A DNA stretch of 52,558 nucleotides from contig CAMCZA010000002.1 of NCBI GenBank assembly GCA_945885515.1, positions 1 to 52,558 on the forward strand. The letters are read 5' to 3'. The stretch comes from Ferrithrix thermotolerans DSM 19514 (GTDB lineage: Bacteria; Actinomycetota; Acidimicrobiia; Acidimicrobiales; Ilumatobacteraceae). The notes below the pieces were generated by a model. That model was not told the origin of the DNA. It saw nothing but the letters and a program-made list of their open reading frames with translations, and did not search any database. Every line of letters starts with the position of its first letter. Position 1 is the first letter of the stretch. Shown here piece after piece: positions 1 through 52,558 of this stretch. A program made the position numbers and the translations under genes.

Positions 1-2471
1 GCAAGAAATACCGCTGCGCGGTCGTAGTTAGCTTTAACGCTGGTCAATAGACACGCCATGTATTCAACTGGATAGTGAGCCTTGAGATAAGCAGTTTGAT
101 ATGCAAGAAAGCCGTAGCCATAGGCGTGGCTTTTGCCGAATGCGTAGTCAGCGAAATGCTCAATCGCATCAAATAGCGTTTCGCCCAACTCTTCGCCATA
201 TCCAGTTGCGACACAACCACTCTCAAAGACCTTTCGCTGCTTGGCCATGTCTTCACGATTCTTCTTGCCACAGGCCTTGCGAAGGTCATCGGCTTTCTCG
301 AGGCTGTACCCGGCAAACTTCTGGGCGACGCGCATCATGCTCTCTTGATAGATCATCAAGCCATAGGTGTCTCCAAGAAGTTCAGCCGCATCCGGGTGAA
401 ATAATTCAGGCTGTTTGCGACCGTTTTTGTAGTCGGCGAAATCATTATGCATATTCGCCGCCATTGGCCCGGGTCGATATAACGCAACGATGGCTGCGAG
501 GTCATCCAGAGTGCTCGGCACGAGGCTTCGAACCAATGCTCGAATGTTCGTTGACTCAAGTTGAAACACCCCAATCGTGTCGCCACGACGCAACAAATCA
601 AAAGTCTTTTCATCTTCGAACGAAACTTTGTCGATATCAAAATCAGGATCACGAAGTTCTCGGATCATTTTGTTTGCATCGGTGATCACATCCAAGTTTC
701 GCAAACCCAAGATGTCCATTTTTAATAGACCGAGCTCCTCTACGGCATGCATTTCATATTGCGTAACAATCGGTGCAAGTTCGGCATCTTGACCTGACTC
801 GGCTTTGCGCTGAATCGGCAGATACTCCGTGAGTTTTTCTTTGGTGATCACAACTGCCGCAGCGTGAATGCCGACATTGCGCTTTAATCCCTCTAGACCA
901 CGGGCAACATCCAGCACACGCTTGACATCAGGATCAAGATCATAAAGAGCGCGCAACTCAGTTGCCGCTTTGTAGCCAGCGAGATGTTTTTCGTCTTCTT
1001 CGAAACAATATTTAAGTGGCGTGTCTCGACCCATCACTACTGGAGGCATCAATTTTGCAATCTTGTCGCCTAACCCATATGGAAGTCCAAGGACGCGTGC
1101 GGCATCGCGCACCGAGTTGCGCGCCTTGATCGTTCCAAATGTGATTATCTGTGCGACATGGTCTCGGCCATATTTTGTTGAGGCATACCGAATCATCTCG
1201 TCGCGATATCGCGAGTCAAAGTCCATGTCAATGTCGGGCATGCTTCGACGACCAGGGTTTAGAAATCGCTCAAACAACAAGTCGTAGCGAATCGGGTCAA
1301 GATCAGTGATCTGTAACGAATACGCAACGGCACATCCAGCAGCCGACCCACGACCGGGGCCAACACGAATTTCTTGCTGTCTGGCGTGACGCACCAGATC
1401 CCAAACGATCAAAAAGTATGAACTAAAACCCATCGTCTTAATTGTCAACAGTTCATAGGCAACACGCTCGACTACGGCGGCGGAAAGTTTCTCGCCCCAT
1501 CTTTTTTGAGCGCCGAGCCAGGTTAGATGTTCGAGATAGGCGTGGTCATCTGCGAACCCCTCAGGAATTGGGAAGTCCGGCAACACCGGCACACCGAATT
1601 CAATCTCGACTTTTGCTCGCTCGGCAATCCAAAGTGTGTTGTCGCATGCAGTTGGCTGCTCACGAAACAGCCAGCGCATTTCTTTGGCAGATTTCAAGTA
1701 GTGCTCTTGGCCCTCAAATTTCAAACGATTCGGATCAGCGATTGTGCATCCAGTCTGAACACACAACAAGGCATCATGTGCATGGCTGTCTTCACGGTGG
1801 GTGTAGTGACAATCATTCGTTGCCAGCAACGGAGCGCCAAGTTTTTTGCTGATTTCAATTAATTTTGGATTTGTTTCTATCTGTAACGGGATTCCGTGAT
1901 CTTGTAGTTCAATAAAAAAATTATCTTTGCCAAAAATGTCTTGAAGTCTGGCTGCAGTCTTTAACGCTTCTTCTTCTTTGCCGTTTTTAAGCGCTTGCAA
2001 CACATGTCCGCCCAAGCACCCAGAAGTCGCAATCAATCCTTCGTGATATTTGGTGAGCAACTCCCAATCCATGCGCGGTTGGTAGTAATAACCCTCTAGA
2101 AATGCCAGGCTTGCCAACTGAATCAAGTTTTTGTAGCCGGTGTTATTTTCTGCCAGCAAAGTTAGGTGGTAATAGAGCTTTTTTCCTGCTTCTGTATCGC
2201 CACCACTGTCATCGAATTTTCCGCGTCGTGTCGGGCGCTCGGTGCGAGTTTCGTAGGCCATGTAAGCCTCGGTGCCGATAATCGGTTTGATCCCCCGCTT
2301 CGTGCACTCTTTATAAAAGTCAATGACACCATACATATTGCCGTGATCGGTAATACCTAGTGCTAATTGCGAGTCGTTGACCGCGCATTCGACGAGTTCA
2401 TCCAGCCGCGACGCGCCGTCAAGCATTGAAAATTCTGTATGGACATGAAGATGAGTGAACGAATCACCCAT
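1..2471 (-). CDS. dnaE: DNA polymerase III alpha subunit, N-terminal part (cut by window edge)
   Basis: Replicative DNA polymerase catalytic subunit. The frame opens with ATG at 2471 and stays open for 823 codons to the left edge, so the C-terminal third (rest of the fingers, beta-clamp-binding and OB regions) lies outside. The N-terminus has the PHP-domain signature HLHVHTEFSMLDG, and PDIDMDFDSRYRDE near residue 410 carries the catalytic aspartates of the C-family polymerase palm. There is no proofreading DEDD insertion in the PHP domain, so this is DnaE rather than PolC. The start overlaps the stop of the upstream bpa gene by one base (TAATG), which implies translational coupling. In mycobacteria dnaE1 lies within about ten genes of lspA and rluD, so the location fits a conserved neighbourhood. 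Identity is very secure. Confidence 0.97.
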   Translation of the reverse strand, partial: MGDSFTHLHVHTEFSMLDGASRLDELVECAVNDSQLALGITDHGNMYGVIDFYKECTKRGIKPIIGTEAYMAYETRTERPTRRGKFDDSGGDTEAGKKLYYHLTLLAENNTGYKNLIQLASLAFLEGYYYQPRMDWELLTKYHEGLIATSGCLGGHVLQALKNGKEEEALKTAARLQDIFGKDNFFIELQDHGIPLQIETNPKLIEISKKLGAPLLATNDCHYTHREDSHAHDALLCVQTGCTIADPNRLKFEGQEHYLKSAKEMRWLFREQPTACDNTLWIAERAKVEIEFGVPVLPDFPIPEGFADDHAYLEHLTWLGAQKRWGEKLSAAVVERVAYELLTIKTMGFSSYFLIVWDLVRHARQQEIRVGPGRGSAAGCAVAYSLQITDLDPIRYDLLFERFLNPGRRSMPDIDMDFDSRYRDEMIRYASTKYGRDHVAQIITFGTIKARNSVRDAARVLGLPYGLGDKIAKLMPPVVMGRDTPLKYCFEEDEKHLAGYKAATELRALYDLDPDVKRVLDVARGLEGLKRNVGIHAAAVVITKEKLTEYLPIQRKAESGQDAELAPIVTQYEMHAVEELGLLKMDILGLRNLDVITDANKMIRELRDPDFDIDKVSFEDEKTFDLLRRGDTIGVFQLESTNIRALVRSLVPSTLDDLAAIVALYRPGPMAANMHNDFADYKNGRKQPELFHPDAAELLGDTYGLMIYQESMMRVAQKFAGYSLEKADDLRKACGKKNREDMAKQRKVFESGCVATGYGEELGETLFDAIEHFADYAFGKSHAYGYGFLAYQTAYLKAHYPVEYMACLLTSVKANYDRAAVFL

Positions 2472-2938
2472 TACAAATATGTTCCGGGACGATCTCCTGG
2501 CTGAGCAGTTGGAGACGCTCCAGACTGAATCTGCCTTTGTTCAGACTGCTGGCGCATCGAGAGTTGCTGCGCAAACATCGTTGCTTGAATTCCGTGGAAC
2601 AAGCCTTCAAGCCAGCCAACAAGCTGCGCTTTGGCAATTCGTAATTCTGCATCAGATGGAATCTCGCCGTCTTTAAATGGCAACGCAAGAGTGCGTAGTT
2701 CTTCTTGCAAGTCGGGCGACAATGCGGTGGTTAGTTCGGCGATTGAGCGTTCATATATTTCTGCAAGTCTTTCGCGCGAAGGATTATCGAGTGTCATTGA
2801 TCGCACCTCGTCGAGAAGTTGCTTGATCATCGAGCCGATACGCATGACTTTTGCCGGTGCCGTAACCGTCTCTTGTTCTACACCAGCACTTTCAACAGCC
2901 TTGTTGTCAATAATCTCGCCGTGTTCAAGTTCAGTCAT
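2471..2938 (-). CDS. bpa: Bacterial proteasome activator Bpa (DUF2587)
   Basis: 155 residues. In the known family, Bpa (PafE) forms a dodecameric ring that docks on the 20S proteasome and opens its gate for ATP-independent degradation. The central four-helix part matches strongly: VMRIGSMIKQLLDEVR near residues 31-46 and SDAELRIAKAQLVGWLEGLF in the second half. The protein ends in GTYL, equivalent to the GQYL gate-opening tail of the mycobacterial protein, with one substitution (T for Q). The acidic N-terminus and the Gln-rich linker before the tail are probably disordered. The gene precedes dnaE with a one-base overlap. It implies that the genome encodes a 20S proteasome, though none of its subunits lie in this window. 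Confidence 0.93.
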   Translation of the reverse strand: MTELEHGEIIDNKAVESAGVEQETVTAPAKVMRIGSMIKQLLDEVRSMTLDNPSRERLAEIYERSIAELTTALSPDLQEELRTLALPFKDGEIPSDAELRIAKAQLVGWLEGLFHGIQATMFAQQLSMRQQSEQRQIQSGASPTAQPGDRPGTYL

Positions 2939-2956
2939 GGTGGGGTGCCTAACTTA

Positions 2957-4078
2957 TCAGTTTCTGGTAATAGCGAGCAACGGTACATCAAGTTCGTCAT
3001 CGGTTAATGCACCATGTCGACATTGCAACAAATATGGACCAGAGTCGGCAGGATCGTCAAAACTAATTGGCTCTCTCGGCACAAGCGCCACATCTCCAAG
3101 TCGTTTGCGAGTGGCTGCACCGAGTCTCGGTCCTAGCCATTGCTCGTCGATAATTTGATCTTTGCCGACCACCCATGCAACATCGCCGTGGTGCTGTTGC
3201 GCGCGGGCCAATAATTCAACTTCTGTTCCTTTGCGGGAGTGGAGCCAACGAAACCGGCCTTCCCCAGATTGATGTGAAGTCATTGCCAAGACTTCCGGGT
3301 GTGGTGGCAATGTATTTGTGCCAACCATTACTTGACCGTGGTCTGCAGTGACTATCAGCACCGAGCCGTCAACCAGAACTTCTTGAATATTGGCCACGAG
3401 TGCATCGGCACTTCGCAGTTCGGCCTCGTAGAACGAACCAAAGCCGCGCTCATGGGCAATTTTGTCGACCCCGTCGTAATACGCATAAATAAACTTTTCG
3501 CCAGCGCGCAACAACTGACCAACTTCGACGGCGATACTTGAAGCAGCCCGCCACCCCTTGTGTCGCACACCGCGAAGATGGGCCTCGGTAAATGCAGAAC
3601 CTTCGAGTTCGGCTTTGCTCAGCACTGGCACACTTGCGCCCATAAACGGTGGGCAAGGCTGAATCAAATCGGGAGGATACATATTTCGCAGATCACCTTT
3701 TTCGTCGCCCCACTTAAGCATTTGCATCACACGGCTTCCCATGTCGATTCGATAACCAACGAGTCCGTGCTCTGCGGGCGCCAAACCAGTTGTGATCGAG
3801 GTCAATGCGCTAACGGTTGTCGTCGGCGCGATCGTTGTAATCGCTGTGCCCTGCATCGCACTGATGTTTGGGCAATGTGCCAAATTCTTTTGTAATTGAT
3901 GCCAGCCGAGACCGTCGATTACGAGCAACACAACTTGGCGCGCACCTTGAACACAACCGGGCATCCAACTCGGAATCTCTTTTGTGCCTGATGGTCCGAG
4001 AAGCGCAGGGATTATTCCGGTGATACAACCGCCGTTATACGCGGGAAGGCGTGGACCAAGTAATTGTTTGCTGTTCAT
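2957..4078 (-). CDS. Alkaline-phosphatase-superfamily phosphodiesterase / nucleotide pyrophosphatase
   Basis: 373 residues of the type I phosphodiesterase/nucleotide pyrophosphatase family (PF01663-like). Visible metal-site elements are VVLLVIDGLGW (first Asp), a Thr-rich TTTVSALTSITTG segment that should hold the nucleophile Thr, YYDGVDKIAHERG (Asp/His pair) and VTADHGQ (Asp-His). No signal peptide or membrane segment is seen, so it is probably cytoplasmic. The substrate cannot be read from the sequence. It lies 18 bases upstream of bpa on the same strand and is divergent from the Rrf2-type regulator. Start is ATG at 4078 without a clear Shine-Dalgarno sequence, as for several genes here. 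Confidence 0.85.
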   Translation of the reverse strand: MNSKQLLGPRLPAYNGGCITGIIPALLGPSGTKEIPSWMPGCVQGARQVVLLVIDGLGWHQLQKNLAHCPNISAMQGTAITTIAPTTTVSALTSITTGLAPAEHGLVGYRIDMGSRVMQMLKWGDEKGDLRNMYPPDLIQPCPPFMGASVPVLSKAELEGSAFTEAHLRGVRHKGWRAASSIAVEVGQLLRAGEKFIYAYYDGVDKIAHERGFGSFYEAELRSADALVANIQEVLVDGSVLIVTADHGQVMVGTNTLPPHPEVLAMTSHQSGEGRFRWLHSRKGTEVELLARAQQHHGDVAWVVGKDQIIDEQWLGPRLGAATRKRLGDVALVPREPISFDDPADSGPYLLQCRHGALTDDELDVPLLAITRN

Positions 4079-4130
4079 GCTTTTGTACTGTCCATCCTCG
4101 TGTCCAAAGACATTACTTCAGGGGTATCTC

Positions 4131-4175
4131 AGTCACCGTGAGTCACCCTTTGTCTTGCTGGCGTACGATATAGGC
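4131..4175 (+). promoter_or_regulatory. Leaderless promoter and possible operator of the Rrf2-type gene
   Basis: A -10 hexamer TACGAT (4164-4169) ends 6 bases before the GTG start at 4176, the geometry of an actinobacterial leaderless mRNA. Two direct copies of AGTCACC lie exactly 10 bp apart (4131-4137 and 4141-4147), and the second occupies the -35 position with a 17-bp spacer. A short inverted repeat TCACCGTGA sits at 4133-4141. This would suit autoregulation by the Rrf2 protein. The promoter call rests on spacing alone. Confidence 0.45.
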
Positions 4176-4622
4176 GTGCGAATTTCGACTCGGGGCGACT
4201 ATGCGTGTCGCGCGTTGCTTTCGTTGAGACTTCATCAAAAAGATGAGGGTCCGACATCGGTTCGCGACATTGCGGCTCGCACCGCTTTACCACAACCATA
4301 TTTAGAGCAAATTTTGCTCGCACTCAAGGGCGCCGGTTTAGTCAAATCGAAGCGGGGGGTTGGTGGTGGCTACGAGTTGGCCCGTCTTGCAAGCGAAATT
4401 CATCTCTCAGAAATTATCTCTGCAGTTGACGGGCCAATTTCTGTTGGTGACTTCGGCGAGCCGCACACCGACGGTTCATGTGACCATGATGGACAGTGTG
4501 TGTTGTTGGCAGTTTGGCATCTAGCCAGCGACTACATGCGCGAACATCTAACGAAATACACGCTTGAAGATATCGCTGCGATTTCTAATGGTGAAGCCTC
4601 TTGGCCGATCGCCAAAAAATAA
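4176..4622 (+). CDS. Rrf2-family transcriptional regulator
   Basis: 148 residues from a GTG start chosen because homology begins at once (VRISTRGDYACRALLSL) and a -10 element sits 6 bases upstream. The winged-helix N-terminus contains VRDIAARTALPQPYLEQILLALKGAGLVKSKRG, the diagnostic Rrf2/IscR recognition-helix segment, followed by GGGYELAR. The sensory region has C-x5-C (GSCDHDGQC), but the third cysteine expected in IscR/NsrR-type [2Fe-2S] proteins is not visible where it should be. It may bind a cluster with other ligands, or act as a thiol or metabolite sensor. The gene stands alone, divergent from the phosphodiesterase gene and convergent with rluD. Its regulon is unknown. Confidence 0.85.
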   Translation: MRISTRGDYACRALLSLRLHQKDEGPTSVRDIAARTALPQPYLEQILLALKGAGLVKSKRGVGGGYELARLASEIHLSEIISAVDGPISVGDFGEPHTDGSCDHDGQCVLLAVWHLASDYMREHLTKYTLEDIAAISNGEASWPIAKK

Positions 4623-4644
4623 CTGAGATCTTCATCGGCTGCAA

Positions 4645-5583
4645 CTAGCTACATTTTTTTAGGATTGCATTGAAATCATCTGGGGTCTGCGCGTCAAACT
4701 GCATCTGCGCGCCAGTCGCTGGATGATCAAACTTTAAAGTCATTGCGTGCAACATTGGTCGCGGCGAAGAGAGCACGCTGCGAGCACCTCCGTAAACAAC
4801 ATCACCAACCACACTGTGTCCGAGTGCTGCCAAGTGAACGCGAATTTGATGCGTGCGACCCGTTTCTAATCCGCATTCAAGAAGCGAGCAGCTAACAGGG
4901 ACTGAAAAAACTTGGCGCACTTCATAATTCGTGCGGGCAGTTTTGCCCCCGGCTACCACCGCTACTTTTGTCGGGTCTCGCTGATCTCTTCCAAGAGGCG
5001 CATCAATCACACCACTTGGCGCACCCATCTCACCCCACACGAGTGTTAAATATCTACGCACAACAACTCGACGCGAGAGCGCATCAACTAGCGAGTCATA
5101 CGCCCGAGCGGTTCGAGCCATCACCATCAATCCGGTTGTTCCCGCGTCAAGACGATGAACTACTCCAGGTCGAAATGCATCGCCGACTGTAGCGATTTCA
5201 GGGTAGATCGCCAGTACTGCGTTGACCAAAGTGCCAGTCGGGTTGCCTGCGCCCGGGTGAACAACAATACCTGCCTGCTTGTTGATCACAATTACATCGT
5301 CATCAACATAAACAACATCAACTTTGATATTCGGCTCGGCTACGGGTAATTGTTTTTCTGGGAGCATCGACAGATCGATAACGATGCGCTGTCCTTCTGA
5401 AACTTTTATCTTGCCAGCCTTGACAACTACATCGTCCAAAAGTACGGCGCCAACATCGATGATTTGCGAGGCGCTTGACCGTGGAATATCTGCAACCAAA
5501 GAGATCACCCGATCTACTCGCTGCCCCGCTAGTGATGCAACAATCGTTTCTTCGATTATCCGTCCCGCCGAGTTATCGGTCAT
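4645..5583 (-). CDS. rluD: RluA/RluD-family 23S rRNA pseudouridine synthase
   Basis: 312 residues starting at ATG 5583, which overlaps the lspA stop by four bases (ATGA). An N-terminal S4-like RNA-binding region is followed by the catalytic domain. The motif [20 protein letters not shown] contains the catalytic Asp of the RluA family (HRLDxxTSG, here with T for S), and [29 protein letters not shown] and [10 protein letters not shown] follow in the usual order. The family isomerises uridines in large-subunit rRNA helix 69 (RluD) or related sites; the exact sites cannot be assigned from sequence. lspA-rluD pairing is common in actinobacteria. This is the last gene of the long minus-strand division block. 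Confidence 0.93.
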
Positions 5584-6065
5584 GCTCGTGCTCTCGTCAA
5601 GAACGCACCCAAGATCAAAAATCCTGCGCCAATTGTCACGGCCGAATCGGCCACATTGAAAACGGGAAACCACTGCAGATCAATAAAGTCGACAACGGCA
5701 CCGTTCATCCATCCGCCATCTCTGAACAGTCGGTCTAAAATATTTCCGATTGCGCCGCCGACAAGCAAACCAGTCCCGATAGTTGTAGCGAGTATTTTTG
5801 CATCACGCAAAGAAAGCATCAATCCGATTACGACAAATACTGCCAAAACTCCGATTATTCGGCCAACCCCTTGTCCTTGAGAAAACGCCATTCCTGAATT
5901 AAAAACAAGATTGAATTGCAATGTCCAAAATAGTTTGATGACTTTTCCTTCACTTAAAGCATTAAGTGCCCACTGTTTTGACAACTGGTCCGCAACGACC
6001 ACCACCAAAATAAACCAATAGGCAATCGACTTTGACGCACTGTTAGTTGTAGCGACATCATTCAT
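5580..6065 (-). CDS. lspA: Signal peptidase II (prolipoprotein peptidase)
   Basis: 161 residues, an aspartyl protease of the cytoplasmic membrane that cleaves lipobox signal peptides after diacylglyceryl attachment. Four hydrophobic segments are visible. The two catalytic aspartates lie in [11 protein letters not shown] and [11 protein letters not shown], and the family motif [18 protein letters not shown] is intact. A client exists in this window: the ferritin-like lipoprotein at 50039-50848 carries a lipobox. The gene lies 27 bases downstream of the DksA-like gene and overlaps rluD by four bases. Confidence 0.96.
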
Positions 6066-6092
6066 GGTAAAACTCGTTGGATCAGCGAAACC

Positions 6093-7217
6093 TTAATAAG
6101 AACCAATTCCACCTGCACGCTCTTGCACAAGTTCTGTTGTCCAAGGCAACGCCTTTAAACGCTCGCGAGGAATCGGCAACCCGGATCTACTTGAATATCC
6201 GTAATCGCCGGTCTCAATTCGTTTTAGAGCATCGTCGATCTCTTCAACCGTCTGACGCGCTGAAGCCGAAAGCGTTAAGTCGCGCTCGCGCTCTACAACC
6301 ATGGTGTCGCCCTCGCCGCCTTCATCGTCAAACTGCACATCGCCCATTTCTGAGTTTTCAACGATCGCATTGGCTTCACTTTCTAGACGATCTGCCTGAC
6401 CGAGCAAGTTTCGTCGCTCGTTTCGCAACATTTCGCGTTGCGAAGTTAAAAATTCAATGTTGAATTCTTTGGTCGGAGTAATTCCATCTTGCATCACACC
6501 CTTGATGATTGGTGGCTTAGGCGGCGCAACAGGTTTCCGATGCGACTCAATCTCTGCCAAACGCTCTGCTTCGCGCGCCGCCAACTTTGCGGCCTTCTCA
6601 GCCTCGCGCGCTTGTTTTGCAAGTTGTTTCTCTTTTTCTTTGGCAGCACGCAGAGCCAACCGCTCGGCAATTTGTTGAGCTTTTTGCTTTGCTCGTTCTT
6701 TGGCAATGCGGATTGATTCTTTTTTCTTTTCCTTTAGTGCTCGTGCTTTAGCAACGGCTGCCGCTCGCTTTTCGATTTCGCGTTGACGTTTTACTGCCTT
6801 GATTTGATCGAGACGAGCCTTGATTTCAAGTTTCTTTTTAAGATCTAGCTTCTTCTTGAGATCTAACTTTTTCTTCAACTCAAGCTTCTTCTTTAACTCA
6901 AGTTTCTTTTTCAACTCGAGCTTCTTCTTCAACTCCAGTTTCTTTTTCAACTCAAGCTTCTTTTTGAGTTCAAGCTTCTTCTTCAACTCCAGCTTCTTTT
7001 TGAGTTCAAGCTTCTTCTTGAGATCCAGCTTCTTTTTGAGTTCAAGCTTCTTCTTGAGTTCAAGCTTCTTCTTCAAAGCCGTCTTCGCCTTAGAGCTACT
7101 CTTCTTTGGCTTCAATTTTTTTGATCGAGATTTTTTTGAGACGTTCTTCTTTTTCGACACGCTCTTCTTTTTCGAGACACTCTTCTTCTTCTTTTTGCCA
7201 GCCTTCTTCGAACCCAC
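6093..7217 (-). CDS. DksA/TraR-like protein with long lysine-rich repeat domain and degenerate zinc finger
   Basis: 374 residues from GTG 7217, with Shine-Dalgarno GAGG about 8 bases upstream. There are three parts. Residues 1-47 are Lys/Ser-rich and histone H1-like. Residues 48-131 are about 14 tandem hexapeptides LKKKLE (or LKKKLD), followed by a highly charged Lys/Arg/Ala/Glu helix to about residue 235. The C-terminal ~135 residues resemble the DksA/TraR coiled coil plus zinc-finger fold, ending GDYGYSSRSGLPIPRERLKALP. All four zinc-ligand cysteines of the family are replaced (Ser, Ser, then non-Cys positions in TTELVQERA). The basic half suggests DNA or RNA binding; the C-terminal part may still contact RNA polymerase. 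It lies between ileS and lspA in the same run. Function is inferred, not established. Confidence 0.75.
   Translation of the reverse strand: MGSKKAGKKKKKSVSKKKSVSKKKNVSKKSRSKKLKPKKSSSKAKTALKKKLELKKKLELKKKLDLKKKLELKKKLELKKKLELKKKLELKKKLELKKKLELKKKLELKKKLELKKKLDLKKKLDLKKKLEIKARLDQIKAVKRQREIEKRAAAVAKARALKEKKKESIRIAKERAKQKAQQIAERLALRAAKEKEKQLAKQAREAEKAAKLAAREAERLAEIESHRKPVAPPKPPIIKGVMQDGITPTKEFNIEFLTSQREMLRNERRNLLGQADRLESEANAIVENSEMGDVQFDDEGGEGDTMVVERERDLTLSASARQTVEEIDDALKRIETGDYGYSSRSGLPIPRERLKALPWTTELVQERAGGIGSY
6825..7076 (-). repeat. 18-bp tandem repeat encoding LKKKL[ED] hexapeptides
   Basis: About 14 in-frame 18-bp units code for LKKKLE or LKKKLD and form residues 48-131 of the DksA-like protein. 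Units differ mostly at synonymous positions (Leu, Lys and Glu codons vary). The array is therefore not a very recent perfect duplication, although it could still change copy number. It is coding sequence, not a CRISPR array. Confidence 0.9.
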
Positions 7218-7269
7218 GATTTTTACCTCTCAAGCAAATCCAGTTGAGGATTCCGCTTATTTGACTAGG

Positions 7270-10200
7270 TTACGGTAGCGGATTTAAAGCCCTAAACGAT
7301 TCATTTTCTACTTCAACAAACACTGGTACACCATCCAAATCAAAATTTGGTGGCTGCGATTCAACGAAAACAACTTCAGTGGCGAGAGTTTCGGTCTTGA
7401 TTGTCTCGATGTGAACGAGAATCTGAGATCTGATTGATTCAGGCAGTCCGAGTTGCAATTTGATTCGATCAGAAACATCCAACCCTGACTCGCGTCGCTG
7501 CTGCTGTATCAGTCTGATCAAATCGCGCGACACTCCTTCGGCTTCAAGATCAGGAGTTAGATCGATATCCAAAACAATTACACCCTCGGAATTGCTGAGT
7601 TTCGCACTTGCACCAGAGCTCTTGGGTACCAGTTTCAATTGATACTCGCCTTCAAGAAGATCAATTGATCCGGCGGTAACAATATTTCCGTTACGCTTCC
7701 AGTCACCTTTTTTTACCGCAATGATAACTTTTTGAGTGTCTGCACCAAGTCTCGGACCAGCAACACTGGGCACAACCTGCAATTCAAAAGCCGCAACTGA
7801 CGAAACATCGTCCGTGAATTCAACTTTGCGCACATTTACTTCATCGGCGATCACATCAACGAAGTCTTTTAGCGCAGACGAATCAGCTGTTGCAACCGTC
7901 AAACTCGCAAGTGGCAGTCTGGCTCGGCGACCATGAACCTTGCGCAATGACAGCGTTGTTGAACATACATCGCGCACTCGATCCATTGAGGCGACCAAAG
8001 CATCGTCTTGACGCAAACCATCTGTAGTTGGCCAAGCCTGAAGGTGCACACTTCGCTCACCAGTAAGCCCACGAAAAATTTGCTCGGTGATCAGTGGCAG
8101 AACAGGGGCGGCAATCCGAGTTAAGAAGTGCAACACAGTGTGCAATGTATTAATCGCGCCGATCTCTCCAGACCAAAACCGGTCTCGGCTTCGACGGATG
8201 TACCAATTTGTAAGAACATCAAGAAACAATCGAATTTCTGCGCATGCGGCAAACAAGTCATTCTTGTCGAAACTCTTCGTAGTCGCAGCTACTAAATCGC
8301 GCAGTTTTGCAATTATGTATCTATCCAAAACATTTTCGCTGCTTGTGTCAACCTTGCCGATTAACGATTCGGCATTTGCGTAAAGCGTCAAAAAATACCA
8401 GCTGTTCCAAAGTGGCAACATAACTTGGCGCACAGTGTCGCGCATGCCGTCTTCTGTGACTGCAAAATCTGCGCCACGCAAAATTGATGAAGAAAGCAAA
8501 TACCAGCGCATCGCATCTGCTCCGTGGCTATCGAAAACCTTCATCGGGTCTGGATAATTGCGCAAACTTTTTGACATCTTTGCGCCATCTTCGCCCAAGA
8601 CGATGCCGTGACTTACACAATTCAAAAATGCAGGTCGATCAAACAAAGCGGTGGCCAACACATGCAAGGTATAAAACCAACCACGCGTCTGTCCGATGTA
8701 CTCGACAATAAAATCACCCGGATAATGATTTTCGAACCATTCTTGGTTCTCGAACGGATAATGCACTTGGGCAAACGGCATCGAGCCGCTTTCAAACCAG
8801 CAATCCAAAACTTCTGGCACACGGCGCATCATTGACTTGCCAGATGGATCATCTGGATTCGCGCGAACAAGTAGATCGATCTCTGGGCGATGCAACTCTT
8901 GAATATCTACTCCAAAGTCACGGCGCAATTCTTCGAGACTTCCGTAAACATCGATCCGCGGAAAATCTGGGTCGTCACTTCGCCACACCGGAATTGGTGA
9001 TCCCCAAAAACGATTGCGACTGATTGTCCAGTCGCGCGCATTTTCGAGCCACTTTCCAAAACTGCCATGCTTCAAATGATCGGGCACCCAAGTCACTTGC
9101 TCGTTGAGTTCAACCATCCGGTCTTTTATTGCGGTCACTTTTACAAACCACGAACCAACCGCTTTATAAATTAATGGCTTACCTGTGCGCCAACAATGCG
9201 GGTAAGCATGATCATAAGTTTCATGGCGCACTACGACACCGCGGTCTTTCAATACCCGAATGATTGCAGGGTTGGCATCAAACACAAGTTGACCTTCAAA
9301 GTCTCTGACTTCAGCGGTGAAACATCCACGCGAATCAACCGGAACAACCAGTTCAATGTTTTCTTCTTGGCAGACTCGTTGGTCGTCTTCACCGAAACCT
9401 GGCGCAAGATGCACCACACCGGTGCCGTCTTCAGTAGTTACGAAATCACCTGCGATTACACGAAACGAATTTGGATGATCTGAAAAATAATCAAACAACG
9501 GTTTGTAGGTACGCCCGACCAACTCAGACCCTCTAAGCGTTGACAAAATTTTTGGATCAGGCAACTCGCGCTCGTAGGCACCCAACCGATCGGCAGCGAT
9601 AATTAATTTGCGACCGCCATCTTGAATCACCACATAGTCGACATCGGGAGAAACAGCAAGCGCCAAATTTGACGGCAATGTCCATGGGGTTGTTGTCCAC
9701 GCAAGAATGAACTCGCCGGTTAAAAGTTCAAACGCGACCGTGAGTGCAGGATCTTGCACTTGTCGATATGCGTCATCCATTCGAGTTTCGGTGTTTGAAA
9801 GCGGTGTTTCAAGCGCCCATGAATATGGCAAAACTCGAAAACCTTCGTAGATCAATCCCTTGTCCCATAACTTCTTGAACGCCCACATCACACTCTCCAT
9901 ATATGGGGTGTCAAGAGTTTTGTAATCGTTCTCGAAATCAACCCATCGGGCTTGCCGAGTTACATATCGCTCCCAGTCGCTGGTGTATTGCAGAACCGAA
10001 CTTCGGCAATATTCATTGAACTTGTCGATGCCGTAATCGGTGATGGCTTGACGCCCTGAGATCTTGAGTTGTCGTTCTGCCTCTGCCTCAGCAGGAAGAC
10101 CATGACAGTCCCAGCCGAAGCGTCGATCAACGCGCTGACCACGCATCGTGCGATAGCGCGGTACGGCATCTTTGACAAAACCTGTCAGTAAATGACCATA

Positions 10201-10380
10201 ATGCGGCAGACCGTTTGCAAACGGCGGTCCGTCATAAAAAACAAATTCATTATCTCCATTGGGCCCGGCGTCGTGCAACGCCAGTGACGCTTCAAAGGTT
10301 TGGTCTTGCTTCCAATAATCAAGAGTCTTTGACTCAAGTAACGGAAAATTAGGTTGCGGCTCTACTTGCGGGTATGACAC
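7270..10380 (-). CDS. ileS: Isoleucyl-tRNA synthetase (eukaryote-like type)
   Basis: 1036 residues, class I synthetase charging tRNA-Ile. The ATP-site HIGH motif appears as HYGH at residues 60-63 ([15 protein letters not shown]), and KMSKS is intact in [15 protein letters not shown]. The editing domain ([21 protein letters not shown]) and anticodon-binding domain follow in order. Length, the HYGH form and the WFESGSMP segment match the eukaryote-like clade found in actinobacteria, a clade often tolerant of mupirocin; that phenotype is inference. Start is GTG 10380, just 6 bases after yggT. Placement after sepF-yggT is typical of Gram-positive division loci. Confidence 0.96.
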
Positions 10381-10386
10381 TTTTGA

Positions 10387-10650
10387 CTAACACCTCAAGA
10401 TTATGCCCTGCACAACAATTTGCAGGAATAACAACACCACAAGTGCGGAGAAATCGATTGCCCCTGTGCGCGGCATTCTTTTACGGACTGCGCCGAGCAC
10501 TGGCTCAGTAAATCTGCCGACAAAATATGAAACTTGCGCAACTATCCCACCGCTTGTGGCCGGAAACCATGAAAGTACAACTCGTACGATGATCATCATC
10601 GTAAAAATTGAAACTGCATTACATAACAGACCTGAAATTGGATTTGACAT
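10387..10650 (-). CDS. YggT-family small membrane protein
   Basis: 87 residues with two hydrophobic segments (about residues 8-28 and 66-85) separated by the conserved YggT loop: VLSWFPATSGG, then FVGRFTEPVLGAVRKRMPRTGAIDFSALVVLL. YggT proteins are inner-membrane proteins of poorly defined role; in Gram-positive bacteria they sit next to sepF and contribute to division or osmotic tolerance. Here it lies 20 bases downstream of sepF and 6 bases upstream of ileS, the canonical position. Confidence 0.93.
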   Translation of the reverse strand: MSNPISGLLCNAVSIFTMMIIVRVVLSWFPATSGGIVAQVSYFVGRFTEPVLGAVRKRMPRTGAIDFSALVVLLFLQIVVQGIILRC

Positions 10651-10670
10651 AGTTGGTTCGCTGAATCGTA

Positions 10671-11213
10671 CTAGCCGCGTGTTACTCGCCCAAGTTGCGC
10701 CCTCATCGTAAAAACACCGGTGCTGGTTTTTTCGATTGTCCCACCTGCGAACATTGCCACACCGCTGGCGAAGTCAACTACTCGTCGCATCACCTTTGGA
10801 TCGGTTTCCCGAACGTCAATTATCACGGTAGTGCCGAGTTTGAAGTGCTCGACAATTTGCACGGCATCTTCATAGCTTTCTGGATACAAAGTAACTGGTT
10901 CAGATGACATCGGTAGCGGACGAACACTCGCATCTTGGCGATAGCCAGTCGAAGGCCGCAGGGTCAGACCAGAATCATGTTGTTCTTGTTGCCTGCGCAT
11001 CCCTGCGCTGACACTTTGTTCGTCAAAACCGTCAGAATAGCCATTGCCGCGAATATCGCCGGTTCGCTGCGCAGGTCGCCTTTGATCATTTCTTTGCGGT
11101 GCGCGTTGCCGTGGGTCATAATCTTGATCATCTTGATTCTGATCGTCGTAGAAGTCGTACGAATCGTCGTTTCCAAGACCTAGGTAGTCCATCGCTTTGC
11201 GAAACATTGACAT
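10671..11213 (-). CDS. sepF: Cell division protein SepF
   Basis: 180 residues. The N-terminal MSMFRKAMDYLGLG is the amphipathic membrane-targeting helix. A disordered Asp/Gln/Arg-rich linker of about 80 residues follows. The C-terminal SepF fold begins near VTLYPESYEDAVQIVEHFKLGTTVIIDV and continues through VMRRVVDFASGVAMFAGGTIEKTSTGVF. SepF polymerises on the membrane and anchors FtsZ by its C-terminal tail. No ftsA is present in this cluster, so SepF is probably the main FtsZ membrane tether, as in other actinobacteria. A 99-bp gap separates it from yggS and could hold a promoter; nothing firm is seen there. Confidence 0.96.
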   Translation of the reverse strand: MSMFRKAMDYLGLGNDDSYDFYDDQNQDDQDYDPRQRAPQRNDQRRPAQRTGDIRGNGYSDGFDEQSVSAGMRRQQEQHDSGLTLRPSTGYRQDASVRPLPMSSEPVTLYPESYEDAVQIVEHFKLGTTVIIDVRETDPKVMRRVVDFASGVAMFAGGTIEKTSTGVFTMRAQLGRVTRG

Positions 11214-11312
11214 ACACGAAGTTTACTTGAATTTGGCTCAAAATCGAGGTAATCCATGTCTCGCAGTTGAATCGTATGTTTGGCTTTGATTAACCGATTG
11301 CTCGCGTTTAGT

Positions 11313-11984
11313 TCAAAATCTCGTCCCAAAAAGTGCTGAACCGATGCGCACGGCAGTCGAGCCTTGTTCAACCGCGGTTTCAAAGTCTCCGGTCATCCCC
11401 ATACTTTTTTGTTTTAGACCCAAATCGTCAGCGATCTTGCGAACTAGAGCAAACGCGGATTGAGTTTGCTTTGGGTCATTGTTCGTTGGCCCGACAGTCA
11501 TCAAGCCAATTACATCCAGCCCGCTACTCACAGCCGTTGCCAATAAATTTGCGACCTCGCTTGGCTCGCATCCACCCTTGTCTGGCTCATTGGTTGAATT
11601 TACTTGCAACATAATTTGCACTGGAGTGACTCGCGTTGCGACATCACTTCGTTTTGCAATTTCGTTGATCAACGAAACTCGATCAACGCTCTCCCAAACA
11701 TCTACAAGGCTGGCCAGCGCCTTAATTTTGTTGCTCTGCAACCTTCCAATGAAATGCAACGGCAACCGTTGATGCTCTGAAAGTTCACTCGTTTTGACAA
11801 TAACTTCTTGCGCGTAATTTTCGCCTACACCATCACAACCCGCCGAGAATGCTCCGACCATGGCACTGACATCAAATGATTTGGTGACCGCGATCAACTT
11901 GACACTCTGGCCCCCGGCGTTGGCGATGCGAGCACGAATCTGAGATACACGCTCGGCCAAAAACTCGAGATTTGGGGCATTCAT
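11313..11984 (-). CDS. yggS: PLP homeostasis protein YggS/PLPBP
   Basis: 223 residues, alanine-racemase-like TIM barrel that binds pyridoxal phosphate but catalyses no known reaction; it buffers PLP supply. The PLP lysine is in VKLIAVTKSF near residue 33. HFIGRLQSNKIK, SVDRVSLINEI, LQVNSTNEPDKGG and GLMTVGP follow in the family order, and the C-terminus has SMGMTGDFETAVEQGSTAVRIGSALFG. It lies 20 bases downstream of ftsZ, the standard ftsZ-yggS-sepF-yggT arrangement. Confidence 0.95.
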   Translation of the reverse strand: MNAPNLEFLAERVSQIRARIANAGGQSVKLIAVTKSFDVSAMVGAFSAGCDGVGENYAQEVIVKTSELSEHQRLPLHFIGRLQSNKIKALASLVDVWESVDRVSLINEIAKRSDVATRVTPVQIMLQVNSTNEPDKGGCEPSEVANLLATAVSSGLDVIGLMTVGPTNNDPKQTQSAFALVRKIADDLGLKQKSMGMTGDFETAVEQGSTAVRIGSALFGTRF

Positions 11985-12004
11985 GTCGTCACCGACACGC
12001 AGAA

Positions 12005-13120
12005 TTATTTCAGGAAAGACGGAAGGTCGTCATCGTCATCAGAGTTGACAAGTGGGTCGGACCCACCAAACATATCTTTGAGTCGTCCACCCTTGGATTC
12101 TTGACGAGCTGATGTGGATGACGAATTTGGTCGACCATCTGATCGCGTTGATGATTTGCTCGAGTTTCCGTCCCACCGGTCGAAACCTGCGGCGACAACG
12201 GTGATTCGAACTTCATCGTTAATATCGTCATCAATAACCAAACCATGAATGATATTTGCGTCTTGGTGCGCCACTCCACGCAAGATTTCCATTGCGTTTG
12301 TTACTTCAAATAAGCCAACATTTGATGGGCCGGTGATATTTACAATCAATCCACGAGCGCCTTCGAGCGAAGCCTCGAGTAGCGGAGAATTGATCGCTGC
12401 GTTTGCCGCAGTTATCGCGCGATTTTCACCCGTCGCAGCACCAGTACCCATTAGTGCGGTTCCTGCGTTTGCGAGAACAGTCTTGACATCAGCGAAGTCT
12501 GTATTTATTAACCCGGGTGTGGTGATCAGCCCAGTGATTCCTGCAACACCTTGCAACAACACATCATCTGCTTTCTTGAAAGCTTCAAGCAACGATGTCT
12601 TCTCGGTTGAGATTGTGAGCAGCCGCTCATTTGGAATTACTACCAATGTGTCAACTTTGTCTTTAAGTGCGAGAATGCCGGCATCCGCCTGCACAGCCCT
12701 ACGCCGACCTTCAAATGCAAATGGCCGAGTAACAATCGCAACTGTAAGCGCACCCTCTGCTCTGGCGATCTCGGCAACGATTGGTGCGGCACCAGTTCCT
12801 GTTCCTCCACCCTCACCGGCAGTGATGAACACCATGTCGGCGCCGGCAACAACTTCTTGAATTTCGTCTCGGTGCTGTTCGGCTGCTTGACGACCCACTT
12901 CTGGATCTGCGCCCGCACCCAAACCGCGAGTTAGCTCACGCCCGATATCAATTTTGATATTCGCATCACTAAGCAACAATTGCTGTGCATCAGTATTTAT
13001 TGCAACAAATTCGACGCCCCTCATGCCTGAGTCCATCATTCGATTGATTGCGTTGACTCCACCGCCACCGACACCGATGACCTTGATTACTGCGAGATAA
13101 TTTTGAGGCTGACCAGCCAT
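12005..13120 (-). CDS. ftsZ: Cell division GTPase FtsZ
   Basis: 371 residues, the tubulin homologue that forms the Z-ring. The nucleotide-binding G-box [10 protein letters not shown] is intact, as are [15 protein letters not shown] near the N-terminus and the T7 loop [12 protein letters not shown], which supplies catalytic residues to the neighbouring subunit. After the core comes a short Ser/Arg-rich linker and a C-terminal [10 protein letters not shown] peptide, the binding site for SepF and other partners. Start ATG 13120 has a GGGGG Shine-Dalgarno-like run about 10 bases upstream. The gene is preceded by a 112-bp gap with hexamer repeats. Confidence 0.98.
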
Positions 13121-13195
13121 TAAGGATAAACCCCCGAAATTCGTTAGTTAATACAGTCTGCCACATTTAACGAGATGAGACAATCATCTACAACA

Positions 13196-13223
13196 TGTCT
13201 AGGCATTAGACACACCATAGACA
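13196..13223. promoter_or_regulatory. Three phased TAGACA/TGTCTA half-sites upstream of ftsZ
   Basis: In the 112-bp gap between murB-ftsQ and ftsZ, the + strand shows TGTCTA at 13196-13201, TAGACA at 13207-13212 and TAGACA at 13218-13223. They are exactly 11 bp apart, one helical turn. The first two form an inverted repeat with a 5-bp spacer. This looks like an operator for a dimeric regulator acting on ftsZ; the protein is unknown. The rest of the gap (13121-13195) is AT-rich and could hold the ftsZ promoter. Confidence 0.4.
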
Positions 13224-13232
13224 GTAAAGTCT

Positions 13233-15506
13233 CTACTTTGACTGGACGGTTGGTATGTCTGGGTTGGTCAAATCAATGAAAATTATTTGTTTGGCATCTT
13301 GTCGACGCAGTAGCACTACCAGAGATATCAATTTATTCTGCACATCCTGAGGTGGGCCAAAATTGACAAGTGTCCCAGAGCGCAATGTCATCACCAATTG
13401 ATTCGGCCCCCCTGTTCCGACATTCAGCACGACCTCTGAAAGTTCTGTTGGTAATCCCGTTGCCAGTTGGGCGGCAGCACGATAAATATCTCCTGCGCTG
13501 ACACCGGGCTCAAGATTCGGACCAACACCTGTGATTTGCAAATACTCTGTTGGCTGACCGGATTCAACTGCCAACACGCGTCCTTGAGAGTCAACAATTC
13601 GAGAGCTGTTGTCGCTACCGACGAACCACGCAACTGGCACTCTTTCGGCGACCTCAATCAGAATTTGTGACGGCAAAAACTTTTGAACCCTCACCGTCTC
13701 AACCCAAGGATCAACAAGCAATTGACTCTCTGCTTGGCGAGTATCAACCGTAAGTAGAGGCTTGCCAATCAAAGAATTCTTGACCGAATCAAGAAGTTCT
13801 TTACTCATGTAACGAGTGCCTTCAACTTCGATTTGACGAACACCAACTAGTGGCGACGAAAGAACTACTAGAGCAAGAACAACGAAGAGCCCTACTGCGG
13901 TCAACCCAAGTATCAGAGTTGATTTTTTGGTGCGTTTCTTTTTAAAGCCGAGTTCATCAGAATCTTCAAGTTTTAGATCGTCAATCAAAACCGCCGGGTC
14001 AGATGTTGGGGCGATGTTTACCGACTGCGTGAGAGCATCAATTGGAAAAGTGATGTCAGTTGGTAGACGCAATTCTGCGTCAATAATAATTATTCGGTCA
14101 GAATCGTCTTTGGTGGTTTTGAGAACTGCGCCAGAAACTATGTCCGCAACTGGATCAACAACAGATTCTGTCGAACTTGATTGCGTCAAAAAATCACTAC
14201 TTGCAGTAGCGCTCGTTGCAGTACTAGCTGTATCACTAGCTTCATCACTTGCGGCAGTTTGAGGATCTAATTTAAATACGGTTTGATCGTCAACTGATTC
14301 GCCTTGGTCAATAACGGGTTCGGCGAATAGATCTTCGTCAATGTGTACATCTGGCCTGACAATTCGCAAGTTGCTAATCGGCGTTTCGTTGCCTTCAAAT
14401 GCATCTTTTAATTCGGCCAACACATTCTCAGGGAGTCGTTCAGAAATTGCAGGAATCGGAATTGAAAGATCGGCTCCCGTCGAGACCCCGAATGCTTCGT
14501 CTAGTTGAGTACCAACTTTTCGCTGACTTAATGTTGGCGCCCCAGCATCAGCGCTAACGGCTGTTGAAAAACCAATAAGTCTTATCTCGCTACGCAATTC
14601 AACACCGTGCGATTCAAACACCCGCTGACGCACAAATGTCATCAATTGGGCAACGTCATCACCACTGCCACCTTCATCTGCCTGAATAAAGTTTGCATGT
14701 TTGTCCGAGACTGATGCGGAACCAATTCGATATCCACGCAGACCAAGACCATCAATTAGTTCGCCTGCCGCGGTTACCCCGGCGACTGGATTTACGAAAA
14801 CTGATCCTGCATTTTGCCCACCTGGCTGATTTTCTCTTCGCCACTTGACAATTTCAGATAGTCGACCTTGGCCGATAATCGTGTCTCCCCAATTCAGACG
14901 CAAAGTGGCTGAGATCACGATGTGCTCATCGGTCAAATCAGATCCTCTAAACCTCAAACCTAAGTTGGCTGCCGAAACATTTGCTTCAATTCCTCTTTCT
15001 AGATGAAACAGTCGAACACTCAACAACGAAGCGATCATGTCGGCGCCGTGCCCACCGGCGTTCATTCGCACTGCTCCACCGAGTGAGCCTGGAACACCAA
15101 CCGCCCATTCAAATCCAGAAAGCCCATGATGCACCGTTTGCCGAGCGAGAACTGGCAGTGGTGCCATTGCACCAGCAATCACAATCGGTGTTTCACCCTG
15201 TGTCGGCAAACTAATTAATTCTGTGAATGGTCCAAGCGTCACTGCAATTCCGCGAAAGCCACTGTCACTTACAAGAATGTTGCTGCCACGGCCAACAACA
15301 ACTACTGGTACTCGAATTTTTGTCAATGCCCGAGACAGCGAGTACAAATCTTCAACATTCATCACGCGCATAAACAGCGCGGCTGAACCACCAACTCGAT
15401 ACGTCGTGTACGGTCCAAGCGGTTCATCAGTGGTAACCCGATCGCCTAACAGTGACGCCAAACGCGATAGGTCTTTATCGCTTACATAGTTGATGTCTGT
15501 GATCAC
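13233..15506 (-). CDS. murB-ftsQ: MurB-FtsQ fusion: UDP-N-acetylenolpyruvoylglucosamine reductase fused to division protein FtsQ
   Basis: One uninterrupted frame. Residues 1-313 are MurB, the FAD enzyme that reduces UDP-GlcNAc-enolpyruvate to UDP-MurNAc: TTYRVGGSAALF, VVVGRGSNILVSDSGFRG, VPGSLGGAVRMNAGGHG, catalytic Ser in NQPGGQNAGSVFVNP (about residue 235) and Glu in VELRSEIRLIG (about 307). Residues 314-525 are an acidic, Ser/Thr/Ala-rich linker. Near 527-549 is one membrane segment, followed by a POTRA domain (VGVRQIEVEGTRYMSKELLDSV) and an FtsQ beta domain. MurB would thus be held at the divisome. GTG 15506 lies 4 bases past the murG-murC stop with AGGTG upstream; GTG 15524 is an alternative that adds six residues. 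Confidence 0.92.
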   Translation of the reverse strand: MITDINYVSDKDLSRLASLLGDRVTTDEPLGPYTTYRVGGSAALFMRVMNVEDLYSLSRALTKIRVPVVVVGRGSNILVSDSGFRGIAVTLGPFTELISLPTQGETPIVIAGAMAPLPVLARQTVHHGLSGFEWAVGVPGSLGGAVRMNAGGHGADMIASLLSVRLFHLERGIEANVSAANLGLRFRGSDLTDEHIVISATLRLNWGDTIIGQGRLSEIVKWRRENQPGGQNAGSVFVNPVAGVTAAGELIDGLGLRGYRIGSASVSDKHANFIQADEGGSGDDVAQLMTFVRQRVFESHGVELRSEIRLIGFSTAVSADAGAPTLSQRKVGTQLDEAFGVSTGADLSIPIPAISERLPENVLAELKDAFEGNETPISNLRIVRPDVHIDEDLFAEPVIDQGESVDDQTVFKLDPQTAASDEASDTASTATSATASSDFLTQSSSTESVVDPVADIVSGAVLKTTKDDSDRIIIIDAELRLPTDITFPIDALTQSVNIAPTSDPAVLIDDLKLEDSDELGFKKKRTKKSTLILGLTAVGLFVVLALVVLSSPLVGVRQIEVEGTRYMSKELLDSVKNSLIGKPLLTVDTRQAESQLLVDPWVETVRVQKFLPSQILIEVAERVPVAWFVGSDNSSRIVDSQGRVLAVESGQPTEYLQITGVGPNLEPGVSAGDIYRAAAQLATGLPTELSEVVLNVGTGGPNQLVMTLRSGTLVNFGPPQDVQNKLISLVVLLRRQDAKQIIFIDLTNPDIPTVQSK

Positions 15507-15510
15507 TGGC

Positions 15511-18084
15511 TCACACCTGCCCACGCAAAATTAATTCAGACGGAAGTGAGGAGATGTCGCCACACCCCATCGAAATACAAAGATCGCCAGATTTGAGTTG
15601 ACCATCTAAAAAGTCGATGAGTTGCTCGCGTGTTGCTTTGTATTCAACATTGGCTTTTGGGTTTGCCCGAAGAATCGCGTCCACAACAAGTTGCCCAGTT
15701 ACCCCAGCAATTTGAGTGGTGCCCGAGGCATAAATATCAGTCACGACTATCTGATCGGCCCCGACGAATGCATTTGCATAGAGATCAGAGATTAACGACA
15801 TTCGATTGAATCGATTTGGCTGAAATACCGCAACAATTCGACTCCATGAATCAGATGCATCGCGAGCACCAGCAAGGACGGATGAAATCTCATTTGGCAA
15901 GTGGGCATAATCATCAACAAATGTGATGCCGCGGTGCGTGCCGTGATGTTCGAAGCGTCTTGCAACACCGCCAAATTTAGCAAGCGCAGTCACGGAGTCG
16001 GCAAAACTTGCACCAAGTTGCATTGACATAACGAGTGCACCCATTGCATTGCGCACATTGTGAATACCCCGCAACGGGATTGTTACATCGCCGAGCACTT
16101 CAATCTCAGATAAACCTTCAGCAATTTTGTTTTTAGACACCGTGAAACGAGCCGAACCCGAATAAAACAAAATGTTGTCGGCGAAAAAGTCGGCTCGCGG
16201 CGAACTTTCGCCGCCATCATGGTCGACGATATCTTGCGAGGCCGAATATGTGATTGCACCATATTTCGTAGCAATTTCTGAACAAATCGGGTCGTCAATG
16301 CATAACACTTTCGGCCCGGAGATCTTTTGAATAAATTCTGCAAAACTTTCACCGATCGCGGCGAAAGTTTGAAAATTGTCCAAATGATCAATATCAATGT
16401 TGGTTAGAACAGCGCCTTTGAGCGGCAATTGAATGTGAGTCGAGTCACTCTCGTCTGCTTCAACTACAAACAATTCACTGCCTGACCAATGGGCACCACG
16501 ACCAAAGTCAATTACATCACCACCGATCAAATAATTAGGGTTCAGTTTTGCTTCAATCAAAATCGCTGTCAACATCGACGAAGTTGTGGTTTTTCCGTGC
16601 GTTCCCGCGACACCAATACTTTTTGCCATGGTGCAAATAGCACTCAAAATTTCGGCTCTTGTAAGAACTCGTATTTGCGACTCTCGCGCTTGAGAATATT
16701 CAATATTGCTGGCAGAAATTGCAGGAGAACCCGTGACCGCATCACAGCCAGTCACAGCCGCGCAGTCATGGCCAATATTAATTTTTATTTCTAAATTTCG
16801 CAGACGCTGAATTATCTCCGACTGTTTGACATCACTTCCAGAGACATCGTGACCCATTTCGGCGAGCACGGTAGCCACTGCCGACATACCAGGACCGCCG
16901 ACTCCGACCACATGTATTCTGCGTGGTTCTGAAAGATCAAATTTTTCTGCGTCACCAACAACATCTCGCACCAGCTGAATCAATTTATTGTTACGGTGAA
17001 CTTCACCCGCAATTCGTGAGGACTTTGTCATCATCGCAAGTTTATTTTTATTGTTGATCAAATTCGTGACTATTTCGGCAATTGCATCGGGTGTAAGTTT
17101 TGACTCATCAACAAGCACTGCCCCGCCAGAATCTGCCAGCCACTTAGCATTGTAGAATTGATGATTCTCCGCTGACTGCGGCCATGGAATGAGCACGCTG
17201 GCGCGACCAACAGTTGCCAATTCGGCAATTGTGCTGGCTCCTGCACGAGACACGATTAAATCGCTGGCAGAGAAAATATCTTCCATCGCATCTGTTTTTG
17301 CTAAACGCTTGTAAATAATTTCAGCACTCGCATCCAACCTCGGTACTTGTTCGCCAACAAATCTCTCACCCGTCAAGTGAATAATACATAAATCATTTTT
17401 ATTATTGTTTTGCTCAACAACTGTTTTGGCAACAGCATTTAGAAAAGACGATCCAAGCGAACCACCGACGAACGCAATGACCTTGCGCCCTAGTGGCAAC
17501 CCGAGTCGCTGCAACGCCGCATCTTTAGTTGCGTCGAGATCTAAGTTGCGCAGTAGTCGACGCACTGGAGCGCCAGTCAAGGTTGCATTTTTTAGTTTTG
17601 ACGGCAAATACGCAACGGAAGTTGCTGCAGCTTTGCGAGATTGCAATTTGGTTGCCAGCCCAGGAAGACGGTCATACGAAACCGTGACGACTGGGATGTC
17701 AAGGTTTGTTGCTGCCCTGGTCGCCGCAACGCTTCCATATCCGCCTACCGAAATTACAATTTTTGGTTGCAAAGCCTGCAAAAGTATTTCTGCTTGCATT
17801 ATTGCATTGCGCAGGGACAACACTGATTTAATATTTTGTCTCACTGCTTGGGGTGAAAAATTTCTTTTGAAGCCGTGCACATCCAAAAGCGTCATCGGTA
17901 TTTTTGCTGGTGGAACCAGTCTCGTTTCGACTCCATTGAGGGTTCCAACAAAGTGAAGATGCTCGGTTGCGTAACCATGATCGACCAATAATTCGGCAAT
18001 TGCCAGCGCCGGAATCACATGACCGCTGGTACCACCACCTGTGATCACCGCGAAGACGGATGTAGATGACCGAAAATTGTTCAA
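15511..18084 (-). CDS. murG-murC: MurG-MurC fusion: lipid II-forming glycosyltransferase fused to UDP-MurNAc-L-alanine ligase
   Basis: 857 residues from TTG 18084, chosen because AGGGG lies 7 bases upstream and the codon falls 23 bases after the ftsW stop. Residues 1 to about 380 are MurG: GGGTSGHVIPALA at 16-28, VISVGGYGSVAA, VGGSLGSSFLNAV, SRAGASTIAEL and ENHQFYNA. From about 388 it is MurC: RRIHVVGVGGPGMSAVA, P-loop GTHGKTTTS at 494-502, EADESDST, LTNIDIDHLDNF and VDDYAHLPNEI. No stop or frameshift separates them, and only about eight residues join the folds. MurG acts on lipid I at the membrane; MurC makes the first peptide addition in the cytoplasm, so the fusion links an early and the last cytoplasmic step. 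The MurG HEQN motif is replaced by SYDR. Confidence 0.93.
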   Translation of the reverse strand: MNNFRSSTSVFAVITGGGTSGHVIPALAIAELLVDHGYATEHLHFVGTLNGVETRLVPPAKIPMTLLDVHGFKRNFSPQAVRQNIKSVLSLRNAIMQAEILLQALQPKIVISVGGYGSVAATRAATNLDIPVVTVSYDRLPGLATKLQSRKAAATSVAYLPSKLKNATLTGAPVRRLLRNLDLDATKDAALQRLGLPLGRKVIAFVGGSLGSSFLNAVAKTVVEQNNNKNDLCIIHLTGERFVGEQVPRLDASAEIIYKRLAKTDAMEDIFSASDLIVSRAGASTIAELATVGRASVLIPWPQSAENHQFYNAKWLADSGGAVLVDESKLTPDAIAEIVTNLINNKNKLAMMTKSSRIAGEVHRNNKLIQLVRDVVGDAEKFDLSEPRRIHVVGVGGPGMSAVATVLAEMGHDVSGSDVKQSEIIQRLRNLEIKINIGHDCAAVTGCDAVTGSPAISASNIEYSQARESQIRVLTRAEILSAICTMAKSIGVAGTHGKTTTSSMLTAILIEAKLNPNYLIGGDVIDFGRGAHWSGSELFVVEADESDSTHIQLPLKGAVLTNIDIDHLDNFQTFAAIGESFAEFIQKISGPKVLCIDDPICSEIATKYGAITYSASQDIVDHDGGESSPRADFFADNILFYSGSARFTVSKNKIAEGLSEIEVLGDVTIPLRGIHNVRNAMGALVMSMQLGASFADSVTALAKFGGVARRFEHHGTHRGITFVDDYAHLPNEISSVLAGARDASDSWSRIVAVFQPNRFNRMSLISDLYANAFVGADQIVVTDIYASGTTQIAGVTGQLVVDAILRANPKANVEYKATREQLIDFLDGQLKSGDLCISMGCGDISSLPSELILRGQV

Positions 18085-18107
18085 AATATTGCCCCTGTGT
18101 TGAGCTC

Positions 18108-19304
18108 TCAATCCATATTCCGTGCAACATTGAGTAGCAAGCCGGTCGCAGACATACAAACTAATAACGAACTACCACCATAAGAAATAAGTGGCAGGGT
18201 TAAACCTGTCACTGGCATTGATCCAGAGACTCCGCCGATATTGATACACGCCTGTAGCGCAAACCACATCGTTACGCCACCAGCTAAAAGAGCACCAAAT
18301 TTATCTGCCGCACGCGTACTGGCCTGAAGACCGAACAAAGTCAAAATCAAAAAACCACCGATAACGAAAGTCACACCGACTAATCCGAATTCTTCTGCGA
18401 TCGTCGAAAAAATAAAATCGCTATGCGCTAGCGGCACATACCCCCACTTGCCTGTCCCGGCGCCAGCACCAACGCCAGTAACGCCGCCATTAGAAATAGA
18501 AAGTAACGACTGCCAAACTTGATAACCGTAAGTGCCTTTGGTTTCATCGAGATTCAAGAATGCAGTCCACCGGTTGCGCCGTGATGCACTTGAAAGTGTA
18601 AACAACATGCCGCCCAAGACCGACAGTGATGTCAACGAGAAAATAATTCTAAACGGTGTTCCCGCCATAAATAAAAGAGTCAGCACAATGCATGACAAAA
18701 TGATCGCACCACCCAAATCTTTTTGAACCAAACATAAGCCAACCGAAATTATCCAAACTCTAAAAACTGGTTTAAGTGTGCGCGTTAAATCAGTTATCTC
18801 GTCTTGCCTGCGACCCAGCAAGTTTGCGCAATAAACAAGCAGGGCTAATTTTAGAAACTCTGACGGTTGAAATCCCACCGGTCCTATTGCGACCCATGCG
18901 CGAGCACCATTAGTGCTCACACCAATATTGGGAGCGAATGGCAAGAGCATCAAACCGAAAGCAAAAATTATTGCTGGGAAAACTACTTTTCGAAGCAATA
19001 AGTAAGGGAACCTGTAGAAGAAGATCATTCCGACCATGCCAACGCTTGACCACATCAACTGTTTGAAAAACATTCTCCACGGAGACATTCCTTTGTTGAG
19101 CGCAACAATTGAAGATGACGACAACACCATCACCAGACCGAAAGTAATCAGAGCAATAACAGTTATCAAAATCCAAAATAAAGTTGAGTTCGCAGCACCC
19201 AGTGATGTTGCACGAGTTTCAAGTATTCCCTGCTCTTGCAACACATCTCGGCGGCGATCATTTAAAGTTTGTGTGCGACCTGAGTTTGGAGTTGTCGTAC
19301 TCAT
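18108..19304 (-). CDS. ftsW: Septal peptidoglycan glycosyltransferase FtsW
   Basis: 398 residues, SEDS-family polytopic membrane protein that polymerises lipid II with FtsI at the septum. About ten hydrophobic segments are visible after a ~35-residue cytoplasmic N-terminus. Family signatures are GARAWVAIGPVGFQPSEFLKLAL, YQVWQSLLSISNGGVTGVG, HSDFIFSTIAEEFGLVGV (with the catalytic-region Asp/Glu) and the final PVTGLTLPLISYGGSSLL. The start overlaps the murD stop by four bases (ATGA). RodA is the close alternative, but position between murD and murG identifies FtsW. Confidence 0.96.
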   Translation of the reverse strand: MSTTTPNSGRTQTLNDRRRDVLQEQGILETRATSLGAANSTLFWILITVIALITFGLVMVLSSSSIVALNKGMSPWRMFFKQLMWSSVGMVGMIFFYRFPYLLLRKVVFPAIIFAFGLMLLPFAPNIGVSTNGARAWVAIGPVGFQPSEFLKLALLVYCANLLGRRQDEITDLTRTLKPVFRVWIISVGLCLVQKDLGGAIILSCIVLTLLFMAGTPFRIIFSLTSLSVLGGMLFTLSSASRRNRWTAFLNLDETKGTYGYQVWQSLLSISNGGVTGVGAGAGTGKWGYVPLAHSDFIFSTIAEEFGLVGVTFVIGGFLILTLFGLQASTRAADKFGALLAGGVTMWFALQACINIGGVSGSMPVTGLTLPLISYGGSSLLVCMSATGLLLNVARNMD

Positions 19305-20665
19305 GACCGAGCCCCAGAAGTTTTAAGTTTTGCTAAGAGCGTCCTAACTTCATTTGAAAAGTCATCGCCGCGTTGACCGTAGTTTGAGTACCAGTCATAG
19401 CTCGTGCAACCTGGCGACAGCAAAATTGCGTCGCCAGATTTTGCGAGAGTATTGGCAATGGCCACAGCGTCACGCATTGAATCTGCTCGGCGCACTTCGC
19501 AGATCTTTGAAAATGCGGTTTCGATTTCTCTTGCAGCATTTCCAATTGCGACAACAGCCCGCATTCTGGCTGGTTCACAGGCCATCTCATCTAATTCAAG
19601 ACCCTTATTCTTGCCACCAGCAATTAACACGATTGAATCAAACGACTGCAATGCAACTCTTGAAGCATGCGGGCTAGTCGCTTTTGAATCGTTGTACCAC
19701 GAGACACCATCATTTGACGCGACAAGTTCAATTCTGTGCGGTGCATTTACGAACTCACTGAGTGCATTAGCCGCATCGGCAGGCGTTGCAAGACCTGCCT
19801 CGATCGTGATTGCGCAAGCCGCCAATGCATTCGTCACATCGTGCGGCAGACTTCGTCGCATCTGTGAAACTTTCATTATTGGGCCATGTGGTGAAGTGAG
19901 TACTCCATTACGAGCGTGATAATCGCCGCGTTGAGCACCAAAACTGACAACCCGGGCAGAACTCGCCTGGGCAAATTTCTCGATTTCCGAATTTTCGACC
20001 GGTACGACGGCAACATCAGTCGGCTTTAAATGGGCCCAGATTTTCGCTTTTGCCGCCCGATATGAATTTAATGATGTGTGCCAATCCAGATGATCTGGAG
20101 CGAAATTGAGCCAGACAGAAGCGACAGCACGAAAACTTTGGGTGTATTCAAGGCGAAAGCTCGAACATTCAACTGCGAACATTTGTGCATCACTGCCAAG
20201 CGCAGCAATCAATGGAACCTCGGTATTTCCAACTGCCATCGATTTTAAACCTGCCGCGCTTGCGATTGCGCTGGCCATCAATGTTGTCGTCGTCTTGCCA
20301 TCAGTGCCAGTTATTGCAACCATTGGGCGAGGTGACGGTGTTGATTGTTCGATCGCATAAGCGATTTCGATTTCTGAAAGCAGAATTTTATTTTGCTGAT
20401 GCGAAAGGGTGACAACTTGGTGAACTTCCGGAATGCCGGGTGCTGGGGCGACCCGATCAACTTTGTTGATGATTTCTCGCAATTGTTTTTCATTTGGGCT
20501 TGAAAAAAACTCTGCGCCTATTTCAGTCGCCAATGACCGATGCGATTCGATCGCCGAACCGTCAATTGAATCATCGGCGAGAATCAAGCTGTCTCCGCGC
20601 GCGGCGAGTTCTCGGGCTACCGCCTGTCCCGAAATCGCCAGGCCATAAACCAAAGTTGTTGTCAT
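19301..20665 (-). CDS. murD: UDP-N-acetylmuramoyl-L-alanine:D-glutamate ligase MurD
   Basis: 454 residues from ATG 20665, one base after the mraY stop (TGA-G-ATG). An upstream extension in frame would overlap mraY by more than 70 bases and is not conserved. MurD adds D-Glu to UDP-MurNAc-Ala. The N-terminal Rossmann motif is VYGLAISGQAVARELA, the ATP P-loop is VAITGTDGKTTTTLMAS, and WLNFAPDHLDWH, WYNDSKATSPHAS and ILLSPGCTSYDWYSNYGQRGDDF follow. All expected catalytic blocks are present and length is normal. Confidence 0.96.
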   Translation of the reverse strand: MTTTLVYGLAISGQAVARELAARGDSLILADDSIDGSAIESHRSLATEIGAEFFSSPNEKQLREIINKVDRVAPAPGIPEVHQVVTLSHQQNKILLSEIEIAYAIEQSTPSPRPMVAITGTDGKTTTTLMASAIASAAGLKSMAVGNTEVPLIAALGSDAQMFAVECSSFRLEYTQSFRAVASVWLNFAPDHLDWHTSLNSYRAAKAKIWAHLKPTDVAVVPVENSEIEKFAQASSARVVSFGAQRGDYHARNGVLTSPHGPIMKVSQMRRSLPHDVTNALAACAITIEAGLATPADAANALSEFVNAPHRIELVASNDGVSWYNDSKATSPHASRVALQSFDSIVLIAGGKNKGLELDEMACEPARMRAVVAIGNAAREIETAFSKICEVRRADSMRDAVAIANTLAKSGDAILLSPGCTSYDWYSNYGQRGDDFSNEVRTLLAKLKTSGARS

Positions 20666-20666
20666 C

Positions 20667-21731
20667 TCAGCGACGCGACCGCGCAAGGTTCTGCAAATCG
20701 GTGAAGTCTGCAATAAATATTGCGAGAGCAGTTGCAACACAAATCGCCGAAATAATCCAGAAGCGAATAATCACCGTGGTTTCGGGCCAGCCGATTTGCT
20801 CGAAGTGATGATGAATCGGCGAGTTACGCAGCAGTCGCTTTTTTCGTCCAGACGCTTTAAAAACTCCCATTTGTAATGCGACCGAACCAGCCTCAAAAAC
20901 ATTGATCCCACAAATTATTGGCAGCAACAATTGGGTATTGGTTGTAACCGCAAGCAAACCAAGTGCCGCCCCAAGTCCAAGGGCGCCGACATCGCCCATA
21001 AAAATTTTTGCTGGTGCGGCGTTCCACCACAAGAAACCACCGCATGCGCCGGCCAGTGAAGCCGACAAAACTGCAAGATCAAGTGGATTGATCACATTTT
21101 GATACAAGTTCGGATTTCGAAATACCCAATATCCGATAATTGTGAAGGCAACAAATCCAAACGCAGCAGAACCTGCGGCTAAACCGTCCAGCCCGTCAGT
21201 GATGTTGACGGCATTTGATGTTCCCCACACCATTAAAGCCGTCCAGATAACAAATAATGGCCAGGTAAAAGTAATGCCAGGAAGGTCTGATCTTGTAAAA
21301 GAAAGGGTTTCGCTTACGCCGGTGGCCGCTTGCAACCACCATGCCAATACGAGGCAGATCGCAAATGTGATGTAACCCTTTTTCTTCCAAAAAATTCCAC
21401 GATTGTGCTGGCGTTGCACTTTTAAAAAATCGTCCAAAAAACCAATCAAAGCCAAGACGAACACCGAAGCCCAAATGATCAATGCTTGATCCGAAAATGG
21501 CAAACCACGACGAATGTGCGCAAATGACCATCCCAAGCCCGCAGAGAGCAGAATTGCGATGCCTCCCATTGTTGGTGTTCCCTGTTTGCTCATGTGTTGA
21601 ACGGGTCCACGATCTTCAGCACCCAAAATCGGCTGACCTTTGCCGATCTTCCTAAATATTGATATCAATAGACGTGTGCTCGCAAGAGAGGCAATCATTG
21701 CGACACCGGCCGCTAACAAAATTGCAATCAC
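20667..21731 (-). CDS. mraY: Phospho-N-acetylmuramoyl-pentapeptide transferase MraY
   Basis: 354 residues, polytopic membrane enzyme that makes lipid I from UDP-MurNAc-pentapeptide and undecaprenyl phosphate. About ten membrane segments are visible. Signatures are KQGTPTMGGIAILL near residue 50, DGLDGLAAGSAAFGFVAF with the metal-binding Asp pair, FMGDVGALGLGAALG, and the HHHFEQ histidine motif close to the C-terminus (SPIHHHFEQIGWPE). GTG start 21731 overlaps the murE stop by four bases (GTGA), leaving no room for a murF gene at its usual place. Confidence 0.97.
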   Translation of the reverse strand: MIAILLAAGVAMIASLASTRLLISIFRKIGKGQPILGAEDRGPVQHMSKQGTPTMGGIAILLSAGLGWSFAHIRRGLPFSDQALIIWASVFVLALIGFLDDFLKVQRQHNRGIFWKKKGYITFAICLVLAWWLQAATGVSETLSFTRSDLPGITFTWPLFVIWTALMVWGTSNAVNITDGLDGLAAGSAAFGFVAFTIIGYWVFRNPNLYQNVINPLDLAVLSASLAGACGGFLWWNAAPAKIFMGDVGALGLGAALGLLAVTTNTQLLLPIICGINVFEAGSVALQMGVFKASGRKKRLLRNSPIHHHFEQIGWPETTVIIRFWIISAICVATALAIFIADFTDLQNLARSRR

Positions 21732-23167
21732 GAAGCCACCTTTAGTAGTTCTCTTGACACAACAGAATCATTAAATTCAATCTCAGTTGCACCTATTGTT
21801 TGAGTCGACTCATGACCTTTGCCAGCGATTACGACTATGTCTCCGCTAATTGCAGACGCGAAAGCCTGGGCAATCGCACTACGCCGATCAAGAATAACAT
21901 AAATCTTCTTTTGACGGCTCGAATCAATACCTGATTCAATTTCACTGGCAATTTCTGCTGCATCTTCAAATCTAGGATTGTCTGTTGTAATCACTACGAC
22001 ATCGGCAAGTTCACTTGCGACTCTGCCCATTATTGCTCGCTTGTTGTGATCTCGTCCGCCACCACATCCAAAGACGACTATTACTTGAGATAATTTCGAA
22101 ACAACTTTACGCGCGGAATGCAAAACATTTTCTAGCGCTTCTGGCGTGTGTGCATAGTCAACAACGACCCCAAATTTTTGACCAGCAACGACAGACTCAA
22201 ACCTTCCGGAAATAGCGTCCGCAGCAGCCAAACCTGTTGATATGTCGCTTGTGGCGACACCAAGTTTGACTGCTGCGTTCGCGGCAGCTAGCGCGTTCAT
22301 TAAATTAAAATGTCCACCTGTGGCTAGATGAATCTTTTCTCCACGCCAAGCAAATGAGACGCGAGAGACATCGGCTTCAATTTCTGAGGCATCGGTTATT
22401 CCAAATTCTTGTACCGAAATCTCATTCTTAGATTTCAGAGCAGAGATAAGTTTCTTACCATAGACATCATCTCGGTTGACAATGGCAATCTCAGAATATT
22501 GCTCGGTAAAAAGTTGCGACTTGGCGACAAAATAATTTTCGATGGTGTGATGAAAATCTAGGTGATCTTGGCCCAAGTTTGTGAAAACTGTCGCGGCAAA
22601 CTTTGTTCCGACAACTCGACACAAAACCAATGCGTGCGATGAGACTTCCATCACGACGGCTTTGGTTCCACGGTCAACTTCTTGTGACAGGGCCCGTTGA
22701 AGGTCGGTTGACTCTGGTGTCGTTCGCGTCCCAGAAAGAGTTCCGAATACTGCGGTGTCCCAACCATGCTGACGCAAGATTGCCGCGAGCAAATGTGCGG
22801 TCGTTGTTTTGCCGTTCGTACCAGTAACGCCAACAATTTTGATTTTTGAACTTGGTCTTCCGAAAAGTTCCGCTGCAAAATATCCCATTGCGTGGCGCAC
22901 ATCAGTTACGACAACTTGAGGAATATCTATCGCTAAGCGTCGTTGAGTGAGGACTGCCGACGCCCCATTATTGATTGCATCGTTAACAAAATTGTGACCA
23001 TCAGTAGTTTCGCCGACGACACAACAAAATATTGCACCACTACCGCTTTTATGCGAGTCGTGCGTAATGTCATTTACCATGACACTGGCATCACCTATGA
23101 TTTCGGTGACCGCGATCTCCTGCACTCCCGCAACTATTTGTGCGAGAGACCGTAATTTTGCAACCAT
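21728..23167 (-). CDS. murE: UDP-MurNAc-L-Ala-D-Glu:meso-diaminopimelate ligase MurE
   Basis: 479 residues from ATG 23167, one base after the ftsI stop. P-loop VGVTGTNGKTTTAHLL, VMEVSSHAL, VFTNLGQDHLDFH (T-N-L-x-x-D-H-L-D-x-H), VVDYAHTPEALENVL and FGCGGGRD are intact. The substrate-selecting TTDNPRFED contains DNPR, the signature of meso-DAP rather than L-Lys specificity, so the cell wall is predicted to be meso-DAP type. Length is that of a single Mur ligase, so MurF is not fused here. Confidence 0.96.
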   Translation of the reverse strand: MVAKLRSLAQIVAGVQEIAVTEIIGDASVMVNDITHDSHKSGSGAIFCCVVGETTDGHNFVNDAINNGASAVLTQRRLAIDIPQVVVTDVRHAMGYFAAELFGRPSSKIKIVGVTGTNGKTTTAHLLAAILRQHGWDTAVFGTLSGTRTTPESTDLQRALSQEVDRGTKAVVMEVSSHALVLCRVVGTKFAATVFTNLGQDHLDFHHTIENYFVAKSQLFTEQYSEIAIVNRDDVYGKKLISALKSKNEISVQEFGITDASEIEADVSRVSFAWRGEKIHLATGGHFNLMNALAAANAAVKLGVATSDISTGLAAADAISGRFESVVAGQKFGVVVDYAHTPEALENVLHSARKVVSKLSQVIVVFGCGGGRDHNKRAIMGRVASELADVVVITTDNPRFEDAAEIASEIESGIDSSRQKKIYVILDRRSAIAQAFASAISGDIVVIAGKGHESTQTIGATEIEFNDSVVSRELLKVAS

Positions 23168-23168
23168 T

Positions 23169-25124
23169 TCAGCGCACCGGACCAAGCTCGGCTGGACGAG
23201 GCCCAACACAGCCGGCGTCTCCTGCGGGAGGACGAATATTTAATTCATTGATTAATACCTGACCAATTCGAGCAAAGACTGGAGCAGCAGCCCTACCACC
23301 GAAACGATCTTTGGCCGTTGGATCTGGTTCATCAATTGACACCAAAACTGTCATTTGCGGATTGCCTGCTGGCAGAAAACCGGCAAAAGATGCAAAGTAC
23401 GCGAATGTTCCATCATCTGCCTCGTACTTGCCGTTGCTCTGAAGTTTGTAAGCGGTTCCAGTTTTTCCTGCGACGCTCATTCCAGAAAGTTGGGCAAGTG
23501 TTCCGGTTCCGTGACAGACGACATCCGTCATCATTCCGGCCATTGTCTTTGCTGTTGCTTCGCTCACGACCTGGCGCTTCTCGGACGCCGGCAAATTCTT
23601 CGAAACACCGTTTGCGTCAAGTGTTGACATTATTAGTTTCGGCGCAACATAAACACCTTTATTCGCAACGGTGTTCACTGCAGAGATCAGTTGCAAACCA
23701 CTGGCTGTATAGCCGTAGCCATAGGCAAAAGTAATCTTTTCAGTACCTTGCCAATCTTTTGCTGGCTTGAGTACTCCACGCGACTCATTTGGGTAGTTCA
23801 ACGGAGTCTTTACACCAAATCCGAACATCTTTAGATAATCATGATTTATTTCATTACTCAAAGTTCGTGAAATTATGACGGTTCCATTATTTGACGAGTC
23901 AACAAAAATTTTGCGAACGGTCATATCTTCTATCGGGTGAACATAGCCGTCAGAAACTTTGTACTCCCACTGGGTTCCCTTGTCATAGGTCTCTTGATAT
24001 GGGACCGTAAAAGTCGAGGCGGCATCTATTTTGCCTTCATTGATTGCTGCAGCAATGCTGAAAACTTTTGCCACGGACCCAGGCTCGTGAGATTCAATCG
24101 TTGAAAAGTTTCCAGACTCACTTGAATAACTTCCATCGTTGTTACGACGAATATTTGACATCGCATATATTTCACCCGTGTCCGTATCCATCACGATCAC
24201 CGAACCACCGCGAGCGCCAACAAATAAGACCTGCTGATAGAGAATCGAGTCAACTTGAAACTGGATTGTCCGGTCAATTGAAGTGACCAGTCTTTCTCCG
24301 GCAATTGCCTCGGTTACATCACTTGCACCTGCCGCCATTGACTTTCCACTTGCATTTACTTCGCGCGCAATTCGACCATCTTTGCCCGCAAGTAATTCTT
24401 GATACTGAAGTTCAAGACCAGAGATTCCAAGTCCATCAATATCTGTGCGCCCGACAAGCGCCAGCAACCCACTGCTTGTAAGAGCACGACCCGATTCGCG
24501 ATACGACGAAACACCTTTAAGACCGAGGGCGACAATAGTGTCAGCAATTTTTTGATCTGCCTGACGAGCCAAATACACAAAACTTGAAGACTTGTCTCGC
24601 ATCTTGATCGCCAATTCAAGTTCACTTTCTGGGGATAGGCGCATGATTCCTGCGACTACCCTGGCAACACCTTCTGGATCAATAACCGACCGAGGATCAG
24701 CAAAAACAGTGCGTGTCGGAATTGGCAGCGCTAGTTCACGACCATTTCTGTCAAGGATTGAGCCCCGCTCTGCGCGCAATGTTTGCACGCGGGTGCGTTG
24801 AGAGATACTCGCATCGCGATAATCACTTGCCCACTTAGTTTGCAACAGTGCAACGCGAACTCCGAGCCCAAACAACATTAGAGCTACGACCGAAAACATT
24901 ATTCGTGTGCGTTTACGCATCACTCCGGCCTTCAGGTCTTTAGTGAACGCATCGTAACCTTTGCCGATTAGCGAATTGGATCGATACGAAACCCCAGCGA
25001 TGTTCTCGCGGCGAGTATTCATTGCTCGAGCCTCGCGCTTGGAAACTCGACCGCCACTTGTAACTTTTTTGCGCTTGGATGCGCTGACACTATTTACTCG
25101 ACTCGCGCGAAGCGATTGGCTCAT
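23169..25124 (-). CDS. ftsI: Septal transpeptidase FtsI (PBP3, class B)
   Basis: 651 residues. A basic cytoplasmic N-terminus of about 73 residues precedes one membrane anchor (about 74-95), the PBP dimerisation domain (RAERGSILDRNGRELA at ~118-132) and the transpeptidase domain. The active-site serine is Ser350 in EPGSVAKVF (S-x-x-K), with SSN near 410-412 and KTGTA in SVAGKTGTAYKLQ. FtsI crosslinks septal peptidoglycan with FtsW. ATG 25124 overlaps the stop of the ftsL-like gene by four bases. Confidence 0.96.
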   Translation of the reverse strand: MSQSLRASRVNSVSASKRKKVTSGGRVSKREARAMNTRRENIAGVSYRSNSLIGKGYDAFTKDLKAGVMRKRTRIMFSVVALMLFGLGVRVALLQTKWASDYRDASISQRTRVQTLRAERGSILDRNGRELALPIPTRTVFADPRSVIDPEGVARVVAGIMRLSPESELELAIKMRDKSSSFVYLARQADQKIADTIVALGLKGVSSYRESGRALTSSGLLALVGRTDIDGLGISGLELQYQELLAGKDGRIAREVNASGKSMAAGASDVTEAIAGERLVTSIDRTIQFQVDSILYQQVLFVGARGGSVIVMDTDTGEIYAMSNIRRNNDGSYSSESGNFSTIESHEPGSVAKVFSIAAAINEGKIDAASTFTVPYQETYDKGTQWEYKVSDGYVHPIEDMTVRKIFVDSSNNGTVIISRTLSNEINHDYLKMFGFGVKTPLNYPNESRGVLKPAKDWQGTEKITFAYGYGYTASGLQLISAVNTVANKGVYVAPKLIMSTLDANGVSKNLPASEKRQVVSEATAKTMAGMMTDVVCHGTGTLAQLSGMSVAGKTGTAYKLQSNGKYEADDGTFAYFASFAGFLPAGNPQMTVLVSIDEPDPTAKDRFGGRAAAPVFARIGQVLINELNIRPPAGDAGCVGPRPAELGPVR

Positions 25125-25828
25125 GGTGCCGAACCAGTGGTCTCTAAAATTAAGTCATCTGATGTTTTTGGCTTGGCGATTGCCTCGTCCATTTCGCCAG
25201 TTGAAGCAAGCACCATTGTCACAACTTCAGCCGGCACATCTTCAAATTTTGCACCAGAACCCGGCCACATTCCCAAGATGATTGCTTGCGCCCTTAAATA
25301 ATCTGGCGCCCGCAACTCTGCTCTTTGCTGTCGCAATTCGTTGTAGTGCTGGCGGGCAAGTCGCACATCGGTGCTAACTCTGTCCAAGCGAAGTTGTTGT
25401 TCGGCAATAACTGTTTGAAAAATCACGATGAATGCAAGCACCGATGTGAGCACAACTATCAGCGTCGTTGCTTTTGAAAACTTTGATTTCGTAATTGGCC
25501 TGACTACCCGAAGTTCAGGCGGATTAGCTTTGCGTCGCGTGGCTTGTCGAGCGACTGGTCGCGTAACTTGTTGAGCGACTGGTCGCGTAACTGGTCGAGC
25601 AACTTGTTGCGGTACTGGTCGCGTAACTTGACGAGCAACTTGACGAGTTACTGGTCGAGTAACTGACTGGGTACCACCACGAGCGACTTGTCGAGCAACT
25701 GGTCGAGCGACTGGTCTCGTAACTTGTCGAGTGACTGGCTGCGTATTATTGCGCTTTCTCGCCCGATGCACTGGCTCTGTTCGTAGGTGACGAACAGGTG
25801 GCTGGCGATGCTCCATTGCCGCCGACAT
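25121..25828 (-). CDS. ftsL: FtsL/DivIC-like septum protein with V-[TA]-R-[PQ] repeat region
   Basis: 235 residues from ATG 25828, one base after the rsmH stop. The layout is a basic N-terminus (1-31), about 17 tetrapeptides of the form V-[TA]-R-[PQ] (about 32-99), a further basic stretch, one membrane segment (about 120-141: TTLIVVLTSVLAFIVIFQTVIA), then a coiled coil (about 143-180, with RLDRVSTDVRLARQHYNELRQQRAEL) and a short acidic extracytoplasmic tail. Position between rsmH and ftsI plus TM-coiled-coil topology identify it as FtsL; sequence identity in this family is always low. Ordinary FtsL is 100-150 residues, so the cytoplasmic repeat region is an unusual addition. Confidence 0.8.
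   Translation of the reverse strand: MSAAMEHRQPPVRHLRTEPVHRARKRNNTQPVTRQVTRPVARPVARQVARGGTQSVTRPVTRQVARQVTRPVPQQVARPVTRPVAQQVTRPVARQATRRKANPPELRVVRPITKSKFSKATTLIVVLTSVLAFIVIFQTVIAEQQLRLDRVSTDVRLARQHYNELRQQRAELRAPDYLRAQAIILGMWPGSGAKFEDVPAEVVTMVLASTGEMDEAIAKPKTSDDLILETTGSAP
25532..25735 (-). repeat. 12-bp coding tandem repeat in the ftsL-like gene
   Basis: About 17 units of 12 bp encode V-[TA]-R-[PQ] tetrapeptides, with a few variants (GTQS, VPQQ, VAQQ). The repeat gives an arginine- and proline-rich, positively charged cytoplasmic segment. On the + strand it appears as repeated CGAGCAACTTG- and CGAGTAACTGG-like words. It is in frame throughout and is not a CRISPR array. Confidence 0.88.
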
Positions 25829-25829
25829 T

Positions 25830-26828
25830 TCAGCCCACCGCCCCGGCAAAAGTTTTTTCAATGACCCGCAGTCGTGCAGATTTTGCACGCCGATTTTCAG
25901 ACTGTTCTATATCGCTTGGATGCTGAGAAATTCGCACCCGCCGACCTCGTCGCTGACCTAGTTGAGACTCATGCACAAACGGTGATCCAATTTTTGGTTC
26001 ATCGGTGTCATTTTCCGCAGATCGAAATACTTGTTTAACTATTCGATTTTCTCCAGAGTGGTAAGTCAAAACAGCGACGCGCCCACCGACGTTGGTGGCG
26101 TCTATTGCGGTTTGCAACGCCTGCGCAAGAATCTCGAGTTCTTTATTTACTTCAATACGAATTGCTTGAAATGTCCGCTTTGCAGGGTGCCCTCCGGTTC
26201 TGCGCGCTGGCGCAGGAATTGCCGAGACAATAATTTCTGCCAAGTGAATAGTCGTATTAATAGGTCGAGCAGCGACAATTGCGCGGGCAATGCGACGCGC
26301 AAATCGCTCATCGGCATTGCTGGCGATCAAATGTGCCAACTCCGACTCTTCGTAAGTATTTACCACATCAGCAGCGCTTACTTCACCGCGCTGATCCATT
26401 CGCATGTCAAGTGGTCCATCATTGCGATACGAAAATCCGCGCTCTGCAATATCTAATTGCGGAGAAGAAACACCTAGATCAAAAAGCGCGCCAGAGATTT
26501 GATCTATTGATAACTCTGCTAATACTTGGTTTAGAGAATCGAAACGAGCCCTTCGAATTGTCAGGCGACCATGAACCGAAGGGTCTTCGACGATCATTTT
26601 TTGTGCATTGGCAACTGCAAACGCATCTTGATCTAACCCCAAAATTTGTAGCGAAGGATGGGCTTTCAAAATTGCTTTTGAGTGTCCGCCAAGACCAAAT
26701 GTTGCATCAACAACAACACCAGCAGGAACCGTGGCGAAACATTCAACAATCTCGTCGACCATCACGGGGTCGTGTGAATTAGAAATCGAATCAGATGATT
26801 TGGACTGTGAGTTTTTTTGACTTGTCAT
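25830..26828 (-). CDS. rsmH: 16S rRNA (cytosine(1402)-N4)-methyltransferase RsmH (MraW)
   Basis: 332 residues from ATG 26828; a GTG six codons upstream (26846) is a possible alternative. RsmH uses S-adenosylmethionine to methylate C1402 in the decoding centre. Motifs seen are HDPVMVDEIVECF, VVDATFGLGGHSKAIL (SAM-binding glycine loop), LFDLGVSSPQLDIAERGFSYRNDGPLDMRMD, HPAKRTFQAIRIEVNKELE and LTYHSGENRIVKQVF. It is second in the dcw cluster, following a 217-bp structured spacer after mraZ. Confidence 0.96.
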   Translation of the reverse strand: MTSQKNSQSKSSDSISNSHDPVMVDEIVECFATVPAGVVVDATFGLGGHSKAILKAHPSLQILGLDQDAFAVANAQKMIVEDPSVHGRLTIRRARFDSLNQVLAELSIDQISGALFDLGVSSPQLDIAERGFSYRNDGPLDMRMDQRGEVSAADVVNTYEESELAHLIASNADERFARRIARAIVAARPINTTIHLAEIIVSAIPAPARRTGGHPAKRTFQAIRIEVNKELEILAQALQTAIDATNVGGRVAVLTYHSGENRIVKQVFRSAENDTDEPKIGSPFVHESQLGQRRGRRVRISQHPSDIEQSENRRAKSARLRVIEKTFAGAVG

Positions 26829-27045
26829 GAAAGTTGTGCAACTCACAACTCGTCACTGCTGTTGCCTCGCTTATCAGCAGCCCCCCGATCAACGATGCTC
26901 TCGGGATTTCTCCCCGAAATACGAGATAGTAGCGAGCGGAGTTGAGTGCTATCCATCTTGTTGATCGGAAGACTGCTGATAAGCGAAACTCATGCAACTT
27001 GTGACGGTTGCGAAAAGAGTTTGTTGCTCGACCTCCCTTCTTCTT
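26829..27045 (-). ncRNA. Candidate structured mRNA leader between mraZ and rsmH (mraW-motif-like position)
   Basis: This 217-base non-coding spacer holds a long imperfect hairpin. The outer arms are a perfect 14-bp match: TCGCTTATCAGCAG at 26867-26880 with its complement at 26973-26986. The next pairing is 9 bp, 26885-26893 with 26960-26968. Inside is a small hairpin, ATTTC/GAAAT (26906-26910 and 26916-26920), enclosed by CTCG/CGAG (26900-26903 and 26922-26925). In the cluster's sense the structure would end about 40 bases before rsmH. The mraW RNA motif is a known actinobacterial cis-element at this spot. Whether this sequence fits that family's consensus is not checked, so the assignment is by position and structure only. 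Confidence 0.6.
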
Positions 27046-27459
27046 TTACTCGGTGCCAGCTAGTTCTTGTGCACCCGAATCGCTGATTCGCTGATGGCGC
27101 TGTGGATCCCAAATTTCAACTCTGTCAAACGAACCGCTGACGATGACTCTTGAGTTCAGTTCAAGTCCTGCATATGCGCGCAACTTTTCGTCAACATTGA
27201 TGCGGCCTTGCGCATCGACTGTTACTTCAATCATGTTCGATGCCAATGCGCGTTGTTGCTTGCGATCCATTTCGCCGCGACGAACTTTTTCCATCGCATC
27301 GTTGGCGACTGATAAAAAAGCCTCGGTGGTTAAGACATCAACGCACTTATCGCGACCAAGGGCGAGATAGCACTTTGGCTCAAGTCTTGGACGAAAAGCG
27401 GCCGGCAGAGCGATGCGACCTTTAGGGTCCAATTGACGCTCATGTGCACCTACAAACAC
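27046..27459 (-). CDS. mraZ: Transcriptional regulator MraZ
   Basis: 137 residues from GTG 27459, chosen for the strong GGAGGA Shine-Dalgarno sequence 3 bases upstream (27463-27468 on the + strand) and because homology starts at once (FVGAHERQLDPKGRIALP). Two AbrB-like half-domains are seen: the one just named and VTVDAQGRINVDEKLRAYAGL. MraZ forms a ring and represses its own operon by binding GTG-rich repeats, and such repeats lie just upstream (27535-27580). It is the first gene of the division/cell-wall run. Confidence 0.95.
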   Translation of the reverse strand: MFVGAHERQLDPKGRIALPAAFRPRLEPKCYLALGRDKCVDVLTTEAFLSVANDAMEKVRRGEMDRKQQRALASNMIEVTVDAQGRINVDEKLRAYAGLELNSRVIVSGSFDRVEIWDPQRHQRISDSGAQELAGTE

Positions 27460-27528
27460 TGTTCCTCCGCTTTGTCCCAAAACCCATTCACTGACGGGAT
27501 TTGGAGCTCCCTCCGCTTCCCGATCGTT

Positions 27529-27580
27529 ACTATAACCCACTTTGCCCCACCAATGCACACTTTCCCCCACTATTCCCCAC
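27529..27580 (-). promoter_or_regulatory. mraZ promoter with five MraZ-type boxes at 10-bp spacing
   Basis: Read on the minus strand, five boxes occur at exact 10-bp intervals: GTGGGG (27575-27580), GTGGGG (27565-27570), GTGTGC (27555-27560), GTGGGG (27545-27550) and GTGGGT (27535-27540). The last directly abuts a good -10 hexamer, TATAGT (27529-27534). MraZ of other bacteria binds TGGGN repeats of this spacing. Its occupancy here would cover the promoter, so autorepression of the whole cluster is predicted. No good -35 hexamer is seen. The remaining spacer (27460-27528 and 27581-27683) shows only the ribosome-binding site. Confidence 0.85.
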
Positions 27581-27683
27581 AAATTTTTGGCATGGCAAAT
27601 CCACTAAAAAGTGCTGTTTTGAAAGCTATTTAGGTTCTTTTAACGGATTAGTTGCGAGCGAAAAACGAGCGCCCGCAAAAGTG

Positions 27684-28364
27684 CTAGCGCAATTCGGCTA
27701 GCGAGATTAGCGAGTCGGCGATCTGACTTAGACCCCCACAAACCCCTGTTTTTATTGACTTAAGGCCGCTATCGATGGCTGGGTTCGCCTGACTGAGCCG
27801 AGCAAAATCTAGGTACTTTTCGTAGACATCACTCGACCACCGACTATGCAACATGCATTGGAATCTTGCCATCTCACGAGTTCTACGCTGAGAAATTCCA
27901 ATTAATTTTTCACCGTGAAGAGTCACTTCGCCAGGACCAAGACCAGCAAAACAAACTAATTCAGAAACCTCATTGCGCTCAAGCCCACCACGATGAACGA
28001 TCAGCTGATCGCGCGCGGCAACATCATTTTCGGCCAGCGCGTCCGCCCACAATTCGCCAACCCACCACATTGCTTGTCCGACATCGTCACTCCACAACAC
28101 ATCGTTGCGTTCAATCACAATGTCAATCCACAGGTGCTCGTTTGTGCCGAGATAGACAACCCCGCCGCCACTGCGCCGCCGCACAACACTTACTCCATCG
28201 AGGTCGCAAGCTTGTTGATTGATAATTTCAAATGATTGTTTTGAACCCAACACGATTGCAGATTCGGTGATTGACGAGCGCCAAATTGATCTCTCTGCCG
28301 GCAATTCTCGAGAATGCACATTCTCTGGCGAGTCGTGCAGATGATGAACTTTCCAAGAACTCAT
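27684..28364 (-). CDS. Lipoate-protein ligase A-like (BPL/LplA/LipB fold)
   Basis: 226 residues of the biotin/lipoate transferase fold. The family block VVRRRSGGGVVYLGTNEHLWIDIVI contains the RRxSGGGxVxH-like ligand motif, with Tyr where many LplA proteins have His. GPGEVTLHGEKLIGISQRR holds the conserved Lys that contacts the acyl adenylate. It may ligate lipoate or octanoate to 2-oxoacid dehydrogenase E2 subunits or GcvH; the small size could also fit an amidotransferase. It is the last gene of the run from DUF3040, 21 bases after the HNH gene, and ends 104 bases before the MraZ boxes. Confidence 0.8.
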   Translation of the reverse strand: MSSWKVHHLHDSPENVHSRELPAERSIWRSSITESAIVLGSKQSFEIINQQACDLDGVSVVRRRSGGGVVYLGTNEHLWIDIVIERNDVLWSDDVGQAMWWVGELWADALAENDVAARDQLIVHRGGLERNEVSELVCFAGLGPGEVTLHGEKLIGISQRRTREMARFQCMLHSRWSSDVYEKYLDFARLSQANPAIDSGLKSIKTGVCGGLSQIADSLISLAELR

Positions 28365-28385
28365 CGAATATTTTTCAGACGCAAT

Positions 28386-28883
28386 CTAAGACGCGTAGGC
28401 GAGATACTGTTTCCATTCTTCTGGAATTCTGCCAACAGAAACCGTGATCCACGCAAGTTCGCGCGGAGTGTGCGGTTTATTTGCCAACAACATACCGGCT
28501 TCGTCAGGGGTGCGATCTCGCTTCTTTAAATTGCAGCCTCGACACGCTGCCGTGACATTCTCCCAAATATGCATTCCACCACGGGACCGCGGCATTACAT
28601 GATCAATGCTGTCGGCCAACGCACCACAATACTGACACCGATGATTATCGCGGGCGAATATTGCGCGCCTCGACATTGCCGTTCGTCGATGATAAGGAAC
28701 TTTCACGACATACCGCAAGCGAATTACTAATGGACCTGGCATCACAAAAGTTTCGGCACGAATTTGAGTTCCATCATCTTCGACAATTTCAGCTTTATCC
28801 GAAAGAATCAGACCAATCGCACGACGAGCAGAGACAATTGAAAGCGGTTCAAATGTCGCATTGAGTACGAGTGCGCTTCTCAT
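28386..28883 (-). CDS. HNH endonuclease family protein
   Basis: 165 residues. The N-terminal ~75 residues (ALVLNATFEPLSIVSARRAIGLIL) are characteristic of a chromosomal HNH subfamily widespread in actinobacteria. The nuclease core follows: RCQYCG, then DSIDHVMPRSRGGMHIWENVTAACRGCNLKK, with two CxxC pairs for structural zinc and the DH/N/H catalytic residues. This subfamily is a housekeeping-context gene, not linked to phage or restriction loci; the cellular role is unknown. Start ATG 28883 overlaps the upstream 85-residue gene by four bases. Confidence 0.9.
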   Translation of the reverse strand: MRSALVLNATFEPLSIVSARRAIGLILSDKAEIVEDDGTQIRAETFVMPGPLVIRLRYVVKVPYHRRTAMSRRAIFARDNHRCQYCGALADSIDHVMPRSRGGMHIWENVTAACRGCNLKKRDRTPDEAGMLLANKPHTPRELAWITVSVGRIPEEWKQYLAYAS

Positions 28884-29137
28884 CTGAAATCTTTCACCCA
28901 GGTCAGATAACTCAACACATCGGCTACTTCAACGACATGCTGATGATCACCGTATTGAGTGATTAAACGAAAGCGCAGGTAGTCGCGTGTGGGTATCGGC
29001 AGAAATGGCGAAGTCGCCCACCATCGACGCGGAATCAAACGAAACAATTGTCTGACTGCGGTGAGCCATAGATCGGGGCGCCGCAAGATGGCAGTAAAAA
29101 TCGACGCACCAGACTGCAGGCTCGATAAAACCTTCAT
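28880..29137 (-). CDS. Small uncharacterised protein upstream of HNH gene
   Basis: 85 residues, family not recognised. It is basic in its first half with Trp/Pro-rich LFRLIPRRWWATSPFLPIPTRDYLRFRLITQYGD, ending HVVEVADVLSYLTWVKDFR. No membrane segment or cysteine motif is seen. It is bracketed tightly: 3 bases after the acyl-CoA dehydrogenase stop and overlapping the HNH start by four bases (ATGA), which strongly supports that it is a real translated gene. Similar small proteins with a PxPxxDYxRFRxxTxYG core accompany this HNH family in other actinobacteria as far as I recall. Confidence 0.7.
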   Translation of the reverse strand: MKVLSSLQSGASIFTAILRRPDLWLTAVRQLFRLIPRRWWATSPFLPIPTRDYLRFRLITQYGDHQHVVEVADVLSYLTWVKDFR

Positions 29138-29140
29138 GGA

Positions 29141-30361
29141 TCAGTTGGGTTTTGGCTCTTTTGGCAATCCAAGAACCATCTCACCAATTATGTTGCGTTG
29201 AACTTGAGACGAACCAGCATAAATCGTGCCGGCTCGCGCATTTAAAAATGTCATCGCCCAACTCATTGAGCTATTTTCGGCGCCACCGTCATCTGTCTGA
29301 AACGACGAAATTGGTTTGCGTCCAACGGGCACTAGCCCTTCTGCACCAAGAATGTCCATTGCAAGTTCGGTAACTACCTTGTGGTACTCGCTCCAGTACA
29401 ACTTCGAAATTGCACCGTCTGGCCCCGGATGATGACCTGCAACAAATTTTGTCAGAGTTCGCAGACCGAGATATTTCATGATTTGAACTCGGCAATAGCA
29501 GTCGCTGAGGCGCTGACGAATTCTTGGATCGTTGGCAACACCACGATCTTTGGCGAGCGCTACGAGTCGATCAAACTCTCCTTGAAATCGAATTGACAAT
29601 GTCGCCGCTGCTTCTCCGCGCTCATAGCCAAGCAACGACATCGCAACTGCCCAACCGTTATTGAGTCCGCCAACCACATTGTCTTTTGGACAAGTGACAT
29701 CCGTGTAGAAAATTTCATTGAATTCGCTCTCACCTGAGAGCATTTTAATTGGACGAATTTCAATACCTGGCTGACGCATATCAACCAATAAAAACGAAAT
29801 ACCTTTGTGCTTTGGTGCATCTGGATTTGTACGAGCCAGGGTAAAAATGTGAGTTGCATACTGACCGGCTGAAGTCCAAATTTTTTGGCCATTCAAAATA
29901 AACTGATCACCGTCAAGTGTCGCTTTGAGACCGACGTTGCCGAGATCTGAACCAGCGTTCGGCTCGCTGTATCCCTGACACCAAGTATCTTGACCAGAAA
30001 TAATTCGTGGCAAGTAATATCTTTTCTGCTCTTCGGTGCCCCAGACCAACAAAGTATTGCCGAGCATTTGTATACCAAAAGTGTCATTGAACGAACCTGT
30101 TGGTACACCAGCATGTGCAAATTCTTCGGCAACAATGACCTGCTCCAACGCCGAGAGTCCGCCCCCACCGTATTCAACCGGCCAACCCGGTGCAAGATAT
30201 GGACTTGACGACAAAGTTTGTCGCCACTGCTTCATAAACTCATCAACCGCTTTACCTTCAAGCGAGCCAATGCCCTTCCATGTTGCGGGAAGTTTCTCCG
30301 CCAAAAATGCTTGAACTTTTTCTCGATATTCCTCGGCCTGTGGCTCGTACATCGGTTTCAT
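29141..30361 (-). CDS. Acyl-CoA dehydrogenase family protein
   Basis: 406 residues from ATG 30361, which overlaps the ROK kinase stop by four bases. FAD-dependent alpha,beta-dehydrogenation of an acyl-CoA is expected. WCQGYSEPNAGSDLGNVGLKATLDGDQFILNGQKIWTSAG is the central FAD/substrate block; the C-terminal domain ends with FLNARAGTIYAGSSQVQRNIIGEMVLGLPK, the family signature. The catalytic Glu cannot be fixed with certainty. The long-chain/FadE-like subfamily is most similar by eye; the substrate is not determinable. Partners in an electron-transfer chain (ETF) are not in this window. Confidence 0.92.
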   Translation of the reverse strand: MKPMYEPQAEEYREKVQAFLAEKLPATWKGIGSLEGKAVDEFMKQWRQTLSSSPYLAPGWPVEYGGGGLSALEQVIVAEEFAHAGVPTGSFNDTFGIQMLGNTLLVWGTEEQKRYYLPRIISGQDTWCQGYSEPNAGSDLGNVGLKATLDGDQFILNGQKIWTSAGQYATHIFTLARTNPDAPKHKGISFLLVDMRQPGIEIRPIKMLSGESEFNEIFYTDVTCPKDNVVGGLNNGWAVAMSLLGYERGEAAATLSIRFQGEFDRLVALAKDRGVANDPRIRQRLSDCYCRVQIMKYLGLRTLTKFVAGHHPGPDGAISKLYWSEYHKVVTELAMDILGAEGLVPVGRKPISSFQTDDGGAENSSMSWAMTFLNARAGTIYAGSSQVQRNIIGEMVLGLPKEPKPN

Positions 30362-31218
30362 AGACCACAGCCTAGATTGCGCGCCACCGCTGCGGCCCCT
30401 ACGAGCGGGGATAATTGACCAAGCCCAGCAGGGCAAACAGTGAAGTCACGAATAAATTCGATTTTGGCACTGCGATCTAATTCGTTTTTTATAGCGTCAA
30501 AAAATGGTTTACCAAAACCAAGTGCGACTGAGCCAGCGATTACGGCACTTCGCAGATCAACAATTGCCCCCACGCTTGTAAGTGCCCGGGCCACAAGTCG
30601 ACCAGTGTTTTGAATGATTTCGGGGCTGGCCTGCGCCGCAGGTTTACCGGTGATTGCTTCAATTGATCGCCCCGAAGCGTGCGCTTCTAGACAACCATGT
30701 GAGCCACATGCACAAAGTCGCCCACCAGGTTCAACAATTACATGACCGATGTGCCCAGCGTTGCCGATCCGACCATTCAAAACTTTTCCACCAGAGATGA
30801 TTCCACCGCCAACGCCAGTTGAAACAACCATTCCGACAACATCGGTTTGACCTGCGACCGCGCCACACCATACTTCGCCTTGCACCAACGCTTTGGCATC
30901 GTTATCAATATGTACGGTCATCTGCAAAAGGTCTTGCAACTTTGATCGCAATGGGAAATCTCGCCATTCAGGGATATGTAAAGTCGAAACCAATTCACCA
31001 TCTGGCGTCATCGGGCCACCACACCCGACGCCACAACCAACAATCTCAACGTCGGTCAAAGCGATTTGCGATTTTATTAAGTCACTGAGGGCTTGCCAAA
31101 CATTGATCTGAGGCGTCGGCGCACGACCGTGAGAAATTACTTCCCCTGACAACGAAACAACACCTACCGAGAGTTTCGTGCCACCAATGTCAATTGCGAA
31201 ATAGCCACGATCAGCCAC
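30358..31218 (-). CDS. ROK-family sugar kinase (glucokinase-like)
   Basis: 286 residues from GTG 31218. The ATP-binding AIDIGGTKLSVGVVS opens the protein. VHIDNDAKALVQGEVWCGA carries the catalytic Asp, VSTGVGGGIISGGKVLNG follows, and the ROK zinc motif is present in full as CACGSHGCLEAHASG with the preceding His in GNAGHIGHVIVEPGG. It should phosphorylate glucose or another hexose. A second ROK kinase is encoded at 35581-36438. The gene is 12 bases downstream of the DUF3040 gene and coupled to the acyl-CoA dehydrogenase, a pairing with no obvious metabolic logic. Confidence 0.9.
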   Translation of the reverse strand: MADRGYFAIDIGGTKLSVGVVSLSGEVISHGRAPTPQINVWQALSDLIKSQIALTDVEIVGCGVGCGGPMTPDGELVSTLHIPEWRDFPLRSKLQDLLQMTVHIDNDAKALVQGEVWCGAVAGQTDVVGMVVSTGVGGGIISGGKVLNGRIGNAGHIGHVIVEPGGRLCACGSHGCLEAHASGRSIEAITGKPAAQASPEIIQNTGRLVARALTSVGAIVDLRSAVIAGSVALGFGKPFFDAIKNELDRSAKIEFIRDFTVCPAGLGQLSPLVGAAAVARNLGCGL

Positions 31219-31230
31219 GCAAAGTTAGCT

Positions 31231-31584
31231 TTAGCGCTCGCGCATAAATTTCTCGCGCATACGTTGAGCGTTCGCTCGCGACGCGCGCAATGATTCTGTG
31301 ACGTCCTGCAAACCAGCTTTTGACATCGCCCGCAATTGTCGCTCGACGATCAATGCGCAACCTAACATTGCCAAAAATCCGATGAATGCCAAAAGAAAAT
31401 GTACTTGCAAGCCGAGAATTGTCAGCACCAGTGAGACAACGACTCCGATACCTGCCCACCATGCGGTTTTTGCCGAATGTCGATATAGACCCTTTGAAGA
31501 AACTGCTTGCGCGAATTTTTCGTCGGTCTTGAGGTCGTGCTCAATTTGCTCAAGAATCTGTCGCTCATTATCAGATAACGGCAT
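31231..31584 (-). CDS. DUF3040 membrane protein
   Basis: 117 residues. The start MPLSDNERQILEQIEHDL is the DUF3040 signature. Two membrane segments follow (about residues 42-60 and 62-83) and the C-terminal tail is basic and coiled-coil-like (AMSKAGLQDVTESLRASRANAQRMREKFMRER). The family is restricted to actinobacteria and often lies near dinB or mraZ, as here. Function is unknown. Confidence 0.92.
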   Translation of the reverse strand: MPLSDNERQILEQIEHDLKTDEKFAQAVSSKGLYRHSAKTAWWAGIGVVVSLVLTILGLQVHFLLAFIGFLAMLGCALIVERQLRAMSKAGLQDVTESLRASRANAQRMREKFMRER

Positions 31585-31658
31585 GTTGCCTCCAGGTTCC
31601 AGCCATTCTAATTAAAACTTGACTCACAGAAGTAATTGTAGGTGAGGTTCAAGCCGTT

Positions 31659-32942
31659 CTACTTTGGTTTTGGGTCACTCGGACCCCACTTTGACGAATT
31701 GGGATCTCGCTCGTTTGCCAATGTGCTGGCTGGCTTTATTGCCGAGTCACCAAAACGATCACGAATCTCGTCAATTGCCGAAGTGGTCGTACTCCACGCC
31801 GCATTCAAATTATTCGCCGAGCTGTCACCAGAGGCTGTGTCAAACAAACTCAGTTGCTGATCCGGTTCAACAAGATTTCTGGCGCTAATTCCAATCAAGC
31901 GAACACCATTACTTAGGTCAATTTTGCGCAGCAGTGGCTCAATTAATCGAATCATTGCAGGCCCAGTTGAAACGGGCACTTCGACACTCACGGCCCTTGT
32001 CACTAATTGAAAGTCAGCAAATTTGATTTTGAGCGAAATCGTTCTTGCGCCGACTCCGGAGTGTCGACATCTTGTAGCCACTGCATCCGCGAGGCGCACC
32101 AGGTGATCATGCGCGATTTCGTACTCTGTAATGTCGTTCGAGAATGTTTCTTCGTGTCCAATTGATTTGGCATCGCGATCAGGCTCAACGAGGCGTTCAT
32201 CAGTCCCTTGTGCAAGAGCCGCTAAGTGGCGCCCGAGAGAATCACCGAGCACGGTAACAAGTACCTTTGGATCGAAATTAGCCAGGTCGCCAACTGTTTT
32301 GATTGCAAGGCCAGTAAGTTTTTCAAGTGTCACTGGCCCAACACCCCAAAGAGCGCCAACAGCGAGAGGGTGCAAAAATTCAAGTTCGGAACCCGGCAAA
32401 ACTTCATAGACACCAAACCCCTTTACAACCCCATCTTTAGATGCTTGGGGCTTGGCGACAACTGATGCAAGTTTTGCCAAGAACTTGTTTGGGGCAATAC
32501 CGACACTGCACTTTAATTGTGTTACTTGTTCAACGCGTCTTCTGACTTCGCGAGCGATAGTTACCGAGTTGCCGAATAAACGAAGTGATCCCGTGACATC
32601 TAAAAATGCTTCATCAAGTGAAAGACCTTCGACTAATGGCGTGAACTCATTGAAGACCTCAAAAACTTCACGACTGACATCTGAGTAGAGCTCGTGATCA
32701 CCTGGCAAAAAAATTGCTTGCGGACAAAGGCGTTTTGCCTGGGCCGATGACATCGCTGAGAAAACTCCAAATCGACGAGCTTCATACGATGCCGCAGCAA
32801 CTACCCCACGCCCGCCGTCTCCGCCCACGACAACTGGCCGACCGACAAGATGAGGATTTCGGCGCAATTCAACTGCGACATAAAACATGTCCATATCAAC
32901 GTGCAAAATCGTTCGCAAATTGACTGAGTTATTAATATCCAC
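31659..32942 (-). CDS. dinB: DNA polymerase IV (Y-family, translesion)
   Basis: 427 residues from GTG 32942. Catalytic residues are visible in ILHVDMDMFYVAVE (first Asp pair) and SLDEAFLDVTGS (Asp-Glu). SVGIAPNKFLAKLASVVAKP and the HhH region LWGVGPVTLEKLTGLAIKTVGDLA follow, then the little-finger domain. The C-terminus has an extra disordered ~60 residues with DQQLSLFD, a probable beta-clamp-binding motif (QLSLF). A -10-like TAGCGT 7 bases upstream of the GTG suggests a leaderless mRNA. No LexA box is seen in the 56-bp divergent spacer. Confidence 0.95.
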   Translation of the reverse strand: MDINNSVNLRTILHVDMDMFYVAVELRRNPHLVGRPVVVGGDGGRGVVAAASYEARRFGVFSAMSSAQAKRLCPQAIFLPGDHELYSDVSREVFEVFNEFTPLVEGLSLDEAFLDVTGSLRLFGNSVTIAREVRRRVEQVTQLKCSVGIAPNKFLAKLASVVAKPQASKDGVVKGFGVYEVLPGSELEFLHPLAVGALWGVGPVTLEKLTGLAIKTVGDLANFDPKVLVTVLGDSLGRHLAALAQGTDERLVEPDRDAKSIGHEETFSNDITEYEIAHDHLVRLADAVATRCRHSGVGARTISLKIKFADFQLVTRAVSVEVPVSTGPAMIRLIEPLLRKIDLSNGVRLIGISARNLVEPDQQLSLFDTASGDSSANNLNAAWSTTTSAIDEIRDRFGDSAIKPASTLANERDPNSSKWGPSDPKPK

Positions 32943-32998
32943 TTACGAAACGCTAGCCATGCATTGCAACTTCATTTTGCGAACCTACGCTCATAAAG
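32943..32998. promoter_or_regulatory. Divergent leaderless promoters of dinB and the small membrane gene
   Basis: Only 56 bp separate two divergent start codons. On the minus strand TAGCGT (32950-32955) lies 7 bases before the dinB GTG. On the plus strand TTGCAA (32964-32969), a 16-bp spacer and TACGCT (32986-32991) lie 7 bases before ATG 32999. Neither gene has a Shine-Dalgarno sequence, consistent with leaderless transcripts. Confidence 0.45.
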
Positions 32999-33274
32999 AT
33001 GAATGCAGGCCAGACAGACCGCACAGGCTCACTTTCAGCGTTGCCTTCTGTAACTGCCAGAGCATTCGCCTTCGTTGGAATAATAATTGCAGGTCTGGCC
33101 GGGGCACTGATTGGGTTCTCGTTGATTGATCTGCAATGTGACGGCAATTGTGATTTGCCGAACTCAATCGGTCTGGTCACTGGTGCTGTTGTCAGTGCAA
33201 TCGGTATGAGCATCGTTGTAGTTTTGGTGTTGCGCGCGCTTGGCGAATGGCGCGAACTTGAAGATCAAAAATGA
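32999..33274 (+). CDS. Small two-helix membrane protein, uncharacterised
   Basis: 91 residues, family not recognised. Two hydrophobic segments (about 22-42, FAFVGIIIAGLAGALIGFSLI, and 58-80, GLVTGAVVSAIGMSIVVVLVLRAL) flank a short loop with a Cys pair (LQCDGNCDLPNS), possibly an extracytoplasmic disulfide. Its stop overlaps the ATG of the inositol-monophosphatase gene by four bases, which supports real translation and a common operon. Confidence 0.75.
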   Translation: MNAGQTDRTGSLSALPSVTARAFAFVGIIIAGLAGALIGFSLIDLQCDGNCDLPNSIGLVTGAVVSAIGMSIVVVLVLRALGEWRELEDQK

Positions 33275-34080
33275 CGGGCACAACTGCAAGTTCGACAGCG
33301 AACACAACAGCGGGCTTGCTCGAAATTTGTACGGAACTTGCCGTAACAGGTGGCAAGCGGGCATTTGAAGGTCGTCGACTCGGACTTAAAGATGTTCAGA
33401 CGAAAACTACGAGTACCGACATGGTTACCGAGTTCGATAAGGCGACAGAAAAATATATTGTTGGCGAAATTCGTGCTCGTCGTCCGAAGGATTCAATAAT
33501 CGGCGAAGAAGGCGGCTCACACACTGGCGACAGTGGCTTCACCTGGTGTATTGACCCGATTGACGGCACAACGAATTTTCTGTATGCACTGCCAAGTTGG
33601 AGCGTCTCAATTGGTGTTAGTGATGAGAATGGGCCGCTTGTTGGTGTCGTATATATACCTGCGCTTGGCGAGATTTTTTCGGCAACTCGCGGCGGCGGAG
33701 CGTTTTTGAATGGCGAAAAAATTAACTGCAATCAAATCACAGATATTTCAAAAGCACTCGTCTGTACCGGATTCAGCTATTCACCCGAGCAGCGAACGAT
33801 GCAATCAAAGCGCGTCTCAAGTTTTATTCATAAGGTTCGCGACATCCGCCGACTTGGTGCAGCGAGTGTTGACATTTGTTTTGTGGCCTGCGGCAGGGTT
33901 GACGCATATTTTGAAGAAAACTTACACTCATGGGATATAGCGGCCGCTGAGTTAATCGCAATCGAGGCAGGGGCGCGAAGTGGAAGTTTCAGTGGCGGAT
34001 CGTCGAGCCCAGCCGAAATAATGATCGCCAGTCCCGGAATTTTCGACGCATTGAGCAACCTCGTGTGCGAGCGCACTTAG
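33271..34080 (+). CDS. Inositol-monophosphatase family enzyme
   Basis: 269 residues. Mg-dependent phosphatase fold: DMVTEFDKATEKYI, IIGEEGG (metal Glu pair), WCIDPIDGTTNFLYALP (motif 1 with Asp-Pro-Ile-Asp-Gly-Thr) and HSWDIAAAELIAIEAGA (motif 2, final metal Asp) are all intact. Candidate substrates are inositol phosphate, histidinol phosphate or fructose bisphosphate. A link to phosphatidylinositol synthesis would fit the PimB mannosyltransferase encoded nearby (36886-38004), but histidinol phosphatase (HisN) remains possible. Confidence 0.9.
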   Translation: MTGTTASSTANTTAGLLEICTELAVTGGKRAFEGRRLGLKDVQTKTTSTDMVTEFDKATEKYIVGEIRARRPKDSIIGEEGGSHTGDSGFTWCIDPIDGTTNFLYALPSWSVSIGVSDENGPLVGVVYIPALGEIFSATRGGGAFLNGEKINCNQITDISKALVCTGFSYSPEQRTMQSKRVSSFIHKVRDIRRLGAASVDICFVACGRVDAYFEENLHSWDIAAAELIAIEAGARSGSFSGGSSSPAEIMIASPGIFDALSNLVCERT

Positions 34081-34113
34081 CAACTTTATTTAAAATGTGA
34101 ACACTTCAAAAAA

Positions 34114-35568
34114 ATGAGTGTAGTAATCGCAATTGACGCCGGAACGACCGGGGTGCGGTCTCGAGCGGTGTTCGACGATGGAACCCCATCAATAAGTTCG
34201 TACCGAGAGTTCACCCAGTATTTTCCGCAACCTGGTTGGGTTGAGCACGACGCACAAGAAATTTGGCAATCAGTTCTGGCTACTTTGCAACAAGTTGCAG
34301 CGCAGATAGATCAAACTGTGGCGGCGATTGGTATTACTAATCAACGCGAAACAATTGTTGCGTGGAGCAAACTGACTGGTAAACCCCATGGCAAAGCAAT
34401 TGTCTGGCAAGACCGACGAACCGCCGACCGATGTTTGGAACTTGCCGACAATCTGCCATTAGTCAGACAGCAAACAGGCTTGGTTTTAGATCCATATTTT
34501 TCTGGAACAAAAATTGAATGGCTAATTTCGAACCGCGAACTTCGACAAGATGATGACTTGTGTATTGGCACAATCGACTCGTGGTTGATCTGGAATCTCA
34601 CTGGGGGAAAATCTTTTGTTACCGACTGCACAAATGCCAGTCGAACAATGCTGTTTGATATCACCAAAATGAAGTGGAGCCAAGAACTCACAAAGATGCT
34701 CGGTATCGAAATTAAATTTTTGCCTGAGGTTCGACCATCAAGCAGTGATTTTGGTGTCACCGTGCAACACGGATCACTGCCCGCAGGAATAGCAATCACC
34801 GGAGTTGCTGGTGACCAGCACGCAGCATTATTTGGTCAGGCTTGTTTTGCGCCAGGCAGCACCAAAAACACATACGGAACAGGAAGTTTTGTGCTGATGA
34901 ATGTCGGCACGACTTGCCCAGCACCAAAAGATGGAATCTTGACGACACTCGCGTGGCAACTTGGTTCAGAAAAACCCGTGTATGCACTTGAGGGCGCGAT
35001 CTTCGTGACGGGAGCCGCGATTCAGTGGCTTCGCGATGGTTTGAACATAATTGACAACGCAAGCGAGATCACTCCGTTGGCGCAAAGCGTCACCGACTCG
35101 GGAGGCGTCGTCGTCGTACCCGCGTTTACTGGGCTTGGCAGTCCATGGTGGGATGCATACGCGCGTGGTTCGATTTTCGGAATCACACGCGGCACATCAC
35201 GCGCGCACATTGCCCGTGCGACAATTGAATCAATAGTTTTTCAAACTCGCGATGTAGTTGAGTCGATGACAAAAGCGTCAGGGATTTGCGTTAGTGAGTT
35301 GCGTGTTGATGGCGGTGCCGCGGTGATCGACTTGATGTTGCAACTTCAAGCCGATCACTTGTCGGTTGATGTGTTGCGACCAAAAGAACTAGAGACCACT
35401 GCGATGGGCGCCGCCTACCTAGCGGGATTGGCACAAGGGGTTTGGCAGTCAACCGAAGATATTTCAAATGCATGGCAACTCGAAAAAAAGTTTTCACCAC
35501 AAGCAGAGCCGACTGGCTATCAAGCCTGGCAAACGGCGATCTCCCGATCAATGCACTGGGCTCGCTAG
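34114..35568 (+). CDS. glpK: Glycerol kinase (FGGY family)
   Basis: 484 residues. AIDAGTTGVRSRAVFDDG is the first phosphate-binding loop; AIGITNQRETIVAWSKLTGKPHGKAIVWQDRRT is typical of glycerol kinase, and GVAGDQHAALFGQ, KNTYGTGSFVLMNVG, PAFTGLGSPWWDAYARGSIFGITRGT (FGGY signature region) and RVDGGAA follow. Converts glycerol to glycerol 3-phosphate. A -10-like TAAAAT at 34091-34096 precedes the ATG, and there is no clear Shine-Dalgarno sequence. It is 33 bases after the phosphatase gene and ends 12 bases from the convergent ROK kinase. A second FGGY kinase lies at 48101-49564. Confidence 0.92.
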   Translation: MSVVIAIDAGTTGVRSRAVFDDGTPSISSYREFTQYFPQPGWVEHDAQEIWQSVLATLQQVAAQIDQTVAAIGITNQRETIVAWSKLTGKPHGKAIVWQDRRTADRCLELADNLPLVRQQTGLVLDPYFSGTKIEWLISNRELRQDDDLCIGTIDSWLIWNLTGGKSFVTDCTNASRTMLFDITKMKWSQELTKMLGIEIKFLPEVRPSSSDFGVTVQHGSLPAGIAITGVAGDQHAALFGQACFAPGSTKNTYGTGSFVLMNVGTTCPAPKDGILTTLAWQLGSEKPVYALEGAIFVTGAAIQWLRDGLNIIDNASEITPLAQSVTDSGGVVVVPAFTGLGSPWWDAYARGSIFGITRGTSRAHIARATIESIVFQTRDVVESMTKASGICVSELRVDGGAAVIDLMLQLQADHLSVDVLRPKELETTAMGAAYLAGLAQGVWQSTEDISNAWQLEKKFSPQAEPTGYQAWQTAISRSMHWAR

Positions 35569-35580
35569 TTAATTAATTAT

Positions 35581-36438
35581 TTACAGCGCCGATAGTAGCG
35601 CAGCACCAATAGCGCCGGCACTCTCGCCAAGTTGGGCCACACGCAAGTCAGGATGCTGTCGATTATCTGGTGCGTAAAGTAATTTTTTATACCAACTCTT
35701 GATGTGTGGCATCACCGAATCTGCTGCTTCGGCAAGACCGCCACCAATTACGATCACGTTCGGATCTGTGATATTGGTCAAGTTAACCAAACCAATCGCC
35801 ACCCACTTGCCGAATGTGTCGAGAAATCCGATCGCTTGCTTGTCGCCAGCAACCGCACGAGCAATGACTTCTTCGCCACGCTCGCCACCTGCAATTGTTG
35901 CCAGTCCAGATCCTGATGCGTAACGCTCCCAACAACCGCGTTGCCCGCATGGACACAACAGTCCTTGACTTTCAACAATCATGTGGCCAATCTCGCCAGC
36001 AAAACCATGACTGCCTCGTTGCAGTTTTGAACCAGATACAAAGCCGCCACCAATGCCCGTGCCTAAGGTGACCATCCACATGTCGGTTGCACCTCGACCA
36101 GCACCAAATTGCCACTCTGCATACGCTGCCGAAGTTGCATCGTTCTCGACATCAACTTCGTGACCGAGTTCTTTTTGCAGTTGAGTGCGTAAATCAAGTT
36201 CGATCGCACCAGTCAAGTTCGGTGACTCGCGAACTACACCTTCGGGTGTTATTAATCCGGGAACTCCAACTCCGAGAGTTTTGTATTTTCCTAATTCGCG
36301 AGCAATTTCTGCGAGGGTTCTTACCAACTCATCTGCGTGAGGTGTCGGACGACGCACGGATTTAACAATCTCTCCACCCTCGAATAAAACTCCGAGACAC
36401 TTTGTTCCGCCGACATCAATGCCGGCAACTGCAGTCAC
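35581..36438 (-). CDS. glk: ROK-family glucokinase
   Basis: 285 residues. GIDVGGTKCLGVLFEGG (ATP site), VDVENDATSAAYAEWQFGAG (catalytic Asp), VTLGTGIGGGFVSGSKLQRGSHGFAGEIGHMIVE, and the zinc motif CPCGQRGCWERYASG are intact. This form resembles the actinobacterial glucose-specific ATP-dependent kinase more closely than the ROK protein at 30358-31218. It overlaps the SRPBCC gene stop by four bases, so it is the last gene of the pimB-SRPBCC-glk unit. Confidence 0.92.
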   Translation of the reverse strand: MTAVAGIDVGGTKCLGVLFEGGEIVKSVRRPTPHADELVRTLAEIARELGKYKTLGVGVPGLITPEGVVRESPNLTGAIELDLRTQLQKELGHEVDVENDATSAAYAEWQFGAGRGATDMWMVTLGTGIGGGFVSGSKLQRGSHGFAGEIGHMIVESQGLLCPCGQRGCWERYASGSGLATIAGGERGEEVIARAVAGDKQAIGFLDTFGKWVAIGLVNLTNITDPNVIVIGGGLAEAADSVMPHIKSWYKKLLYAPDNRQHPDLRVAQLGESAGAIGAALLSAL

Positions 36439-36866
36439 GACTCGCAGCGGTCCTTTAGTTCCTTCAAGGTGTGCAAAATGCGGCCTTCGGCACGGCGTTT
36501 AATGAAACCTGGAATCGGAACTATCAACTCAATCGATAAAACATATGTAACTTTTGTCGCGGCCCCCGCTGGTTCAAAACGGTACTCACCATCGATCGCC
36601 CGCTCGATATCACCTTGTACGAGATGCCACGAAATACTATTTGGTGCTTGCGAATAGTCGTATTTAAGTGAGTAACTCGTGCTTCGACCAAGCGCCGCAA
36701 CACGATAGTCAACAAGAATCGGCCGTGACTCGACGTCGCGTTCGCGAATCGTCGCTTCTTTCACATCATGTGCCCAAACTGGATAACTTTCGACATCGGT
36801 AGCAACCGCGAAACAGTGTTCGGGGGTGGCTTCTATGATTTCGAACTCCGTTGCTGAATCTGCCAC
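36435..36866 (-). CDS. SRPBCC (START-like/polyketide cyclase) family protein
   Basis: 143 residues from GTG 36866, chosen because homology begins near FEIIEATPEHCFAVATDVESYPVWAHDVKEA; a TTG at 36884 would add six residues. The fold is a helix-grip hydrophobic cavity. Conserved parts include SWHLVQGDIERAIDGEYRFEPAGAATKVTYVLSIELIVPIPGFIKRRAEGRILHTLKELKD. Mycobacteria carry a similar SRPBCC gene near pimB, so a lipid-carrier or PIM-related role is plausible, but no activity is known. It sits between pimB and glk in an overlapping unit. Confidence 0.85.
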   Translation of the reverse strand: MADSATEFEIIEATPEHCFAVATDVESYPVWAHDVKEATIRERDVESRPILVDYRVAALGRSTSYSLKYDYSQAPNSISWHLVQGDIERAIDGEYRFEPAGAATKVTYVLSIELIVPIPGFIKRRAEGRILHTLKELKDRCES

Positions 36867-36885
36867 CCCACTATTACAGCACAAA

Positions 36886-38004
36886 TTAATGCACTTTCAA
36901 CGCCTTGCCCAGAGTCAATGCAAGTTTGTCGTAATCAAAGAGATTCTCGGCACGCAATCGTGACGCCTCACCCATCTTTTTTCGCCGATTTTCATCGTTC
37001 AACAATTGTCGCAACCCAGCGACCACATCATCCACCCGATCTGGATTACGGATGATTAGTCCAGTTTCGCCGTCAACAACAGCATCGGCTGCGCCGCCAC
37101 TTCGGCCAGCAATCTGCGGCACGCCACATGCCGCTGCTTCGGCGAATACAATTCCGAACCCTTCTTGTTCAAGCCCGCCCCAACGAGATCGACAGAGCAT
37201 CGCACAAATGTCGGCGCATCCATAAAGCATCGGCAGATCGTCATTGCTAATTCGACCCAGCATCGTTACCGGCGCGCGCAATTCTCGAATAATTCGTTCG
37301 AGGCGATTGCGGTCACGACCAGTACCACCAATAACCAATCGCAAATTAGGAAAATCGTTGACCAAATGTGCAACGGCTCGAATTAAAACATCAAAACCTT
37401 TTCGCGGCACGAGACGACTGATACCGACAATCAAATCTGTGTTTTCGTCGATTGAAAAATGCGCCCGAGCATCAACTCTTTGCTGTTGCGATAGCGGTCT
37501 GAATCTTTGTATGTCGACACCAGGAGTTACGACAGAAATATCCAAATTGCGACCGGCGGCACGCTGCGCTTCTTTTGCCGGATAGGTTCCTGATGCAATA
37601 ATTATTGATGCTTTGCACAAAACATTGCTAAGAACTTTTTTTGATCCTGGCAGCCGACCAGGAACAGTCACTTCTGCTCCGTGCAGAACGACCGCATATG
37701 GCAGATCCAGCCACGGCCCAATGATTCCGAGTGGTACTGCTGGATCAAGAACGATCAGTTCGGCACCAACTTCACGAGCCATTTCATTTATTCGTCGAGC
37801 CATAATCGGATGTGGGAGCAGAACCGGCTCTGGCGTACGCCTAATCAAAAAATTTTGTGCGCTGTCAAACTCTTGCGAGCCTTGATATGGGCTAGTCAGA
37901 ACCGCGAAAGTTTCTGGTGGTAAGCGACTCCACCACTCATATAAAAGATTCTGTATGCCACCAACTTTTGGTGGAAAATCATTCGTCACCAAAAGATGCT
38001 TCAT
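36886..38004 (-). CDS. pimB: GT4 mannosyltransferase, PimB-like
   Basis: 372 residues, GT-B fold. N-terminal HLLVTNDFPPKVGGIQNLLYEW is the glycine-rich acceptor-side motif of PimB-type enzymes; VLHGAEVTVPGRLPGSK and VVTPGVDIQRFRPL follow. The donor site has VGISRLVPRKGFDVLIRA and EGFGIVFAEAAACGVPQIAGRSGGAADAVVDGETG, the EX7E motif. The known homologue adds the second mannose to phosphatidylinositol mannoside from GDP-mannose. This implies PIM-type glycolipids in the envelope, provided the family assignment holds. It follows queG by 6 bases. Confidence 0.85.
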   Translation of the reverse strand: MKHLLVTNDFPPKVGGIQNLLYEWWSRLPPETFAVLTSPYQGSQEFDSAQNFLIRRTPEPVLLPHPIMARRINEMAREVGAELIVLDPAVPLGIIGPWLDLPYAVVLHGAEVTVPGRLPGSKKVLSNVLCKASIIIASGTYPAKEAQRAAGRNLDISVVTPGVDIQRFRPLSQQQRVDARAHFSIDENTDLIVGISRLVPRKGFDVLIRAVAHLVNDFPNLRLVIGGTGRDRNRLERIIRELRAPVTMLGRISNDDLPMLYGCADICAMLCRSRWGGLEQEGFGIVFAEAAACGVPQIAGRSGGAADAVVDGETGLIIRNPDRVDDVVAGLRQLLNDENRRKKMGEASRLRAENLFDYDKLALTLGKALKVH

Positions 38005-38010
38005 CGGCTT

Positions 38011-39198
38011 CTACCTTACGCTCGGCAACGAGTCGAGTTCAGCCTGCACAATCGGGTCGCTATCGCTCGGCGGCAAAAACTCGTTAAGACCCAACCTGGC
38101 AACAGCCCAAACTGCGTGGGCCCGCAAAACCGAATCAGAATCAACTAAATATCGCTTGAGAATATTTTGAGTTGCCCCATCAGTCGAATCACCAATGTTG
38201 CCAAGAATTATCAGTGCATTTCTGCGAAGCCACTTTGGGTCACGATCAGAGATATACCATGACTTGAAATTTGCCAGCAGAGTTTGATCATCTGAAGTAA
38301 GAATTGACATCACATCGACCCACGCTCTTGGTTTGACACCAGAATTATCAACAATTGCTCGACGAACTGTTGGCGGACACACCTCTTGACAATCATCACA
38401 TCCGTAAAGGCGATCGCCCAATGCGACACGATACGCGTGGTCGAATATTCCGGGTTTCTGCAACAGCCATGCCAAACATTTGCGGGCATCAACAACACCA
38501 GGGGCGATTATTGCTTGCGTCGGACAATTGTCTAGACAGCGGCGACATGAACCACATCCATCTTCAACCAAAGTTGCAATAGGTCCTAGTGGCGCATCTG
38601 TGATCACACTGCCAAGCACAAAATAACTTCCCGCGCCTTCAATCAAAAGATTCGCATTTTTGCCGTACCATCCCAGCCCTGCTTGGTATGCGACTTCACG
38701 ATCAACTATCGAGTTGTCGTCGGCCAAAACAATTGCCCGCCAACCATCGTCTTTCAATTGCACGGCAATTTTTTGTAAGCCCTGTTTGAGTAGCTCGTAA
38801 TAATCAACCCACATGTACCTGGCTACTCGAGCCGAAACTTCATTCGGACTTGGCGGCATCTCTGTGGCATACGATCGCGCGCCAACGATTATCGATCTTG
38901 CCGATGCCATCGTGCTTGTCGGATCAGTGCTTCTTGCCGGATTGCGATAAGTGAATTGCATCTCGTTGTGCAACCCAAGCGATTTTCTTTCGGTCAGTGC
39001 CATTCGAGCGCGCTGCAATACTTTCGCGCTAGTTATGCCGACTCGGTGCAACCCTGAATTAATACCAAGTGCAATAAGTTGCTCGCCATAACGAACTGAT
39101 GAGATCGCCGCACGCTTTAAAGGCTCTGCCTGACCCGATCTATTGGCTGTTTTTTTAGCTAACTGCACGATGCCGAAGCGTAGGCACCATTCCGGCAT
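38011..39198 (-). CDS. queG: Epoxyqueuosine reductase QueG
   Basis: 395 residues. Cobalamin- and Fe-S-dependent enzyme for the last step of queuosine synthesis on tRNA. Family blocks: ARYMWVDYYELLKQGLQ, DREVAYQAGLGWYGKNANLLIEGAGSYFVLGSVITDAPLGP, a first [4Fe-4S] motif C-GSC-RRC-LDNCP, then GDRLYGCDDCQEVCP for the second cluster, and a C-terminal HEAT-like helical region. ATG 39198 overlaps the upstream Cys-rich gene by 44 bases; GTG 39168, overlapping by only 14, is an equally good start. No other queuosine genes lie in this window. Confidence 0.93.
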   Translation of the reverse strand: MPEWCLRFGIVQLAKKTANRSGQAEPLKRAAISSVRYGEQLIALGINSGLHRVGITSAKVLQRARMALTERKSLGLHNEMQFTYRNPARSTDPTSTMASARSIIVGARSYATEMPPSPNEVSARVARYMWVDYYELLKQGLQKIAVQLKDDGWRAIVLADDNSIVDREVAYQAGLGWYGKNANLLIEGAGSYFVLGSVITDAPLGPIATLVEDGCGSCRRCLDNCPTQAIIAPGVVDARKCLAWLLQKPGIFDHAYRVALGDRLYGCDDCQEVCPPTVRRAIVDNSGVKPRAWVDVMSILTSDDQTLLANFKSWYISDRDPKWLRRNALIILGNIGDSTDGATQNILKRYLVDSDSVLRAHAVWAVARLGLNEFLPPSDSDPIVQAELDSLPSVR

Positions 39199-39442
39199 TT
39201 GCCAGCATTCTTAGAGTTCTTTGTTCTTCTAGGTTTAAAACCACTGCAGGCTCGCTGGATTCGTCGCAGAAGAACGAGACAACGCAATCATCACAAGCGG
39301 CACTCGCCCGCATAACGCAGGTGTCGCAATTAATTTCGATTGCACCATTGTTTGCAAACTCTTGGCTCGTAACTGGTATTCGGGGGGAATTTTGCACTCT
39401 TGGTCTCCTCTGTTTTGCATTGACATTGATTGTGTTGATCAA
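39155..39442 (-). CDS. Small cysteine-rich protein of unknown function
   Basis: 95 residues, not assigned to a named family. The core is INCDTCVMRASAACDDCVVSFFC: Cys pairs C-x2-C and C-x2-C with further cysteines, likely a zinc or Fe-S site. A hydrophobic/acidic stretch follows (AVVLNLEEQRTLRMLANAGMVPTLRHR). The first ~35 residues are basic and poorly conserved in style. It overlaps queG. I recall similar short proteins in actinobacteria with a DTCxxxxxxAC-x2-C core. It could be a metal chaperone or a redox adaptor; that is a guess. Confidence 0.7.
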   Translation of the reverse strand: MINTINVNAKQRRPRVQNSPRIPVTSQEFANNGAIEINCDTCVMRASAACDDCVVSFFCDESSEPAVVLNLEEQRTLRMLANAGMVPTLRHRAVS

Positions 39443-39477
39443 TACTGCCCGCGGGGTGTAACAGAGTTTTGAGAAAT

Positions 39478-40329
39478 CTAAATTGCGAGAAGTTGTGCGC
39501 CTTGTTCGGCAATCCGCAAAACCATGGTTGACCCGTGATGAGGCAACTTCTCTACAATATGTTGGGCATCGGTGTGGCTACACATCGCCGCAACTGTCGG
39601 ACCCGAACCAGACAGCCAGGCGCACCAAACACCAGACTCAAGCAAAACATTTAATGCTGCTTGCGATCCAGGCACTTTTTTGAAGCGAACATCTTGATGT
39701 AACCGATCTTGCGTTGCGGTACGCAACGCCGAAATATCGCCAGCCGCTAGTGCCGCAACCAACAGCGCAGTGCGTCCGACATTAAACACTGCATCTGCAA
39801 ACGGCAGCGTCGTTGGAAGCTTGGTGCGAGATTCTTTGGTTGATGTCTGCTCCTGAGGCACCCAAACAATAATCGCGGGGTCTAGCGGTGAAGGAATTCG
39901 AACAGTTGAGCCGGCCACACTGGCAACTACGCCACCAAGCAGAGATGCCGCAACATTGTCAGGATGTCCCTCAAGTTCTGTTGCGATCGCCAAGAGTTCT
40001 GATCGCGCATTATCAAAAACAACTTCATCGGTTCCATTTTTTTGGGCATGCGCAAGCGAGACGCCGGCAATTCGAGCGGCTCCACTAAATCCAAGACCTT
40101 TGCCCATCGGCATTTGTGAGCGAACCCACAACGGGCCTTTTCCTCCGCAGTGATTAAATGCCACGAGCGTTGGATGATTTGCCGTTGCTTCAACCGAGTC
40201 TGCGGGCGAGGAACCAAAGCCTGCCTCAAGATGAAGCGACAATGCCATACCGAGAACATCGAAGCCAGGTCCAATATTTGCAGAACTTGCGGGCACGCGA
40301 ACGGCGACAGAATTATTTGGTGAGTTCAT
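39478..40329 (-). CDS. thrB: Homoserine kinase
   Basis: 283 residues from ATG 40329, 13 bases after the trpD stop. GHMP-kinase fold: VRVPASSANIGPGFDVLGMAL (N-terminal motif 1), PMGKGLGFSGAARIAG (ATP-binding motif 2, P-x3-GLGxSxA form) and CAWLSGSGPTVAAMC (motif 3). Phosphorylates homoserine on the route to threonine. Here it is separated from hom and thrC and follows trpD, which is unusual. Confidence 0.93.
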   Translation of the reverse strand: MNSPNNSVAVRVPASSANIGPGFDVLGMALSLHLEAGFGSSPADSVEATANHPTLVAFNHCGGKGPLWVRSQMPMGKGLGFSGAARIAGVSLAHAQKNGTDEVVFDNARSELLAIATELEGHPDNVAASLLGGVVASVAGSTVRIPSPLDPAIIVWVPQEQTSTKESRTKLPTTLPFADAVFNVGRTALLVAALAAGDISALRTATQDRLHQDVRFKKVPGSQAALNVLLESGVWCAWLSGSGPTVAAMCSHTDAQHIVEKLPHHGSTMVLRIAEQGAQLLAI

Positions 40330-40342
40330 CTTGCAAATTATT

Positions 40343-41407
40343 TTAGTGTGCCATGTGCTTGGCAGCATCGGCACTTACGCGTATCACTTCATCTAATACA
40401 TCTCGCGCCGCACCAGAATCTATTGACGCTTTTGCCATCTCGACGCCTTGTGACATATCAACAGCCTTTCCAGCCACAACGATTCCGGCTGCTGCGTTAA
40501 GCACAACAATGTCTCGGATCGCATTTTTGGTTCCGTCCAACATTTCGCGAAACATCTTTGCGTTGTCGCGTGGTTCGCCACCCCGAACGGCAGCAACATC
40601 AGCAAAAGCAAGACCCAGCGAACTTGCGTCAATTTCAAATTCTCGCAACTTGCCGTTTTGCATTTCAACAACTGGACAAGGACCACTCAATGAAAGTTCG
40701 TCGAGTCCGCCGTGTCCATGCACAACCCACGCTCGTTTTACCCCTCGTGTGACCAATGCATGAGCCATCACGTTGGCGGCTTTAGGGTCTCCTACTCCGA
40801 CAACCATAAATGAGACTGGTGCGGGGTTGGCCATTGGCCCAAGCAAATTAAAAACTGTCGGCACACCAATTTCTCGACGTGATGGGCCTGTGAAACGAAA
40901 TGCTGGATGAAATCTTTGTGCAAAGCAGAAACCAAAACCTGCTTCTTCAACACACCGCGTAACACTTGGGCCATCTAATTCAATAGCTACACCGAGAGCT
41001 TCGAGTACATCGGCTGCCCCACTTTTTGAAGATGACGCACGACTGCCGTGTTTACAAACCGGTATTCCTGCGCCTGCAACAACCATTGACGCCATCGTTG
41101 AAACATTCACCGAATAACTGTGATCGCCACCAGTACCGACAATATCTATCGCTCGCTCAGCAATTTCATCGCTCAAAGCAACACGCTCTGCTGCACGACG
41201 CACTTCAGCCAACATTCCTTCAAGCTCAACTTCTGTTTCACCTTTTGCACGAAGCGAAATAATAAACGCAGTTATTTGCGATGGCGTGGCCTCTCCAGAG
41301 AGCACTGACCTCATCGCCGCACCAGCATGGCTTGCTGACAAATCTTTACGCGACAGCAGCTGAGAAATTATTTGTGGCCAACCGCCAGCAGAATCTATTT
41401 CACTCAC
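40343..41407 (-). CDS. trpD: Anthranilate phosphoribosyltransferase
   Basis: 354 residues from GTG 41407. IVGTGGDHSYSVNVSTMASMVVAGAGIPVCKHGSRASSSKSGAADVLEALGV holds the PRPP-binding GTGGD and the KHGNR-like motif (KHGSR) of the family, and RREIGVPTVFNLLGPMANPA matches the anthranilate-site block. Second step after anthranilate in tryptophan synthesis. It is separate from other trp genes and 11 bases downstream of a whiB gene. Actinobacterial TrpD-like paralogues exist, but the complete motif set favours true TrpD. Confidence 0.93.
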   Translation of the reverse strand: MSEIDSAGGWPQIISQLLSRKDLSASHAGAAMRSVLSGEATPSQITAFIISLRAKGETEVELEGMLAEVRRAAERVALSDEIAERAIDIVGTGGDHSYSVNVSTMASMVVAGAGIPVCKHGSRASSSKSGAADVLEALGVAIELDGPSVTRCVEEAGFGFCFAQRFHPAFRFTGPSRREIGVPTVFNLLGPMANPAPVSFMVVGVGDPKAANVMAHALVTRGVKRAWVVHGHGGLDELSLSGPCPVVEMQNGKLREFEIDASSLGLAFADVAAVRGGEPRDNAKMFREMLDGTKNAIRDIVVLNAAAGIVVAGKAVDMSQGVEMAKASIDSGAARDVLDEVIRVSADAAKHMAH

Positions 41408-41418
41408 ACGAACTCGTG

Positions 41419-41658
41419 CTAAGCAATACGCCGTCCAACGCGCAACAACCTGCGGCGTTCACGAGCCGATGCCCCACCCCACACGCCTTGTTTTTCGCGA
41501 CTGTCAAGTGCATAGTTAAGACACGCTATGCGCACTTGGCATGTTTTGCAGATTGAAATCGCTTGGTCGCAATTGTCATCATTATCTGGATAAAAAATAT
41601 CCGGGTCAAGGCCTTGGCATGCTCCCTTGGCCCGCCAAGAAACATCAAATTCAAGCAC
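41419..41658 (-). CDS. WhiB-like (Wbl) Fe-S transcriptional regulator
   Basis: 79 residues from GTG 41658, with an AAGGGGG Shine-Dalgarno sequence 5 bases upstream. The four cluster cysteines are in KGACQGLDPDIFYP (Cys14), then ICKTCQVRIAC (Cys37, 40, 46), followed by the G-V-W-G-G turn (GVWGGASARERRRL) and a basic tail. An extra Cys30 is present. Wbl proteins hold an O2/NO-sensitive [4Fe-4S] cluster and bind sigma factor SigA. The gene leads directly into trpD (11 bases), so it may control trpD-thrB; that is inference. It is too short to assign confidently to WhiB1, WhiB2 or WblA. Confidence 0.92.
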   Translation of the reverse strand: MLEFDVSWRAKGACQGLDPDIFYPDNDDNCDQAISICKTCQVRIACLNYALDSREKQGVWGGASARERRRLLRVGRRIA

Positions 41659-41735
41659 TCGAACCCCCTTGTTCTCGTAGCAAGGCAGACTCTAGAACTT
41701 GAACACATAGCTGCGCCAATCGGCGTAGGTATGCG

Positions 41736-41772
41736 AACTAGGTTGCGCGCAATGCGCTCAGTTCGCCTAGTT
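41736..41772. other. Inverted repeat between DUF3501 and whiB
   Basis: AACTAGG (41736-41742) and CCTAGTT (41766-41772) form a stem with an inner GCGC-ATT-GCGC hairpin. On the + strand the right arm runs into TTTTTT, so it would look like an intrinsic terminator in that direction, but no + strand gene leads into it. On the minus strand it overlaps the DUF3501 stop and lies upstream of whiB. It may act as a terminator of DUF3501 read-through or as a DNA site; unproven. Confidence 0.35.
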
Positions 41773-42378
41773 TTTTAAATCGCCGAGCAGTTCAGCCACG
41801 GTGAATTCTGCAAGTTCGGTAGCTTCAATGTAATTCGGCAGAGTTGAAACTAACTGCACCGAGCCTTCAGCAAAGTCTTCGACCTGTTGCGCAGAAAATT
41901 CAAAGCGGATGTAATGCACTGCTGCGGTCACATCTTCGCGCGTCAACTGCTCGGCGTGCGCCTCGTCTACGACTGCTCTTACAATTTCGCCGCTGGACAA
42001 TTTGAGACCAATCCCTCGCTCGATTCCGACGAGTTTTGGCAGCCATTCGCGAACTTGGGCATCAGAGGTCAATTCGATAAACAACGTCGCCGATAGTTGA
42101 CCCGCTTCCGGGATTAATGGGTTGTAGGCCTTGAGTTCTTCAAGTACACCTTCATCAGTTAAGACTTTCTCGACGCGCAACATCTCTTGAATTTGGGCCT
42201 GCATCGTCTCACGATTCTCGAACATCACCGTGATCATTGTTCCGAGCGAGATTCGGCGACGGCGTTTGATTTCAAAAACTTCGGCTTGACGAGCCACACG
42301 AATGCGCTCGTATTCTCGATGATCCAAAATATCGCTGAGTGATAATTTTCGGCTTACCGATGCTGTGTCTGTGTTCAT
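41767..42378 (-). CDS. DUF3501 family protein
   Basis: 203 residues. SRKLSLSDILDHREYERIRVARQAEVFEIKRRRRISLGTMITVMFENRETMQAQIQEMLRVEKV is the DUF3501 signature block. The rest is Glu/Ala-rich without cysteines. In many bacteria DUF3501 genes follow an HdrD-like Fe-S protein and a rubrerythrin, exactly as here. The function is unknown; a role in redox or peroxide handling is inferred from context only. ATG 42378 overlaps the Fe-S gene stop by four bases. Confidence 0.9.
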   Translation of the reverse strand: MNTDTASVSRKLSLSDILDHREYERIRVARQAEVFEIKRRRRISLGTMITVMFENRETMQAQIQEMLRVEKVLTDEGVLEELKAYNPLIPEAGQLSATLFIELTSDAQVREWLPKLVGIERGIGLKLSSGEIVRAVVDEAHAEQLTREDVTAAVHYIRFEFSAQQVEDFAEGSVQLVSTLPNYIEATELAEFTVAELLGDLKN

Positions 42379-43706
42379 TTTGACTTGCCTCCTTTTGGCT
42401 TTGTCTCTTCTGGTTTAAATCCGTATGCCTTGGCGATCACTTCTAACGGATGCAACGGGGTCTCTCCGGTCTGCTCGGTAATTGCCGTATTCGCCAAATG
42501 GCAGTCACCGGCAACGACTTCAGAGTCTGCGTCACGAACCATGTTGCCGAGTTTCTCTGCAATGGGTATGGACAATTCGGCGTTCTCGGCGCGCAAACCC
42601 CACATTCCGTCGATGCCTGAGCACTGTTGAACTAATTTGATTTTTGAACCCGTCAGCTTCATCAAGTCGCGACTCTTGAGCCCGATGTTCTGTGCACGCA
42701 AGTGACACGGCGTGTGGTAGGTAATTGATTCTGGAACTTCGCCAACAAAGTTCGTATCAAGAGTTGAACCCTCGGTCTTGTGAACTTTCATCAAATATTC
42801 GGCTGCATCATATGTATTGGCTGCCACGAGTTGAGCATCTGGACCGCCGACATAGTCGAGGTAATCTTTTTTCAAAACATAACCACAAGTCGGTTGTGGA
42901 ACCACGATGTCGGTGCCGTTTCTAACTTCGGCCGCAAGTGTTGCCACATTTTTAATTGCAACTTTTGTGAACTGGTCCATGTCTCCACTGTGCAGAAACG
43001 GTGCACCACAACAACCCGCATCACTAATTGAGCACTCAATGCCGTTATGTTCGTAGACCTTGACAAGAGCATGCCCGATAGCAGGCTCTTGATATTCGAC
43101 GAGACATGTTGGAAATATTGTGACGCTGCCTTGTGGCGTTTTGATCTCAGGTTTTATTCTGCGACTAAACCATGTCGAGAATCGTTGTCGAGCAAATGCC
43201 GGCAAAAGCCGAACACTTGAAACTCCAGCAGTAGCCTCGACGACTTTGCGAATTAACGAACCAGGCTTGGCTCCCATCACTTTATTTGCCAGTGGGCCAG
43301 ATGAAGTGGCGGCCATGCCGAGAGCGTCGGTGCGGCCCAGCATTGCCGTTGTTATCTTGCTTCGCATCGACACATGACCGTTTTCGCGTCGCATCGCGTC
43401 TACACGCAACATCAACCTCGGGAAATCCAGGGCCCACTCATGGATTCCGGGTGTGTACGGACAATTTACATAACACAACTTGCATTGAAAACATTCGTCA
43501 GCAACATGGTCTTGTTGGGCTGGCGTCATTTTGCCCGCGTCTTGATCGTCATGTGCATCGATATAACTAAACAGCGTTGGAAACGATGGACAGAATTTAA
43601 AGCAAAGGCGACAGCCATGACACAAGTCGTAAACTCGGGTCATCTCTTGTCGAGTGTCGGCCTCATCTAAATAGATCGGATTTAGTGGGTCGTAGGTAAT
43701 TGTCAT
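42375..43706 (-). CDS. HdrD/GlpC-like iron-sulfur protein (two 4Fe-4S and CCG domains)
   Basis: 443 residues. Two ferredoxin motifs near the N-terminus, LCHGCRLCFKFCPSFP and CFQCKLCYVNCPYTPG, each provide CxxCxxCxxxCP ligands. Two CCG domains follow: SDAGCCGAPFLHSG near the middle and YHTPCHLRAQN with VQQCSGIDGMWGL later. It is related to anaerobic glycerol-3-phosphate dehydrogenase subunit C and heterodisulfide reductase D. The latter domain lacks the full CCG pair (CSG), so cluster binding may differ. With rubrerythrin and DUF3501 it probably passes electrons in a peroxide-reduction or redox module. Confidence 0.88.
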   Translation of the reverse strand: MTITYDPLNPIYLDEADTRQEMTRVYDLCHGCRLCFKFCPSFPTLFSYIDAHDDQDAGKMTPAQQDHVADECFQCKLCYVNCPYTPGIHEWALDFPRLMLRVDAMRRENGHVSMRSKITTAMLGRTDALGMAATSSGPLANKVMGAKPGSLIRKVVEATAGVSSVRLLPAFARQRFSTWFSRRIKPEIKTPQGSVTIFPTCLVEYQEPAIGHALVKVYEHNGIECSISDAGCCGAPFLHSGDMDQFTKVAIKNVATLAAEVRNGTDIVVPQPTCGYVLKKDYLDYVGGPDAQLVAANTYDAAEYLMKVHKTEGSTLDTNFVGEVPESITYHTPCHLRAQNIGLKSRDLMKLTGSKIKLVQQCSGIDGMWGLRAENAELSIPIAEKLGNMVRDADSEVVAGDCHLANTAITEQTGETPLHPLEVIAKAYGFKPEETKPKGGKSK

Positions 43707-43748
43707 AACTTAAAAACTCTCATCAAATTGCTCGTGGGATATTTTTGT

Positions 43749-43782
43749 GTTGGTGCCACCAACACTTGCCAGTGGCACCAAC
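43749..43782 (-). terminator. 11-bp perfect hairpin between rubrerythrin and Fe-S gene
   Basis: GTTGGTGCCAC (43749-43759) and GTGGCACCAAC (43772-43782) form a perfect stem with a 12-base loop in the 114-bp gap after the rubrerythrin stop. No U-run follows on the transcribed (minus) strand, so it may be a partial terminator, an mRNA-stability element trimming the abundant rubrerythrin message, or an inverted-repeat operator. Confidence 0.5.
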
Positions 43783-43820
43783 GCAACTTAAATTACAATT
43801 ACTTAACTGATAATTTCGCT

Positions 43821-44240
43821 CTAGCCGAGCGCTTTGAGACCTTCGCCGAATCGACCGGCATGGCTCTTCTCTGCGCGAGCAAGAGTTTCGAACCAGTCAG
43901 CGATTTCTGTGAATCCTTCTTCACGAGCAGTCTTTGAGAAACCTGGGTACATCTGTGTGTACTCGTAGGTCTCGCCAGCAACTGAAGCTTTGAAGTTGTC
44001 TTCTGTATCACCAATCGGCTCACCAGATGCTGGGTCGCCAACTTCTGCGAGATAATCCAAGTGACCGTGTGCATGTCCGGTTTCGCCTTCGGCGACTGAA
44101 CGGAACAATGCCGCTGCATCTGGATAACCCTCGATGTCTGCTTTCTGTGCGAACCACAAGTAGCGTCGATTCGCTTGGCTCTCACCAGCAAACGCTTCCT
44201 TGAGATTCTCATGTGTCTTGGTGCCATTTAGTTTGGCCAT
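43821..44240 (-). CDS. Erythrin-type rubrerythrin (no rubredoxin domain)
   Basis: 139 residues, a four-helix diiron protein. [25 protein letters not shown] and [17 protein letters not shown] carry the first ExxE/ExxH set; [18 protein letters not shown] and [20 protein letters not shown] the second. The C-terminal rubredoxin C-x2-C pair of classical rubrerythrin is absent, so electrons must come from a partner, possibly the Fe-S protein downstream. A strong AAGGAG precedes the ATG at 44240. It acts as a peroxidase in known relatives and lies 53 bases after the PerR-like regulator. Confidence 0.95.
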
Positions 44241-44293
44241 GATGTTTCTCCTTGTTTATGTTTTGGTTGTTGATTAATTGATTACTTTGTTAA

Positions 44294-44758
44294 TTACTTA
44301 CTTGCCTTATTTTTCGCCTGTGATCCAGGAGACTTAAATTGTTGTTTATGGTTGCATTGATTGCAATGTCCACGAAAAACAACGCCTACTTCGTTGACTG
44401 CAAAACCTTCACCACTTTGCAAACTCATCTTTGGTGCCGAGAGAATGTCGACATCGTGGATTGCCTGGCATGATTCGCAAACAAAGTGATGGTGATCTGC
44501 GATATTCGGGTCGAATCTGGTCGCACCAATGCCAACATCAACGAGCTGCAACTCGCCCATCTCGGCAAGTTCGCCAAGAGTTTGATAGATAGTTCGAAGC
44601 GAGATGCCGGGCATCTGTTTGCTGGCGACCTCGTAAAGAGATTCTGCAGTCGGATGACTTTGATTTTGGTGCAGCAGCGAAAACAACAACTGTCGCTGGG
44701 GCGTGAGCTTTAACTGTTTGTCCCGAAACACTTGAGCAAGCTCAGTTGGTGAACGCAT
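44294..44758 (-). CDS. perR: Fur-family regulator, PerR-like
   Basis: 154 residues. Winged-helix LKLTPQRQLLFSLLHQNQSHPTAESLYEVASKQMPGISLRTIYQTLGELAEMGEL is the Fur DNA-binding domain. HHHFVCESCQAIHDVD and GHCNQC hold the structural Zn(Cys)4 pairs. Asp at the position after IH (HDVD) corresponds to the Asp that PerR uses at the iron site, where Fur has Glu, so a peroxide sensor is favoured. Placement directly before rubrerythrin supports this. It is divergent from glpD; the shared 160-bp region contains inverted repeats. Confidence 0.88.
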   Translation of the reverse strand: MRSPTELAQVFRDKQLKLTPQRQLLFSLLHQNQSHPTAESLYEVASKQMPGISLRTIYQTLGELAEMGELQLVDVGIGATRFDPNIADHHHFVCESCQAIHDVDILSAPKMSLQSGEGFAVNEVGVVFRGHCNQCNHKQQFKSPGSQAKNKASK

Positions 44759-44918
44759 GCCATGAGAATAACTAACTAATTTCTAATTTGCAACTGATGC
44801 TAACTAGCAAATGATGTGACTTATGACTAGTCAGCTCTCTAGTGAGCTCTCTCGCAACTTTCGTTCTGATCACCTTATTTGATCATCTCATCGAGGGGCT
44901 CTGGCTTATGCTGACTGC
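44759..44918. promoter_or_regulatory. Divergent control region between the PerR-like gene and glpD
   Basis: The gap contains several palindromic sites: ATTTGC (44786-44791) paired with GCAAAT (44807-44812), an inner TGCT-AACT-AGCA (44798-44809) and a perfect 10-bp TGACTAGTCA (44824-44833). On the plus strand TATGCT (44907-44912) lies 6 bases before the glpD GTG, predicting a leaderless mRNA. The repeats do not match the classic Per box. They are candidate operators for the PerR-like protein or a glycerol regulator. Confidence 0.5.
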
Positions 44919-46574
44919 GTGCCCACCACCAAGAATCCGCCACAAGATCGCCTTGAAACTCTTAACCAATTATCCTCGCAAAATTTTGACATCGTGGTCA
45001 TTGGCGGTGGCATAACTGGGCTTGGCGTGGCACTTGATGCAGCCTCACGCGGGCTGAGTGTGGCACTGGTTGAGCGCGACGATCTCGCCTCCGGGACTTC
45101 TTCGAAGAGCAGCAAGTTGATTCACGGTGGTCTTCGCTATCTACAACAGGGCGAAGTTCGACTTGTATACGAAGCACTGCACGAACGTCAACGACTGCGG
45201 CGCAACGCACCGCATCTTGTGCAAACTTTGCCGTTCATGATTCCAATCCTCAAGCGTGAGGGCGTTGTTTCGAAAAAAATCGCGCGCGCGCTTGGTTCGG
45301 CAATGTGGATGTACGACTTGACTGGTGGCTGGCGAATCGGAAAGCTTCATCGCCGACTCAAAGCCGACAAGGCATTTACTCATTTACCGACGATGCAAAA
45401 AGATCGCCTCAGTTCGGCATATGTATATTTCGATGCGATGGCTGATGATGCGCGAGTTTGCGTTGCCCTTGCCCGCACTGCAATCAGTTGTGGCGCGGTA
45501 ATCTCTAACTACACGAGGGTTGACAAAATTTTGCACGACAGCAACGGTCGGGCGTGCGGAGTTCTAGTTACTCCGAACGGCAAAAAATCTTTCGAGATTC
45601 GCGCACAAGTGGTGATCAATGCGGCAGGCGTTTGGTCGGACGAAGTTTTGACCACCGACCTTGGCTATAACCCAGACAGCATTCGACCAGCCAAAGGCGT
45701 TCACCTCACCGTGCCATGGAAGAAAATACGCAACGACATCGCCGTGGTCATTCCGGTCCCGGGTGACAAGCGAAGTTTGTTTTTAGTTCCATGGATTTCA
45801 AATTACGACGGAACATATCAGTACACATATGTTGGCACTACCGACACCGATTATCAAGGTGCGATAAACGATCCACAATGCACAAATACAGATATTGAAT
45901 ATGTTCTCAAAGCAATGAATGCTGCCGTGACGACTGGAATTACTCGCGAGGACATAACCGCGGTGTGGTCGGGATTACGACCACTCGTTAAAAGTGTCAG
46001 CGAAGAAAAAATAAGTTCAAGAACAGCCGATCTTTCGCGCCGACACAAAGTTGCAACATCGCAATCAGGGATGATCACCGTGACGGGAGGAAAGCTCACG
46101 ACTTATCGCAAAATGGCACAAGACGCAGTAGATACTGCGCTTTTGGCCATTGGCAGGCGATCACGATGCAAGACAAAGAGCTTGTCGCTGGTCGGGGCAA
46201 CAACTAGTTCAGCGAAAACCAGTGATGCCCAAGATCAACATCTCTTATCTAGATTTGGCAGTGAATCAAAAGTAATCAAGAATTTAATCGCCGACAATAA
46301 AAACCTTGGCGAACAGTTGATCCCTGGACTGCCGTATCTGCGGGCAGAAGCAGTATTCGCAGTCACGCACGAACTGGCGACGACTCTTGACGACATTCTT
46401 TCGCGTCGCACGAGATGCCGAATCATTAATCGTCGAGCCACGGTTGCAGGTGCGCGTAATGTTGCAGAGTTAGTTGCACCGTTGCTCGGTTGGTCTGAGC
46501 AAGAAATTAATAACGAAGTCCTCGCATTTATCGACTCATGCGCCCAAGAAGATGAAGCTGCAATTTCCAACTAA
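44919..46574 (+). CDS. glpD: Aerobic glycerol-3-phosphate dehydrogenase
   Basis: 551 residues from GTG 44919. N-terminal FAD Rossmann fold: DIVVIGGGITGLGVALDAASRGLSVALVERDDLASGTSSKSSKLIHGGLRYLQQGEVRLVYEAL, the GlpD signature. GVWSDEV, RPAKGVHLTVP, VYVGTTDTDYQG and ITVTGGKLTTYRKMAQDAVDTAL follow. Oxidises sn-glycerol 3-phosphate to dihydroxyacetone phosphate, passing electrons to quinones at the membrane. It is the first gene of a glpD-AGPS-like-FGGY kinase unit. Confidence 0.95.
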   Translation: MPTTKNPPQDRLETLNQLSSQNFDIVVIGGGITGLGVALDAASRGLSVALVERDDLASGTSSKSSKLIHGGLRYLQQGEVRLVYEALHERQRLRRNAPHLVQTLPFMIPILKREGVVSKKIARALGSAMWMYDLTGGWRIGKLHRRLKADKAFTHLPTMQKDRLSSAYVYFDAMADDARVCVALARTAISCGAVISNYTRVDKILHDSNGRACGVLVTPNGKKSFEIRAQVVINAAGVWSDEVLTTDLGYNPDSIRPAKGVHLTVPWKKIRNDIAVVIPVPGDKRSLFLVPWISNYDGTYQYTYVGTTDTDYQGAINDPQCTNTDIEYVLKAMNAAVTTGITREDITAVWSGLRPLVKSVSEEKISSRTADLSRRHKVATSQSGMITVTGGKLTTYRKMAQDAVDTALLAIGRRSRCKTKSLSLVGATTSSAKTSDAQDQHLLSRFGSESKVIKNLIADNKNLGEQLIPGLPYLRAEAVFAVTHELATTLDDILSRRTRCRIINRRATVAGARNVAELVAPLLGWSEQEINNEVLAFIDSCAQEDEAAISN

Positions 46575-46587
46575 AGGCAACTTATCC

Positions 46588-48096
46588 ATGACTACACAGC
46601 CGACACAGCCAATCGAATTTTCAACAGACATTTCTGAAATCTCCGATCGCTACCAAACAATCTCAACGCCGCTCTCACTTGAGTTTGTTGCAGAGCTAAA
46701 CAAACTTTGCGCAAGTTCGACAGAACTCGCCGATCGCGTTCAGCACTCGCGAGATTGGTGGCCACTGGCGATGCACTGGTCACTGAATGCACAAACCGCC
46801 AAGCGCGCTGACGCGGTTTGTCGACCAACAACAACCAAACAAGTGAGCGACGTGGTCGCTTTATGCGCTAAAAACTCCGTGCCGGTGACAGTCTCTGGCG
46901 GGCGTTCTGGGGTTTGTGGTGCTGCAATCCCGTTGTTCGGCGGCGTTGTGATTGACATGACATCACTGGCTAAGGTAATCAGTGTTGACGAAATTTCAGG
47001 ACTTGTTGAGGTCCTTCCCGGAACCTTCGGCCCAGATCTCGAAAATGCTCTGCGCGAAAAACACGGTTTGTCTGTGGGCCACTTTCCGCAATCGTTTGAT
47101 ATCTCAACTGTTGGTGGATGGATTGGTTCGCGCGGAGCAGGCCAGTTTTCAACTCGCTACGGCAAGATCGACGACATGGTTGCCGGACTTGAAGTCGTGC
47201 TTGCAGATGGCTCGGTAATTCTGACAGGCACCGAGCCGGCGGGTGCTGCAGGGCCGAATTTGACTTCACTATTTATTGGTAGCGAAGGTTCGCTCGGGAT
47301 AATTACAAAGGTTTGGCTTCGCGCCCACCCGGTTGCCCCGAGTGAACGCCGCGCCGCATATATGTTCGGTTCGTTTGCCCAAGCCGTTGAAGCAATGCGA
47401 CTAGCAATTCGCTCGGGAGCAACCCCGGCCGTGTTGCGACTTTATGACGAGCGCGAAAGCAAACGCGCCCATGGTGGTGACGGGTCGCAGTGCGCATTAT
47501 TGGTGCTTGATGAGGGCGAACAAGTATTGATTGACGCGATGATGCAAGTTGTTGACAATGCATGTCGTGCAAATAATTCGCAACCTGCAGATGTCGCACT
47601 TGTCGAGCACTGGATGAGTCATCGCAACGATACGAGTGGACTACAGATTTTGTCCAAAAAAGGTTTCGTAATTGACACGATGGAGGTTTCGGTAAGTTGG
47701 TCTCGCGTCAATACGGTTGCAGAGTCGGTAAAAAAAGCAATCATGACGGTGCCTGGGGCGCGAAGCGCAAGTTGCCATATTTCGCACAGCTACATTGACG
47801 GCGCTTGCATATATTTTACTTTTGTCGCTGAGCCGAGTGTCAATTCTCTCGACGCAATCGAATCGTCTTACGAAGCGATTTGGAATGCAGCACAAAACTC
47901 GGCTCTTGATGCCGGGGCGAATCTTTCGCATCATCACGGAGTTGGAATAAATCGTGCCAAATTTATGAAGCGTGCACTCGGGCCAGCACACGATGTTTTG
48001 ACTGCGATCAAATTTGCACTTGATCCAAAAGATATTTTGAATCCTGGAAAATTTGCAATTGCATCCAAACGCGGTGAAGTAACAACTAAGCGGTGA
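46588..48096 (+). CDS. FAD-binding oxidase, alkyl-DHAP synthase-like
   Basis: 502 residues from ATG 46588, with AAAGG upstream. VMO/PCMH-type FAD domain: KQVSDVVALCAKNSVPVTVSGGRSGVCGAAIPLFGGVVIDMTSLAKV, then VGHFPQSFDISTVGGWIGSRGAGQFSTRYGKIDDMVAGLEVVLADG. The C-terminal cap ends LSHHHGVGINRAKFMKRALGPAHDVLTAIKFALDPKDILNPGKF, with the His-rich HHHG motif and ALDPKxILNPGK end typical of alkylglycerone-phosphate synthase homologues. Ether-lipid synthesis from acyl-DHAP is a possibility; the alternative is a 2-hydroxyacid or glycerol-derivative dehydrogenase. Position between glpD, which makes DHAP, and an FGGY kinase favours a C3-phosphate substrate. Confidence 0.82.
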   Translation: MTTQPTQPIEFSTDISEISDRYQTISTPLSLEFVAELNKLCASSTELADRVQHSRDWWPLAMHWSLNAQTAKRADAVCRPTTTKQVSDVVALCAKNSVPVTVSGGRSGVCGAAIPLFGGVVIDMTSLAKVISVDEISGLVEVLPGTFGPDLENALREKHGLSVGHFPQSFDISTVGGWIGSRGAGQFSTRYGKIDDMVAGLEVVLADGSVILTGTEPAGAAGPNLTSLFIGSEGSLGIITKVWLRAHPVAPSERRAAYMFGSFAQAVEAMRLAIRSGATPAVLRLYDERESKRAHGGDGSQCALLVLDEGEQVLIDAMMQVVDNACRANNSQPADVALVEHWMSHRNDTSGLQILSKKGFVIDTMEVSVSWSRVNTVAESVKKAIMTVPGARSASCHISHSYIDGACIYFTFVAEPSVNSLDAIESSYEAIWNAAQNSALDAGANLSHHHGVGINRAKFMKRALGPAHDVLTAIKFALDPKDILNPGKFAIASKRGEVTTKR

Positions 48097-48100
48097 CAAC

Positions 48101-49564
48101 TTGAGCATCTTGGTGATAGATGTCGGCACAAGCGGTTTGCGCAGTGCAATCGTTCGTCAAGATGGCTCAATCAACTTTTTAAATTACGAAGAATGCCGAC
48201 CAGACACTCCTGCCCCAGGGCAAGTTGAATTTGATCCACAAAAAATGGCTGACGCCGTCTTGCGAATCTGTAATTTGACGATAAGCCAATCAAAGAAAAC
48301 AGACAAAATTCAAGCCGTCGGAATCACGAACCAGCGAGCATCGACCGTGATGTGGAGTAAATCGACCGGCAAGCCGCTCGGGCCGGCACTTGGCTGGCAA
48401 GACCTACGCACCGTTTTTGAGTGTATTAATGCGGCTTCAGAACATGGAATGAAAATTGCACCGAATCAAACTGCGACCAAAGCCGCGTGGATGATCAAAA
48501 ACTATCTTGTTGCGAAAAATCATGACCCCAATGATGTACGAATTGGCACGGTTGATTCGTGGATCGCCGCCGTGCTTTCAAAAAATGAACTACATGTGAC
48601 TGACCCAAGCAATGCTGGCGCAACCGGTTTATGCACACTCGATGCTTCATCTTGGTCGGAGAGAATTTGTGGACTATTGAACGTCGACATTGGTTTATTG
48701 CCAACAATTGTGAAATCAACAGGAATCATCGGTAGAGCAACGGCGCTGGACGGCGCACCTCCGATTGCCAGTTTGATCGGCGATCAGCAGTCATCTCTAA
48801 TCGGTCAAGGGTGTATTACGAGTGGCGCAACAAAAATTACTTTCGGCACGGGTGGAATGCTCGATGTGTTCATCGGAAGCAACGGCCCGACCCGAATGCA
48901 GCGTTCAGAAAATGGAAGTTACCCACTCGTTGCCTATAGCGATGCAACCACCACATATTGGGCCGCCGAGGCAATAATGCTTTCAGCAGGAACAAACATC
49001 GAATGGTTGCGCGATGATCTGCAAATTATTTCATCCAGTCAAGACAGCCACAACATTGCATCGCAAGTCGAAGATTCGGGTGGTGTGGTTTTTGTGCCCG
49101 CATTGTTTGGCCTCGGCACACCACACTGGGATTACGGTGCCCGTGGAACTTTGCTCGGTCTGACTCGTGGAACAACCCGAGCACATGTGGTGCGCGCGGT
49201 CCTGGAAGGTATTGCTCATCGTGGCGCCGACATGCTGCAGGCCGTTATCTCCGATACTCAAGTGTCGGTTAATTCTCTTCGCGTGGATGGGGGGATGAGC
49301 CAGAATCCAACTTTTATCCAATCGCTGGCAAACACAACTGGACTGAACATTGAAGTCTCCCCTGTCGTCGAGGCAACTACTCTTGGCACGGCATTTCTTG
49401 CTGGCGTCGCAGTCGGTGTTTGGCCCTCAATTAGCCACGCCACAAGCACAACAAAACCAGCACGAGTCGTTTCACCAACACTGAAGCTTGATCGCGCACA
49501 ATGGCACGAGGCGATCACCCGTTCTCGCGGTTGGATTCCGTCACTATCGAGTCTTGACTTCTAA
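48101..49564 (+). CDS. FGGY-family kinase, glycerol-kinase-like paralogue
   Basis: 487 residues from TTG 48101, 4 bases after the previous stop. LVIDVGTSGLRSAIVRQDG opens the fold; AVGITNQRASTVMWSKSTGKPLGPALGWQDLRT, GDQQSSLIGQG, KITFGTGGMLDVFIG, PALFGLGTPHWDYGARGTLLGLTRGTTRAH and RVDGGMSQNPTFIQSLAN follow. It is diverged from the glycerol kinase at 34114-35568, notably LGWQDLRT for VWQDRRT in the substrate region. It may use glycerol, or another polyol or ketose related to the adjacent DHAP-handling enzymes. Confidence 0.85.
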   Translation: MSILVIDVGTSGLRSAIVRQDGSINFLNYEECRPDTPAPGQVEFDPQKMADAVLRICNLTISQSKKTDKIQAVGITNQRASTVMWSKSTGKPLGPALGWQDLRTVFECINAASEHGMKIAPNQTATKAAWMIKNYLVAKNHDPNDVRIGTVDSWIAAVLSKNELHVTDPSNAGATGLCTLDASSWSERICGLLNVDIGLLPTIVKSTGIIGRATALDGAPPIASLIGDQQSSLIGQGCITSGATKITFGTGGMLDVFIGSNGPTRMQRSENGSYPLVAYSDATTTYWAAEAIMLSAGTNIEWLRDDLQIISSSQDSHNIASQVEDSGGVVFVPALFGLGTPHWDYGARGTLLGLTRGTTRAHVVRAVLEGIAHRGADMLQAVISDTQVSVNSLRVDGGMSQNPTFIQSLANTTGLNIEVSPVVEATTLGTAFLAGVAVGVWPSISHATSTTKPARVVSPTLKLDRAQWHEAITRSRGWIPSLSSLDF

Positions 49565-49571
49565 ATTCGTC

Positions 49572-49583
49572 TAGATTTGTACG
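49572..49583 (+). promoter_or_regulatory. Leaderless promoter -10 of the ferritin-like gene pair
   Basis: TAGATT at 49572-49577 ends 6 bases before ATG 49584, the same geometry as the Rrf2-type and glpD promoters. TTGACT at 49554-49559 is too close to serve as a -35 element. This suggests that the ferritin-like pair is transcribed separately from the kinase gene ending at 49564. Confidence 0.4.
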
Positions 49584-50042
49584 ATGCTTTCAGCCACTGA
49601 CACCAAACTTCTGGGGTTTGCCCAGACCCTCGAATTAACGGCACGCGACTTGTATCAATTCGTGGTTGGTCGTAAATCGTTGAGCGGGGACGAGCGCCAA
49701 ATGCTCACCCAGTTTCACTCACACCATGTTGCCTACGAGCAAACTTTAAATGGGCTCCTCGGAAAGAACTCGGTCTCCAAACGGAACGATTCGCTGTATA
49801 CAGGTTTTCTTCAGAAACTTTCGGAGACACCAAATGTTTGGACTGCTCTGTTGCAAATTGAAAATGCACTTGTTACAACACACACAAAGTCGATTGAAAG
49901 CATTGAATCTGCGAAAGTTTCTGCACTCATCGCTTCAATCGTCACAATCGAAGCACGCCACGCTGCAATTCTGGCGACTATGACTTCTACGAATCTTTCA
50001 CTTGCTTTAGACAACAGCGAATCTGTGCTGGTTGTGTCATGA
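49584..50042 (+). CDS. Ferritin-like helical protein, cytoplasmic partner
   Basis: 152 residues, alpha-helical, with no signal peptide. TLELTARDLYQFVV and FHSHHVAYEQTLNGLLG in the first half and SIVTIEARHAAILATM near the end carry Glu/His patterns of a ferritin-like bundle, but the metal set is incomplete by eye (one ExxH-like E-A-R-H motif, H-S-H-H). It overlaps the next ferritin-like gene by four bases, so they are co-translated. Such pairs are known in actinobacteria as DUF4439-like or ferritin-like proteins of unknown role. Confidence 0.7.
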   Translation: MLSATDTKLLGFAQTLELTARDLYQFVVGRKSLSGDERQMLTQFHSHHVAYEQTLNGLLGKNSVSKRNDSLYTGFLQKLSETPNVWTALLQIENALVTTHTKSIESIESAKVSALIASIVTIEARHAAILATMTSTNLSLALDNSESVLVVS

Positions 50043-50848
50043 TCGCCCTGACACGACGCGAGTTGCTTCGACTCAGTGGTGCATCAATTGCATCTGGTCT
50101 CGTTTTGGCCGCCTGCGGCAAACAAGCTGGAGTCATTGACGACAACACAATCACGATTATCGGCAAGTCACCTGTCACTGCACCGCTGGCTGATGTCGAA
50201 GTCACTGATGCTGTTTTGCTTCGTACTGCCGCATCACTTGAGTACAACGCGATTGAAACTTACACAACTGCACTTGAATCTAAACTTCTGACTGGTGATC
50301 TCAGGAAGGTTGCTGAAATGGCCAAGCGTTTTATGGATGACCATCAACAACATGCGGATGCAGTCAACGCATTGGCTATAAAACTTGGAGCAAAAGAATA
50401 CCGATGTGGCAATTCTCGGATCAATGATGTCTACCTTGCACCGGCGCTGGCAATAATCACCGAGTCAGAAAATCCGAATTCGGCAATAGATATCGTCGCG
50501 CTTGCTCATGCCGTCGAAAATCTCGCCGCGCAGACATACCAAGGTGTTGTCGAGTTGTTGAGCGATCCGATGTTGCGTGCTGATGCAATAAGAATTGGGC
50601 AACAGGAGGCGCGACACGCTGCACTTCTCGCACAAGTTTTGAATCCAGGTCTTGCAAATGTCGGCCCGACTTCGGATGCGAAGACTGGCAAACCAAATAT
50701 TGCCGCGGTTCCCTCGGAGTTTGGCTCGCTTGCAAATATTCAACTGACGATCGGAAAGCCAAAGCCTGATGGCTCGCGAACAACTTTGATCCTTGAAACA
50801 CCGAGCCTGAACTCGCTCGTCTACGACTTTGTCGCCTGCCAAGCGTAA
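50039..50848 (+). CDS. Ferritin-like lipoprotein with predicted Tat signal
   Basis: 269 residues. The N-terminus TRRELLRLSGASIASGLVLAACGK has the twin-arginine motif (R-R-E-L-L-R) and a lipobox LAAC, so it should be folded and cofactor-loaded in the cytoplasm, exported by Tat and anchored by lipid at Cys26. The body is a four-helix ferritin-like domain: TAASLEYNAIETYTTALES, KRFMDDHQQHADAVNALA, AHAVENLAAQTYQGVVELL and RIGQQEARHAALLAQVLNPG, with Glu/His metal ligands in helices 1, 2, 3 and 4. A C-terminal Gly/Pro/Thr-rich tail follows. It may act in metal or peroxide handling outside the membrane. Confidence 0.85.
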   Translation: MIALTRRELLRLSGASIASGLVLAACGKQAGVIDDNTITIIGKSPVTAPLADVEVTDAVLLRTAASLEYNAIETYTTALESKLLTGDLRKVAEMAKRFMDDHQQHADAVNALAIKLGAKEYRCGNSRINDVYLAPALAIITESENPNSAIDIVALAHAVENLAAQTYQGVVELLSDPMLRADAIRIGQQEARHAALLAQVLNPGLANVGPTSDAKTGKPNIAAVPSEFGSLANIQLTIGKPKPDGSRTTLILETPSLNSLVYDFVACQA

Positions 50849-50875
50849 AACTTCGCCAATACACTTAGACCAACG

Positions 50876-51250
50876 GTGAGTCGGTCAGACGACCGCAGTG
50901 ATGTTGTGCTTGCACAACAACATTGAGGAAAGTCGGGACTTCGCAGGACAAAGTGCTGGTGAAAGCCAGGTCGGGGTGACCTGATATTTCGTGCAACAGA
51001 AAATAAACCGCCGATGGACGATCGTCGCAAGACTTTCGTAACAGGTAAGGATGAAACGGTGCGGTAAGAGCGCACCAGCGCAGTTGGCAACAATTGCGGC
51101 TTGGTACGTCACTTGAAGCAAGGCCATGCAGAGGGCATGAACTGTCCGTTTGCTTTCGAGCACCCCTCGGGTAGGCCGCATAGATGGATGGTCGTCAGTA
51201 ACGACAGGCAACTGTCGAAGCTACAAAATCCCGCTTATCGACCGACTCAC
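50876..51250 (+). ncRNA. rnpB: RNase P RNA (bacterial class A)
   Basis: Catalytic RNA that removes tRNA 5' leaders. The ends pair as helix P1: GTGAGTCGGTC at 50876-50886 with GACCGACTCAC at 51240-51250. Universally conserved segments are present: GAGGAAAGTCGGGACTTC near 50931 (family GGAAAGUCCGG), ACAGAAAATAAACCGCCGATG near 50997-51017, ACAGGTAAGGATGAAACGGTG near 51040, GGTAAGAGCGCACC, TAGATGGATG near 51181 and AAATCCCGCTTATCGACCG near 51226-51244. The single base change in the first segment (GTCGGGAC) is mild. Length of about 375 is normal for class A. Confidence 0.95.
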
Positions 51251-51311
51251 TGTTACCCCAAAATAAAGCTGTAGCTGGAGTAATCTTTAACCACATCAAT
51301 CAAAGGGTTAT

Positions 51312-52151
51312 ATGAGCATTTTTATCATCGCTGAAATCGGAATCAACCACAACGGAAGTCTTGATATTTGCAAACAATTGATCGATGTAGCCGTGAGCGC
51401 AGGTGCCGATGCTGTGAAATTTCAGAAGCGAACCCTAGAACTTGTTTACACGAAAGAGCTCTTAGATTCCTTGCGGGAGAGCCCCTGGGGCACCACCCAG
51501 CGTGACCAAAAAGAAGGACTCGAACTAAGTGTTGATGACTATCAACAGATTGATCAATATTGCAAGTCTCAAAAAATTGAGTGGTTCGCTTCAGCGTGGG
51601 ACCTTGAGAGCCAAAAATTTCTCAAACAATTTAATAGTAAGTACAACAAAGTTGCATCTGCAATGATTGTTTACGAAGATTTGCTTTACTCAATAGCCGC
51701 TGAGAAAAAGCACACATTTATTTCAACTGGAATGAGCACAAAGTCAGATATTGACAAAGCAGTTGAGATATTTAGAAAGGCTGACTGTCCGTTTGAATTA
51801 ATGCACTGTGTCTCGACTTACCCCATGGACGACAGAGATGCAAACTTGCGTCGCATCGAAACTCTACGCACGACTTACCAGTGCAATGTTGGTTACAGCG
51901 GTCACGAAACAGGCTTGGCTATTTCATACGGAGCAATGGGATTTGGTATCTCGTCCCTCGAGCGCCATTTGACTATTGACCGAGCAATGTATGGATCAGA
52001 CCAGGCGGCTTCACTTGAACCGGTTGGATTCCGTTCCCTGGTTGGAGGTATCCGCAAAATTGAGTCGTCATATGGTGATGGCTCAATCGAAATGAATCCT
52101 AAAGAGAAGTCTGTCGCCGACAAACTTCGTGGGCACCTTCCAAAAAAGTAA
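51312..52151 (+). CDS. NeuB-family (N-acetylneuraminate synthase-like) protein without SAF domain
   Basis: 279 residues, TIM barrel. IIAEIGINHNGSLDICKQLIDVAVSAGADAVKFQKR is the NeuB N-terminal block; STGMSTKSDIDKAVE and ELMHCVSTYPMDDRDANL follow, then GYSGHETGLAISYGAMGFGISSLERHLTIDRAMYGSDQAASLEP. This is the NeuB GYSDHT...EKHFTxDRxxxGPDHxxSxEP region with changes (GHE for DHT, ERHL for EKHF). The usual C-terminal SAF (antifreeze-like) domain is missing, since the protein ends 30 residues after the barrel. It probably condenses PEP with a sugar to make a nonulosonic-acid-like or other keto acid for a surface glycan. AAAGGG precedes the ATG. Confidence 0.8.
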   Translation: MSIFIIAEIGINHNGSLDICKQLIDVAVSAGADAVKFQKRTLELVYTKELLDSLRESPWGTTQRDQKEGLELSVDDYQQIDQYCKSQKIEWFASAWDLESQKFLKQFNSKYNKVASAMIVYEDLLYSIAAEKKHTFISTGMSTKSDIDKAVEIFRKADCPFELMHCVSTYPMDDRDANLRRIETLRTTYQCNVGYSGHETGLAISYGAMGFGISSLERHLTIDRAMYGSDQAASLEPVGFRSLVGGIRKIESSYGDGSIEMNPKEKSVADKLRGHLPKK

Positions 52152-52164
52152 AATCATAAATCTG

Positions 52165-52558
52165 ATGACAGACATGCAAAAGAAAATTGTAAGTGGCTTT
52201 CAAGAATCATTTAATATGCACCAAAAAATTACCTCTGACAAAAACATTACGAATCAAATTGTGGAGTTAGCAACAATCTGTTTATCTGCTCTTCGTAGCG
52301 GTGGAAAAATTATTTTTGCGGGCAACGGTGGAAGCTTCGCAGATTCTCAGCACTTGGCTGCTGAACTGATTTCGCGATTACAGTTTGATCGCGCGCCCCT
52401 TCCCAGCGTCGCACTAGGTACCAACAGTTCGTCGACTACTGCCATCGGTAACGACTATGGATACGAATTTATATTTGCTCGCGAACTCCAAGTAATCTCA
52501 AGCGACTCAGATATTTTTATACCAATTAGTACTAGTGGAAACAGTAAAAATATTCTCG
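52165..52558 (+). CDS. SIS-domain sugar-phosphate isomerase, GmhA-like (cut by window edge)
   Basis: At least 131 residues visible; the frame is open to the right edge. MTDMQKKIVSGFQESFNMHQKIT starts at ATG 52165, 13 bases after the NeuB-like stop. GGKIIFAGNGGSFADSQHLAAEL is the phosphosugar-binding SIS signature of sedoheptulose-7-phosphate isomerase, and PISTSGNSKNIL is the second phosphate loop. With the NeuB-like gene it marks the start of a surface-polysaccharide or glycoprotein locus beyond the window. Product is probably D-glycero-D-manno-heptose 7-phosphate; DiaA-type replication regulators are an alternative. Confidence 0.85.
   Translation, partial: MTDMQKKIVSGFQESFNMHQKITSDKNITNQIVELATICLSALRSGGKIIFAGNGGSFADSQHLAAELISRLQFDRAPLPSVALGTNSSSTTAIGNDYGYEFIFARELQVISSDSDIFIPISTSGNSKNIL

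Follow-up and report, generated by a model that had tools for sequence, protein, structure and literature searches.

The window analysed here is a stretch of 52,558 nucleotides from Ferrithrix thermotolerans DSM 19514, and the gene of interest lies in it within the gene order ileS, ddbA-like gene, lspA, rluD-type gene. Its 374-residue product is divided into a strongly basic N-terminal part (the tail; net charge +69 over residues 1-234) and an acidic C-terminal part (the head; net charge -11 over residues 235-374). The features of the locus are as follows.

7270-10380, minus strand: ileS, the upstream neighbour, on the same strand as the ddbA-like gene (Pfam)
7225-7232, minus strand: ribosome-binding site TGAGAGGT, with GAGGT 7 nt before the GTG (sequence)
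6093-7217, minus strand: ddbA-like gene, basic tail and DksA-type head, 374 residues, GTG start (open reading frame, and orthology via neighbours)
7077-7217, minus strand: residues 1-47, Lys/Ser basic tract, predicted to be disordered (sequence; pLDDT 42-47)
6825-7076, minus strand: residues 48-131, 14 LKKKL[ED] units, net charge +28 (sequence)
6540-6824, minus strand: residues 132-226, basic and rich in K, R, A and E, the later part of a predicted helix 50-226 (aligned genus-wide; model)
6459-6539, minus strand: residues 227-253, Pro-rich linker HRKPVAPPKPPIIKG and DGITPTKEF motif (alignment; model)
6357-6458, minus strand: residues 254-287, predicted DksA coiled coil helix 1 (AlphaFold2 models)
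6315-6356, minus strand: residues 288-301, acidic tip loop EMGDVQFDDEGG, nearly invariant (alignment; model)
6210-6314, minus strand: residues 302-336, predicted coiled coil helix 2, beginning EGDTMVVERERDL (alignment; model)
6096-6209, minus strand: residues 337-374, zinc-finger-like globular end with S342, S345, L363 and E366 at the ligand positions (alignment)
5580-6065, minus strand: lspA, the downstream neighbour, on the same strand as the ddbA-like gene (Pfam Peptidase_A8)
4645-5673, minus strand: rluD-type pseudouridine synthase (Pfam)

An antisense open reading frame at 6820-7278 was rejected as a gene and is a shadow of the lysine codons. Elsewhere in the window, an open reading frame on the minus strand (25121-25888) adjoins mraW/rsmH (25830-26846) and carries a TRPVARQV-type repeat with a 12-bp period and about 16 copies (25546-25738) ahead of a likely membrane helix; it is without a Pfam match and may be FtsL by its position. 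A 39-bp tandem repeat is present in two copies at 47992-48069.

The original prediction was of a DksA-type C-terminal half in which all four zinc cysteines had been replaced while the residues around them were kept. The protein indeed contains no cysteine, and GDYG, GLPIP and RLKALP are each present. When the C-terminal 140 residues were modelled with AlphaFold2 from a 47-sequence alignment, the result (mean pLDDT 86) showed a pair of long helices together with a small globular end, with pLDDT 92-95 in the blocks matching the zinc finger. The best eight Foldseek matches in the PDB were all DksA proteins, with E-values down to 7.9e-05 and E ≤ 0.001 in the first five only; the entries matched (4ijj, 1tjl, 5vsw, 7khi, 2kq9 and 6ptg) comprise Pseudomonas DksA2, the DksA proteins of Agrobacterium and Chlamydia, and E. 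coli DksA, the last both alone and in complex with RNA polymerase. No CarD- or RbpA-like fold was among the matches shown. A sequence profile search agreed with Foldseek in matching DksA chains (E 1.8e-08), and the homologues, including four-cysteine orthologues, align with DksA and not with another family. The C-terminal domain is thus predicted to have the DksA fold, as had been proposed. Sequence matches to EspB (E about 0.1) were chance matches between helices that disappeared with the profile search, and a match of the tail to DUF5830 (E 0.23) was due to low complexity.

The curated family models did not recognise the protein at their own thresholds. Pfam zf-dskA_traR (PF01258) gave 12.2 bits against a cut-off of 24.9, and the NCBI DksA models gave 37-41 bits (TIGR02420: 41) against 115.5. 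The best NCBIfam score, 67 bits, was to the YteA family (TIGR02890), yet this was also far under its cut-off of 134; the genomic place of that family is different, and it is not known to have a basic tail. The low scores of the Pfam and NCBIfam DksA models probably arise because these models lean on the cysteines. The C4 zinc finger is absent as well. Since the cut-offs were missed, membership of the DksA family rests on the predicted fold, the neighbouring genes and the intermediate homologues.

By gene order and family profile, Streptomyces DdbA (SCO2075) has its Ilumatobacteraceae orthologue in this gene. Searching 41 relatives turned the gene up in 39, including all 16 that are nearly complete, and in nearly all of their loci it is flanked by ileS, lspA and rluD; among named relatives, the closest are metagenome genomes of freshwater Acidimicrobiia/Ilumatobacteraceae (acIV). 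The same flanks enclose a copy with a K/A-rich tail in Streptomyces-like genomes (7-10 Mb, family f46), and we take the Streptomyces-like loci sampled to be SCO2075 orthologues from their domain order and from the S. coelicolor gene order. With DdbA of S. coelicolor the window protein shares a Lys-rich, histone-like N-terminus and a DksA C-terminus in the same order, as well as the position between ileS and lspA/rluD that the gene holds in Streptomyces-like genomes: the C-terminus is of DksA type, the tail is Lys-rich and H1-like (+69 over 234 residues) and the gene stands in the ileS-ddbA-lspA-rluD place. The two differ in that the Streptomyces-type copies keep four zinc cysteines (loci L143, L146, L147, L149 and L150; four cysteines in 4 of the 5, and three, CCCD, in one), whereas the window protein has none, and in that the A/K-rich or Pro/Ala/Lys type of tail is replaced in the window by a predicted helical LKKKL[ED] array. 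Later reviews present Streptomyces DdbA as a bifunctional nucleoid protein whose N-terminus resembles H1 and whose C-terminus is of DksA type, and report that deleting ddbA affects how the nucleoid of spores is compacted and how well spores resist stress (PMC9043899, PMC11942623, PMC11229371). The earlier suggestion of a chromatin-linked fusion is therefore already in print for the Streptomyces orthologue; the architecture itself is known, and it is the lineage detail that is new.

In the alignment, the zinc positions of E. coli DksA (C114, C117, C135 and C138) read S342, S345, L363 and E366. No cysteine occurs at these four positions in any of the 114 Ilumatobacteraceae-type rows, which read SSLE (99), SSSE (12) or STSE (1), plus two that are truncated; about 90 of the rows are distinct, the remainder being the same genomes from two collections. 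Two serines thus replace the first cysteine pair in nearly all of the cysteine-free sequences. Sister families within the order read CSRY, CSRH or CSRF, two class-level relatives read CSCC, and the other relatives, including the Streptomyces-type copies, read CCCC or CCCD. A maximum-likelihood tree built from 66 sequences places all cysteine-free members in one clade with support of 100/100, and the four ligand states need three changes on it, the minimum possible. The tree has a few long branches, of which the longest (L137, L133 and L159) lie outside the cysteine-free clade and one (L122, 0.78) lies inside. The ligands were lost stepwise, from CCCC through CSR-x with one cysteine to SSLE with none. 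The cysteine-free state has a single origin, within Ilumatobacteraceae, and is fixed in that family (114 of 114 rows). Separately, about 3 kb into each of the loci L155 and L156 of other Actinomycetota, and away from ileS/lspA, there is a second DksA-like family that has also lost zinc ligands (SSTE and CTTA), apparently in an independent event.

Two well-studied DksA proteins offer a comparison. The head shares by prediction the coiled coil and globular fold of E. coli DksA (1tjl, 5vsw), but the E. coli protein has a four-cysteine zinc finger, the ppGpp-site residues and no basic tail. The best structural match to the head is DksA2 of Pseudomonas aeruginosa (4ijj), which has a zinc-free DksA fold but keeps two cysteines and is without a basic tail, whereas the window protein lacks all four ligands. 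DksA2 is a zinc-starvation paralogue (PMC9213440); in the genus of the window, by contrast, no zinc-finger form of DksA was found among 29 congeneric genomes, in a search blind to other cysteine-free members.

The response to ppGpp may also differ. The residues K98, R129 and K139, which we take to be those of the ppGpp site in E. coli DksA, correspond to E326, L357 and R367 and so are mostly not kept; in the Streptomyces-type copies the K98 position is Q and the R129 position is F. An E. coli-type response should therefore not be assumed, and the alignment makes it doubtful that the protein depends on ppGpp in the way E. coli DksA does. The genome does encode a RelA/SpoT enzyme (ppGpp synthetase) and CarD-type domains. 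The idea that GreA is absent, leaving the DksA-type protein as the sole secondary-channel factor, was rejected, since 145 of 148 genomes sampled from the order have GreA, and among 29 congeners it is present in 19, including every one of the 4 with completeness of 90% or more and little contamination; it is missing from the genome of the window because the assembly is incomplete.

The head is under strong purifying selection, with dN/dS of 0.016-0.037 between the window gene and its congeners where computable. Conservation in the alignment is among the highest at the acidic tip and in the two coiled-coil helices, the tip EMGDVQFDDEGGEGD being nearly invariant across the 47 aligned sequences. 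These observations bear on the possibility that the head is inactive on RNA polymerase and has been retained to cap, or to dimerise, a histone-like DNA binder that packs the nucleoid, as a folded module. Such a role would fit with the loss of the zinc ligands and of the ppGpp-site residues K98 and R129, and with the tail being the most basic part of the protein. However, a mere cap would be expected to drift more than a dN/dS of about 0.02 allows, and we consider this role rather unlikely.

In the tail, 14 tandem LKKKL[ED] units run in register through residues 48-131 (window positions 7076-6825) behind the basic residues 1-47, in agreement with the approximately 14 repeats and basic tracts first noticed; when the N-terminal half was shuffled 2000 times, never more than three near-identical tandem units arose. 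The units comprise 12 distinct DNA sequences for nearly one peptide, with 245 synonymous and 33 non-synonymous codon differences between them, and it is therefore the peptide, not the DNA repeat, that has been preserved. Congeners with a readable array have about 4 to 17 in-register units, differing between close species, although the lower counts are approximate because N runs or contig ends break the arrays (L007, L015 and L037). N runs lie inside the tail repeats of the L007, L015, L038, L044 and L063 assemblies, so that repeat numbers from metagenomes may be underestimates. The LKKKL[ED] array is found mainly in the genus of the window, with a variant in L095. Two congeners use KKELAR repeats instead, and in the congeneric loci L019, L020, L047 and L048 these partly replace the LKKKLE array with the same period. 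The tails of other relatives are of Pro/Ala/Lys type (L057, L071 and L098) or of a helical-type Lys/Glu/Ala composition (L063, L066, L070 and L074). If the array had expanded neutrally, in the manner of a microsatellite, and did nothing more than add charge, the drift in copy number between close species and the motif variants KKELAR and QKKLA would be readily explained; but the peptide has remained fixed while the DNA of the units diverged, and a basic tail is retained in the fully read relatives despite the change of motif, making a neutral array unlikely.

In the full-length AlphaFold2 model, residues 50-226 form a single helix of 177 residues (pLDDT about 64-95; full-model pTM only 0.28), which would be about 26 nm long at 0.15 nm per residue. 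Each Glu in LKKKLE is flanked by Lys at -4, -3, +3 and +4, and Glu-Lys spacing of this kind is the pattern expected for a salt-bridge-stabilised single helix. The hydrophobic residues are spread round the helix, with a moment near zero at 100 degrees, and the helix would therefore be neither amphipathic nor a heptad coiled coil in the ordinary sense. Because AlphaFold2 is prone to modelling sequence rich in lysine and glutamate as long helices, the helical tail is to be read as a prediction. With this proviso, it appears that a Pro/Ala/Lys tail became a hexapeptide array in the genus of the window, and we infer from the models that the tail there would be long, stiff and helical.

Composition alone would suit the tail to any polyanion, and it could bind RNA (nascent transcripts or rRNA) or polyphosphate rather than DNA, as part of a transcription-linked RNA factor. 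Nothing in the present analysis points to RNA, and the Streptomyces orthologue is described as DNA-binding and as affecting nucleoid compaction (PMC9043899, PMC11942623); RNA or polyphosphate as the ligand is accordingly very unlikely.

We propose instead that the protein is a DdbA orthologue in which a zinc-free DksA head and a DNA-binding tail would link transcription to nucleoid compaction, a reading to which we give a probability of about two in three. A head that acts on RNA polymerase joined to a tail that binds DNA is the best-supported view of the mechanism. The globular end would keep its shape by ordinary packing instead of by zinc, the N-terminal tail (+69) would bind DNA without sequence preference, and the two together would tie nucleoid compaction to transcription, as has been suggested for DdbA in Streptomyces. 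We infer each of its parts, namely binding of RNA polymerase by the head, binding of DNA by the tail and independence of zinc. A more specific version is tentative and on balance improbable: the zinc-independent head would sit on a basic single helix of about 26 nm whose length is set by hexapeptide copy number, serving as a tether or ruler that connects RNA polymerase with nucleoid DNA, and as the only DksA-type factor of the lineage.

This regulator is single-copy and vertically inherited, and the stepwise loss of its zinc finger provides a natural series bearing on the role of zinc in DksA. The cysteines of DksA have been treated as a redox or zinc sensor in work on Salmonella and Pseudomonas, and the Ilumatobacteraceae lineage appears to manage without DksA redox or zinc sensing by cysteines. 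The genus of the window would furthermore represent a clean case in which a disordered, histone-like tail has been swapped for a predicted helical repeat while the head has remained nearly fixed.

Follow-up and report, generated by a model that had tools for sequence, protein, structure and literature searches.

Introduction

Fusions between enzymes of peptidoglycan precursor synthesis are on record in several combinations, including MurE-MurF of Bordetella, MurG/MurC, MurC/Ddl, MraY/MurG and MurB/MurC (PMC6420597), and a MurB/MurC fusion is known in Verrucomicrobium spinosum (PMC4803751). In Caulobacter the localisation of Mur enzymes is reported to resemble that of MurG, and in Bordetella MurG is described as a scaffold for the Mur ligases (PMC6420597).

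We describe here an open frame in which MurB continues into the division protein FtsQ. The V. spinosum protein resembles it in that MurB is in frame with a neighbouring peptidoglycan protein in one lineage only (PMC4803751), although its partner is a cytoplasmic enzyme, with neither an FtsQ tail nor a membrane helix. The other recorded fusions likewise join neighbouring peptidoglycan genes, and the listed MurG/MurC is the same pair as that of the gene adjoining ours, but MurB/FtsQ is not listed (PMC6420597), and here an enzyme is joined to a membrane-crossing structural protein of the division apparatus. Nearer comparisons come from the same family, the Ilumatobacteraceae. Sister genera have MurC-MurB and MurG-MurC-MurB fusions of the same neighbouring genes, but in these MurB is joined upstream to MurC and FtsQ is separate. 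The stand-alone FtsQ/DivIB proteins of other Ilumatobacteraceae have the same POTRA and beta domains, a similar long acidic tail and in many cases a VLxELxxAF motif, but each has its own gene and start, often overlapping the MurB stop.

We found no description of a MurB/FtsQ fusion in the open-access literature, and the mention of 'murB-ftsQ' in the literature examined refers to gene order. The present case has the property expected of a Mur fusion, namely one open frame conserved in relatives that have no separate copies, and we rate MurB/FtsQ as a new pairing among the already known fusions of Mur enzymes.

Results

The window (the whole stretch of DNA analysed, 52,558 nucleotides) has on its minus strand a dcw cluster encoding, in order, MraZ, MraW, a penicillin-binding transpeptidase, a Mur ligase, MraY, a MurD-like ligase, FtsW, MurG-MurC, MurB-FtsQ and FtsZ. 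Between the MraW and penicillin-binding protein genes, the usual position of FtsL, lies a 255-residue frame (25121-25888, minus strand) that has no Pfam match and is an FtsL candidate. The minus-strand open frame at 13233-15524 encodes MurB, approximately 210 acidic and mostly disordered residues, a membrane helix and FtsQ. Counted from the first GTG (15524) the product has 763 residues, but the GTG at 15506, in frame and a few nucleotides past the MurC stop (15511), is the likelier start. The features of the locus are as follows.

13233-15506, minus strand: MurB-FtsQ fusion gene (GTG start at 15506; 757 codons and a stop)
14574-15380, minus strand: MurB domains (FAD_binding_4, 15380-15009; MurB_C, 14864-14574)
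13935-14570, minus strand: acidic linker of ~212 residues between the MurB domain and the membrane helix
14394-14429, minus strand: short conserved helix, VLAELKDAF (pattern VLxELxxAF), common to split FtsQ tails
14010-14099, minus strand: second conserved tail motif, RIIIIDAELRLPTD..FP
13854-13928, minus strand: single FtsQ membrane helix, with KKKRTKK just before it (sequence and predicted helix)
13641-13841, minus strand: FtsQ-type POTRA domain (Pfam)
13236-13640, minus strand: FtsQ C-terminal beta domain (fold prediction and structure matches)
12005-13120, minus strand: ftsZ, a separate gene downstream of MurB-FtsQ
15511-18159, minus strand: MurG-MurC fusion gene (MurG about 18051-16993; MurC about 16920-15532)

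Pfam places FAD_binding_4, MurB_C and the FtsQ-type POTRA domain in that order within the single frame, each above its cut-off, and the original prediction of an in-frame MurB-FtsQ fusion is borne out jointly by these domains, by the predicted folds and by the relatives. In the MurB part the FAD-binding and MurB C-terminal domains exceed their curated cut-offs, as does TIGR00179. Three residues (R187, S235 and E307 in the 757-residue numbering) are invariant in an alignment of 37 fused proteins and align with active-site positions of solved MurB sequences; we take them to be the active-site Arg, Ser and Glu of MurB, the catalytic roles being assigned from general knowledge. As judged from its sequence, the MurB half is probably an intact enzyme.

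The C-terminal part has the organization of FtsQ, with a single helix oriented N-in, followed by POTRA and beta domains, and a position in the dcw cluster beside ftsZ. It scores 69.8 bits against the NCBIfam FtsQ equivalog PRK05529, which is below the cut-off of 353. FtsQ sequences are poorly conserved across lineages, and the assignment therefore draws on the presence of a POTRA domain, on the fold and on adjacency to ftsZ. The KKKRTKK segment ahead of the helix, together with the known topology of FtsQ, places the N-terminus, and hence MurB, in the cytoplasm.

AlphaFold2, run on the alignment of 37 fusions (mean pLDDT 70), predicts a MurB fold, a low-confidence stretch at residues 368-527, a long helix at 523-550 and a POTRA/beta fold. 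Within the disordered part there are only short helices, one of which (360-371) covers VLAELKDAF. In Foldseek searches MurB crystal structures match best, with FtsQ structures next, FtsQ-FtsB complexes among them.

The architecture is not peculiar to one assembly. We compared MurB_C and POTRA_1 frames in 150 Ilumatobacteraceae genomes and found that a single frame holds both domains in 13/13 genomes of g1, the genus of the window, and in 11/12 in each of two further genera (g5 and g9). The exceptions, G096 and G130, were considered as unfused genomes and rejected, the locus being cut at a contig end, such that all 35 of the assessable genomes sampled in the three genera are fused. The remaining 24 genera of the family show no such fusion, the domains lying in different frames wherever both are found. 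With the fusion alignment as query, searches of 246 genomes from the phylum and 119 from the class gave full-length matches in G000 and G005 and in no others. MurB also lies in a long open frame in some other actinobacteria; those checked (L127-L132) were discarded as fusion candidates because MurB and FtsQ are in different frames. The named relatives with related loci belong to the Ilumatobacteraceae, acIV and Acidimicrobiaceae, and most of their assemblies come from lakes or other waters. In the genome containing the window, as in its fused relatives, MurB_C and POTRA_1 each have a single match; no second murB or ftsQ was found in the window's genome, a fragmented assembly that is 81.6% complete, although the sole-copy result recurs across its relatives. 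Fragmentation of this kind is what might lead one to suspect an assembly error or frameshift artefact joining two genes, but the identical architecture of relatives from many assemblies (43 of the 76 related loci with both domains have them in one frame, in addition to the consistency within the three genera) rules this out with near certainty.

A further consideration is whether the frame yields one protein or two. FtsQ might additionally, or solely, be produced apart from MurB through an internal start or by cleavage of the tail, which is long, disordered and hence open to proteases, and some in-frame TTG and GTG codons are present in the window's tail. However, there is no in-frame ATG in the window from residue 315 to residue 573, in the POTRA domain, and a 44-row codon alignment contains no conserved start codon in a start-like context, nor an evident ribosome-binding site, in the linker region; the best start-like columns are GTG or TTG codons for a conserved V or L within the helix motif or the membrane helix. 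Pooled pN/pS values are 0.07-0.16 for MurB, 0.11-0.34 for the junction, 0.03-0.22 for the helix motif, 0.16-0.48 for the mid-tail and 0.06-0.21 for FtsQ, which argues that the whole stretch from MurB to FtsQ is selected as protein. We therefore reject an internal translation start, and consider separate production of FtsQ by either route to be improbable.

The linker was originally described as disordered and acidic, which is correct (41 D+E compared to 15 K+R). It is not an acquisition made for the fusion: the FtsQ of split relatives already carries a long acidic tail. The alternative frames of the linker contain 10 stops in +1 and 28 in +2. The first ~35 residues resemble a MurB C-terminal extension of the split sister genera (TRLEACL and EKLDAYL, for example, are similar to the early linker segment GTQLDEAFG), and the remainder resembles the ancestral cytoplasmic tail of FtsQ. 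The median tail length is 161 residues in split FtsQ and 182 in fused proteins, both of these values depending on how we trimmed the tails. The helix-motif pattern is present in 38/59 split tails (shuffle mean 0.01) and in 38/47 fused tails (shuffle mean 0.03), and variants such as AVAELHELF explain several of the tails outside it. Split tails carrying it include those of L054, L073, L099 and L107, and it is specific to the family within our sample; elsewhere in the order and class, FtsQ tails are mostly short. A strict pattern for the second motif matches a minority of tails only, so we are less sure of this motif's homology between fused and split proteins than of the helix motif's. The helix predates the fusion, and the linker consists mainly of the long cytoplasmic tail already present on the FtsQ of split relatives.

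A FastTree phylogeny of FtsZ, FtsW, MurC and MurG (1,491 columns, 98 loci; MurB and FtsQ were left out) places the 39 fused loci and three cut at contig ends in a single clade with support of 1.0. Split genes occur outside this clade only and show the ancestral state, so that, with the internal start rejected, neither of the two observations named in the original prediction as counting against it applies. The tree shows that the MurB-FtsQ fusion arose once, in the ancestor of three genera, and was kept. In split relatives the stop of MurB and the start of FtsQ often share an ATGA, an arrangement that puts murB and ftsQ in different frames, and a small indel close to their boundary would be enough to fuse them; most likely, a small frame change at abutting genes removed the MurB stop.

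The neighbouring MurG-MurC gene, whose frame is TTG-initiated and may truly start further in, is also a real fusion. MurG-MurC forms a nested clade (21/21 loci) and is absent from two of the three fused genera, and its distribution is that of a separate, later event within the MurB-FtsQ clade. The sister-genus loci (L053, L083, L103, L107, L109 and L110), which have triple MurG-MurC-MurB (about 1,164-1,212 residues) or MurC-MurB fusions with FtsQ separate, group in the tree with low support. FtsW and MurG often overlap by 4 nt and are never fused, and there are no ftsQ-ftsZ fusions across the loci examined.

This history is compatible with the fusion being a fixed accident of abutting genes, bringing no gain and made harmless by the pre-existing long FtsQ tail. 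The single origin, the ancestral tail and the stop/start overlaps all fit such an account, as do the small genomes of the fused genera (about 1.2-2.2 Mb) and the further neighbour fusions that arose in the same part of the tree. On the other hand, reversion is not seen across the three genera and the junction is conserved, and no full-length fusion match was obtained in the most reduced genomes among those sampled from the class (0.7-1.1 Mb), so that genome reduction alone is not a sufficient cause. We regard a wholly neutral origin as a serious contender, albeit at somewhat less than even odds; the fusion may in the main be something that streamlined, gene-dense genomes produced and then tolerated.

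Discussion

The reading that we favor, and which we think quite probable, is that of a single bifunctional protein of one origin, in which MurB is membrane-anchored through the FtsQ tail and follows FtsQ, with its soluble product still feeding elongation. An intact cytoplasmic MurB would be held at the inner face of the membrane by the long disordered tail, with the POTRA and beta domains of FtsQ outside. The tethering, and the equimolarity of MurB and FtsQ, would follow from the gene structure and topology provided that the protein stays intact; cleavage of the tail would release MurB from the membrane. As a divisome protein, FtsQ moves to the septum, and the cell's only MurB, now membrane-bound, would be expected to travel with it to the division site during septation; septal enrichment of MurB-FtsQ is thus likely during division. 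We infer both this enrichment and any benefit from it, and a benefit is plausible in light of the Mur localisation and scaffolding reported in Caulobacter and Bordetella (PMC6420597). Judged by the length of the tether, MurB could possibly reach FtsW/FtsI-side complexes.

A stronger version, put forward in the original prediction, is that the fusion, together with MurG-MurC, was selected for concentrating UDP-MurNAc synthesis at the division machinery. The attachment of MurB to the cytoplasmic end of a divisome protein speaks for this, as do the Caulobacter and Bordetella findings just cited and the repeated fusion within the family of murG, murC, murB and ftsQ, as opposed to the often-overlapping ftsW and murG. 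However, two MreB-family genes are retained in the fused genera, along with a second member of the FtsW/RodA family, which in G000 sits on contig C8 some 4 kb away from an MreB gene. This implies that the sole MurB must supply elongation as well. UDP-MurNAc is moreover a small, soluble molecule that diffuses, so that exclusive supply to the septum is unlikely. The absence of MurG-MurC from two of the fused genera, and the sister clade in which MurB was joined to MurC and FtsQ left separate, weigh in the same direction. We consider adaptive septal recruitment rather unlikely, and treat the recruitment of UDP-MurNAc synthesis to the septum as a hypothesis. The idea that MurB is tethered at the septum because elongation was lost is rejected, given the presence of the MreB and RodA-family genes. 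A more speculative idea, to which we give little credence, is that the substrate or flavin state of MurB, sensed via the tail helix, could influence FtsQ and septal wall synthesis, or that the enzyme could locally feed septal MurC/MurG complexes.

Whichever of these applies, the bifunctional protein that we propose amounts to a natural experiment: an essential wall enzyme that is normally soluble would be permanently bound to a divisome protein, with the MurB:FtsQ ratio fixed at one-to-one. It suggests that a long disordered FtsQ tail can bear a whole enzyme with the essential function kept, and the VLxELxxAF helix within that tail is an unstudied candidate binding site. The old idea of 'genomic channeling' for the dcw cluster also becomes testable, in that one can ask whether a tie between a precursor enzyme and the division machinery is helpful or merely tolerated.

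Lastly, we note that the sampled g1, g5 and g9 genomes have two FtsW/RodA-family genes, and that most relatives have three. In many genera with larger genomes an additional DivIVA-like gene lies close to the dcw cluster (e.g. G012:C1:2168062), and the fused genera have a single DivIVA match, situated away from it.
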